A stretch of DNA of 64,000 nt, taken from positions 11,607,060 to 11,671,059 of the forward strand of contig NC_049997.1 of the NCBI RefSeq assembly GCF_000003815.2, written 5' to 3'. The translations under genes were made by a program, and so were the position numbers. Under the pieces are notes generated by a model. It did no database searches. It was not told the origin of the DNA and saw only the letters and a list, made by a program, of their open reading frames with translations. Positions 1 to 64,000 of this stretch are shown one piece after another (the first letter of the stretch is position 1; every line of letters begins with the position of its first letter). This stretch comes from Branchiostoma floridae (lineage: Eukaryota; Chordata; Leptocardii; Amphioxiformes; Branchiostomatidae).

Positions 1-35
1 TTGTACCGGTACAATGTACCGATACCCAGCCCTAG
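1..35. repeat. End of a TIR element (partial)
   Basis: The first 35 bases end in a terminal motif, GATACCCAGCCCTA, preceded by GTACC/GGTAC palindromic blocks. This resembles the right end of the inverted-repeat element at 18744-19130 (GTACCAGTACCCACACCTA). The rest would lie left of the window. The call rests only on this similarity. Confidence 0.35.
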
Positions 36-296
36 GGTGTACAATTAAGTGGCTACTACTGTAGATAGAAATCAATCGTTCACTTGCATCATTAGTTGAT
101 GCGTGGCGGCTACAGACAGTTCCGACAGTTCTGCCATTAAATGCCAAAAAGTTAAATGCCATTTATAAAATTTTTAATAGCAAAGTTATTTCGAAGTAAA
201 ATATTTTTACAGAATACAGCTTTGCACCTTTGTAGTGACAAGGTACTTCTGATTCACCCTTTGATGTGTTTTTTTTCCACATTTTTTCTTCACACC

Positions 297-652
297 CAGG
301 GCTCGAAATTCATTTTGGGGAATAGGTGCACTGGTGCACCCAGCTTAAAAAATTGGGTGCACCAAAAAAATTTGGGGTGCACCACTTAAATCTAGTATTA
401 TTAATTACCTAAAAATAAAACATAGTTACAAGCTATCAAATTCTTAAATAAGCACCATGACAGACATTTTTTATCATCTTTCAAACACTTAGATGTCAAA
501 AATATGATGTACATGTATACTAGTAGTATACTTTGATATATTTACATACATATTCATAAGAAAATATTTGGGTGCACCAGTGCACCCACAGAAAATAATT
601 GGGTGCACAGCTCTAATTTTGGGTGCACATGCACCCAGTATTTTGAGCCCTG
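297..652. mobile_element. MITE-like element, CAGGGCTCGAAAT family, copy 1
   Basis: A non-coding element of about 356 bp starts CAGGGCTCGAAAT and ends with the imperfect reverse complement, TTTTGAGCCCTG. Inside it are many GGTGCACC palindromic blocks, such as GTGCACTGGTGCACCCAG. Two more copies with the same ends lie at 17100-17793 and 22437-22773. It lies left of the last CEP290 exon seen here, inside the next intron. No target-site duplication is obvious at this copy, so the superfamily is not assigned. Confidence 0.7.
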
Positions 653-675
653 ACATCCGTATGCAAACATCAAAC

Positions 676-3542
676 CTGAATCTCCTCCAGCTGTTCAGCG
701 ATCAGCCTGTTTTTCTCCCTCATCTTGTCACGATTCTCCACGTCGTCGCCCCGCCGCATCATCAGGGTCTCGCGCTGGGAGTCCAGCTGGTTCTGGTAGT
801 CACGGTTGTCCTCTCGGAGACGCTCCACCTCGCGACGAATCTCCTTTGCGCTCGTCTCAGCTTCCTCAGCTCTTGTCTCCATCTGTGATGAGGAAATTGA
901 AGCATTGATTATATAGAATTTGTTTAATGACTGCTGGTTACTCCCTGGTACAATACCTTTACTACAATAGCGTAGAAAATTTCTACATTTTACAGTACCT
1001 AAAAACTGTAGTTTGAAAGTACTGGATGAAAATATTGATGCAGAACAGAAGCAAAGAAACAAACTTGCTTGACACTTAGTTACCACTTAGGCCCTAGCTC
1101 CAGCAATAACCACATCTAGTATCTACACAGGCACAACTGTGATGACCACATACATTGTAACTCACACTATGTTTTAATCATTACTTGTTGCATTACAAAA
1201 CAAGCTTTTTCAGCAAGTTAACAATAAATAAGGTAAGAATAACAAAACTTGAGACTCAAGAATGGACAACTTCATACATGTATTGTCTTAACTCTCCCTA
1301 ATCTCAATACCAGTAGATAGTACTGACCCTCTCCCTGGCTGTTTTCTCCTTGCTGAGTTCTCGGTCCATCTCCTTGACCTGCTCCTGTAACTCATCAACC
1401 TGGCGCTCAAACTCACGGATCTCTTCACGCAGGAACCTGGGAGGGCAGAGGTCAATGTTTCAATCTTTAAAATGATGTTGAGCAATAGAACTGTAATAGA
1501 ACCTACCTACCAAGACCTAATCCCACGAGTTCCCGTTGTAACGGTAATAGAAATAAAAAATAAAATAAAAATTCACGGGTCTTAGTGGCAAGTGTGCAGA
1601 TGTTCACACACTGGCAGCACCAAATCCGTAGGTGTTTTTGGCACCTTTAGACAGATAAGCCGTGAGGCTCGGTGGGTGTCACTCCACCATCATGGGGGCA
1701 GGGGCATGGCGAGTACCGAACTCAGGACCTACTGATTCTGATTCCAATGCTCTAGCCATTGCGCCAAATAGACACCCAATGTAACACTAATAGGTACATC
1801 ATTTCTCCAGACATCTTTGTTACTATGGGTGATATCATTAGACATGATACATGTACATCAATTGATTGACATTTGAAATGACAGTCAGTAAAGCAAAAGA
1901 AACAGTGGCCTAGAATTCAGCCAGTTTAGGCATTTTGAAGTTTGCCAGCGCAGGATCTAAATCAAATGGTACCATGAAAAGCAATTAAAACAAGCTTCAT
2001 CCTTCTTTTATTGTCAGTATTGGATATTCACAATGTGTCTACAACTTGTCACTACCAGTACTTACCAGGTACTTGGTATACAACTTGTATTATAACAAAG
2101 AAGTAACTAATATAATGTAAGTGCAACTGGGAATTTTGCTGTTGTTTGTGAAGGTGTTGCAATACTATAGTGCAGATATCTGAGAGTTCTGTACAAACCT
2201 GGTGTTATCTGCAGCTGAGCCTCCCCCTCCTCCTCCTCCTCCTCCATATCTCTTCAGATCTTTCACCTCGTCTTTAAGGGCCTGGATCTGGTCTTCTTTC
2301 TCTTGTTCTACATCGTGACAAGGAAAGAGTTGAACATCAGAAAAAGGCAGGAGAATTTTGTCACCAAAACAACAAATTTTGTCAAGCAAAAGAAAAAAGG
2401 AAAAAGTTAAGATTTCAATGTGAAAAAAAAATCTATAACTCAGTAATCTAATTCAAGTACATCTACATGTATTCAGTATTTCTAGAACACGTTTCAAACA
2501 CTATTACTATATTTCATAAACATATATTTCATCATATATAATACACTTGCTGGAGGAGAATGGAGATCCTTTGTCCAGAGGCTGACAATTCACAGGCCCT
2601 TAGGCCTAGAGGCGTCGGGGTGAGAAGGTGAGAAGATAATACACTTACTTGATTTAGTATCTTCCTCCAGTTCTTCCATCAGAACTTTTGACTCTTCTGC
2701 TTTCTCCTAAATGAAGAAAGGAAGGAAACTGGTCATAAAACGCATATGAATTCCATGTTCTATATTTCAGAACACTTAATATCCCAACATGTGGTGTGTA
2801 AGGTTTTGCTGGTATATCTCACAGCAAACAATGATCATGGCGGGGCAAAATCCACTGGGACAACCATATTATAAAAGACCAGTTGACAATTTAAAGCAAC
2901 ATAAGGGAAGACTTTCACGGTTTCACCACCTCAACCTAACCCTTAGACAGTGTTAACCTGTAGGACAAAGCCAACCGTTAGTCTTCCATCAAGACTCCAT
3001 CTATGTGCAACTGCACGCATGTCTAACCATCACAATAGTAGGGAAAAACAGACGATATATAAGGCAGTGAGTGAGTACATTAGTGTACTAATAACATTTC
3101 CGCCATAACATAATCTTAACCCTTAAACTGCCAGAGTTTCAGCACTATAAAATGCTACCAGTGCCAGGGTTGGCTGCTGACCTCCAAAAAGAGGCGCGCA
3201 AAGTTGCTACATGTACTTTGGGGGGAATACGTTATCCCGGATATATCCGGGTGCGGCACACAGGACAATGTATATGTGTGCCGGATATATCCGGGCTTGG
3301 CAGTTTAAGGGTTAAGAGTCAAAACAACAATGACTTTTCCTTACGTTCATGATGGCTTGTGTGACCTTGAAGAGATGTATGAGTCTCTCCGGGCTCTCGT
3401 TGAGTTCTCCAGACCCTTCAGCTTTAGACAGCATCTCATACATCATGTCTGACTCATCCTCACCCATGCTGTCTGGGTCCACCCTCATCAGGCGATCCCA
3501 GTCCACCTGGGGGGCCATGGCTGAGGGCTAGTCTGCACAAAC
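676..3542 (-). CDS. CEP290: CEP290, N-terminal exons (gene continues off the left edge)
   Basis: CEP290 is a large coiled-coil scaffold of the ciliary transition zone and centriolar satellites. Five coding exons are visible on the minus strand: 3345-3542 (ATG at 3518), 2649-2706, 2199-2307, 1328-1436 and 676-882. Their phases join without conflict and give 219 codons. The family signature is clear. The N-terminus MAPQVDWDRLMRVDPDSM resembles the vertebrate start with its VDPD motif. IHLFKVTQAIM follows. The fifth exon has YQNQLDSQRETLMMRRGDD, matching the conserved DYQKQIDSQKETLLSRRGED block. A run of nine glycines encoded by GGA/GGG triplets sits in the third exon before SAADNTRF, which is family-like. 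A short 5' UTR (3519-3542) follows an acceptor at 3543-3544. The upstream non-coding exon is probably near 4542-4620. Introns carry a SINE and a piggyBac-like MITE. I am confident of the family. Exon borders are by consensus only. Confidence 0.9.
1540..1778 (-). repeat. tRNA-derived SINE in CEP290 intron
   Basis: Read on the minus strand, the 5' part has a pol III A-box-like TGGCGCAATGGCTAGAGC and, about 30 nt on, a B-box-like GAGTTCGGTACTC. This is the spacing of a tRNA-derived promoter. A unique body follows, then an A/T-rich tail near 1540-1570. The head-body-tail order fits a SINE inserted antisense to the window strand. The exact 3' end and the flanking duplication are not certain. Confidence 0.7.
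3120..3311. mobile_element. piggyBac-like MITE with TTAA target site
   Basis: The element is 192 bp. It begins CCCTTAAACTGCCA and ends with its exact 14-nt reverse complement, flanked on both sides by TTAA (3116-3119 and 3312-3315). TTAA duplication plus CCC-starting inverted termini is the hallmark of piggyBac-type elements. No coding capacity is present. An inner pair of GGATATATCCGGG blocks adds secondary structure. It lies 33 bp from the first CEP290 coding exon, inside the following intron. Confidence 0.8.
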
Positions 3543-4200
3543 CTGTACAATAAGGATAGAGATAGGATGCTAGTAATAACTACTAGTATGTCAAATTACT
3601 TGCATCATTTGTAAAGTGTAGGATACTGGGAGGGAGTTGAACAAAGCCTGATTTTGCATTTCGCAAGACGTACTGCTGGCTGAGGATCTGCATGCCAATT
3701 TTTCTGTGAGGAATGTGAGCTACATGTATTTCAATAAACCGTTAATCATATATAGCCGACCCACTTTAATGATACAATGTTCAATATTTCTGAATACTAG
3801 TTGTTTTATCAGGTCAATTAGTATGTCGCTGAATTAAGGTACTCTTTTTACACAACACTGCTATCTTTCCACTTTATTTATGTAAATACTTTGCACTTGT
3901 GATCACATCTGTAAGCAGCGATACATAATACTTACTGATGAATTCTTTATATTGCATGATCAAACTCAAATGTCAGAATTATCAAAGGTCACAATGGAGC
4001 ACCCGCTCGTGTCAATGTTCTCGTGTCAGTCCATGAACACAACAATCCAATAAACAAATTGTTCCCAAAACCTTTTACCTGAATTTACCTGAACCGCAGA
4101 GGTTGCAAGAACATAAGTCAATTTACTATCCCAAATTTACATAAGACGTTTCCTAGATTCCCCATGTAGACTTTCCTAACAACAAATGCTGAAAGGGAAA

Positions 4201-4214
4201 GTAACCCAAGCAAC
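4201..4214 (+). promoter_or_regulatory. Candidate RFX X-box between CEP290 and CCDC34
   Basis: The 14-mer GTAACCCAAGCAAC fits the RFX-factor consensus GTNRCC-N(0-3)-RGYAAC exactly, with a 2-nt spacer. RFX factors drive ciliary genes, and both flanking genes are ciliary. It lies in the presumed first (5' UTR) intron of CEP290, about 0.4 kb from its likely start site. One exact consensus match is suggestive, not proof of binding. Confidence 0.55.
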
Positions 4215-4541
4215 ATGAAAGTATCTCACTGATCAAGGCTAACACCTGGTTGTGCTAGTGCCACCTGTCCACGAATTATGGCACTATATATCGATCAGTA
4301 GTTACAAACACATCACTATAATTCTCCTTCTTTTGCCAAAAAATAACGTATTGCAAAAAATTCAAGATCTTCTATTTTTCTTAAGTAGTGTTCGATGAAA
4401 TCCACCGTCCTCTCCCTCCAACCCATCGCATCGTTACAAACAAAAAACGGGACACAAAATCAAAGATGTCTCGAGCTTTTTAGCGCCATTCGTCAGCGAT
4501 ATCTGAAGAGTTCATGATTCAGACAACTGTGATCTACTAAC

Positions 4542-5092
4542 CTTTGGTATTTTCAACGAACCTAGTTGGTCTCAGGCGACGGAAACCTCGCTAATATCAA
4601 CAAAAACAAAGTCGACTGGCCGAAATGGACCGTCGCGCCGCCATTTTGAAACTGAGGTATTTGTTAGAAACGTCGTTCCCAGGATTTCAATGGGAAGATT
4701 GCATTGCGAACAAAGTGCCCTGGGTACAAGAGTCTAGAATATTACATCATATCGAATCTTTAGGGGTGTTGGAAATAAAAAAAATTATTTGTACCAATAA
4801 AATAGAACAATATAAAATAATAAAATGTACTTATACTGTCTTTATAAGAAGTTTATATTGTGAATTTATCATTTTTATTATAACCATTTTTTTACAATCG
4901 TACTTTACCTACTACTTGGTGGTCTATTCCAAGTCGTAGAGGATGACGGGATACGCGCCATTTTGAAAACAAAACAAAAACATCTCAGCTTGTCTGGAGA
5001 CAACTTTTCGTCCGTTTTCTTCCATTTTCGATCAAAAGAGCCATCGATTCCACTTCTCTCATGAGCATCTAGTTGTGACACATATATAACAG
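4542..5092. promoter_or_regulatory. Putative bidirectional promoter and first exons, CEP290 / CCDC34
   Basis: On the minus strand, a good donor (GTTAGT, 4536-4541) would end a CEP290 5' UTR exon at 4542. On the plus strand, AACAG|GTGAGA at 5092/5093 is a good donor for a CCDC34 5' UTR exon. That exon carries a short upstream reading frame (ATG AGC ATC TAG). Between them are CpG-containing DNA and the YY1-like block GCCGCCATTTTG (4637-4648), with a second GCGCCATTTTG near 4955. The divergent layout and spacing fit one shared promoter. Start sites are inferred. Confidence 0.5.
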
Positions 5093-5189
5093 GTGAGAAT
5101 GGTACAGTTATTTTCTCAGCGATGGTGTAGATGGCTTTGGCTAAAGTTGCTATCCATTTTAGGGGGAGGGGGGCATCAGACTAATTTTT

Positions 5190-6495
5190 ATTTAGAGTTG
5201 CCTGTTACTGAAGAAACTGTCCTGGATTGGGGTTAAAGATGTAGAACTCAAATGGTTCACAAATTACCTATTTGATAGAAAGCAGACAGTGTCTCTAGAC
5301 GGTTGTGTATCTGATTACCTCCCAGTGACAGTAGGTGTGCCACAAGGGTCAATCCTTGGGCCATTGTTATTTATTGTGTTTATAAATGATCTACCTGACT
5401 GTATCTCCAACAAAGTATGTCTCTATGCTGATGATACGGCAATTTTTTGCTCCAGTAATGACACTAGGTACATTGAAGCCACTCTGAATTCAGAACTCTC
5501 CCACATAGCTACATGGTTCCAGATAAACCATTTGACCCTAAATGCTTCAAAGACAAAGTGGATGCTCTTTGGGAGCAGTGGTAAGCTTAAGAAAGCACAT
5601 ACAGTGTCAATCAAAATTGGACTAGAGTCAATAGAAAGAGTGGTTTCATTTAAATACCTAGGGCTTATTCTTGATGACAAATTGTTGTGGAATGAACATG
5701 TTGACAAACTCTGCTCAAAGGTAACCCAACGAGTAGGTTTACTCAGACGTCTTAGACCTTGCTTCACTGTAAATATAGCTGACATGTTGTATAAAGCACT
5801 GGTACTCCCCCTTCTGGATTACTGTGACACCGTGTGGGATAGCTGCGGAGTGGGGAGACAACAACAACTCCAAGTGCTGCAGAACCGGGCTGCCAGGGTA
5901 GTTCTGCAACTCAACCTACAGGCCAGCAGTGTCCTCAACCTTCATGAGAAGCTCAGCTGGCAGTACCTCGCAGGGAGAAGGCGGGATCATGTGTGCATTA
6001 TGGTTTACAAGTGTATCAATGGGCTAGCACCAACATACCTATCATCCATCTTCTCTCACAACCACAACTTACACAATTACCAAACCAGACAGACATCACT
6101 CCTATACAAACCCTTTTTCAGGACCACAACAGGACAGCGTACATTTTCATACAGAGGTGCTAAACACTTTAATTCACTTCCAGCCTACATTAAGCAAGTT
6201 CAAAGCCTAAATTCATTTAAGTCAGCTTTGAAAGACCTAACATAGTTTCAGTACTGAGTAGTGACCTCTGACCTCCCAAACTGTTGACCTTGGATCGGAT
6301 TATGATTTTGATTTATCTATGTCTTTCATTTTTCAGTTGTATTTATATGTTCCGACGTATTGTCTACTTTCTCTCTGTAAGTTGTTTTTATTTCCTTGTA
6401 TGTATATGTGAATACTGGGCCCTATTGAAAACCAGTGTACTGACACTGAATAGGCTACCCAGGTGTATGAAAATAAACAAACAAACAAACAAAAG
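5190..6495 (+). mobile_element. 5'-truncated non-LTR retrotransposon with open RT 3' half
   Basis: An open frame to the stop at 6243-6245 encodes the back half of a reverse transcriptase. It shows GVPQGSILGPLLF, the catalytic YADD box (LYADDTAIF), FKYLGLILDDKLLWNEHV, and the C-terminal LVLPLLDYCDTVWDS and QNRAARVV blocks. The frame continues upstream to about 5190 (LLLKKLSWIGVKDVELKWF). The 5' half, with the endonuclease, is missing. The 3' end is a short A-rich (AAAC)n tail at 6470-6492, as in CR1/L2-like LINEs. The clade is not certain. No stops or shifts were seen in the retained RT, so the insertion looks fairly young. It lies between the CCDC34 5' exon and its first coding exon. Confidence 0.88.
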
Positions 6496-6757
6496 TAGAG
6501 TAGAGTTGTTCCAGCCCGGTAGGAGTGTCCTCTCCAGTTTGGGCTGCTCTTCAATTCAGGATACTGACATTGCCGGTCTTAGGGGATGATCCAGTGCCTT
6601 GTAGATTTAGACACTTCCTCTTATACACTAGCTATGTTTAGAATAGAATCAACTATGTTTAATACCATAGATTCTATAAATATCTGTTGAATCACACTAA
6701 AGAAACTCAGCTAGATGCAATTCTGTAGCTCAGACAATGGGCACACCATACATATAA

Positions 6758-6941
6758 GGTCTGCATGCTCTTTTACGTAAGGCGTAGGCAGCCTATTTCC
6801 CGTAAGTCGTAGGGAAAACCATGTTATCTTCGTAGTGAGGCGACCAAATTTAGCGTAATTGCCTTCCTTGATTTAGCGTAATACGTAGGGGGTTCTTCTG
6901 AATACAGCGTAAATCGTTGTCGGGACCCCCCATGCAGACCC
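6758..6941. mobile_element. Small inverted-repeat element in CCDC34 intron
   Basis: GGTCTGCATG near 6758 is mirrored by CATGCAGACC at 6931-6940. The interior has diverged repeats of TAGCGTAA and ACGTAAGGCGTAG blocks. It is non-coding and about 185 bp, so MITE-like. The ends are approximate. Confidence 0.5.
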
Positions 6942-7101
6942 TCACCATAAACTATGAATGATAGAGATGCAAATATGATTATTGCCATGAACTACTTTGT
7001 GTACAACTCAAGTTAAGACCACCATGTTTTTGCCCAGCGTATGTAGAGTTTGCAATGTAAAATACATGTAGTAATAAATATTCTTTTCCCCAGCTGTGAC
7101 G

Positions 7102-10100
7102 ATGTATGCTGAGATCAGAAGTCGTCCCCAGTCCAGCCCCATCCACCCCCCGTTCCGCCGCACCCTGGCTGATGACCTGGCCACTGATAACATCCCCGGA
7201 CTGGCCGTGGGGAGGAGGAGGGCACCCCCGGGGGTCAGACAGTCAGCTAGACAGGTGCTCAACAGGTGGGTGCTGTAAAAAGTATCGGGATGTTTCAGTC
7301 TATGACTCTATGGACAATCAAGGTGATCTGGCATCAGGTCCAGGATGTCTCTGATCATGATTAGGGTTAATTTTAGTGTTAGCAGGATCAGGTTGAGTTA
7401 GACTTAGGATCAGGTTATACATGGCATGTAGTTTATTAATATGCATCTTGTCAGTGAAACAGGGGCCGAACTGTCCAGGTGTCTCTGAATGGCATTTTCC
7501 AGTCAGAGATTTAGCCTTTGCAAACAGTCAGACTGTCTTATCTATCAAGATTTAGGAATTACCATAACTTTTGTTCCTTATTCATCATAAACAAAATTCC
7601 GTCAAGCGACTGGTCGTAAGTTCTGAGAAAATACTCTGATGAATCTTCTTTTTTGCTGTTTCTCATATTCACAGTACACTGTATTTTGTAAACAAAAACG
7701 CAGAAGTGCTCATCATATATTATTTTCCTTTAGGACCTACTCAGATGAGTCTATGACAGGTTACTCCACGGACTCCCTGCTGTCCATCCTGTCACATGAC
7801 AGCTACACCACGCCCACAGACTCGGACCTGTCTGACGAGGACACCAAGGAAAAACTATACAGGTCACGGTCGTAAAGTATTCGTGTAGTGAGTGTAGTAT
7901 TTAACAAAAGTGTTAGGTAAATAGGGTGTATGGCCCAATGTACCTCAAAGGTACAGGAGAAACTAAGGTGCTAAGGTAAGGTAAGTACTCACTTTATATT
8001 CTGCTGAAAACATTGTTGTACATGAAAACAATTGATTATGTATAAAGAGCTTTGTACTATCCAGTGACTTGATGAAAATATCAACGGTATTTTCTGCTGT
8101 GTTCGGAAAGGTAAAAAAAAGGAAAGACAGTGATAAACTAATTCTTAGACTACAGTGTAGTGGGTACCAAATGTGACATCATTTTCAAAGTGATGATCCC
8201 TACCTCATGTATGCACACACAATTAACTGGTAGTCATGTGGCTGCTACCAATTCTCTACTGGTAACGTAATGTAACGCACAGAGAGAAGGTTGAAAGATC
8301 TTTTCCTGTCTTAATTAGAATGCTAGTACATGTAGTAACATCAGATGTTGTTTCCACAGAAAAGAGAAACCTCCTGACCCACCTAAACCAAGAGACCCTC
8401 CAACCAGGAAACAGAAGAAGGAAAAGAAGGCTTCTCACTGGGAGGAGTGGGTCGTGAGGAAGACTCAAGAGGAGAGGGAGAAAAGGAGGAAACAGGCATG
8501 GAAGGTAAGGAGGTAACACTGTGGATTTGATATCAATCCTTCCTTCTAGCAAAAGGTCATCCAAAAGTTTAGTAGAATGACCAAAAAGAGAAGTGGTGTC
8601 AAATGGCTTAATGGCTAGGCTAGTGTAAATGAGATTGAGTGGTCAAGAAAGTCCTTGAGAAAGGCAACTTCCCATTACTGTACCAAGGTATAAAATGAGT
8701 GTCTGCCTTTGGTTGGGGAGGAAAAAGACATTGGAAGGAGAAGAATGGGCTCTGCCTTACAGTATACTACTTTAGACACTGTGCCTGTACCACTATAGCC
8801 TAGAAAAGACTATGCAATCATATTATGACTTTTACCTTTAATTTGACTGGAAGAGCTAGTTGAAGATGTCTATGCTATGTACATATTTGATTTAAAATGT
8901 TTGTTTGTTTTACTTGTCAGGAAAAGGAAGATAAAGAAGAAGAAGAAAGACAAAGAAAAGAGAAAGAAGAGAAGAAGCAAATGGCTGACAAGAAGCACAA
9001 AGAGTGGGCTGAGCAGAAAACACTACAGCAAAAAATACAGAGACAGGCAAAGGTTCGACAAGAGAAAGCAGAAAAAGAAATAGAAGAACAGAAAAAGCAA
9101 CAAATTCATGTAAGTATATCATTCATGTACATAGTGATATCCTTGTTTATTGTAACACCTAAGTTTTGAGAAAAAAATGTCTGTAATGCAATTTAAGAAA
9201 ACATCTAATGATACAATATGTTCAGATAAAAAAGCATACTTGTCAAGTTGTTTGTTAATTCAAATTGTAGTATGATGAGGACCAATTGAAATGTAAAACA
9301 TCATAAGGTTTATGTTGTAATTTTTCTCTCTCCACCAGGAAAAAGCTCAAAAGGAATATGACAGGTGGCTAGAAATGAAGAAACAGAAGGAGGAAGAGGT
9401 AAGACAAAAGGAAGAGGAAGATAGAAGAAGAAAAGAAGCTGAGAAAGAGGAGAAACAGAAGCAAGCAGAAGAGGTGTACAATGACTGGCTGAAGAAGTCC
9501 AAGACAAAACCCAGACCAATGTTCCACAGTTTTGGGTACACAGGAGGAGTTCTTACTGGTTAGTATTTGACAGGAAGACTACAAGTTTGTGTGATTCACT
9601 GTGACGGTGTGAAAGACCAGAATATGGCTACCACTGTGTATGCAAACTTTGCACAAAAAAGTTTGGTTTATCATATCTCTGTAAATTATATCTCAATTTC
9701 ATTAGATTGTATATCATTGAAAAGCTTCTCTATTGCCATTTCCAATGATATTCCCATTGTGATGATTGTTCTTTCTTGTGTTGAGTGCAAACACTTTTTG
9801 TCATGATCAGATGTACTCATATAGTCAACTTTGGTATGCTGTTGATAATGGCACAAATTGAATGTAGAAATGGCTTATCAAATTTCATTTTTGGAGCTTC
9901 CTTTGTGACAGTGAGTGTATATACTAATGGTAAATGTTAAAGGAAAGCTCATCGAAACTATTATATAACCAAAATGAAATTTTGTGCAAATAGTTAAGTG
10001 TAAGGAAAGGTTGTGTTTTTAACTGTTTCCTTGTTTGTCTAATTACTAATAGCCCAAACCAGTATAGCTAACTTTGCTTCTCAAACTGTTTATCACCTCC

Positions 10101-10333
10101 CATCTCCAGGATACCATGACCGAGCTGCTTACCCCATTCCCAGCTTCTACAACCCCGTTCCCTGGATGCCCATACACGTGCCAAAGGAGAAACAGCCTAC
10201 AAAAGTCCCAGACAAGAAGCGGAGGGGGGGCAGACAGAAGAGCCAACACCAGCCGTCACCCCCTCTGCTGTGGAAAGAGGTGGAACAAAGAACTGTCCGG
10301 AAACAGAGTTCTCTCATCACCAGAAAGAGATAG
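7102..10333 (+). CDS. CCDC34: CCDC34 (coiled-coil domain-containing protein 34)
   Basis: Six coding exons (7102-7265, 7734-7862, 8360-8504, 8921-9109, 9339-9558, 10110-10333) join in phase to 357 codons including the stop. The first exon probably starts at 7094, after a CAG acceptor, with the ATG eight bases in. Exon 3 has the conserved SHWEEWVVRKTQEE block. Exons 4-5 are a charged K/E-rich coiled coil with HKEWAEQK and YNDWLKKSKTKPRP repeats. The C-terminus has FGYTGGVLTGY followed by IPSFYNPVPWMPIHVPKEKQ, matching the hallmark FYNPIPWKPIHMP tail of vertebrate CCDC34. The vertebrate protein is linked to centrosomes and sperm flagella, so the head-to-head CEP290 neighbour fits a ciliary role. 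The exon 2 donor (AG|GTCACG) is weak. The N-terminus is not conserved with the human protein, so an extra upstream coding exon cannot be excluded. Confidence 0.88.
8596..8735 (+). repeat. SINE-like fragment in CCDC34 intron
   Basis: The stretch containing GAGAAAGGCAACTTCCC and, further on, AAATGAGTGTCTGCCTTTGG resembles the central and 3' part of a tRNA-SINE body found in many aquatic animals. No pol III head is present. This is recognised by general look only. Confidence 0.35.
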
Positions 10334-12125
10334 GAAGAACTGCAATAACCTTTTTTTAAAGCAGGTTTGAGTTTTCAAGGCTTGTAAAGCTCATGTAGCC
10401 TGGGTACCATCCTCCATTGAAACCTCTGGTTCAATATTTTTTCTTGCTAATTTTGTTAGCAACCAGGCTGAAGCTCTTGTACACCACTGTATACAAAAGT
10501 CAAAGCATGATAGGGAGCCCTAGTTTGCTACTTGTAAAAGATTTCCAGTGCTGTTACTTGCAATACAAGTTTTGTAATTACATACTATTTGCACTGTACT
10601 TGTATGTAAATTCTTAAAGCACTGAATATTCACTGAAATGCAAAAATTTAGGGACATTTTTTTCTATTTGTTCTAGAATATGAAACTAAAAAAAGCTTGT
10701 CAACAATAATGATTTGTCTGATTTTCCTATGGGGCAGCAGTATTGTACAATGTTGTTACCATTTCCCTGGTTTTATAGTCCAGGAAAGGTATACTATAAA
10801 TGGGAGAATTTGTGCTGCACATAATAAATTATGCACTGATGTACAAAGTAGACTCAAATTTGACATTGCTTTTGCTATATATTCACTTACTTCAATGTAT
10901 GATTTGTTTACAATGATAAAGTGGATTATAATGATTACACAGTAAACATGATACAGCTTTACTTTTTACTGATTAGAACATACAATACATGATATATGAA
11001 CACTGAAGGCACTTGATAACTCAAATCACACAACAATCACTTTACACATTGAATTTCATCCTCATATTTGTTAGCATAAAAAATATTTTTTAGTTACAAA
11101 ACGTTGTAGACTTTATTGACAAGTTCTACACTCAGGTAGATGTTTGGTTCTATCAAATTTTCTACATCTCCATGATAATGTTATGGGAAAGATGGCCCAT
11201 CGTTCAAATGTCTATTTTGTTACTTATTAATCATGCACTTTACAGTATTGATAGTTTAGAGACATTGCAAAATGTTTGCAGAATATGTCTGTTTCTCATG
11301 ACTTTATTGAAAAGAGCCTGAGCGACAACTTCATTCAAAGTGTTCAAAACATAAAACAAAGTAGCATACCTAAGATATAACTTCAAATACTTAGACGTAC
11401 CTATGGTTGTTAAAGTTGTACAGTTGTCTACATTGCTGCTACATATCACTGTTCATCATATACCACTATTACCAGTAAAGTTTTGAATAAAACATTGGCA
11501 AAAACAATCTGAAATGAAGAACGCACCCCTCAAACCATGTCCTCCGGATTTATATATAATCAATACAAACTACACAAAGCTTCATAGCTTTTCTGTAAAG
11601 CCCTCTTAGCCAGCCAGACTGTAAAATCACCATACCTACTTTCCTAGTTTTTGTATACTAAATCTTATCACAAGTATACACAATTAAAAACACTTGCAGC
11701 TGACAATCTTGCTTGACATTGTAACTAAATGTACTTTTGATATGTTGCATAGACATTAGCAAATGACAGCCAATTCTAGGTGATGCTACAAATATTCATG
11801 TACCCTTTTCCTGGTATGAGTCTGGTGACCTTTCATAACAAGATTTGGGTCATACACATTGAAATGAATTATGCAATTTTCTATTAAATGCATTTTGTAC
11901 ATGAATGGATCTAATTCTGTGACACATTTGTTACAGCTTGGTTCAACAATTGACAGTTGCATAGTTCCTATCCAAAGATTAAAACATAAAATGGCACCAT
12001 TTTGCTATTTTGACATACATTGTACATGAATTTCTGTTTTTCAAATTATCATAGTTGACTGCAGTATACATGTGGCAACAGGCATATAGAAAAATATTGG
12101 GTTGGCTTGAGTGTTTTTCCCAGTG
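10334..12125. other. 3' flank shared by convergent CCDC34 and nuclear receptor
   Basis: No coding sequence is recognised here. For CCDC34, AATAAA at 10823-10828 is a plausible poly(A) signal about 0.5 kb after the stop. For the receptor on the other strand, TTTATT at 11303-11308 and 11112-11117 (AATAAA on the minus strand) would end its transcript beyond the helix-12 array, which would put the array in the 3' UTR. GCCTGGGTACCATCC at 10399 is a lone end of the element family seen at 19317. Confidence 0.5.
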
Positions 12126-12959
12126 ATGCCATTGGCCAATCAGTGTTACAGAAGATCCCATAGTTCAACCAATAGGGGAGTCAACTTGAAGTTTCTTGTC
12201 TTCATATAGGCTTTTTACATCTGTGTTACTGAATGTCCCATAGCTTAGCCAATAGTGGTGTCAGTTTGAAGTTTGTAGGTTTTTTACATCAGTGTTACCA
12301 AATGTCCCATAGTTCAACCAATAGGGAAGTCAACTTGAAGTTTCTTGTCTTCATATAGGCTTTACATCAGTGTTACTGAATGTCCCATAGGTCAGCCGAC
12401 AGTGGTGTCAGCTTGAAGTTTGTCTACTAGGTTTTTTTACATCGGTGTTACTGAATGTCCCATAGCTCAGCCAATAGGGGTGTCAGCTTGAAGTTTCTTG
12501 TTTCCATATAGGATTTGTACACCAGTGTTACTGAATGTCCCATAGTTCAACCAATAGGGGAGTCAACTTTCAAGTTTCTTGTCTTTATATGGGCTTTTTA
12601 TATCAGTGTTACTGAATGTCCCATAGCTCAGCCAATAGTGGTGTACGCTTGAAGTTTGTACGTTTTTTACATCAGTGTTACCAATGTCCCATAGCTTAGC
12701 CAATAGGGGTGTCAGTTTGAAGTTTCTTGTTTTCATATAGGCTTCAAAGTTTTTACATCAGTGTTACTGAATGTCCTATAGCTCAGCCAATAGGGGTGTC
12801 AACTTGAAGTTTGTAGGTTTTGTGCGTCAGTGTTACCGAATGTCCCATAGCTCAGCCAATTGGGCTGTCAACTCGAAGTATTTTTTTGTTTTCATATAGG
12901 ATTTGTACACCAGTGTTACTGAATGTCCCATAGCTCAGCCAATAGGGGTGTCAACTTGA

Positions 12960-13607
12960 GGTATCGGACCGGAGTTTCTTTTACGATTTCGGAGGTTGGC
13001 GGGCAGCCTCAGGCCGAAGGGCTACAGTTCCGCTAGTAAACGTAGGACGCGAAACTTAATCAATATGGCGGAAAGCCGTTTACTGTCTCTTTCCGACAAA
13101 CCCATTGGTACCGTCTGTTGCCTCTTTATTTTGGTTAGAATATGTAGTAAAATTTTAATTTTGGACCCGAAAACTATCATTTTTTAACACTTTTTTGATC
13201 GAAGCTGCTTGGAAAAAACGAATTTTCCCAGGATAATGGCCTACGTGGTAGAGAAGCTAAATTCTTCATGTTTGTGTAAAATGAAAATAAAAAAATTCCA
13301 TGTGATAACTTTTTTGCAATCTCCGATGACGTCATTTCTTCGAAATCGCATGAAAAACGCCGCTATTTGGGTCATCAGGCGAAAAAACCGCATCACCGTT
13401 GCAGCGGACTAATACAAAAATGGTTTCGCTGGCCGACCAACTACTCCTCGCACAAAAACAATACAACCCACGGGCTTTTCAGAAAATACGACAAATCTAT
13501 GCTCAGCTATAACGATCACCAAGCCATAGGGAGCAAGAGTTAGGGAGACAACAGCGCACTTCCGGCCTATTACACCACCCTTCCGCCAACTCCGGTCAGA
13601 TTTGAAC
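12960..13607. repeat. Left 648-bp direct repeat
   Basis: This block is repeated at 14746-15393 at a constant offset of 1,786 bp. By eye the two differ at one base (13103 C versus 14889 T). Such high identity points to a recent duplication or conversion. The blocks do not start TG or end CA, so they do not look like retroviral LTRs. Confidence 0.85.
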
Positions 13608-14745
13608 CTTAAGAGGGACATTTTTTCTCAATATGTATTTTTATTACTTAAAAAGTTCATATCTACCATATATCCAAATTTGGTTTGTCTCCGATGGTTA
13701 CTTTTCCCACAGGAGCGGTTTAAAGTCAGGTCAAAAACACTGTATTTTGAGGCTATCAAGCCTAGATGCATATTGAACCTACGTTATAATACAGAAACAT
13801 TAAAAAACATGCTTTTTTCTGACATCGCTTTTCTGAAAACGGATAAAATGGGGTGCAAAGTCTGCCCATATACTTGTCCGGGAAAGTATGTGCACTGTCC
13901 GTCGTTTCGGTGCTACACATCGGTAGAAAACCGTCTTTAAAAGTTGGCATCGCTGACGTCACGGAGTGACGTCAGAGGTTGCTCAAGGAAAACAGCAGGG
14001 GGTCGCGTTTTAAGTTCGTCGCTTGTAAGTAAAATGAAGAATGTGCCAGATTTTGACATGGAGCAGTAGACCAGATCTCACACTTTCAGAATCAAACGCG
14101 TCCGACACCAAACTCTTAACTACTTCGCCGTGAACGGCCCCTTAAGAAGCACAATGCGCCCCAAATGTGTGCAAGAATGCATTCTTACACAGTGCAAAGC
14201 ACAAACTGGATCTTATTGTCGGCGCTAGAAGCGGGCAGTTGGAATAAGCGCGGCAAAGATGTGTAGTGCTTTTAATAGGCTATTACTACATACCACCGAA
14301 AGAAAAAAAGATCGCCGCGTTAATGAGCTATGAACCGAAAGTCAGTAAACCCAGTTTCTCCTTAAGTTAGGGCTTAAAGCACCAAGATTTCAGCTTTAAT
14401 GCCCATTTAAGTCATACTAATGCACGGCATCGCGAACATATGCGATAGGTGAACGACAGAGGTCGGCTCCAATCAAATGACGTAGAGAAAGATATGATTT
14501 TGGAAAATTCTGCCCGCCAGAATCGATTAAAGTTGCCCGTAATGGTAGTTCTAAGGGGGGGGGGGGGTGAAAAAGGGGGAGGGGGGCGCCTAGGGACTGT
14601 ACATGAATATGCTGACTTTTTAACTAGAAAAATGAAAAACGGTGTTTGTTTTTACACAATATAACGACATCTGATGGAAACTTTAAAATGCGTCGAAATT
14701 ACGTCATCTATGACGTCATATAAGGTACAAGCGCCGCCCTATTAG

Positions 14746-15393
14746 GGTATCGGACCGGAGTTTCTTTTACGATTTCGGAGGTTGGCGGGCAGCCTCAGGC
14801 CGAAGGGCTACAGTTCCGCTAGTAAACGTAGGACGCGAAACTTAATCAATATGGCGGAAAGCCGTTTACTGTCTCTTTCCGACAAACCTATTGGTACCGT
14901 CTGTTGCCTCTTTATTTTGGTTAGAATATGTAGTAAAATTTTAATTTTGGACCCGAAAACTATCATTTTTTAACACTTTTTTGATCGAAGCTGCTTGGAA
15001 AAAACGAATTTTCCCAGGATAATGGCCTACGTGGTAGAGAAGCTAAATTCTTCATGTTTGTGTAAAATGAAAATAAAAAAATTCCATGTGATAACTTTTT
15101 TGCAATCTCCGATGACGTCATTTCTTCGAAATCGCATGAAAAACGCCGCTATTTGGGTCATCAGGCGAAAAAACCGCATCACCGTTGCAGCGGACTAATA
15201 CAAAAATGGTTTCGCTGGCCGACCAACTACTCCTCGCACAAAAACAATACAACCCACGGGCTTTTCAGAAAATACGACAAATCTATGCTCAGCTATAACG
15301 ATCACCAAGCCATAGGGAGCAAGAGTTAGGGAGACAACAGCGCACTTCCGGCCTATTACACCACCCTTCCGCCAACTCCGGTCAGATTTGAAC
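14746..15393. repeat. Right 648-bp direct repeat
   Basis: This is the second copy of 12960-13607. Here the block is followed by 14 further bases (TCCGACCCGGAACC) that complete the element's 3' inverted terminus. The left copy instead runs into the 1.1-kb spacer at 13608-14745. That spacer has a G-rich tract near 14554-14587 and no recognised gene. Confidence 0.85.
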
Positions 15394-15518
15394 TCCGACC
15401 CGGAACCTTGAAGTTTGTAGGTTTTGTGCGTCAGTGTTACCGAATGTCCTATAGCTCAGCCAATTGGGCTGTCAACTCGAGGTTTTTTTTGTTTTCATAT
15501 AGGATTTGTACACCAGTG

Positions 15519-18500
15519 TTACTGAATGTCCCATAGCTCAGCCAATAGGGGTGTCAGCTTGAAGTTTCTTGTTTTCATATAGGCCTCATGCATCTCTCCC
15601 AGTGATCGCAGTTCCGTCAGCCTGGCTGTGATCTTTGCAAAGATGTTGGGTTTGGAGTAGTTGAGGCTGCAGTAGGTCTGTAAGGTGTTGATGTAAGGCT
15701 CCTGGGCTTTCTCGATGACATGGTAGTTCTTGATCAACGGTCGGTCTGAAAATACAGAAATTCATGTTCAACTTGCTGAATATTTTCATCAGGTTCGTAG
15801 ACCATTCACTGGCTATTAACGTTCAAATGATTTGTATTTATATAGCCGGTGTAACCATGCAGCGTAACACATCAGCTTTGCAGGCATGCAGCACAGCAGC
15901 AGCTGGTTATATCACACTTAACAACCTGTCACACATCTAACTTTTGTATATCTGACAGAAAAAGAAAAAAATTAATGTTCTTTAAAGCTATCTAGCAAAG
16001 ATGCTCCTACTGTACTGGATGGCAACAATGATGAGGGGGGATACAAGCTTAGTCATGTTTGGGACTGCATTCTTACCACTGCAGCGCCACCTACCAGTGG
16101 GAAGTAGATTGCCATTAGTAAATTCATTTATTTTCATGGGTACTCAATCTTGCAGTGAGGGCTTAATCCTTTGGCTGATCAAGCTACAGGACTGGTGAGG
16201 TGAGGTGAGGAAAAAAAACTTTTTCTTAAAGGTTTAAGCCATACTTGAAGTTCACAGGTGAAACAATTCTTTAGTCTATAGCAGAAAAAAACACATATTT
16301 GCAAAATTATGATTTCACAGTAACAGGTCATCACGAAAATGAAACTACCCTCAACATTTCAAGATTTTTAGTAGCAGAAGGACTACCAAAATATAGTTCT
16401 TGACTGAGTACAGGGAAGATTCTCTTACCTGGTGACAAAAGGACCACAGCAACAAGGAGTGCATAGGTGTTGTCATCCAAGTTCAGCTCTTGCATCTTGA
16501 AGTAGAACTCCTTGAAGGATTCTATCAACTCAGGTTTACCACCTGTACAAACAAGAAGATATGGTCAGGCACAGAAAAATGTATGAGAAAGTCTTTCAAC
16601 ACAAAGATTGCACTTTTTGACCAGTCTTTATTTGGATAATTGGTCATGAGGATTTTATTGCTAAAAACAGGTTCCCTTCTGTAAGTGACATTTGCAACAA
16701 GTAAAAAATGACTGATATAAACTTTGGTGACCCCAAACTTTGCATTGCAACATTTCCATAATACAATCTTACAAACATTGATTAACTTTCATGCAAGGTG
16801 GAAAAGCAGGAAAATGTGTTAACCATGGTTTACTGTGTTATCTATTTACTATTACAAACATTAATTTCGAGCAACATCTCATTGCAATGTTGTTTTTTTG
16901 TATCAACATGTCTTATGTTCGTAGCAATTGATCTGAAAAACAAATTAATAAATTTTCAACTCTAGAAATGTTAAGATTTGATTAGTATTACATGTGGAAC
17001 TTAGGAAAGCTCATAGCTAGATGCACATTATGTTAGGTAAGGACTGAAGATAAAAATACAATGTAGATAAAAAATATATGAATTTTAAGAACAATAGGTC
17101 AGGGCTCGAAATACCACATGTATATGGAAGTTTGTGTATGTACATTGTGAAGTTGTGTGCAAGTTTGTTTTATCCACTATTACCTGATATTAGAAAAAAA
17201 GCTTACACACCAAGAATATTGTTTGTTCTTGAAAGGTAAAAGAAAATAACCCTGATTTAAAATAAATAAATAAATTTGTTCATTGAGGTTAGACATCCAG
17301 GTAAACAATATTTAAAGACAATTCCATCTGTTTAATGCTAATGATGGTGTTGACTTACCTTGATTTGCATATGACTCACATTTGCATACAGGCTAGTGAA
17401 TTTGATATGTTCCACTGGTTTTCCAGTTATATGTACTTGTATTGAGTTGTTCTACCACTTCATTCTAGGGATGTATAAGAATAGTGATGGATGTCAGTCA
17501 AAGTGTCCAGAAGAAATCTATGAATCTCATCAAGTTGTAGACACTGAATTGTCTTTAAATATGCCTAAATTCACTTCTTTATGAAACTGTTTGTACAATT
17601 TAAAATCAAAAATAAAATGTGCTATTGAAAAACAAATATCCAAACATGTGGTCTTCATGTATCCCCGTTTACTCACATTTTGCATATCTTCAGAAGAGGA
17701 CATTAACAGTCCAACATTTTAGGTTGTGTAAGTAAGTTTCTTTTGGTGCAAGTGACTTTTGGTTCAACTTGCACTGGTGTATTTCGAGCCCTGTAGGTTA
17801 ATGAGGAAATGTGTTTTGTTAGAGGTAAATGATACTCACAGAGTCACTCTTCTCAGTACATGTAATAGACTAAGTCTGTTCAGTTCTTAGCTTAACCTTT
17901 AATTCTTAGCACACTGAAGCAGGGTTGTAGCCAGCCCGAAGTCATTTTCCGTCCCCTCGACTTTGAATGGCAGCGTTCCTAGGGGGTTCCCGGGGGCATG
18001 GTCCCAAGGAAAATTTTGAAATATAGACCCCCTGAAACACTTATTTCCTGAATTTTGAGGGTTAAATTTTGCTCACAGAGGACGGAATGGGCAAAAATTT
18101 TTTCTGTCCCCAGCTGCAAAATTCTGTCAAAGGACGGAAAGACAGGTGCTGGCTACAACCCTGCACTGAAGTAACAGTGCACAACCTGGGGCCTCCCACA
18201 TGTACAAGACACAGGGCTCCAACGTCGTCTCCAAAGCACGATCCGATCGCCAAACTTACCTAAGTGATCGCCAAACTTACCGAAGTGTTTATACGGTAGG
18301 CCGGGAAGCACCCTTCTGTAGCGCCAAGAACACCTCACCACCAGAAGGGCCTCTACAGATGCACCCTGTTTGCAGAATAAGATGGGTAAACAAGGTGCAG
18401 GGAAGGCCTGGGTTACCGGTACCTTCCAACCCTGCACTGCAGAGCCCCCTATGGTGTGTGTGTAGTACTGCAGGCTATTGACTTACCACTATGAAGATAC

Positions 18501-21500
18501 ATTGCCCCACGACCTCCATGAATCTCTGGCCTCTCGAACGCTTTGTGCCAGCAGGACAGACTAAGAATGGCTTCAAATGTTCCAGCCTGGGGGATTAAGC
18601 CAGTCTATTAGGTTGATTATCTGGTACATTACAAATTACAAATTAGGAATTATTTGGTACATTACTAGGCACTTTTGGTACATGTATTGTATTGATTGAG
18701 GAGAATTCAAGTTCAGAGATACAAGACTGAAAAATGTGGGGAATAGGAGTGGGTACAATGTACCAGTACAAAACCGTGAACTGGTCCTTAAAAACCTGAC
18801 CTGAAAAAAATCAACAAATGGGATCTTGGACCGATTAGAAAATGACCAGATTATATCGGCAGGCTTTCACACGTTTTGGGGCTTGTCAGTCTAAGAAAAT
18901 ACCAAGAGCGAAGTGGAGTCCAGTTTATAGTCATTTGTACAGTCAAACTTAGCATTATTTACATGAAGTAGGATTTTAGATTCCTTAGTGAAATGGACCA
19001 TTGTGTTTCAAGTATCGCCCATTTACAAAACGTACAACTTTTCTCAGACAATCAGGTCCAGACCAGGACCTGATTCTTTGGACCTGAACCGAACCTGGAC
19101 CTGAATCTTCGGTACCAGTACCCACACCTAATGGGGAATTGTATACCCAAAGGACCATTACTGTAATACTGCCCCTACCCGATGGCGGTAGCATCTGTCT
19201 AAACAACAAGTTATTTTCTCAAATACATGTTTTGGCCTGGGTACCATCCTGGTCAGTTTATTTCTGTCGGCCAATAGTTGCTACCAACCATTTCTACATT
19301 GTAGGCAGTGAGGCTATAACCTGGGTACCATCCGGATAGTAGTTCGCTCCTATGTTCGCTTCTGCTATACATCTGGAGACTTGTGCATTCAAACCGTTTG
19401 GTGGTAACGTCAGTTAATGAGCGAATCAAGGAATGGGTTCTAGAGCGCTCGTTCGAGGACAACAGGCCGGCGCCCACATGCGCTAGAAGACGTGGGACTT
19501 TTCCAGTGTTGGGACACCGGTTCGAACGATCACTTGAACCCATTCCATAATTTGCTCATTATCTAACCATGGATAGTGGACGGATAGTGAATCAGCGCCT
19601 GCATCCAAAATTTGGACGATTCCAGACGTTAATATGGTCCACATTCCCAGACGGAAACACAGAGAAGCGGCTGTATATACTTTATAATGAAAGTCGTAGC
19701 GAACTACTTTTTGGATGGTACCCAGGCTAGTGAGGCTAAGCATGCTAAGGAAATACATAGCGTGCAAATATGAAGCAGAAATAAATACAATGCAGCATAT
19801 TGTTACGGTATTAATGTGTAGCAATACATTGTATAACAAAAGCAACAACTAGACAAGAAATCCTATTTCTAAGTATCTTCATTTTGTCTTGCTTCTTCTA
19901 CGGTTTCTATGTTTACCATAATGGCAAGTTAATTCTACCACATACATGTTGGGTAAGGATATTCTAAATATGTTAGACTAAACTTACTATGCATCAACGG
20001 ATCAGAGTATTTCGTTGTACGTCAAACTTTTTCAAACAAAATGAAATAAACAAGGTAAACTAAAATCCCACAAAACTACAGTCAAACCTGTATTAGCGGC
20101 CACCTTTGCATACCGGCCACCTGGCCATAGTGGCCACTTTTTGTCGGTCTCTTCAGACAATATCAACTGTAGAACATTTAAAACTTTTATTCAACTTTTG
20201 TTTTCTTAATACATATAGTGTAACAATCATTGCAGTACATGTACAGTGCTACACACAAGCTCCTTGATTATAGTTGTGAATAAAGATCAATTGTAACTAA
20301 AACCATGTGTAACATTTTGCTTGTGGTCAATCAATCAGCATTTTCTCCATAGCGGCCACCTCTCTATAGTGGCCAATTTTGACCAGTCCCTTGAGTGGCC
20401 GCTAGACAGGTTTGACTGTATGAGGAAATGACCTAAATTATACCTTTTTTTAGACCATGACACTACATATACTAACCTTGAGAATTGCTATTTGATCTTC
20501 CTCGCTGAAGGTCATGAAGCCTTCGAGGCACTTGGCAAACTGGACGAGTCTCTCAACCATCAGCGTCACTTTCTCCTGGAACAGAGCCCTCCTCTCCTCT
20601 ACAGTGGGCAGTTCCATCATTCTCTCATACATACCCTGTATGTACAAGAAAAAATCATATTGATCTGGCTTAACTCATTAAAGAGCTAGTCTACCACTGG
20701 TCGTGATAGAGAAGACTTAAAGTGGAGTATATAGTCAAGTCCGTTTGAGGTGCGTATGAAGCTCTTAGTCTCTACCAGGCTCCACAGGTCGTGGGAAAAA
20801 TAGTACAAATTGGACAACATAACATGTCAGATAAGTTAGCTGACCAAGAAGTATGGTTAGCGACCCAGCTAACTCGTCTGACATGTTACCTGTTTACGTT
20901 TGTCCAATTTCTATTATTTTTACAACGACCTGTGGAGCCTGGTGGAGGTAAATACTCCCATGCGCACCTCATACGGACTTAAATATATACGCAGGTGTGA
21001 CCCCACCTTTACACTATGTACAGTATTTACAGGTTCATCGTAGAGTGGAAATTCCCCTAGATCTTTTCGACATGCACAATGAACAGTGGATCACAGCTCA
21101 ACATCCCGTCTGCAACCCTTTCCAGTAGCGTGTATGCCGGGTGATCGACACAGCTGGAATTTGAACTCACAGCTTCTAGTTTCTGAGGCAGTACCGCTAA
21201 CCACTGGACTTATCCAGTATTTATCCTATAAATACTGTCATAATAACTTTAAAAAAAACAGCCTGGCAGTTTTGTACGCATCTGCTTTTTGGGTCTTCAA
21301 CAATAGAGAAAGACTCAAATATATGGTACACTGAACCCAAATACTTGTATATACAACACAATGATACACAATCTTTCCACTAGTTATACCTACTACCGGT
21401 ATGCTAAATTTATCACCTAGACCACCTTTTTTTGGATTTAACAAGAATAACCACAAATTTGAATAGTCAAATTTGTCAATAGTGGCCACTCAAGACTTGA

Positions 21501-24500
21501 AAACAATGGTTATATCAGACAGGTGGTCACTATAGACAGGATCCTTACTGCTGGGGTAAAGGAGGAAAATAATGTAAGGGACTCAGTATGTTCATTGATG
21601 CTCCTACCTCATGACAGTGCATCAACCCTGGCATAAACTTTTCCTTAGCCTCTCTGCAAGCTGTCAGTAACCTGTGTTGCTCAGTGGTCAGTGTTACTGA
21701 AGGTGCTGAGCTGGTTGGCTGTTCAATATGACTGACAACTGAAGGGAATCCCTGATTGGACGAGGGAATTTGCAACATGCTCTCATTGGTTGGGAAGGCA
21801 GCTGGTGAGCTTGGATCGGTTGGAAAGGCAGCTGGTGAGCTCTGATCACTCGAAAAGAACCCCGAAGAAGGTGAACCCTGATTGGTCAAAAAGGTAGGTG
21901 GCGAGTCCTGATTGGTCAGAAAGGTAGATGGTGAGTCCTGATTGGTCAGATAAGTTGATGGTGAGTCCTGATTGGTCAGATAAGCAGATGGTGAGTCCTG
22001 ATTGGTGGGTGACATCTTGTGCTGGGTTGTAGGAGGAGCTGGCTCGTCATCACCTTGTTTTTTCCTTCTCCAGAGAAATTTTGACTGAATCTGGACATTG
22101 GTAAGGAGACCTGGAAGAAAACAAAACCGCATAATGAGGAAAAACTACAGTTAGAATTTGCCAAAGCAATTACTCAAGCAACTGGATATGATTTTGGAAA
22201 CAGTCAGACGTTTCAGGAAGAATCCACTACCTTCATCGGTGACACCTGGATGTCTAACACTTCATTGACGTACAGTTAGAATTTCCTACCGTTTTGAATC
22301 ATAACTATACTCAGTTCAAATTTCCTACACTATAAAACTACATACTTCCTATGCTAAGCTTTCCCATGATCAGTAAATAAAGAATTAAGAACTATGTCAT
22401 TCTGTAAACTACAGACAAGCATTACCTTATCAAATACAGGGCTCGAAATTCATTTTTGGGATTAGGTGCACTGGTGCACCCAGCTTAAAAAAAAACTTTG
22501 GGTGCACCACTTAAATTTGAGTAGAATGACAGAAAAGCCTAGTAACAAAATTTAGTTACATGCTATCAAAGTCTTAAACAAGTATCATGATAAACATTTT
22601 TATTATCTTTCTAACACCCAGATGTGAAGAATGTGATGTATACTAGTATACTTTGATATCTTTACATACATAAACCTATGTAAATATTTGGGTGCGCCCA
22701 GCCGTCTGTGCACCCACTGAAAATAATTGGGTGCACAGCTCCAATTTTGGGTCACCCAGTATTTCGAGCCCTGCAATTCCAGAGCAAGTAGGCAATAAGG
22801 TTCTACAAGATTTTACAGTGGTGTAAAATGTATAGATTCCTTGGTCGGAAGTCCTCCTATGAGACGGAAACTCCAAATAATAAACCTGCATCTGCTGGGG
22901 CCATCTTACACATGGCATACAGTTCTTGTCCCTGTAGTGCGCCAGTAGACGAGAGGGTGGAGAAGGAAGTGCACACCCCTCCTTCACCTTGAAAAAAATC
23001 ACGTGCAGGCCAGGCAGACGAGTCGCCCAAACCCACCCTGCCCACTGATCTTCAGATACAAAGAAACAACCATCATCATCATCATCAAAATGTATAGAAA
23101 CTGATGCTTACATTCAGATTTCATGCCAGCTTCCTTACACTTCCTGAGGCGACACTCCTGGCACTTCCTGCGCATGTAGGTGTCTATCTCACACTTCCCG
23201 CCATACTTGCACTTGTAGTTGGCATTGCGCTGGATACTTCTCCTGAAAAAACCTACAAAACAAAGCAGGTAGGTTTATCATTTTTCTTCCAAGTATATCT
23301 TTCGAACACTCAGTGATCATTGATATTGTTTTCACAGGATATATGGTTGTAAATGTACTTTGATTTTGACTTTCTGTAAATGTACTCTTAAAAGAGTAAA
23401 GCAAGATACATCCTTGTTTAGCATGTATTGTTACTTGACAGTTTTAAAATGCACTGATTCTGGGTTGATACATTTGTAAAAATCAAGGAGATTGATAAAA
23501 GCTCCTTGTAAAAATGTACTCATGTCTCTGTCTTCCAAATCTTTCATCATGACTTGTGAACACAAATGCTCCTTTTGAAGGGAATACATTCAACTGATAA
23601 CTGTGCATATATATCAAATGTGATGTAGAGATATCAACATTTTGATATAGAAATATCAGTAGCACCTATAACGGGGGAGGCTCTAAGATGCTACGCTTTT
23701 TTACGCGCTCGAACTCATGGCGCTCCATTTACCTTTCTAATCATCAAAGTAAGTGGCAACAAATACGGCGCACTTATGCATAATAAGATCAGCAAAAAAT
23801 CCGTGGCATCTTAGGGCAGGGAGCATCTTAGGGCAGCCCCCGTTACATAGGGAAGTACAGTTCTGTAGATTGTAGGTTACCTTTGCAGCCCTCACAGCTG
23901 AGTGCTCCATAGTGAAACCCTGAAGCCTTGTCTCCACACACTACACATGCTGTTGGGTCCACTGGAGCAACACTCTCCACCTATTATGCAAGCAATAGAA
24001 GAGATACATGAAGTAAGAAACACAGCGGTAAAGGAAAGGCAGAATTTATTTTCTCTGCATATCATATTATCAGCCTTGTTGGGCCCACTGATCGTTAGGA
24101 GTGGCCTCAAAGCTAGCAACCAGGCTAGCCTGAGTACCATCCACCATAGTGACCGCTGGCTCACCCGTGGTTAGCAAGCGAAAGTATTGAGACAGCGGCC
24201 ACTATGGAGGATGGTACTCAGGCTACCTTCAGGCAGCATATTGTAAGCTTTGAAAGATAACAAACCAGCCACTAAGCTGAAAACCTCACTTTTATACATA
24301 TTATATATATATGCAGTGTATTCAATCACTGTTGTTGTAAAATCTTTCTCAAGTACTGAGGGTAACTTCACAAAATCAGCAAATGCTCTTGAAGTGACGA
24401 CAAACAAAAAATCGCTTTCTTCAATTTGACTTTGTTCAATTACGAAAAGACATTTCTAGAAGGCTATGACTGATATTTACATACCTGAGGTTTTTCCATC

Positions 24501-24631
24501 TTACTGTCGAATATCTTGTCAAAGATGTCAGAAGTGAAGGGTTCACAGTCAAAAGGCGTCGCAGCTGGGTCCATATCCAACATGCTGCTCACGATGGAAT
24601 CGATAGACAGTTCTCGTGTTAGGCTCGCCAT
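15519..24631 (-). CDS. FXR-like nuclear receptor (NR1H group)
   Basis: This is a ligand-regulated transcription factor of the FXR/LXR/EcR group. Eight coding exons (24485-24631, 23881-23980, 23112-23252, 21608-22110, 20477-20635, 18487-18586, 16429-16542, 15519-15745) join in phase to 497 codons including the stop. The first zinc finger has [18 protein letters not shown] with P-box CEGCKG. The second has [19 protein letters not shown] and [11 protein letters not shown], followed by [13 protein letters not shown] as in FXR. The hinge (exon 4) has serial TNQDSPS repeats. The ligand-binding domain has [43 protein letters not shown] and AF-2 helix [12 protein letters not shown], close to the FXR/EcR TPLLCEIWDVQ. 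A 5' UTR exon ends at 27660, so the first intron is about 3 kb. The paralogue identity within NR1H is not resolved. Confidence 0.92.
16013..16106 (+). mobile_element. Penelope-like element relic
   Basis: The stretch GATGAGGGGGGATACAAGC through GTTTGGGACTGC and GCGCCACCTACC translates in part as [13 protein letters not shown]. This is the same C-terminal block as the Penelope-like copy near 63.4 kb. It is a fragment of about 95 bp in a receptor intron. Confidence 0.65.
17100..17793. mobile_element. CAGGGCTCGAAAT-family element, copy 3
   Basis: The termini are CAGGGCTCGAAAT and ATTTCGAGCCCTG, perfect inverted repeats of 13 nt. TAGGT flanks both sides (left 17095-17099, right from 17794), a likely 5-bp target duplication. 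This copy is about 694 bp, longer than the other two. Its interior has diverged. No protein is seen. Confidence 0.7.
17920..18163. mobile_element. hAT-like MITE with 8-bp target duplication
   Basis: The element is 244 bp with termini CAGGGTTGTAGCCAGC and the exact reverse complement GCTGGCTACAACCCTG. The 8-mer CACTGAAG is present on both sides (17912-17919 and 18164-18171). CAGGG ends with an 8-bp duplication are typical of hAT. It lies in the receptor intron between exons 6 and 7. Confidence 0.82.
18744..19130. mobile_element. hAT-like inverted-repeat element
   Basis: The left end TAGGAGTGGGTACAATGTACC is mirrored by the right end GGTACCAGTACCCACACCTA. The 8-bp flanks GTGGGGAA and ATGGGGAA match at 7 of 8. 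TAG-type ends with 8-bp duplications fit hAT. It is 387 bp with no coding capacity. The window's first 35 bases look like the end of a relative. Confidence 0.65.
19317..19728. mobile_element. Inverted-repeat element with 10-bp flanking duplication
   Basis: The left end has CCTGGGTACCATCCGGATAG and the right end CTTTTTGGATGGTACCCAGG. The arms continue with AGTTCGCT and AGCGAACT. AGTGAGGCTA stands immediately outside both ends (19307-19316 and 19729-19738). A duplication of about 10 bp fits a Mutator-like origin, but no transposase supports this. A shorter relative is at 24126-24227, with lone ends at 10399 and 19232. Confidence 0.65.
20079..20418. mobile_element. mariner/Tc1-type MITE
   Basis: The element is 340 bp, flanked by TA on both sides. 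The termini CAGTCAAACCTGTATTAGCG and the mirrored CGCTAGACAGGTTTGACTG extend about 25 nt with one small gap. Internal copies of AGCGGCCACC/TGGCCACT repeat several times. The TA duplication supports Tc1/mariner. A diverged piece (AGTGGCCACTC) lies near 21480. Confidence 0.8.
20727..20990. mobile_element. Foldback element
   Basis: The arms are long and imperfect. AAGTCCGTTTGAGGTGCG near 20737 mirrors CGCACCTCATACGGACTT ending at 20980. ACCAGGCTCCACAGGTCGT mirrors ACGACCTGTGGAGCCTGGT. ACATGTCAGATAAG mirrors CGTCTGACATGT. Almost the whole unit can form one hairpin. It is non-coding. Confidence 0.7.
21061..21225 (-). repeat. tRNA-derived SINE
   Basis: Read on the minus strand, it has A-box-like TGGTTAGCGGTACTG, then B-box-like GAGTTCAAATTCC at tRNA spacing, then a unique body with CACCCGGCATACACGC. 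No amino-acid-acceptor end was checked, so a functional tRNA is unlikely. Confidence 0.65.
22437..22773. mobile_element. CAGGGCTCGAAAT-family element, copy 2
   Basis: The element is 337 bp with ends CAGGGCTCGAAAT and ATTTCGAGCCCTG. The interior is closely similar to copy 1 at 297-652 (shared GTGCACTGGTGCACCCAGC and AATAATTGGGTGCACAGCTC). It lies in a receptor intron. Confidence 0.75.
23669..23846. mobile_element. Small MITE in receptor intron
   Basis: TAACGGGGGAGGCTCTAAGATGC at the left mirrors GCATCTTAGGGCAGCCCCCGTTA at the right, with one short insertion. It is about 178 bp, non-coding, with ends close to receptor exon 2. Confidence 0.65.
24126..24227. mobile_element. Short GTACCATCC-ended foldback
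   Basis: AGCCTGAGTACCATCCACCATAGTG mirrors CACTATGG...GGATGGTACTCAGGCT around a core of about 50 bp. The ends resemble the larger element at 19317-19728, so this may be a deletion derivative. Confidence 0.6.
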
Positions 24632-25185
24632 GTCTGTAGTCTTTCCTTTACCACCAGCAGAATCTAGGGTCAACAGATATTTACAGTTGTTAGTTGTTGT
24701 TTTTTCAGCAGCTATACATGTTCTACCTGTACAAATTCAATAATTGAAACTTATGACTTAGACTAGCTTCCAACGGCTGTCAGATTTTTAAAGGTTTGAA
24801 CAGCAGTCCTCATTCCTGACCTGAAACTCATGATAGGAGCCCAACCTGAACACATTGCTACCAAAGAAACTGACTTGTCCTGTGTGGGCGTTTACACGCC
24901 CCTTTAGGATGTTTAAGCCTTAAGATCTTTAAGGCATGTTGTGCTCATCTGCATTCCGCCCACCTTTATCCAAATAAAGTACATAACGAACTAGTGTCTA
25001 AAGGCCACTCCCTTCTATTAGATAATGGTTTGTTTGACGAAGGAGGCTGAAACTTCCTTGGTTTGGTCATTGTACATGTACTTTGAATCACAGATTTTAT
25101 ATCATAAACAAGTTTGATTTGTGAGTCAATGCACACATCAAACTTCACGACACACTATACAAAAGATGAAAAATACATATAAAAT

Positions 25186-25610
25186 ACAACACAGTGTATT
25201 CCGTATCACCCAAGGTGTCAGCCCGACCGCGGGTCGGATCGCCCGAAGGCCGGAGGGTGATCTGACCCGCGGGAGGGTTGAGACCAAGGGTGATGCGGAA
25301 TACTCAGTGTTGTATTTCATTTATGTCATACCCATCTGAGAAAACACATGCTTTGATGCGAAATGCGCCAGAAATTGAACAAATTTGGTGCCCTCGAACA
25401 AAAAGTGGTTCAACAGCAATGTTCCAACATCCGAATCAGGTATTCGAATTGCCAACCGTGCCGTATTCGGCCTGCTCGAAACAGTTTGATTTGTTTGAAT
25501 GGAGCCTGTGTGATACGCCTTTCGAACCTGTGCGATACAGAAACGTACGGCCCGGTCCGGAACACCCGCATCGAACGTTTTCGCGTCACATAAAAATGAC
25601 ATAAAAAAAG
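25186..25610. repeat. Dispersed repeat of about 420 bp with GC-rich hairpin head, copy 1
   Basis: The first 135 bp fold back: AATACAACAC..TTCCGTATCACC mirrors GGGTGATGCGGAA..GTGTTGTATT, around a core of GACCGCGGGTCGGATCGCCC against GGGTGATCTGACCCGCGGG. A unique tail follows to ATGACATAA. A second copy lies at 41031-41435 with the same order, and a degraded tail at 60646-60835. The open frames across it are by-products. Confidence 0.7.
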
Positions 25611-25879
25611 TTATGTTGAGCTAATGGGAACCCCCAGTTTCCCCCCTGCATTACTAATAGTTCAGTGATCCATGAAAAAAGTCTATGAGTTCAGCTGCTG
25701 CTACAGTAGAAAACAAGTCCCTTCCAAACTCAACGCAACAATACCTTGTTACATCACCTGACTTATACAGAGTTTGGGGACACACCTAAATCAAAGCCCC
25801 TTTATACTAAAGTATGACAGCGCACAAAAGAATCACTTTCTGACACAATAGATGATGTGGGGCGGGGCATCAGGTTATT

Positions 25880-26390
25880 CAAGACGTGAATCATATCAAC
25901 CACGCCACTGGCAAAGCTGGTAAGGTCCTTGAGGAGTCATTCGGCGCAACTTGACCAATTGTCCATCTAGGGTCAAGGCCACTTGCTACAAAGCGCTGAT
26001 GCGGCCCCACTTGGAATATAGTGCCATCATCTGGGACCCGTACACCAACAAAGGGATACAGGCGGTGGAGGCCGTCCAGCGCAGGGCAGCCCGAGTGACT
26101 CTAAATGACTACCTGCAGACTAGCAGCGTGACACAAATGCTCACAGACCTGCAGTGGCGCCCTCTCTCCAAAAGGAGGAGGAACACCCGCCTCTCCTTTT
26201 TCTATAAAGTAGTCAATGATAACATTGATATAGATGCCAGTAATATTCTCAAGCCTGTCCAAGGGCGCACCCGGGGTAGTCACGACTACAAATACCAACC
26301 CGTATTCGCACGTACAGACATTTACAAAAACTCGTTTTTCCGCGCACAATTCCCGAGTGGAATGCCCTGCCTGGCACAGTTGTAATTATA
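25880..26390 (+). mobile_element. LINE reverse-transcriptase relic (C-terminal part)
   Basis: A frame reads CYKALMRPHLEYSAIIWDPY, then VEAVQRRAARVTLNDY, then LQWRPLSKRRRNTRLSFFYK. These are the conserved post-RT blocks of CR1/jockey-like LINEs. The catalytic RT motifs are missing and the frame breaks near the 3' end. It lies in the long 5' intron of the receptor gene. Confidence 0.75.
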
Positions 26391-27659
26391 AGTGCTCCCA
26401 ACATTGAGTGCTTCCGTGCCAGGCAGGCGGCCTGCCCACCCTAACCCGGGAGCCTCAGCCCCCCTCCACCCCCACCCCCCTACAATGCCCCACGCTGGGC
26501 TATTTTGGGGGTACCCCTATGCAGATGCAGAATCTGAATGGACATAGCATTATATTACTACTAGTTTTAAGGCAACTGGCAAAATGAAAGGTCTATGCAT
26601 TTCAACCCAAAAAATCTATGGCCATCTACATTCCAAAAAATAACAAAAAAACTTTGTAAACAAATATTAAGTGGCTATGAACAAGCTCTAGAAACAACAG
26701 AGACCCATGTACATATCAAAATACATGTAACACGTTAACAGACCTATGGTGAAATGACAGGGAAAGCTACACAGTTAAACTACATTAGAGTGTAAACAGG
26801 TGAGCAAACAAAACTTGTTGAGTCTTCCTTGGCCTTGTACTTGTAGTCAAGTCCAAACTACATTGTACAAATATGACATGTTATGTAAGTAAGTTGATGA
26901 TGATGTACTGATAAAAGTACCCATTGCCATTAGATGAACATCTAGAGTAGAGTAGAGTAGAGATCTAGGCAATGCCTGATCCATATGGTCAAACTAAGTA
27001 AATGTTTAAAAAACATAATGTACAATTTGGTGCTAGACAAAATGTACATAGAAACAAACTCCTTAATGAAAAGCAGATGACATACTCTTACAACAACAAA
27101 AGTATGAAAAGAAAGAAAGATGTCCAAACGGTGCAAAATGATAAACTTGTACTTAAGATATGACCCTGCAACTTATTTTACTAGCTTTTGCGAATAATAG
27201 ACATATTCTATGAACCCAGAATCTGTTATTTCTACCTTGGAAGTAACGTTAGTAATTACTATAATTAATAACAATTCATGCAAATGATGGCAATTTTGAA
27301 CCGCAAAATCATCATTTCTAAGAACACCTAGAGTAAGATATGTTGGACTTAGTCGTGGGGAGCTGTATGATTAACAATTTTAGTATAACCAGTCCCAACT
27401 TGGAACAACTTGTTGAAAATAACAACAGATGTGTTGTTTCTCTGGCTAAGTAAAGTAGACGACATCTGCAGACTACATGCAAATTATGTAACTGTAACCG
27501 CAATTTCTCGCTTTCTTTCGTCACATTCAACACAACACAAGACGATATACAGAATCGGAAGAAAACGTAGATACAAACCTACCAGGACAACAGTGTCAAG
27601 TCACTGAGTATATCGAACAAATCTCAAGTTTATCTGGAGAGAAAGTTAGCACGACCTAC

Positions 27660-27720
27660 CTTCTTCGCTGTTTTTCTGGTTTCTACGTCACGTAACCTTT
27701 GACCTCCCCGTGACTCACCG
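27660..27720 (-). promoter_or_regulatory. Receptor 5' UTR exon/promoter region with DR1 and CRE-like motifs
   Basis: On the minus strand, GAAG|GTAGGT (donor at 27654-27659) ends a probable non-coding first exon. Just upstream at 27693-27705 lies AGGTCAAAGGTTA, two AGGTCA-type half-sites spaced by one base (DR1). DR1 is bound by HNF4, RXR and COUP-type receptors. Next to it is ACGTGACGTAG, a CRE-like site. The transcription start is inferred. Confidence 0.45.
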
Positions 27721-28588
27721 CAGCAACACGCAAACACACAAAGGTAAAGGGCAGAGTGGGCGGATATTAGTGTTTACTATTATGTAAGGACGCCTCTGAA
27801 CTAGTAATCCGACCGTTGCTTAAGAGGGTTTCTCTTCTTTATATTCTTAAGCTCTTTTTGACGCATAATTAGCCTCTGACTAACAGGAATGGCAGCTGAA
27901 ACTTGGGAGCGGAGCTCGCAAAGAGGAAACGCCCCCTTTTCAGGAACACTGCTTTTCCAGATTATTTTTGAATCTTGACTAAAATCTAGCCTTTGTCGCA
28001 AATTTCAGTCTTGCTAAGAGTAATCTAAACAAAAGGTATCACATTTTTCGTCCATTCAACGACATGTGGACTCTATGAGACCGTAATACAGTAAATTTGA
28101 AGAAAAATTTCTAACAACTCTGACGTCAATAGGCGTCAATGCCCTTTCGGTCAACCTTTTATCAGGGGCCAATGCCCTGAAGGTTAATCGGATCTTAAGC
28201 GCAAAGAAAAGGATGTCCTTTCGGTCAATCCTCAACACGCCACGGTTCCACGTTTGGTTTCTAGGGCGTTGGTTGGTTTACGTACATATGGGTCTAGGAT
28301 AGAAATAATATTGATAGGCAAATATACTCCTCCCAGACCTTTGGGCCTTGGAAAATAAAAGAACACAGTGCAGACTAGTGCCGTAGTGAGTGTACTTATG
28401 AAAGTGAGTAGTGGACTAGACCAGCTATGAGCGCTGGGACTTACTCAGCACTGGACTTCCAGTGCTTAGGGACCCAGTGTCAGCACTGGAACCGAGTCGG
28501 CTGAGACTACAATCAGCACTGGACTTCCAGTGTTGAGAATTCGAAAGGCTCAGCTCTGGAAATCCAGTACTGACGAATATCCCTATTG

Positions 28589-28737
28589 TCCAAGCAGAGG
28601 TTGGGTCGGTTGGGTCTCGGAGATAGTAGTGGTCGGGAATTTTACCGGCTCGCTTCCCTCACGCCACCCAACCTCATGGAAGCGAACCGGTAAAAATTCC
28701 GACCACTACTGTCTCCGCGACGCAACCTCTGCTTGGA
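28589..28737. mobile_element. Hairpin MITE of about 150 bp
   Basis: CCAAGCAGAGGTTG at the left mirrors CAACCTCTGCTTGG at the right. Inside, TAGTAGTGGTCGGGAATTTT mirrors AAAATTCCGACCACTACTG and ACCGGCTCGCTTCC mirrors GGAAGCGAACCGGT. Nearly the full length pairs. CAGCACTGGACTTCCAGTG repeats lie just to its left (28448-28560). Confidence 0.7.
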
Positions 28738-29039
28738 GGACAGAGTATTCCACATTGTAAGATCCTGTGAAGTTAAGGATACTTAATGCTAGATTGGTAC
28801 CGAGACCACTGCAATTAAATCTGAAGTAGCGACACAATTCGAGACGTTACGAGCTTTAGTTTCCCAATGCATTTGTATTATACTACCATACAGATATAGT
28901 AATGTAGCACGCATGTGTCTACCCGTAACCATAAGTGATCATAAGTGTGGCCACTTATGGCATATAAAGACGACTTTATGGGGGCCTCCATGTCCTTCAT
29001 GAAGTTACATGACGACAGCAGAAAAAAATCGTGGTCATC

Positions 29040-29780
29040 TTATTCACTATTATGAAGGGTATTAGGGAGGATCCACTAAACAAGGCAAGTACCTTCAGAT
29101 GTCTTGGGGTCACCATCTCCTCCAACCTTACTTGGGGTAGGCACGTCGACGCCACTAGAACATCCAAGGCCAACAAAACATTGAGCGCGTTGCATGTGGG
29201 TCGCCAGCACTGCGCCAAAGGCTAGGAGAGGGCCTGTATGGCCCTGGTAAAACCTCACCTGGATTGTTGGGGATCCGCACACCCAAGACCAGATCCGCAC
29301 ATAGTACACCCAAGACATGGTTCAGCGTTCAGCGACGAGCGGCCCGGTACGTTACAAACAACTACCAACATTACATGCTCTGTCACCGCGCTTATCAACA
29401 AACTGGGCTGGCAGTCCCTGCAAACCAGAAGGAAGAATGCCAGGATCACAACCATGCATGAACAAAATCCTCCTTAACCACATTTCTGTCCCACATGCAT
29501 CCAAATTGGTCCTGGCGACTCGGTGCTCCCGTCGCACCAACCACGCTTTGAAGCTGCAAACCATCACGAGAGTAAATCCAACTGCTACAGGCTCTCGTTC
29601 TTCCCTCACACCGTGCAGGAGTGAAACTTTTGAACCTGGTGTGGCGCAGGTGGGGTCTCTGAGACTCCCAGTTCAAAACTCGAACTCTGGCGATACCCTG
29701 GTCCGACCTGCGAGTCGCCAGAGAACAGCACTCGCGGCTACGGTTCTTTCCCGGGCGCCTAGCAACATAGCCCCGTAAAT
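29040..29780 (+). mobile_element. Decayed LINE fragment
   Basis: Pieces in shifting frames include FRCLGVTISSNLTWGRHVD, QRRAARYVTNNYQH and LGWQSLQTRRKNARIT. This is the order expected after the RT catalytic box of a non-LTR element. Stops and frameshifts make it a relic. Confidence 0.7.
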
Positions 29781-30482
29781 CGAACCGGCCCGGGAGATAA
29801 TTCCCTTAGCCGGTTATTATAAGTTGTTCTCTGATATCCCAATAATGTCCTTGGATATCCAGGGTATACTGGGGAGGGCCCTACTGCATTGAGTCGCCCA
29901 AACACGTACATTATGATGTAAATACTAAGCCACCATATTCAATTACCTTGTCCTTTGTACCCACAAATCAGTTTTTGTGTTCCTTTGTTTTTACCTTTAT
30001 TTTCCCTATGTTCATTGTCCTGATCACTTATTACTAACACCAGCAGCACTGCTATTAATCCATGTTACAGGGGCTCTGCAGTAAGGAACGAAAATATCAC
30101 TTCTTTGTAGGAAAGTTACTTTTAATGCAGCATTGTCTACTTCGTTCTGCTCAACGAAGACAGCTCAAAGACGACATTTCGAGCTCGCGCATTATCTCTG
30201 TATGACAAGAGCGCCACATAGCTAATTAGAAAAGAGCGACAAAGGAGTAATATTGCCAATACGATTTTATATTGATTATTCAAGAGCGACCCCTAGCAGT
30301 CACTGAAATAAATGCTGTGGAATTACTGGTCAATAATTCTAAGTAGACCAAACAACATGTGCATATAATATTGTCTGATGTGCCATTTTGTTTCTTAGGC
30401 ACAAGAAATCTTTTCAAGTAAAAGACATGAGGACAGTTGAAATCGCGACTGTAAAGGACTTTTTCTGGAACAGTCAAGATTG
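29781..30482. other. Spacer without recognised genes
   Basis: No coding, RNA or clear mobile feature is seen between the LINE relic and the TPR gene stop. It would hold the TPR gene's 3' UTR. No strong minus-strand AATAAA was picked out. Confidence 0.4.
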
Positions 30483-33287
30483 TTATGTCCTATAAGCATA
30501 TAATAGATAGCCTTCGCCATTTTGTAACCGTTCTATGCACTCCATAGGCCTCTCATCCCCCAGCGCTCTCCATGCTAAAGCAATGCTGTACAGTGATGCA
30601 GTGATTTCTGGGTGTGCCTTGTTGTCTCCATAGATTGTTGTCCGCATTGTTAGCGCCTGTTCAAAGTAGCTAATGGCTTTATTCTGATCACCTAGTTTAC
30701 TCCAATAGGATCCCAGGGTCTGAAGTGACTTGGCAATGTCCGGATGTGCCGTGTTGTCTCCATAGAAAGATTTGCTCATTGATAGTGACTGTTCATAGTA
30801 CCTGAGAGCTCTCTTCTTATCTCCAAGCTCACTTAAAGATGTTCCCATATTGAGAAGTGACTGAGCAATGTCCGGATGCGCCGTATTTCCGTAGATTGTT
30901 TTCCTCATGGTCAATGACTGTTCAAAATAGTTTATTGCTTTCCTCTTGTCGCCGAGTTGATAAAAACAGGCTCCAATGTTGCTAAGTAGCATGGCGATGC
31001 TGGGATGTGCCGTGTTGTCCCCCCCATGGATAATTTTCTCCATCACTAGTGACTGCTCAAAATAACTCATTGCTTTCTTTAGATCACCAAGCACATTCCA
31101 GGATGAGCCTAGAGCATTAAGTGTCCTAGCAATGTCAGGATGTGCCGTGTTGTTTCCAAATATAAATTTCCATATTCTTAGTGATTGATCGCAGTAGTGG
31201 ATGGCTTTCTTCTGATCGCCGAGTTCACCCCAAGATCTTCCCAGATTGTAAAGAGAATTGGCAATGTCCGGATGAGCATTGTTATCTCCATACATAGTTT
31301 TCCCCATCGCTAGTGACTGTTCGCAGTAGTTAATTGCTTGCACCTGATTGCCAAGTCTACTCCAGTGTCCTCCCAGAGTGGTAAGTGACGCGACAATGTC
31401 GGGATGTGCCGTATTTTCGCCGTATATGGATTTCCTCATCGCTAGGGACTGCTCTAAGTAACTCATTGCTTTCTTCGGATCACCGACGTCAAACCAAGAT
31501 GCCCCTAGGCTGTGAAGTGATTGTGCAATGTCCGGATGTGCAGCATTGTCTCCATAGATACTTTTAACCATCATTAGTGATCGCTCGTAGTAACTGTTTG
31601 CTTTGTGGTGATGACCTAGTATTTTCCAGGATGACCCCAAATTGAGAAGAGACCCATGAATGTCTGGATGTGCCATGTTGTCTCCATAGATAGTTCTCCT
31701 CATAGATAGTGACTGTTCATAGTAGTGGATTGCTTTCTTCTGGTCGCAAAGTTCATACCAAGAGGTTCCAAGGCTGGCAAGTGCCTGGGCAATGTAGGGA
31801 TGTGCCGTGTTGTCTCCATAGATAATTTTCATCATCATTAGTGACTGTTCGACGTAGCTAATTGCTCTTCTGTAATAGGTAAGTATACTCCAAAATGATC
31901 CCAGGTTAAGAAGTGACAAGGCAATGTGCGGATGCGCTGTGTTTTCTCCATAGATAGATTTCCTTATCGCCATTGACCGTTCCTGGTAGTTAATTGCTTT
32001 CATTTGATTGCCCAGTCTAGACCAACATAATGATAGGTTGGATAGTACATTGGCAATGTCTGAACGTGGCGCCGTGTTGTCGCCATCGATGGTTTCTATC
32101 AGTTTTAGTGATCGTTCGAAGTAGCTAATTGCTTTGTGCTGATCTCCGAGTCGGATCCAAGATGCTCCAAGACTGTGGAGTAATTGGACAGAGAGTACAT
32201 TAATCATGCTTTTTCCGTGCAAGCCTTTATCCATCTTTAATGCTTCTTCATAGTAGTTTATGGCCTTTTTATCATCATTGTTCTCAGTCCAGGACTTGCC
32301 TAATTCGTAAAGTACCAAAGGACGTTCAACGTCTCCCACCTCGTTTAATGCAGCCTCCAAATGGCAAATGGATTTATCTGGCAAGAAAAGGTTTCTAGCT
32401 ATTCGTCCTTGACAAAGATTGGAGGTATCAAAGATGTTTAGTTGGGATACAATTCCCGGTTGGTCCGGCGTATTGTTTTTTATCGCCGTAAGTATACACT
32501 TCTTCAAAGGGACGGCCCTGGAGTAGTATCGAAACAGAACTCTTGTGTCCGGAATGTGGAATATAGACTTCAATGTGTTTTCAGAAATCTCAGCCTCTTT
32601 TGGGTGACAGCTCGAGCTCATTTTGGCGAGAGGGGACAGATTGTCTTTCTGGCCTCCATTGGCATTATATGTTCTTAGTCGGAGCTCTGCAGAGATGCTG
32701 GTCAGTATCATTAGGTGGGCGGCATCTTCTTCGTCAATCCGTTGCAACCTCGTCAGTTCATCGATGATACTCCATGCACTGGCATGCATAGTGCCATAGC
32801 ACAGAGCTAGTACTTCTATGGCTATATCTGGAAAACGATAGATGTCTTTCTTAACATTTAGCAGTTGCCCAGTGGTGGGTTCGCGAGTGAAAAACTGGTC
32901 GCTGTTCTCATTCACGAGTTGTTGGATGGTAGAAAGGCTGGATTGAGAGTGCGAGAGGGTATGGCCTGTGGTGGTTTCTATGAGTGTTGTGACATACTCG
33001 TTCACCAGCCCTTTTTCCTGAGTTAGGAAAACAACACGCTTGAGGATATCTGCCAAGTGATATCCTTCTGACAAAGAAATGTTCAACTGCTGAAACTTTG
33101 CCAGATTAACAGGAGTCTGGATGAGACTAACAGAAGCTTTTGTTTTGGTCTTGTCTCTTCCAAAGGGAGTCTTATTAGCCCAAGGCATGACGCCGTCGAA
33201 GGCAAATCCACGAGGCGGGACAGAATCAAAGAACCGGTCTTTCTCTGGGTCATCGGACTGAAAGTCGTTGAGTGACAGGATGGCCAT
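30483..33287 (-). CDS. TPR-repeat protein, 934 residues, intronless
   Basis: This is one uninterrupted frame. Residues up to about 330 form a non-repeat N-terminal region with conserved-looking blocks ([55 protein letters not shown]). About 14 tetratricopeptide repeats follow, mostly 44 residues apart, on the pattern HPDIAxSLxxLGxSW..LGDxKKAIxYYEQSLxMRKxIYGDNTA. This longer spacing is that of kinesin-light-chain/NPHP3-type TPRs. TPR arrays bind peptide ligands or partner proteins. No enzyme domain lies in this frame. Directly upstream, in another frame, is a nucleotidyltransferase-like piece (33320-33439), so the gene may be a 5'-damaged member of an NTase-TPR family or may start at this ATG. 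The function is unknown. Confidence 0.8.
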
Positions 33288-33319
33288 GGCTGGGAGGATG
33301 GTCTCTCCGAGGTTAATGT

Positions 33320-33439
33320 GACTTTCAGGTGCAGGTAGTGTGTGAGGTTGAGGAAGTACCTCCGTGTGACGTCATTGTCCATCCCGTCCTCAATCAGAAT
33401 GGCGAACTCCAGGTCAGAGTAGGGCGTGACCAGGGGCAT
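33320..33439 (-). pseudogene. Frameshifted NTase-like N-terminal piece of the TPR gene
   Basis: The frame reads [15 protein letters not shown] and then [20 protein letters not shown] fits the D-x-E metal-binding pair of nucleotidyltransferase folds. It then passes, after a 2-nt offset at 33318-33319, into [14 protein letters not shown], which is the frame of the 934-residue TPR protein. The join reads naturally as one protein if the two bases are ignored. It could be a true frameshift, an assembly error or an unrecognised exon border. The glycine-serine part of the NTase motif would lie further upstream and was not found. Confidence 0.55.
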
Positions 33440-36092
33440 AATTGTGTGGAAAATGGAATACAGTTACTATGTTAATACTATTTCAGTTATACTAACACCT
33501 AGAATTTCAATATTCTGTAGTTCTGTAAATTGCCCGCTCTGGAAAGTTAGCACAGCGTTTTCCTGGCTTTGTTATTTTCTTGATGGAAAATGCCAATAAA
33601 GTATATATAAAAAAAAGTTTTAAAGGTAGCTCCTGAATGCATCATATAAGATTAAGGAACAAGTAAAGCATGTATTATACAGGTGGTAATCATCAAATTT
33701 ATTCTACATTCATCTATCTTTCCAACAGGGCAGCATCAAAAGACAAACACATTGAAAATGTACAAGGTGTTCTATAGAAAACGATGTGCATAGCAAGGCT
33801 CGTTTTATTACGAATACAACAAATTGTATACATGTCAGAAGTAGCAAAATTGGAAGACACTAAGAGACCCGGCACTCATGCTAACGTACATATCCTCTGC
33901 TATACAACATTTTATCAGACATTTTAGGCAATAAATACATACACTTTGAACACAGTTCCATTCCCACATCCACACTTCCGCGAAGCAAAGGACAACTGAA
34001 TTGGCAGCAAAGAGTTCACATTTAGCAGAGTTTAACTTGTAGTTACAAACATGTACAATAACAACTCTAGCACATGTTGGATTTAACTTTCATTGTTCTA
34101 TAACAATCTACTACTTGTGCATCTATATCTCTTTGCATCTTAATTGAAAATGGCAAATGCCTCTATAGTTTCTATTGTTACATTCACAATACTTTTCAAC
34201 ATTATGACAGACAGTAGAAAAAAGTTTATGGAGCAATTGCGCTCCTTAAACATTTCTAAACTACGTCTTATAGCATTAAACAAGAATTTTTTTTCAAAGA
34301 TCGTAACATTGACTTTCTTAGAAAAAAGTCTACCCAAAAGAGCATTTGCATTTCTGTGATTATCACAGGTATCAATATACACAGATAGAGTATAAGTTTA
34401 GCACTCTTTGTAAGCTACACTGACGTTGTACTATACACTTTACCATCATATTCCATATCATATCCTGTCTTATCAAACAATTAGTTACACTATTTTCTGT
34501 CAAATCTGGCAATAGGAGGCTGTTTTGTACTTTTGTTGCATCTAGAGTGAAGTTCATAACCTCCATGATTCATACAAATCATTCTCAGTAAATCTACACC
34601 AACATCTTTTCAATTCGCAACAAAATCATTAGAAAATCTAAACAATGGTTTCTAAATGCAAGAACGTATGGCTTTGTTTACATACAAGATGAACCATCTA
34701 TATTGGACCTGTAGCATATAAGCAAGTACCCTATACACTGAAACTTTCTCTTGGGTACATGTATGTGTAATAGACTGCATTGGCCTGTCAATCAAAATTA
34801 GCAGTCCTCCAATGGGAGAGTGGCATTTGGAGGTTCAGCCAATGGGAGAGTAGTAATTAACAGTTCAGCCAATGAGAGAATAGCTGTGTATATCTATCAA
34901 AGTTTTAAACATGAACCTCTAACTTTTTGTCTTGCAAAACTATGTTTTAATGGAGGTGGGAAAGGCTATGGAATAGGTCTGTTGGACAATACTGAAAGCC
35001 CTACAATTACAGTACCACTGCTTTGCACAATTCTATTCACAGAAAATGCTTTTCTATCACAACAAATACAACATAGATGCAGTGCAACAGCAAGGCAGTA
35101 AAGTAGTTTAAGACTGTGACAGGAAAATACAAAGTTGGCAATCTTATAACTTGAGGAATACCTACAGAGTGCAAGTATTCTTTTTAATCAGAAACTGTAC
35201 AAAATTGGTATTTGGCAAAATTATTTGCACATTTTCGTGTTTGTCTTCCTTGCACTTTGAACAAAATGATATATTTCATCCCCTATAAGGGAAGTGAATC
35301 ATGCTATTTTCTTATACTTTCAACACTTTCTATTCCTACTAGGAAATAGAAATGAAGAAAAAAAACTTACATTATTACTTAGGTCTATACAATTGTTTCC
35401 TGACAGCACAATATATTTCATTACATAATGCTGGCACAAGGGAACGTAAATAAACATTGTATGAATATGAAGACTATGTTTGGCATTCTGCTGATATGAG
35501 ATAACAGTCAAGAAAAGATTCCAATCTATATTTGATATACGCAATGTTGAGAACATTTTGAACATGTACAAGATATTCCAAGAAATATCTGACATGTGTA
35601 CCTTGTCAAATAAATGCCCAGTCCAATACAAGGGTTGGATAACTGGTACATGTCTATCCAGCAAAATGTTGGATACCAGCACCCAAACTTGACATGTGTA
35701 ACCAAGGACATGGCAACCAGATGCAATCGACATTTCTTATATCCTAGCATAAAGCAAGGACTCCTTGCATAAAGCTCTCCTCAACTACTAAGTTGAGTAA
35801 ACAGATTATGCTGTCCTAGGAATAAGTGGGTATGTCAACATGTGAGCAACAAGAAAGAGCTAGTGGACACAAGTAACTTTGTTCCTTACAAACCTACTAC
35901 ATGTAGTATCTTTTGGTAGGTGGGTTGTCTGAGGACAGTTCTTGCAGACACAGCATTTTTCACTGTTGTTTTCACATGAATGGGGTACATGTACCAATCC
36001 ACATTCTACTATACAAATCCCCACTCATAGACAAGATGTACATTTTTGTACATCAGGTCCAGGTATATACCACATGTCCCTGTTGAGAAGGA
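33440..36092. other. 3' flank / presumed 3' UTR of MICAL
   Basis: No coding sequence is recognised. TTTATT at 33804-33809 (AATAAA on the minus strand) is a candidate poly(A) signal for MICAL about 2.3 kb past its stop. A 3-copy short tandem repeat of CAGCCAATGGGAGAG-type units lies at 34796-34885. Confidence 0.4.
34796..34885. repeat. Short CCAAT-containing tandem repeat
   Basis: Three diverged units of about 30 bp share CCAATGGGAGAGT or CCAATGAGAGAAT. They are non-coding and lie in the presumed MICAL 3' UTR. Confidence 0.5.
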
Positions 36093-39000
36093 TCAGAACT
36101 TGGCAGTTTGGATGGCGCTGTTCCTCCACTCCCGGTACTGAAGTCCCTTCGACAGCATCACAGACTCAAGATCCTTGTCTTCCTCCTTCTCCCTGTACAA
36201 CACATTTAGCAATGTTAGACTGTGACTTAGTCTGAAGAAATATGATATCATTGTTACCTTGCACTAGAAGCTGGGTGTGAAAAGATATCAACACATGAGC
36301 ATGATGTTACATTGTATATATATATATTTTGTTGTGCTACACTGAGGTATTCTTTAATGAAAATATCCTTTAGTTTTGAGATATGAAATGTTTTATGGCA
36401 TTTCCTCGCCTGGTTTATCATTTAACTTTAGAATCTCATTCGCAATTAAACAGTAAAAAACAAAATAAGAGTAATGGCTAATGTCTCAAATTTGACAACA
36501 AATGCTTTGACGAACATTGTTACTTGTTTTATTTTTCCTAGGGATTTAAGGTTGATGTTTGGTAAGGGGTTATAATACAACTGAGTGTTGTGAATTTTTG
36601 TTGGGATATTTGTGTGTTAGGGTACGTGTCTGTGTTATAGGTGTCAGTATTGTATCAGTTAAGGTTCCCGAAATACTAGTAAATGCCTGGAATCCACCAC
36701 CATCACCTCCCTGTAGAAATTTGTGGATAAGCTTCAAGGTTACAAAGTTAGGCAGTACTGCATTCTAGAAGTGATGATGTTACATGTACCTTATTATTTT
36801 GCATTAGAACTGAGGCCTGAAGGCTGTTCAGAGACTTTGGGCACAAGTCAAAAGCTAAAGAAACGGACTTCTGTAACTCCTAAACTCTGGAGACAAATTC
36901 AACGAAAAATCTTTGTTGCAGTGTCTATTAGAGCATTTTCTGAACAGCATACAGACCCCCAAATGGCAATGTTGAATATGCTCAGCTTGGATGGATTAAA
37001 TTTGTCATCTACAGAGTCATCCCATAAGTTCGCATGTTCTGGCTTGTATTTGTGGAAAAATTGACTCCGTGTTGTAGGTTAAAATTAATGTACATTTGTA
37101 TACTGTAATACAAAGATACATGTATATTCAGACAATGTTAGATGGAGTCCTTGTCTGTAAACTTGAGTTCTTTTCAGTACAAGAATATTAGAGATCCTGT
37201 GCAAAACAGTGAACTTATGATCGAGATGCTCTTTCTACTACCATGGCTGCCCTCCACCTAATGCATACAGAACTACACTAAACCTTTGGGTTGTTCCTTT
37301 TGGGGTTGCGAATGGAGAGCTGTGTCCATCATCTGATCTCTGGAGGAGGAAACATACATGTTAACAACTATAAATGTCACGGACAAGTTGAATCCATGGG
37401 CACAGGTTAGTTTGGATACTGTTACAGTAGTAGTTTTGACTGAATTACTGCAGGTGTAGGTTATCAAAGAATTACTTGACGTATGTTACAATGTGACACA
37501 GTGATGTGTAATCAAGAATGAGTTATCATTTTTTAATTGAAAATTTAAGACTAAGCAATGACCAAAAATATAGGAATGTTAGCAAATTTGACTGTTGCAA
37601 TTTTTTTTCTGATATGAAAAATGAAAACTTTTAAGTGATATGTGCATGAAGAGGACGTGGAAGGGGTTTTTGCTCATATTAGTGTCTCAATCAGGGCCTC
37701 CCCCTCTATTCTAATATCAGCATGACTGGGTTGAATTGTACAATGTAAGTATGTGACTACATAACTGTGATGATGAAATTCTTGTTGATGCATGTTACAA
37801 AGAAATGCTGCAAGTTGTACTGTTGAAGACCTATCATATCAATGTTGTCAAGTAACAGTTTTGAAACATAATTAGTAATATATACATTTGACAAATTAGT
37901 TTTGTTATTGAGGGGGTGAATTAGTCTTCATGGTGCCCAGTGCCCCCATATTACCTATTCATATATCAAATATTCAAATTTTTTTACCAGTCTGAGTTCA
38001 ACAACATGCAAAACTGAAGACTGAAGTATCAAACATTTGATCAGACACAGAATCCCTGCACCTTAGCACAGGTTAGTGTGAGTGTAGTCTCTCTGGGTTA
38101 AGAGCGCCACCTTGCACCAAACACATGAATCACACACATAAGCTAGAAAACTGTACTTCACTGGTCAATTGCTTGGCTAAGTTTGGACACTTCGCTTTCC
38201 AGGCTGTGGGGAAGAAAAGCAGCAACAAAACCTGTATCAAACTTCAGATTACTCTTTTAAGGTATCTTAAATGCTTTTGCTGTGAGAGGTACATTGTTTA
38301 CTGTCAAAGGTATTGTGATGCAAATCTGTAGTGACTGTCCTAACTGCAATAGATGTTTTTCAGTCTTCATTTTTGCTTAGAATGTGCAAATGCTGGGTAC
38401 TCGTTTCAAAATTTTAGTCACAAGGTAATTAAGTGACAGACTCTGAGTTACAGTAACTGTACTTAAATTTTGTATTTGATAAATGACTTCAAACAGAAGT
38501 GATCTCAACAATTAGTGTTTATGGGGACTTGGGGACCCTTTCTAGTGATGGGTGTACTTCAAATGTCTAAAGCCCATGTAGCCGATTTAAACAGTAACAC
38601 TTTTAAGGGTCAAGTATACACCCATAGGTTACAAATAGGTTGGTGAAGACTTGTCCATACTGATGTTAAATGGGGTACAATCAACATGTCATGTTCAAAT
38701 CACTATCATAGTTGTAACACATCTGGCATTTATAATGAAACACTCGGAAATAATGAAACAAACCCACACCTAGAGACCACAATAATGAAAACATTGAAAA
38801 TGTATGTAATGGTATATAACAGATGATAACAGTAACACATTTTATATAATTACAGTTTAAAATAACCAAAAACCCCCACCTTAGCCTCTCCTCCTCCAGC
38901 ATGGCCACCAGAGCATCTCTCTGCTCCACCACCTCCAGCATCTCATCCAGGATTCTCTTCTCCTCAGCAAGCTCCTCGGGGGTCTTCTTGGAGTCTGGGG

Positions 39001-42000
39001 GGTGAGTTGGAAATGTTCACAAAACTTGTTATTGGCAATCTATTCTACACATGGAAAATGTGCAGACTCACTGTATATGGTAAAGAATTTGTGTACACAT
39101 GTAACAGTATTAGACACACCAGGACTTCTACCTAATGTTTGCTCTTGTTACTATTTGTAGGGCCCAAGATTGAGGAATACAAATGAAGCAGAACACAATT
39201 TGATCGAGCATGCTGCAATTTTGAGAGGCAGTGGTTTTGGTAGACATTAATATTATTGGACAGCATAAAGAGTAAAACAATTCTCATGTTTTCACCTTTG
39301 CTAATATTTTAGACATTTCTTAGTTGCATCCTTGTTAGCTATAGATTGTTGTAAGTACAGTCTCTTGTCTCTTTATCAGTAATTCTAATAAGACAAGTCC
39401 TTTATGTACAATGTACTTCCCCATCTCTTGTGTCTGTAGCTGTAAGTAAATGTCTAGTTACACCAACTACATTTGGGAACCACTTCTGCTGTCGAGGTAT
39501 ACGATACAATTTACAGTACATGTTACAGGACATGTCTACTAGCCATAACAAAAATTATTGCTGATCATATGGAATAAGCATATCCTGTCAGAAACAAGAG
39601 GTGAGGAAATATGTACTATCAGTCGTGATGTCGTCGCCTGTATGTATGAATGAAGCTGGGGTTGGTTAGGTTGATCATCAAAGCTGGTAAAAAGATGCAT
39701 TGAGCATGGATGCCTTACATGTGCTGTCACAAATTATCAGACAAGAATTGTTACAATAAAAACGTGGTTGCTCTCTCTTTGCGCAGTTAAATTTAAATGT
39801 AGATGAAAAACAAGATGGCACCAAGACTCTGACATCTCTGAATTCTTAGAGCTAAATTCTAAATGTCTTGAGTAAGTTGTAAGAATAATCCAAACAAACA
39901 GCCATTAAGAATAATTATGTCTAACCCAAACAAAGCTGGTGATCTAACACAGTAGCCAGTCTTTCTGATAATGAATCTTTTTCTTTCCTGAAATACACCT
40001 AATAGTGTGTCATTACTTTGGAATGTTGGTGCCATCTGGTTTTATTCTTGTAAATAATCTGTAAACTTAAGATAAATTTCAGGGCTGGAATAGTGGGTTA
40101 TAGAGGGTGGTGAAGTTGCAAGGTAAGATTTACTGCAGAATGTGGTTCATGCAACTAAGAAAATTCCATCAGGCAAAAGAAACAACTGCAGGTACCTATT
40201 ACAAGGTCTAATATGCCAAAGGGTCGGAGATGCTCAATAACTGAAAGGAGAAAATGAAGAACATAGAAAACAGTAAGCATCAATAACTACAAAGGAGTGG
40301 TGACCCTCGAGTAACCACAAGAAAATATACTTGAATTGATTCTCAAAAGATAATTCAGTGCTGACTTAAAATTTCATGAAAGACAGCAGCTGTGGGATGA
40401 CTTTTACAGTACCGCCTACGTTTATATTCCTGTCTGAACGCGATTAAATGTACTCAATGTACTTTTATATAACAATTATTCTACATCAGCATTTTTCTAA
40501 GAGAAAAAAATTTAGATACATGTACATGTAGATTGACACCAAGACAATATACCAGTAAGGAAGGTCACCACAAAAGCAGGACAGCATATCTACTAATCAA
40601 AGTGCTTCCACCGAAAAAAGCAACAGAAAAGGGAAAATAAATCAAATGACAGGGGTAATACAAGTCAATACAAATATGTATCAAGTATACCCACTTTTTA
40701 TCTCAACGAAATACAACTGGTAAGATAGTCCAACAGTTTTGAAAGCTTTGTACACCAGATACAGGCAGGCATGATGAATAATAGTAACTAAATGTTATAA
40801 TTGTGATTAGACACGTTGATTCCTCACCATCGATTGCCATCCTCTCTCTGAGCTCCTGTTGCAGACGACCTTGTCTGTCTTCCAGCTCCAGTTCTTTCCC
40901 ACTGGAAATGAAGGAGAGATACATGTAGAATCATGTCACAAATCATACAGTCTTATAATATGGAGAGTCATCTTGTTATCCTTTTACACACAGGTATATC
41001 AAGTGCTATGAACTGTACATATAGAATACAACACGGTGTATCCCGTATCACCCGAGGTTCCAGCTCGACCGCGGGAAGGATCGCCTGACGGCCGAAAACC
41101 GGGTGATCCGACCCGCGGGAGGGCTGCGACCGAGGGTTGTATTTTATCTATGTTATACCCACCTGAGAAAACGCATATTTCATTGCGAAATGCACCAGAA
41201 GTTGAGAAAATGTTGTGTCCTCGAACAAAAGATTGTAACAACAGCAATTCTAACGTCCGAATCCGGTATTGGAATTTTCAACCATGCCGTATTCGGCCCG
41301 TTCGAAATAGTTCGATTTACTCGAAGGAAGCCTGTGTGATACAACATTCGAACCTGTGTGATACGGAAAGTTATCACACGGTTCGGAACACCCATATCGA
41401 ATGTTTTCACGTCACAGGTATGACATAAAGATAAGTATCAAAATGGATGATAAACTCTTGCAAGTAGTTGAATTTTTTAAAGAAACTATCAGTAGACACA
41501 GTAAGTAGTTCAACATTAGTTAAACATTATTAATCATAAGATTGCACTGAATGCACAGGACGCATCTTACATGTAACTTATTGTAAGTAATATATATAAA
41601 TATATATTTCTTAACATTTGCTATCTCTTATTCAATAGCACCATCAATGCTTCTGAAAAGAAACCAAGACATCAAAAACAGAGAAGCACTAACGATGACA
41701 TGTTCCAAGTCAACATTAAGAGTAACATGAAAGCTGTACTTACTACACCATGAGCTCAGACTCGTATCTGACCAGCGCATTCTTCTCCTGAACCAGCTGG
41801 AACCACTCCTGCATCAGTTTAGCCTCGTCCTGGTCTTCTCCTGAGGGAACACAGGAAAACAGTCAACAACAACAACAACAACAGCAATAGGAACTCAAAC
41901 TTGGCCTTCCTTTATGACACTGCACATGCTTCAAGACGATCCTTACTGTTCTCATAATAAAGAAGTGCAGTAACTTTTAATTTTTGTCTCTTTTGGTTCA

Positions 42001-45000
42001 TACATTCACATACATGTAGTGGATCAATTCATTATTCCAATTATTATACAGTCATATGTCATACAAAATAAATTTTCTTTACTCAATTATCTGTATCTAG
42101 TGGGAAGGAGGTCTTAAACATTGTGTCTGAATCAAGTATACGGATATATCTTGCAACTATTATTATAGTAAACATGCTTAGCAGTGAACAGATTCTCGCT
42201 GACAAAGTATTGGGAGCATTTCTACAGTGTGTGCACAAGCTAACTATATATGGCAAGCTGCAGTGATAGCTTGTGACTGTTGGAAGTGGTAGACTAATTG
42301 TGTTTTTGGTTTGGGAATGTGGAGGAGAGTTCACTAGACAATGTAGCATGTAGCTCCATGCACCTTTGTTTTGAATTCAATGGTGCTTGCCGAACACAAA
42401 AAGACCTTATGGACATGACACAGTTTTTTACACCATCATAAGAATTCATTCCATAGACATATTGACACATCAATTGCGGTACTCAGAAACAAATGACTCA
42501 AAAATGCAAAGTCAAAACAATTGAAGTACTACGTAGTAGAGTGTATCAGATTCTGACTCCAATCCAAGGAACCTGCCCAGGGTTTTCTATCTATAAACAC
42601 TGTCAGAAGTAGAAAATGTACAAACTGGATAGTATCTGGCCACATCAAACCAATTACGATGTGCAAAGTCTCTCTTCAAAAAGTACAGTCAACAAAGAAG
42701 TCAAGGCATACATTACTGCATTAATTTTCAACCTGTATCACCATGCTTCAAAACCAAAAATCAAGTTGCCAAGCAGAACTCTTCTGCATCAGCCAAAAGA
42801 AGATAACAGTACCTGTCAATGTCCTTGACATAATGCAATTAACGGAAGGGAACATATCATACTGAGTAAGACAGAGGGGAAGTGTTATGTAGGGTAGAAA
42901 GAAGCAGGACAGGCATCTGTGTTGGGCAGACAATGTTGACTGGCTGAATGTACTATAATGTATTTCAAGGGTTAGTAAGTGTAGGATGCTGATATGTAGC
43001 AGAACTTCTAAGTTATAGCAATCTGTTCTTATTCAATATTTTACTGTTACTGACATTTTATCAAGATTGCAAATTAAACAAGAACTGGTGGAGAACTACA
43101 GAACTTTGAGGCAGTGTACTACAAGCAGGGGTTGGGCAGGTAGGTCACTCCATGTTAGGAAAGCTCAGGCTATGAGAGATTGGGCAAACTCAGACTACAG
43201 GCAGTGAGGCACGTGGGATGTCTGTATGGTCTCAGCTCAGGCATTATCCAAGAAGAGAAGTAGTTCTTACTGTACCTAGGCCAGTGAAACAACATTTTAG
43301 CAAAGAGGGGCTTGCCGGTCGCTTGTGTAAGATGTTGTAGTAGTCTTTGGAGGGTCAGAGGAGAAAACAGGGACAGGGAAAGAGAGAGACACAATTCACA
43401 GTAGGAGCAACAACTCAGGAAAAACGACAAAGAATAGTGATTATTTTTCAAAGAGAAAAGCTTACAAAAAAGTAAAGATTATAACTGCAATCACCATAGA
43501 TATTTAATACGAATTTGCACATGCAGCGCTTAAGGCAATATGGCAAAAGCACACTGGTTCAGATACTGATGGGTATTTTCATTTGAATGCTACATTTTCA
43601 AGAGTATCATTGCAGTAGTTAGTCCAGTTGAAACAAAAACACAATTTGTTTCTGTCAAGGAGAGCAACTCAGCAACAAAATGTATACCTATCAAATTTTA
43701 GTTTCATCTTTCTAGAAGGAACAGTTACATTTGCATATAGCTTTTTGATGTTTAGGAAAAGATCTTGTGAAGTGAAGTTATCACGAAAGTCTGAGGAAGT
43801 TTACAGTGTTCAATCCAATCATGTCCTAGGTGCCCAAAGTACAGATCTTAAGCATGTGATATATATCTTCTTATGTCATTCCTGGCCTAGGAAAATGAAG
43901 CTTAAATGTATCCCCTAAAAGACATCAACTTTGTCTTGAAAAATTGTAACATAATCACTGTCAAATTAAGTTCTCCAGTGCAACAGGATTCAACTCCATT
44001 TCATAATGAGGAAAGTGTCAAAATCTTAACATAACAGGCCTATTAACAGGCCTAGAAAAAATTCATTATGTTTGAAAACTCACACTGACAGCTGGTGATA
44101 ATTCCCTGCCATAACTGACCTGGCTCCCCCGGAGAGCAGTTTCGTGATGCATTTCAGTTTTACATTTATCAAACTGCAGTAACTGTTATTGTAACAGTAT
44201 CAGTCTTTCAAATCTAAAAAAAAGGTTAACAAAATATATTCCTACCTAACAACTCTTTTTTCAGGACCCTAATCAGAAACACATTTTTTATGTTTCTCGG
44301 TATTGTTGGAACAAATGTGTTCTAGTGTTAAGGCAATATGGCAGATACAGATTTTGGTATTTCAATTGTGTACATATACTATACTATATTATGTAAAACC
44401 AGCACATCTGATGTTAGCTCCCTGACTGACCTGACTCCCCCCTGAGAGCCTTCTCCAGCTGCACCCCGCGGGTCTCCAGCTCCCTCTGCTTCACCTCCAC
44501 CTCCTGCAGCTGTCTCTGGATCACCTGCGCTCGACGCAGCCGCTTCAGCTCCTCCTGACGCGCCTGCCGACGAGCCGCACGCTGGACTCGCTTGGTGATC
44601 TTGTCATTAAGTTCCTCCTCGTGGAGAGCCTTGCGATCCTGTGGGAGAACACAGAATATTACTTACATTCTAAAGAAATACTGCAACTAGGTGTCCTACA
44701 GGCATTTAACAAGGAATAAATCTTTTTTAACACCTGACCTGTCTCCTCATGGAGAGCTTTACGATCCTGTTGGAAAGTTTTAAGATGTCACTGAGATCTT
44801 AAAGAAATTCAATACTTTCACTATGTCTTTCACTTGTTGTCATCTAAGCATCTTTAAAGACCTTAACAAATATTATTTTTTTATGACTGAACTACATGCA
44901 TCTTCTACCATCTATGATACTGTGTTAAGACATCATGGTGCTCTTTGGAATATCTTTCTGATCTTGTTGTTGAGCTTCATGGAGAGCCATATGATTCTGA

Positions 45001-46831
45001 GGAAAATCTAAAGCTATAGCATTCACAGTATTCCTTACAACTGAGCTCCTCAACACAACCTTTCCCAAATTGCTATTTTCCAAATGAAATGGTTGTTCAA
45101 GACAGTCGTTACCTCAAATTCCTTAAGGGTCCTGCTAGGCATCTTGTCCCTGGTGACAAACAGAAGATCCTCACAAGAGTCTGTCGACTCTCCAAGCATT
45201 TCAGCCTGGGTTCTTCTTGTCTTGCGTGCTAAGAAAAAAACAAACATTTCTTAATATTTTGAAAAAATGTGAATGAGTGATCCATGAAATGCATGCATTC
45301 TGCAGGGCTATAGCTTTGATTTTATTTTGAAGAGAAGATTAAACCTTGTGATTATCAATTTTGTTAGTATTTTTGTTCTACCAAAATCTCCTTTCACCAG
45401 GAACTCTCTCAAAAGTTTGTACAATGGCTTCTCAACAAAAAGTTTTAAAACAAACAGCGAATGCAAGACTTAAAAAGAATCAAAGTAGAGACAGCTATGA
45501 GAAGACCTGAACACCATTGACAAACTTTTGAAACAGTTCCAACTACGGTACTCCAATTAGAAACTGAACATGCTTTAGTACTACATCAGATAGCATTGGC
45601 ATGGTTTTTAATGTTTCTAGTTTTGGGGAGGGGGGTTATCTAGTGTATGAGCCCTGTAGTGCATGGATTTGACCCTTGGTTCATGAATGGGAGCTGGAAT
45701 GTTCCTTACTTGGAACCCGACCTCTGGACCTGGGGGTTACCTCTGCTTCTGAGTCTGAAAATGACAAGTTTTACACACGTTCAACTTTCATGTTCTTATA
45801 AATACACATATTATACACATGTCCTATGAAGTAAAATCAATGGAATTTGTTGATCTCGTTGACTTGATGAGGTGGTTAGATGCTTGATCTGTGTTAAGAA
45901 GATTGTTGTTAGTAACTAACCATTTTCTAGATCAACTTTACACAGAATAAAATGGAAAGGTTCATTCATAGAAGTCCCATGCTTTCTATTGTCATACCTT
46001 ATAATCTAAATCTTGACCTTATAATCTAAATCTTGATTCTTAATCTAACTGTTGTTGGGATCTGAGTGACAGTACACCCCTACCTGGCAGTGGGCCCTTC
46101 TGTTTTCTGTAGGTGACGAAGGGGAAGGTCTTGTCGAAGGAGTCGGGGGAGGTCGACACTGTTACCTGGTCTTTGTCATCTGTGTGAAGAGAAAAATCTA
46201 TTTAAACACTTCTACTGTAAATTGTGCAGCGGTTTAGTTTTCACTGTTTCAATGGTGGCCCCTTCCTGCAAAATCATAACGCAGCAAATATCTGATTTGT
46301 ATTCTATTTTACTACAGGATTGATTAAAGTGCAGACCTCAACATCCTTTTCAAACCTACTTCAAAAGAAAGTGACTGCAAAAGTAAATGCAATTCTGTAC
46401 AGTATGGACAGGACCAAGTGCCTTACAGTGTCCACAATGTCACAAACATTTCTTTCTTTTGAATAAATGAAATGTTTGCTCATGATTGCTACTGAGACTT
46501 TTCCCAATCATACAAAAGATAAACAAAGCAAATAAACAAACTGAAAGGCAGAATATCTGTTGCAACCATTCATTCCACACATGAACTTCCTCTGTCTAAA
46601 AACGGAGAAAAGAAAAGTAAAAGAAAAGAAAACCAACCCCTCACCTACTATCTCCCCATTCACCCTTATTTCAGGTGAGTCCACACCTGTACTTGTCTTG
46701 ATGTCTTTAGGCTCGCTCCTCCTCTTGCCCTTCTCTGTCTTCTTCTCCTTCTTGTCTGCCTTGACTTTCTTAGGTTTGCTTTCTTCAGGGGATGTGACGG
46801 CCGACAGCTCAAGTGTGTCGCCTTTCGAGGT
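36093..46831 (-). CDS. MICAL: MICAL bMERB (Rab-binding) exons
   Basis: Eight exons at the 3' end encode the bMERB domain and its lead-in. Exon 46645-46831 is lysine-rich. Exon 46084-46179 has SPDSFDKTFPFVTYRKQKG. Exon 44431-44638 has RRAQVIQRQLQEVEVKQREL and TRGVQLEKALRGE. Exon 41747-41840 has LMQEWFQLVQEKNALVRYES. Exons 40828-40901 and 38880-38994 have KELELEDRQGRLQQELRERM and DEMLEVVEQRDALVAMLEEE. The last exon has EKEEDKDLESVMLSKGL. These blocks match the three-helix bMERB fold that binds Rab8-family GTPases and folds back on the catalytic part. The tail after SKGL (about 15 residues, ending TAKF) differs from vertebrates. Confidence 0.92.
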
Positions 46832-49800
46832 CTGAAATGTCAGAAATAGGGCTGATTTAAAATACATCTGATGTTCCAACTAAACTACTTCAAAAAATAA
46901 AATTACTTTTTTGTTACATACATGCACATGTAGATGACAATTTAAACATTGATAGAGGATATTGAAATTCTTCACTTTCTGTTCTTGTAAGCATTATAAA
47001 GGCTTGTATTTAGTTTAAAATGTAAAGTCTTAAAACTTAGAAGCTTAAAGTTTTGGTGTTTGGGTATTCAATAGTAATGTTACATTCAAAATGCACTAGG
47101 GTGTGTATTTTCCCTGAAAAAAAAAAAGATTTAGGCTTGCAACACTGTTTTCAAGCCACAATTACACGTTTCTGAGTAAATATGACTGAGATGTGCAATG
47201 TACATACCCTTGACTTAGCCTTGCCAGGGGTGAGTGCCTTGAGTAGTCTGGAAGCTGGTGACTCCTTTGGTGACTTTGTCTTCTCCTTCTTCTTATCCCT
47301 CTTCCCTTCTTGAGAGCTGACGCTTCCTTTGCTGTCTCTACTTTCACTCCTTGGGCGAGAGTCCACCGAGTCTTTCGAGTCCTTACTTTCACTTCTTGGT
47401 CTAGAAACCTTTGATTTTGAGTCCAGCAACTTTTCCTTACTGGTGGATTTCTTAAGAGCCTTGGCCTCTTTTGATGCAAGTTTGGTCTTTGCACTGTCTG
47501 TGGTGTCAAGAAGCTTGTCTTTACTTGGCGATCTTTCCTTAAGAACAGGCTTCTTCCCTTCAGCAAGTTTTTCTCGGCTGGCACTTGTTTTTGTAGCCCT
47601 GGGTTTGACTGGAGCTATGCCCCCATTCTCTCTACTCAGTCTTCTACCAACTACATCTTGGCCCTCCTTGCCTGCAGTTTTCGCTAGTTTAGAGGCTGTT
47701 GAAGGTCTGCCCTTTACTTCAGTCTTTGGCACATTTTTCTTGGCAGCACTTGGCCCCATGGGAGGTTTACTGGCAGCTGGAGAGACAAGAGGATCACTAG
47801 CTGCTGGAGAGGTCTTGGCACTCGGCTTCTTCTCCTTCCCTCTTAAAGGTAACCTAAAGCCTGTCTTCTTTTCAGCCTTGGTCTTCTCTTCAGACTGAGG
47901 TGTTTTGCCACCTTCTTTAGAACTAGCACTACTTGTGGACACTCTTCTACCAGGCTGTGCCTTGCTACTTTTAGTATCCCTATCTTTTGCTGTCTCTCCT
48001 AAAGAACTAATACTTTCTGTTGAAGATTTCCTACTTGAGAGACTTTCTGAGGATGCAAGTCTAGCTCTTCCTACTATTTCCTCAGAGGGCAGTCTGCGTG
48101 TGGTCTTTTCTGCTTTGGCGGGGGTAGGTTTGGCTGCCTCCTCCTTCTTTGCTGGTTTTGTTACAGTATCTTTCTTTATTCTATTGTCAACCTTACTGGC
48201 CATCTCTGACAGCCTGGCTCTGCCAGGTTTGGCATCGCTTGTTTTTCTTGGTTTATCCTCTTTCCTTTGTGTAGGTTTAGCTTCCGTTGGTTGCTCGTCT
48301 ACCTTATACTTTGCTTGACGCTCTGCAGCGGCGTCCTTCGGTGACTTCTTCGACTGTAGTTTAGTCAACAGCATCTCCCCATCCATCTTGAGTTTCTCAA
48401 GGTTTTGTCGAATGGTTTGCGCCTTCTCCAACGCAGTTGCCACTTTCTTCGTAGATTCATCTGTCGTAGGCCTTGGAGGGAGTGGCCTACCAACTTTGAC
48501 TGGTGATGCACCAATATCCTTAGGGAGGGACGGTAGTGGTCTTCTTGGCTTCTGCGTTGTAGGAGGCGTGTAGAACTCTTCTCTAGAGTCATTGAACCCT
48601 TTTGCGACCTCGATTTCGATCTCGCCATCATCGACAAATGGAATGTCTTCGATGCTGCCGTTGTCCACAGACAGTTGAGTGGATTTCTCCACCTTTGCTC
48701 CAGTAGATGTCCTGTCGTACACAGGCTTCTGCTCCGATGTAGTCGGCGACCGTAGGTAAGACAGTTCTTTTCCGTAAGGTGTCGAGGGTGGTGTAACCAT
48801 GGGCAGGTCACTGGACGTACTTTCCAGTCTGTTGCTCTTGTTTCCCTTAGTTGGTGAGTCCATGAGAGAATCATGAATCTCCTGAAACCCTTTCTCCAGC
48901 TCTTTGTTCATGGTGTCCACCTTGTTTGATTCTGCTGCTTCTCTCTCCTCTTTCAACACAGGAAGTGGTTCCATCTCCATCTCTACAGAGGAGGTTGGTG
49001 ACGAAGCCAACGACTGACTCGGTGTAGAGATAGTAAAGTCGGACTCCGACCTTGGCAGAGACCGTACCCTACTTTCTCTATCCTTCAGGGGTTCGAGTTT
49101 ACGTTTGACTTCCTTAACCTCTTCCTCGGTCTCCATCTGTGAGAGTTGTCGCTCGTAAGTCTTCACCATTTCATCTTCGTTGTCGTCGAGAACAGAGATG
49201 GGCCTTTGGTCCAACATGTCCTCTATTCTCTTGATGTCCATGGGTGACTCAAGTGGAGATGGAAGTGGAGAGGGAGAAGAAACCGGAGACTCTGCAGGTG
49301 AGGGAAGAGGGGAAGGTGAGGGGATAGGAGATGGTTCAGCTGCAAGTTTCCTCAACTTGTCTTCATACCTCTCTAGCTCCTCATCCTCTTTCTCTTCATT
49401 TTCGTTTTCCATTCTGGCCAGCCTTTCCTCGTACATCTGGATGTCATCTTCTGCAGAGTCCGTTAACTCCAGAACAATGGGCTTCTTCTTTCTGTATTCC
49501 TTAGAAGGAGACACAGCTTCTTGCTCTTCCTGTGGCCTTTCTTCTTCTCTCCTGGCAAGAGCTTCTTCATACGTTCTCACAAGGTCGTCCTTTTCTTCTT
49601 GAGGTGGGGGTGGCGAAGTCCGAACTCTTGGACTCTTGTCCTTTCTTAATCTGCTCCGTCTGGCAGTTCTTGGGCTCTTCTTTGTCTCCGGAGTCTTCTT
49701 CTTGCGAAGGTTTTCTAAAGAGTCTGCATGAACAAGCTTGCCTTCATCAACACCCTCTTCTGAAGAGGATGATCCAGAGACATACTCAACACCATGGACC

Positions 49801-52800
49801 TCATTATCGTTTGATTCACCAGTTTCAACTCCTTCTAGATCCAACTTCAGGCCTCTGTCTGCGTATGGATACCTCCTCTGGGGTGCCTCTGCTGAACCGC
49901 CATCTACCCAATCATAAGACTCACCCTGTTCTACTCCTAGTATGTCATACAGCCTTCTTGGTTCATGTGCCTCTCCCTCACTCACATAATTCCTGCTGGA
50001 ATCCTCCATGGGTCTCGTAGGGGTTGCGGGTTCACTGTCGAACTGAGAAAATCTCTCCCCCATCATAGCCAAAGCCTTCAGTCCTCGGGACCGTTGCGGC
50101 ATCTGGCCATCGGGGGTGAGATACTTCTTGGCATCAAAGGACTCTTCAAGATCTGCGCGTGGCTGTTTAGGACTTGGCAGTGGATGTTCAGGAGTTCTGG
50201 CCATATCCTCGTGTTCTGTTGGTCGTTCCGGAGACGGTGTGGACGGCTCTGAGGCTGGCAACTCCTGCACTTCTTCTTCTGACTCCTCCTCAGAAAGTTC
50301 AAGTTTGTCCTGACAGACACAAGAAAATGTAAGGATGATGAAGATCTAAGAACCTTTGTCCCCATCCGCTGCAAATTCTAGTTTAAGTTTTAAGAGGCCA
50401 TTTTGTCTTTGCCAGCTATAAGCGAGATTTTGAAGCAAGGTTTTTACATAGAATTTGCAGCGAATGAAGAACTGAAGGAAAGATGCCGCTACATGTTGGT
50501 TAAACATTGATTGTTGATTTGTGGTGAGGAGGGAGGGAGATTTGAAAAATCAGCAGTTTTGTCATCAGAACTTTGGTGGTATGGACTCCTAGTCTGGAAT
50601 GGGGAGTAAGAATGTACAGTCTAGAATGATCTGTCTACTTGGGGGGTAAAATCACAGATACGAAGCATGCATCTCCTGAGCCATCATTCCGTGATACACC
50701 ATTCTCATCTCACATAACAGCAAGACTTTAATAAGCAACTTAAAGGTAAAGCAGTCATTCTCAATTGTGATGAAGCATGGTGCTTTTTTATGCAACTAGC
50801 AGTAGTGCAATGTGGCTTTGCTATGGATCGCGTTTTTGGCCAAGCACAACAGGTCATCACTACTCTTGTTGGTAAGTGCTTTGGGTTCTTTCAGTGCAGA
50901 GGTTTGACACATAAGTACCTAAAGTTCCTAATACACAGGGCCACCGGGTTTATGTCCCCATTTGAAAGAGCAATGCAGCCCTTCACCCATAGTGTCCAGG
51001 TCCAGACACACAAAATTTGAACCAGACTTGCAGTGGCAATGGCAGAGTGTATAGACGTCTACACCATGCTGACACTGATATTTTGCAAAAGGTTCAGACC
51101 TAAATAGTCACATATAGAGAATGGTGTATCACATTAGTTTGAGGCCATCACTGTCTGATTAGTGATTTGTTGTTGCTGCATATCACATCTGGCCCTTACC
51201 CATCAATTGGCATGGCTCAAACCTTAAAGCCCTGGTCAGTAGTTGTTAACAGAATTGCCTTCACCAATTGAAGATAAGGGCAGTCAGATGAGGTTTTGTC
51301 CCTTTATACACCACATGCACAGTACAACATTGCTCTGAGTCCATACCTTACCAAACAGCCTCCTATACAAGTCCTCGGAATTGCATTCAATGTTCACTTT
51401 CTCCGAGTTTCTAGGGCCTGTTGCCGAGGTTGTTGGGTCATACTCGAAGATGGACCTCAGCAGGTTCTATATAGTTCAGATAAAATAAGACTACCAGTTT
51501 CACTACAGTCTACTTAGCTACTACATCAAGCAGCGCAACAAACCTGGGCTTTCATTGTGTTTTCTGTATTTGCTGTTTGCTTTTATAATGTGAAGGTGAT
51601 GATGTGATGTTGTGGAAATGAGATGTAGTGTGTGAAGTGAAGAATGTTGATGTCAGTTGAGAGCCAATAGATACACAATACATGTACATCTAAAAGAAGA
51701 CGGATGCCCCCAGTGTTTTTCAGGACTTACTAGCATAAGAATCAGAGAAAATTTTGGACACAGCCTCCCACAAATCAATATATATATTAGTGGCTGTTTT
51801 AAGCAAAATTCCATAGATCTTTTCTATATAATCCTTAGGTCTTTAAAGTGTACAGCTGGGGACAACCTTCAAGAAGACATTCAAAAGTCTGACAGTTAGA
51901 ATCTGTGCACATATTACTGTTACTATTTCTTATAAGCCAACTACAATATAATATAGCTGAAGCAATTATACTGCCCGTCATGTGAATAAAGCCCTTACAT
52001 CATGGCTTAATCAAGAACAGCCAACAACTAAGCTTTAAGTGTATTGTTATGACATACAAAACTAGCTAGCCACCTTCGAAGCAGTGTCTTGTATTTGTCA
52101 ACGCTATACCAGTATGAAGCACAGACAGTGTAAGCAACAAACATTCCTTACAAGCAGTTTTCAGCTACCTGAAAGCATGGAAAGAAGGAACTGTCAAGAT
52201 GAGAGGACAAGAAATGTCATCACTCAACCATCAGTCATTGGAAAGTATTTGTGATAAGGAAAAGACACTGTTGGGATAGATCTTTCATCCTGAAGTATTA
52301 CCAGTTGGAACATCTGCACAGCATCATCGTGATGATGTCTTGAAAAGAGACAATGTCAACACAATGTCAATCAGTAGTGTATAAGAATGAGATTTCCCAT
52401 TGGCTACAGACATTTCAGGATGAAAGATGACAGTTTGAGGAGGTCAGGTGTGTGCTGGGGTCTGTTGGGTAAGTGTCCACCAGCTCTGTTGCTGCAGACA
52501 GTCATTGGTCTACAGAATCAAAACAGTCAAACTCTTCTGAATCAACAGTTTTCACAATATACAAAATAGATGAAACAAGATCACATGTTCCATTCTGCTC
52601 CTTTGTATCTGAATGTGGCAAATGCTATCATACAAATGGTTGACAATTGGATTGGAATTGGTTCTTTTGATAGCAAATGAGGAGTTTACATTAACCTTCT
52701 TGCTGCAGCCTAACCCCAAGCAGTACAAATTAAGTGCCAAATAGCTGCTTTAGCAGGCTGAAGGTTATGGTACAGAGTTGATAATTACCAGACGAAAGTC

Positions 52801-55800
52801 TGCAGCATGTCCGGTTGTGACAGAGATGTTGTGTTGTTTGTTTATGTTTTGTTTTGTTCTGTTTAGTTTTGTTTTGGGGTTGGTCCCAAGACATACCTCT
52901 CTGGAGTTCTTCAACCGCTGGTGCTCCTGTTGCCATTTTTGTTCCTCCTTGTTCTCTTCTTTCTTCCTGATCAGTTGGGGGCTTCTGACTCTCTTGGGGC
53001 TCATCTGGGGGCTTCTGGGCCTTTTGGGGCTCCCAGGGGGTTCCTGCCTGACAGCATAACCCTCTTCTTCGTCGATCTTGAGGAAAGCACCAATAGGACT
53101 CTTCACCTTTTTCTGGTCCTGAAAATACCAATCAAATATTTCTAGAGATTCGCCAACACGAGGCACAGAGCCAAAAGGAAACAACAATTTCTGAGATGCA
53201 TCAAAGATGAAAATGTTACATAAAAATGCATGATATTCATTCTCAATCTGCAATACAACCTTATTACTTTCAGTTCTCAGTGACAACCTCAGCAACCATA
53301 ACAATAATGGTGCCATTCCTTTGGTTTAAACAACTGTGAAATTCAATTGGTTAAAAGAACTAAAACAGTAGTGCAAGTCTAGACCTTTGACCCTCTATTT
53401 CAAAACCTTCAACCACACCATGCCATCAGACCTTTGACCCCTTGTAAACTTCACACAACACCATTCACCTTTGAACCCTGACCCCACAAAAAACCAAGCC
53501 TTTAACCTTTGACCAGAGGTGCGAAATCACCGTGCCATGACCAGAGCAACCCAGGGCAACCACACAATTCAAGAAACCATGCTTCTTCCACCATGGAACG
53601 TGGGATGGTCTTTTCCGTCATACCTTCCCACCAAACAACTTGGAGTACAAGTCAGTGGGTTTTTCGGGCGTCTTTTCTTGGTTGGGACTGAGCTGCTCGT
53701 TTTCAGGACGAGTTACAGTTATTTGGGGCCTGTCTCTGTGGAGCTCGGCTGGAGGCGGTGACTGGGGGGGACTACTGAGGACCCACCTGGCAGTGCTAGT
53801 ATACCTCTACAGGATAAAACAAAGCCACACTGATACACTTGACTTGTACACACACAAAGAAGAAAAAAAAAGTTTAACACACTAAGGCCTCGGACCAATA
53901 TGGGAAGATGCTCAAGAAGTTGTACTTTAATGGTGAATATGGGCTTAAAAAAGACACAACAAGTTGCTAAGGCTGTGGGCATTTTGATGGTCCCCCCATC
54001 ATTTACATGAAACAGTTATACAAAACAAGAAAAACTTATATATAAGTTTTAGCTAACATTTGCATAACAGGTTGATATAATTGAGAGAGTTTTTAGAGGC
54101 TAATTGCGCTTACAGTCTCAAAATAAGAGTAACAGCATTCAGTAAATGATATAATGACAAAGCCTAGCATTTATATGTCATAAAAACACCTGCATCTACA
54201 TGTACTATGTAGACAGCTAACACAGTTACTATGCTTAATCTCAAAAGATGAATCATATAGTACATGTATCCAAGATCATTGGCAAGGCCATGACCTTTGC
54301 CCTACCTGGGCCTCCTCAGGCTGAGGTTCCTGCCAGTCCAGCACCTCCCCTTCACTCACTTCACTCAGCTGGTCCTCCTCCTCCTCCTCAACTTCCTCCT
54401 CTTCTTCTGAGGATTCTGCAGTGGGAGGAAAGACATGTGGCTTTTAATTGTCTATCTCAACATCTACATGTAGCTCTATTTATTGATGTCTGTAACTGCA
54501 CTGTACTGCACTACATTAATTTTGATATTTGATATTTTTGGGTGGTAATGATTGTTTGAACATTATTCAAGATGATGGACAGCATTAGCTTCTGAATGTA
54601 CAGTATTTCTGCATGTAAGTTGTAAGGAATGTCCGAACCTTCTTCTTCCTCAGAGCCCTCTTCTTCCTCCTCCTCCTCCTCCTCTTCATCTTCCTCATCT
54701 TCCTCTTCTTCCTCCTCCTCCTCAGACACTGCAGCACCTCCTACTGCACCCTGAGGTTTTTCTATAAAAAACACCACACCATCAAAACCTGTGTCTGTTT
54801 TCTATGTTTGGTTACTAAACTAGAATAATACCTTTTTTTATGCACACAACACTAGGGCTGGTATATTATACCTATGAAAAATTGGAAAACACTTCCTGTA
54901 ACAGTTCTTGGGATATAGCCATCCACGAGAATTCTACACATTTAAGTCAAGCCAGTCATATACATACTTGTAGTCCTAGTTTGAACCAAAAGTAAGACAT
55001 TCAAACACTGTCCAAACAAGTACAAATTTTTAAACAGTTTTATACACCATCACCATTTCACCATAGAGGCTGAAAGGTCACAAGAAACATGCACACATAA
55101 AGTGTAAAATGACAATATAGGAAAGACGATGACACACTGACATTGCACGGACAAGAACACTATAAAACTTGTGCTCGTTAAAAAACAATGATAACCAAGC
55201 AATACAACTCAACCGCACACAATCATACAATATTGACACCAACAAGAACATACGAAGTAATATTTGAACACAATAAATGAACAGGTGAAAGGGCAAAGGT
55301 CAGAGGTGAATCACAAGACATGGACACAAACACTGCAAGACTGTGAGGTTCACAAGGCACAGACACTGAATACCTGGGAGGCAAGGGAAATCTACCACCC
55401 TCCACAGAAGTTCGGAAGGGCGGGTTTCCACGGGACTGATGTCGTCCTCGTCACTGGACTCATGTTCTTCAGGACAGGAGAAAGGGACAGAATGGACAGA
55501 AGGAAAGACAGCAAGAGGAGAGAGATACAGAGTCAGATTGACATAATCTAGATGTAGTAACATACAACCTGTATATGCTAATAATGTCAAACATTGTCTG
55601 TGGTAGAGCAAGCAACTTGTCATACAATGCTTTGGAATAACATGCCATTGTGATGGTACATGTATACCACTAAGTACAAAAAAACAATTTCACATTTATG
55701 TGATCTGAAGATATTGTGAAAAACACCACTGCATGCCCATGCAAAAGGAAAATATGAAGCATCACAAAATCACCAAATACTCTGTGCTGCAAAAAAAGTC

Positions 55801-58800
55801 ATGGGGCCAACTAATCATGGAACTCTTAATCAAACCAGTAAAAAATTGAATGCAAGAAACAACCATTACAAAAATACACCATTGTAAGCACTTATCTAAT
55901 CCAAATATGCAACACTTTTTTTGTTCCTGCTGAAAATTAATTGAATCTCAACCCAGCTTGAGTGGATAGTCAAAACAATGCCAGGAATACTACAGAAATA
56001 ACTAAATTGTACTCAACAATCATAGTGGCGAAAAACTACTTAGTCCAAACTTTCAAAATATTGCCCATACAGCTTTATTGCATTTTCAATTTTATTTCAT
56101 AATGCAGCAACCGATCACCAAATTGTCAAGCCAAATGTATTAGACTGTCATTTTCCGTGGGCTACCTTCTTCAGTGGTGGAAATGTGGAGAGGTTCGTGC
56201 CACTGTGGCGGGCCCTCGTCCTCGGAGGACTCATACAAGTTCACTTCCTCCTGGGCGGGCTCTTCAAACAGGACACAGACAAAACAGTTACAGACAGGAC
56301 AGACACACAAACAGAAGAAATATGGTACAAATAAGAGTATAATATCATAGGTCAGATGTCTTGGTTTATTGGGATATCCTTGATGTATGAGGAAAATAAC
56401 TCTCAAAACACTGTAATGTGTTGAATTCTGGTAAGTACATGTAGGCTAAATGATGAATGCTGTATTCGAAAGAAACATTTGAGAATAGTACATGTATAAG
56501 ACAATCAACACAAATACATGGAATACAATCAACAGAAAGAGATTTGTACATATATGTATTTAGTAGACAGCTTCAGAAGCAAAGTCTGAATATGGTAAGA
56601 CTTTTATTATGTACATAGGAAATCATCTAAGGGAGAGAACAACTATTATGGCACTACCTAGCACAGATGTATGTAGGAGTAAGTTATATGTTGATAGCAT
56701 AGGCTAGCTCATGGCTTGAAATGTGCATATGCAATATGATACCCTGTAGATTATGTGTCAAAGTTGAATATGAAGGCCCTGTCCATTCTTTGCATATTGT
56801 CAGGGGCCTTCAACTTTGACATATAACCCACAATGCATCACACTGCACATGAGCACTTCAAATTGTGAAGTACCTTATAGAAAGGGCTTTTGAAGCAGTT
56901 AGTCGGGAAGTTACCTCTATTTTCTGGGGAGACTGGTGACAGATGCCAGTTTAGATCAGCGCCTGACTCTATAGGGACCAGTTTACCCAAACTGTCTGAC
57001 TTTCCTGATTCAGCTAATAGAAACATAGCACACACATACCAACAGCAAGTCAGCATAGAGGGAGGAGAGGCATTACACAGCACATACATAGAGTGTAGCA
57101 AGTCACAATAGATGTAGGGAAACACAGCACAGACATGTACAGCAGCACAGCAGCATATTACTGGAAAGGGAAACACAGCAGACTAACAGAACAGTGCATC
57201 ATCAACATAGACAGAAGAAAGACATAAACAGTGTACAGTACAGCCATAGGAGACAATAGGATAGCAAGCACAGGGTGGGCAACTATCTATTGAAAAGAAC
57301 TTAATAATATGAAGAACTTGGAATGTAGGCAAATCTAAGACAAAGGTGAGGATTGGAGGATGTTTGAAAAAAATTGATACTTTAAGAAAGTCTCAAATAG
57401 CAAAACTGTTGAATACTATGAATAGGCCATGAATGTTAACTTAACTAAAGGTAGGATACAAGGGATGACTGTATGAAGATCATTTTAAATACAACATTTT
57501 TCACATGACAGTTTAACAAAGACACATACATAATGTGAAATGATCACCTGTCCCAATGCTTTAGATGTCAGTAATACAATGGAAGTGTATCTGTCACCAT
57601 ATACTATAATGTCACAGAAGCATGTGTAAGCTTGCAGTGGGTTCAGAGCTGTTTTGGCAAAGATGGAATCAGGGGATACATGGTAGGCATGAAGTTTTTT
57701 ATTTTCCAAACCATAATTGATACACAATGTGGTTTAAGAGAGGCTGTAGCTGCTGTATTACATTGCTTGTCTTCACCAAAACAGCTCATGTTATAAGCAT
57801 TTCGTGAAAGATAGTTTCCCAGCCAATTTCCACACCAAGAAGACTTTTGAGTAGTCAAAATGTTAGGAACCAACACCATTGTCACCAAAACTACCTTCCA
57901 AATCACTCCCACTGTCAGATTCGGAGTCAGACGGGCGAGTTCGGTATGGCGATGGTTCAAGCCAGACGAGATCCTCAACGTTTTCAATAGGTACGCACTG
58001 GGACAGGCGGTTTAGCCTTCGTCGCGCTATACACAGAACAACACATTGACGTACAGACAAGTCCTCTCAGCAACTGATCTGTTAGGAGCTCTGACTAACT
58101 TCATCCATTTTTATACTTCATAATATGTACAGTCAAACATCTACATGGTTTCCTGCCAAAGGATGATTCTGGTGGTCCCATAGATACGTTCATGAAGGTT
58201 AGACATCCAGGTAATAAGATATGCCCAAAAGTAGTTACTCAAGCAACTGGATATGATTTGGAGGTCTCCAAATCATATCCAGTTGCTTGAGTAACTACTT
58301 TATGGCAGGTCCCATAGATAATTTTTGCAGTCCCATACAGATAATTTTATGAATCCTGTCTATGTTGGTCAGCTGTCTACTTTACTTGTCATTGTACTAT
58401 TGGTAGACAGGATTGATTTAAGGATGGTTATAAATGATATCACTGGCATCAAAACTCCAAAGATCAGTTGTACAAAAAAGGATTGAAACATAACAAAACA
58501 CCACACCCAAACAACATACAACATAGATGATGACATTAAGGACACTGACAAACAACAAACACAACACCATCACCACAAAGGAAGAGGAAAGGTGTTATAC
58601 CAAGGGAGACTGGACAGTAGTTTGCGGTGTAACAGAGAGAGGAAAATGTGTTACATTACTGAGTGTACTGGGTACTTCCAGCAAGCAAAGTTTGAATCAT
58701 AACTACAGGGCCATGCAGTTTCCACAACAGTCTTTCTCTAAAGCAGGCCTTCTTCCACAACTACTGTGTACCAGGTTAATTCTAAACCCATAGCATAACA

Positions 58801-61800
58801 TGCCATGCTATAAAAAGTAAGCATGCAACAATAATGCTTGGTTGTGCTTCATCAAAGCTAACCCTTCCAGCAAAGCATGATGCAGACTCACTACATTCAA
58901 CTTGGTAATGAAAGCTGCCATGCTCAGGAAACCTTAACTTTCAAATTTCACTAGTTGCAAACTACATGTAAGCAGCAAAAACTACAGCACACAGGTCTGG
59001 GAAGTCTATTTCTCCTATATCATAGTGATTTTGCAACAAATCTAAGTGCACATAGACATACTTCACCCATGCAACAAATCATACTGGCAATGCAACATGC
59101 AACCAGAAAAAAGTTCACGATTTACAGCAACAAACATGTACGTGTACCATACTCAGTAAATAATTTCACCAGGTTGGTAAAATTACTATATGTGTCTATT
59201 GAGTTCTGGATAGTACATAGTTCTACGTAGATACACAATATCTAGTAAAGAACTCAACGTACAGCATAGTATAATGTTGAAAAAAGACTAATTTAGAATT
59301 TGAGAACAAAACTGTTCTGTCTGAACATCAAAATCAGCATCATCTCAGGGTCTTTGAGTTCCTAAAAAAGTAGTCCCAATATCAGTACTGATTTCAGACA
59401 GCATTATCTTGTAAAATCGAGTAAAAAAACGATATCATGTTTACCTGCATCCAAAGAGGGGTCCTTACTGTCCATGTGCAGCAGGTTGGACTTCCCTAGC
59501 GAGGCAGCATTCTCCACCTTCTTGGCCCAGGACATTACATCCAGGGGAGAGGTCTCCTCAAAATCCATCTCATCTGAGGAGCTAAAAACAACCACAGAAA
59601 ACATTGTCAATGATACGTCGATGAAAATCAAAAATCATTCCAAAATCATATCTAGTTGCTTGAGCAACTGCCTTTTGGCAAAGTTGTCATAACTTTTTGA
59701 AACAGTTTTTAAATAAAATTTTGCCTCAAAAAAACTAGATGAAAATTGGTCTGAAATTACCCTGAGTACAATTCTTCAAATAGTCTTAGTTGTACAAAAT
59801 GCATTACATTCCTGACTTCTATCCGCAATACCTTAAGAGTGCTTCCTGGAATCAAATAGTTTTAGTTATGATGCTACATTTCTGACTTCTATCTGCAACA
59901 CCTTCTAGCAGTGCCTCCTGGCAGAGCATAGGAGTACTGCAGCCTCTTGTTCAGACACCAGACACCAAGAGAAATCTTCCAGCACACACACTGATGCTGA
60001 GACTCACCTGGAGCTCTCATAGTCCTCCTCATCCTCTAGCCCGGCCGTCTGGATCAGGTTGTGTTCCGTGAGCGTCTCCTCGGGGATCAGGCCCTGAGTC
60101 TCGTAGATCGTCTTCCTGTAGTTCTCAAGCTCCACGCGCTCTGGGGTGGCGCGGTACCTCTTCTGGACGGGCTCTGTGTTCATACCCAAGAAATATGTCA
60201 TTTTTGCATGATGTACCCGTGTTTCTACCATTTAGAAAGTTTACCACCACAAAACAATACCTCTTCTGTACTGTCTCTGTGTTCATACCAAAGAAATATG
60301 TCATTTTTGCATGATGTACCTGTGTTTCTACCATTTAGAAAGTTTACCACCACAAAACGGTACCTCTTCTGGACAGGCTCTGTGTTCATACCCAAGAAAT
60401 ATGTCATTTTCGTATGATGTACCTGTGCTTCTACCATTTAGAAAGTTTACCACCACAAATCGGTACCTCTTCTGTACTGTCTCTGTGTTCACACCGAAGG
60501 AAATGTCATAACACAGTTTTGTATGATATACCTGTGTTTTTACCATACAACGAAAGTTAACCACAAAAAATTTCATAACATCACTTTTGTATAATGTATC
60601 TGTGATTCTACCATATAAAGAAAGTTTACCACCACAAAAATTGTAACAGCAACAATCCAACATCCTAATCAGGTATTGGGATTTTCAACAGCGGGAGCAG
60701 AGTAGGTTCCAATCATTTGATGGCAGCCCGTGTGATACAACTTTAAATCGTGTGTGAAACAGCTTTTTATCACCCAGTCTGGATCACCTCATACCAAATG
60801 TTATTACAGCCCAGGTATGACATAGAAGCAGGTAAAACAAGTGTGAAAGAGCTCCCTACCCCCTGATGGTGGACTCAGTAGTTTGTCTTCCAGACTGGCT
60901 CTTCTGGCTGGTTCCTCAACTTCAGTTGGGATGTTCTCCTGTAACACATGATGGTGACATTGGTTACTTCCCTGATACGTTTATATATGTTTGTCTGTGT
61001 TTACACAAATAGGACTTAAAGTAGCCATACCTGTCCCTAGGACTGAATATAACATCCATACAACCAGTCCAGTCCCTGGTGCTGAACATAATATCCATAC
61101 GACTAGTCATGGTGCTGAAATTACATCCATACTTAAGTACCATCTCAGTGCTGAAGTTTTGTCTCTGGTGCTGACCACAACATCCACACAAGCACTCCTG
61201 TCTCTGGTGCTGAAAATAACATCCACACAACCGGACCTGTCCCTGGTACTGAATATAACACCCACACAACCAGACCTGTCCCTGGTGCTGAATATAACAT
61301 CCACACAAGTAGACCTGTCCCTGGTGCTGAATATAACATTCACACAACCAGACCTGTCCCTGGTGCTGAATATAACATCCATCCAGTCAGTCCTGTCCCT
61401 GGTGCTGAATATAACATCCACACAAGTAGACCTGTCCCTGGTGCTGAATATAACATTCACACAACCAGACCTGTCCTTGGTGCTGGACAGAACATTAATA
61501 CACGTTCTATCAATAATGCAATTGAGCATTTTACAAGTAGTATTGAAGAATCTTGACTTGTATTTTTACAACTGTCCTTTCATTCAATAGCTATTTAAGT
61601 AATTACAGAGTACATGTACATATACCTCTTGTATTTGACAGTTGATTTTGAATTATCTCTTAATCACATTTCTAAAGGCTTGGGAAAACTCTATGTCTTT
61701 TTCATGAAATGACGGTACTTTTATTTCAAACATACCTTTTCCTCTTCATCCTCGTCATCATCCCCAGCAGGGCGTTTTCTCTTCTGCATCCTGAAGTGAG

Positions 61801-62742
61801 GTCTGCAGTAGAACGTACCTAAAACACAGTGGAAACTGTAAGTAACCTACACTTTATACCACCAAAGCAGAATTTTCTCAGACACTTTTATTTTATTCTA
61901 CAAGACACACAATTAAACAAATCACCAATGTTAAAGTTTGTAACCAACCATTGATTGTTGTTTGATCACCATGTGAGCTTTTATCTTTTTTTATTAACAC
62001 ACAGCACACTAGACACAAAAAATCACCAATTTCAAAATTTGCGAGGATAGTCATTCAGCATGTGGAATTTCATACATGTAGCTTGATTATTTCTTTGATA
62101 AACACACAGCACACTAGATACAAAAAAGCAACTGTTAAGTGTTCCGCATGGCTCAAATTAACCTTCAGCACTCAAACTCCCCAGTGTACCAGCACAGCAC
62201 CCTAAGAGTGCTGAGGGTTAATCAGTAATGTACATGTAGCAGTGAGGTAGGGGAAAGCTGTGTACTGTGCAACATTAGGGTTCATACAGCCTGAAACAGT
62301 CAGTACCAGGATTTCTTTTCATACAAGATGGCCAGGATTGACTCCCTGATAAGATCATGTTAATAGTAGTCAAACAGGCCTCTACTGACTTTGTAAACTT
62401 TCATTTGTTATATAATTCCAAACCTACATTTTGTATAAGAAAGAACTTTTTCATTTCAAGGTTTAGGTACTGAACATACTTTTTCTTTTGTTCTGATTTG
62501 CCTTACAGTCAAAAGATCAACCAATTCATTTTTACAGTTTGTTGCCGATTATACTTCAGGCTCTTTGACATGCAAGTACAATATTTGATTTGACTGTCTA
62601 TGTCAATACTGTATGAACCATGGCAAAAGAGAATCATCAGTGCAGTGGAGTGAGGCAGTGAAAAGTGCGCTTTATCCACACATCAAGCTTTGAACACGCC
62701 CAACCGACTGACCTTTTTTAACCTTATCACCGTCAATATTGT
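36093..62742 (-). CDS. MICAL: MICAL (F-actin monooxygenase), C-terminal 1,905 residues
   Basis: MICAL proteins are flavin monooxygenases that oxidise and disassemble F-actin and are controlled by a C-terminal Rab-binding domain. Twenty-three exons from 62742 down to the stop at 36093-36095 join with no phase conflict: 62713-62742, 61736-61818, 60860-60938, 60008-60173, 59445-59581, 57895-58026, 56915-57013, 56166-56261, 55374-55466, 54639-54761, 54306-54415, 53624-53761, 52897-53118, 51347-51466, 47208-50309, 46645-46831, 46084-46179, 45113-45228, 44431-44638, 41747-41840, 40828-40901, 38880-38994, 36093-36192. The order is LIM end (GTFYCRPHF), acidic linker, a 3.1-kb low-complexity exon, then the bMERB coiled coil. 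The N-terminal FAD and CH domains must lie right of the window. MICAL3 is the closest vertebrate in layout. A single invertebrate MICAL is expected. Confidence 0.9.
41031..41435. repeat. Dispersed repeat with hairpin head, copy 2
   Basis: This copy has the same order as 25186-25610: AATACAACACGGTGTATCCC, a CCGCGGG-containing core, CCACCTGAGAAAACGCAT, CGTATTCGGCCCGTTCGAA and ATGACATAA. The right arm of the head hairpin is shortened. It lies in a MICAL intron. Confidence 0.7.
44733..45002 (-). repeat. Intronic relics of the start of a bMERB exon
   Basis: The true exon start (44638 downward) reads GATCGCAAGGCTCTCCACGA on the minus strand. Near 44771 downward is CAGGATCGTAAAGCTCTCCA, and near 45000 downward a more diverged CAGAATCATATGGCTCTCCA followed later by GATCAGAAAG. 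Both keep the CAG acceptor-like step. They look like old tandem copies of the exon edge and its flank. Confidence 0.55.
47208..50309 (-). CDS. MICAL: Giant MICAL exon (1,034 codons, phase 0 at both ends)
   Basis: This single exon of 3,102 bp is low in complexity, charged and rich in S, P, K and E, so probably disordered. The N-terminal third has alternating acidic and basic stretches and four spaced Y-E motifs (TYEEALARREEE, MYEERLARMEN, RYEDKLRKLAAE, TYERQLSQMETEEE). The middle has short proline motifs (RPLPPRP, RRPLPSLPK) suited to SH3 binding. The end is a long K/S/R region (SKEKLLDSKSKVSRP). There is one RRLYDILG, related to the LYxxLFG motif in neighbouring exons. Vertebrate MICAL3 has a comparable long linker. 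Both ends are phase 0, so skipping keeps the frame. Confidence 0.88.
51347..53761 (-). CDS. MICAL: Three symmetric MICAL exons with LYxxLFG motifs
   Basis: Exons 53624-53761 (46 codons), 52897-53118 (74 codons) and 51347-51466 (40 codons) are all phase 0 to 0. The first ends PTDLYSKLFGGK and the third NSEDLYRRLFGK, the same motif placed at the same point just before the donor. The middle one holds KSPIGAFLKIDEEEGY and SPKRPRSPQMSPKRVRSPQ repeats. Donor choice (GTATGA and GTATGG rather than a GT 7 or 4 bases earlier) was set by keeping the frame. The acceptor of 51466 is poor in pyrimidines, so that exon is the least certain. Confidence 0.7.
54306..60938 (-). CDS. MICAL: MICAL acidic linker built of small cassette exons
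   Basis: Nine small exons follow the LIM domain. 60008-60173 has KRYRATPERVELENYR and 59445-59581 has SPLDVMSWAKKVENAASL, both recognisable MICAL blocks. Then five consecutive exons (57895-58026, 56915-57013, 56166-56261, 55374-55466, 54639-54761) all split a codon after its first base at both ends, and most begin or end with acidic residues. The 54639 exon is almost pure E/D (over 25 acidic residues). Several contain a lone tryptophan in a short hydrophobic patch (DLVWLEP, NWHLSP, PQWHEPL, ELLWRVV, VLDWQEP). Any of the five could be skipped in frame. Confidence 0.85.
56750..56826. repeat. Short inverted repeat in MICAL intron
   Basis: TTATGTGTCAAAGTTGAATATGAAGGCCCTG mirrors CAGGGGCCTTCAACTTTGACATATAA, with a 3-nt gap in one arm and a loop of about 20 nt. 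It could be a small MITE. Confidence 0.55.
58228..58301. repeat. Perfect 36-bp inverted repeat with 2-nt spacer
   Basis: The left arm (58228-58263) runs from AAAGTAGTTACTCAAGCAAC to GATATGATTTGGAG. The right arm (58266-58301) is its exact reverse complement. The two bases between are GT. Single-arm relatives lie at 22169-22198 (ACTCAAGCAACTGGATATG) and 59641-59670. It lies in a MICAL intron just left of the exon at 57895-58026. Confidence 0.8.
60155..60645 (-). repeat. 103-bp tandem array containing the start of a MICAL exon
   Basis: TACCTCTTCTG recurs at 60155, 60258, 60361 and 60464, exactly 103 bp apart, followed by a degraded stretch to about 60645. The first copy holds the true start of exon 60008-60173. 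The others keep the acceptor-like CACAG and about 16 nt of the exon (AGCCTGTCCAGAAGAG), followed by GTAC or GTAT, which looks like a donor. Use of such a 16-nt microexon would break the frame. Confidence 0.8.
60646..60835. repeat. Degraded third copy of the 25186/41031 repeat
   Basis: AATCAGGTATTGGGATTTTC, GCCCGTGTGATACAAC and CAGGTATGACATA occur in the same order as in the tails of the other two copies. The GC-rich head is missing. Confidence 0.55.
61030..61496. repeat. 39-bp minisatellite in MICAL intron
   Basis: About 12 units contain CCTGTCCCTGGTGCTGAA then TATAACATCCACACAA. The period is a multiple of three, so long frames stay open on both strands without meaning. Two unit subtypes (ATCCACACAAGTAG and ATTCACACAACCAG) alternate, suggesting a higher-order repeat. 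Confidence 0.85.
61736..62742 (-). CDS. MICAL: MICAL LIM-domain end (30-bp microexon plus 83-bp exon)
   Basis: Exon 61736-61818 begins GTFYCRPHFRMQKRKRP, with the C and H zinc ligands of the last LIM knuckle, then DDDEDEEEK. The exon before it is only 30 bp (62713-62742) and reads NIDGDKVKKG between a TTTTGCGCAG acceptor and a GTCAGT donor. The phases (2 in, 1 out) match both sides. Together they form the usual run from a beta hairpin into FYC.PHF. Confidence 0.75.
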
Positions 62743-63005
62743 CTGCGCAAAAAAAGGGAACCAGGAAATAAAATGAAACAATGAAGACTTAAAACAGAGT
62801 TGACAGAGGAAGGATGCATGAATGAAATTAATGATGTAACATTACATAAAATTATGCTAAAAGATAAGTACATTTAGGTTCAATAACGTTAACTAACACA
62901 GCAATGTAACATGTACTAGATATGATATGGAATAAAAGTTTTAAACATAATACTACCAATAGACAAGTGCACTCAGTAAGTATCTTAATATGTGGAACAC
63001 TGCTA

Positions 63006-63197
63006 CTCACTCATTCACTCATTCACTCACTCACTCACTCACTCACTCACTCACTCACTCACTCACTCACACTCACTCACACACCAACTCACTCACTCAC
63101 ACACCAACTCACTCACTCACTCACACACCAACTCACTCACTCACTCACTCACTCACATACCAACTCAATCACTCACTTACTCACTCACTCACTCACA
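63006..63197. repeat. (ACTC)n microsatellite
   Basis: About 190 bp of ACTC repeats are broken by a few ACACCA and ACATACCA interruptions that recur in step (CACACACCAACTCACTCACT), showing larger-unit slippage. Long frames here are artefacts. Confidence 0.95.
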
Positions 63198-63307
63198 ACC
63201 GTTCCATTATAAATACAATTACAGCATCCGAAAATAGTTTCATCAGGTTGGTAGAATATAGGATGAAGGAGAATTCTTTGTACACAACCAGTGGGTACTT
63301 ACATAGC

Positions 63308-64000
63308 TTACGTTTCAATGTCTCTCAGACACCTTCGTCAGAGCTTCTAACTGGAGTTCTGCTTCTCACCGCTATATGTAGCCGATGTAGGTGGCGCTTT
63401 TGCGGTGAGAAAACAATCCCAAACGTGGCTTAGTTTGTATCCCCCCTCGTCCCGGTTCATCACTGGGGTTGACTTTCTTATCCAGATGGCCTCCTTAATC
63501 CACCGTGCCCGCCTATTGTCTTCCCTGTCTATGACCTTCGCCCCCTCCCAGTCAATTACGCAATTGTTCCTGGCGATATGGTCTGTAACTGCCGACTTCT
63601 TTTCTTCTTTGAGCGCAAGCCTTTTTTTTGATCTTGTGTATCTTGTGGCATCTATGTTGTTGGCTTCTTTCTTGTGTTCTTCTAACCTCGTCCCAAAAGT
63701 CCTTCCTGTTTCACCAATATACACCTGATCACAGCTCTGGCACGGGATTCTGTACACACAGGCTGTTTTGGCTAAGTCCTCCTGTTTGTCCTTAGGATGC
63801 ACTAACAGACTTCTCAGTGTTGTTTTGGGTTTGACTGCAGTGGCTATCCCGTGTTTCCGAAATACCCTTTCTAACTAAGCCACGTTTGGGATTGTTTTCT
63901 TACCGCAAAAGCGCCACCTACATCGGCTACATATAGCGGTGAAAAGCAGAACTCCAGTTAGAAGCTCTGACGAAGGTGTCTGACAGACATCGAAACGTAA
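63308..64000 (-). mobile_element. Penelope-like element fragment: GIY-YIG domain between inverted arms
   Basis: The frame 63347-63802 (151 residues, minus strand) has CVYRIPCQSCDQVYIGETGR then GTRLEEHKKEA, the GIY-YIG endonuclease signature, and later DHIARNNCVIDWEGAKVI, as in the C-terminal endonuclease of Penelope-like retroelements. The reverse transcriptase part is absent. The element is bracketed by inverted arms of about 126 bp: 63308-63433 mirrors 63875-64000, both with TTACGTTTC at the outer tip. The right arm ends exactly at the window edge, so the element may continue. A C-terminal relic of the same family is at 16013-16106. Confidence 0.8.

Follow-up and report, generated by a model that had tools for sequence, protein, structure and literature searches.

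We found that a nuclear receptor gene of Branchiostoma floridae ends in a tandem array of 13 units with a common helix block, namely the true end of the gene (U1) and 12 extra units (U2 to U13). The gene-end repeat is confirmed. When 15600-15515 (86 nt, the last 82 of the gene and 4 beyond) was used as BLAST query against the window, i.e. the whole 64-kb stretch of DNA analysed, all 13 units were recovered at E 8.3e-18 or better, and the next matches came only at E 0.56, which excludes chance for the 13 units. The original prediction, that the receptor's last codons and stop codon had been amplified in tandem, is thus borne out. The array is, in all likelihood, an inert, neutrally drifting minisatellite founded on the terminal part of the last coding exon, with U1 as the only selected unit.

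The protein encoded by the gene matches the NCBI B. floridae entry 'bile acid receptor-like isoform X2' at 100% over 496 aa, and Pfam recognizes its zf-C4 (PF00105) and Hormone_recep (PF00104) domains. Against PDB, the whole protein gave LXR beta as the top match, with multi-domain chains of RAR and PPAR gamma next, and at E 1e-30 the 22 matches of the ligand domain (LBD) alone were all bile acid receptors. By the Pfam, PDB and NCBI protein matches taken together, the gene encodes an NR1H receptor, with a C4 zinc-finger DBD and an LBD nearest to FXR/LXR. Cephalochordates have 10 NR1H receptors according to a review (PMC7827873); our literature search (titles and abstract openings) found no paper on the amphioxus receptor of this locus. 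A 30-bp coding repeat lies in the hinge (21866-22006, minus strand), a region whose length varies among five Branchiostoma proteins. In the protein of a floridae x japonicum hybrid (P0002), about 325 additional N-terminal residues are fused to the receptor (upstream of 24631); no Pfam family matched them, and they represent either a fused gene model or a real longer form.

One LBD segment has two alternative exons, 18586-18487 and 18365-18281 (minus strand), in a region that extends over 18260-18586. Inclusion of both (18365-18281 as the 85-bp form) or of neither would shift the frame, and therefore the two look mutually exclusive as judged from the DNA. The B. lanceolatum proteins P0003 and P0005 differ at this segment, and the hybrid P0002 carries the second version. 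The two versions score much alike against the bile acid receptor LBD (best 113.6 bits with the first exon and 115.5 bits with the second), and with the other exon in place all 28 PDB matches at E 1e-30 were again bile acid receptors. No paper on mutually exclusive exons in nuclear-receptor LBDs was found in the literature search. These exons may be of more interest than the helix-12 array itself.

The positions of the gene, the units and the neighboring features are listed in Table 1.

Table 1 Receptor gene, helix-12 array and associated features in the 64-kb window
Feature	Position	Strand	Remark
NR1H-type (bile acid receptor-like) gene	15519..24631	minus	8 coding exons, GT-AG introns, 496-aa open frame
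Coding exons of the receptor gene	24631-24485, 23980-23881, 23252-23112, 22110-21608, 20635-20477, 18586-18487, 16542-16429, 15745-15519	minus	
U1, true terminal unit	15600-15516	minus	
U2, first extra unit	15515-15434	minus	Long, TAG inside helix; directly after U1
U3, first 27 nt	15433-15407	minus	Separated from remainder by insert
Non-coding insert inside U3	12960..15406	minus	2,447-2,448 bp
U3, remainder	12959-12913	minus	
U4	12912-12830	minus	
U5	12829-12761	minus	
U6	12760-12675	minus	
U7	12674-12606	minus	
U8	12605-12525	minus	
U9	12524-12445	minus	
U10	12444-12370	minus	
U11	12369-12292	minus	
U12	12291-12223	minus	
U13	12222-12143	minus	
AATAAA signals downstream of array, outside insert	11112..11308	minus	Starts at 11308 and 11117

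About 13 downstream copies had been claimed; the amplification stands, but the extra units number 12, and 13 is reached only with U1. Likewise, what adjoins the gene is only U2 with 27 nt of U3; the DNA that follows is the insert, and the remaining units lie beyond it. The extra units come in two lengths, a long type of 78-86 nt (seven units: U2, U4, U6, U8, U9, U11 and U13) and a short type of 69-75 nt (five units: U5, U7, U10, U12 and, with the insert removed, U3). The repeat periods called in the array were 69, 68, 149 and 236. The five short units group as a single clade (FastTree support 0.958), the pattern that one deletion would leave. The dimers U2U3 and U4U5 share 97.4% identity, compared with 81.6-85.3% for the other pairs of complete dimers.

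The helix codons are open to the stop in 9 of the 12 extra units (U3, U4 and U7 to U13), in agreement with the predicted minimum of seven, though U8 has a stop just upstream of its open helix. In U2 and U5, TGG has become TAG within the helix, and the helix of U6 is frameshifted by a 1-nt deletion. The AF-2 glutamate was correctly said to have changed to K or D in some copies: it is K in U12 and in the frameshifted U6, and D in U10. Over the 14 residues, the translations of U9 and of the empty-site U3 do not differ from that of U1.

The insert that splits U3 carries direct repeats of 648 bp (14746-15393 and 12960-13607) that are 99.846% identical. It is flanked by a target-site duplication of 4-5 bp, TCAA(G), and has imperfect inverted ends (GGTNNCGGNNCGGAG, 11 of 15 positions alike as judged by eye). 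When it is excised, U3 becomes a 69-nt unit one base off U5. The frame 13021-14700, one of six, matched no Pfam family at E 0.1, and there is no second copy of the insert within the 64-kb window. These features suggest a recent non-autonomous mobile element.

We compared 14 helix codons in the 12 extra copies with their consensus; with so few codons, related copies and changes counted against a consensus, the test has small power. There were 25 distinct base changes (46 when totalled per copy), of which, each taken singly, 16 change an amino acid, 2 create a stop and 7 are synonymous. Neutral simulation gave 7.1 +/- 1.8 synonymous changes, and the 25 changes are spread over the three codon positions as 8:8:9. 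An omega of 0.3 was rejected (P 0.0045), and 0.5 was borderline (P 0.05). A codon-substitution test on the copies had been proposed, and its outcome matches neutral drift. Stops occur in 3 of 12 copies against 2.3 expected under neutral simulation, and the AF-2 core (14 codons free of stop and frameshift) is intact in 5 of 12 against a neutral expectation of 5.5. The helix is not significantly spared relative to the linker within either class of unit: variable columns were 15/47 in the helix and 11/30 in the linker of long units (P 0.81), and 10/48 and 7/21 in short units (P 0.36), where the linker diverges more, but not significantly so (p-distances: linker 0.162, helix 0.092). When all extra units are pooled, the linker is clearly more divergent than the helix (0.260 vs 0.132), a figure that mixes long and short linkers. 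We thus obtained no sign of purifying selection on the extra helices, at a power that is low for any single unit; one functional unit, e.g. U9 or U3 at the empty site, could hide within a neutral set. The WDLL of U13, with the L of B. lanceolatum and B. belcheri, was considered as a date for the array and dropped, a single site being too little.

We then turned to the receptor's C-termini and splice sites. The close relatives of the protein, sought among the best 120 of 3137 matches listed and again with residues 386-496 of P0001 as a second query (5 found), were the same five in both searches. They represent 17 clustered sequences and come from B. floridae, the floridae x japonicum hybrid, B. 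lanceolatum (two) and B. belcheri. With just the last exon as protein query, no candidate came up. All five Branchiostoma representatives end in a canonical helix 12, and their last 12 residues vary only by I/L. Splice sites were scored in the units and exons by generic weight matrices. In the gene itself, true donors range over 7.1-11.0 and true acceptors over 5.0-12.7. The best donor-like score in the units is 3.3, below the weakest true donor, and the best acceptor-like score is 4.2, below the weakest true acceptor by a narrow margin. Inside the exon 15519-15745, no donor-like site scores at least 2. Under these generic matrices, applied to the units and exons, we found no usable acceptor before each helix paired with an upstream-exon donor, as alternative AF-2 exons would need.

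Amphioxus is known for mirages, which are minisatellite-like tandem duplications spanning exon-intron boundaries; two reports describe them in Adh3, in two globins (BflGb6 and BflGb9) and in troponin C, and PGBD5 has repeats of a similar sort (PMC3087553, PMC3902484). According to these reports, the number of copies varies among BflGb6 haplotypes, Adh3 shows somatic instability and the mirages leave regular splicing undisturbed, although the globin paper adds that splicing could draw on cryptic sites within the repeats (PMC3087553, PMC3902484). The helix-12 array resembles them as a minisatellite-like tandem duplication, in an amphioxus gene, of a short piece across the edge of a coding segment, and in its units not being all identical (81-100% in BflGb6, by the same reports). 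Unlike the published ones at exon-intron boundaries, its unit covers the last codons, the stop and 3′ UTR and contains no splice site, no unit splice signal equals the gene's own, and the array is split by a putative mobile element. Since the unit does not span a splice boundary, we call the array a variant with mirage-like behavior. The original prediction knew of no described case. That is so for a helix-12 array in a nuclear receptor, of which our literature search (titles and abstract openings) found no description, but not for tandem duplication at a coding boundary in amphioxus, which the two reports describe (PMC3087553, PMC3902484). Elsewhere in the receptor gene, the second alternative LBD exon has a 21-bp tandem duplication that spans its donor (18245-18287, minus strand); the duplication provides two strong donors, scoring 8.8 and 11.0, 21 nt apart and in frame, and looks like a mirage in the published sense. 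Other tandem arrays lie at 30613-32151, 60152-60642 and 61160-61485, with periods of 132, 103, 68 and 39 bp.

We infer the mechanism of amplification, the order of events and the transcription of the array as 3′ UTR as follows. A founding tandem duplication would have taken in some 20 terminal codons together with the stop and about 15 nt of 3′ UTR. One copy would then have lost about 11 bp, giving the short type, and long-short dimers may have spread through unequal exchange or replication slippage. U1 alone would be under selection, because translation ends there, and the remaining units would be drifting 3′ UTR or downstream DNA. Later, the non-autonomous mobile element would have inserted into U3. 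Among the three alternatives that had been offered, the inert 3′-end satellite is the one that fits. The process would be ordinary, though the place is striking; the case for a functional reading is weak, and the array as a bank of working helices does not hold up.

Could the array act on the gene by recombination? Unequal crossing-over or gene conversion of U1 with the downstream long units would then sometimes swap the AF-2 helix and alter or abolish activation, a scenario that we regard as unlikely. The 48-nt helix block of U9 is identical to that of U1, whereas the 24 compared nt upstream of it in U1 are nearest to U6 (1 difference, against 4 for U9), which makes U1 a mosaic. In addition, U4, U9, U11 and U13 retain an in-frame stretch ahead of the helix (YMKTRNF-like), and exchange within that stretch would keep the frame open; published mirages are variable in length and somatically unstable. 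However, the mosaic is also expected if a selected U1 holds the ancestral state and the copies drift, and the near-uniform C-termini of the five representatives also speak against such exchange. Gene conversion with the true helix may account for the block shared by U9 and U1, and shared ancestry explains it as well. A stronger form, with contraction or conversion of U1 with U4, U9, U11 and U13 repeatedly replacing the AF-2 helix, so that B. floridae populations or somatic cells hold alleles with differing helices, appears distinctly improbable.

A 3′ UTR regulatory array, in which repeated RNA structures or protein sites tune mRNA stability, has little probability in our judgment. The array occupies the position where a 3′ UTR is expected, and the next AATAAA outside the insert is at 11308; this signal and that at 11117 mark a possible candidate 3′ end of the pre-insertion transcript. 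The distal array (821 nt) folds better than its shuffles (z -1.96; equalled by 0 of 20), and may have a structural role in the 3′ UTR, or the folding signal may come from the repeats alone. On the other side, helix and linker drift alike within long units, and the AATAAA signals within the insert (14916, 13645 and 13130), met earlier, could sever most of U3-U13 from the mRNA. Neither Rfam at gathering threshold nor ARAGORN gave a match in the whole window.

That splicing uses the downstream units as alternative C-terminal exons with variant AF-2 helices is hardly credible: an open helix and stop are kept in most units, but stops and intact cores occur as often as drift predicts, the last coding exon offers no donor-like site scoring at least 2, the unit sites fall below the gene's weakest true ones, and canonical C-termini alone appear in the five representatives, so the alternative C-termini by splicing that had been proposed gain no support. 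Nuclear receptors with alternative C-termini, e.g. TR alpha 2, use spliced alternative exons; helix 12/AF-2 is involved in both cases, but spliced exons are unsupported for the helix-12 array.

Minisatellites in 3′ UTRs form a general class, to which the array, preferably read as an inert minisatellite, is similar in being tandem non-coding DNA that follows a stop codon. Unlike that class, its unit contains the final codons and the stop, and therefore its origin and register are known. The helix-12 array extends the amphioxus mirages from splice boundaries to the stop-codon boundary, which suggests that amplification needs no splice signals. Such an array, lying beside an essential helix, would allow a natural test for any return of variation from boundary minisatellites to the coding end.
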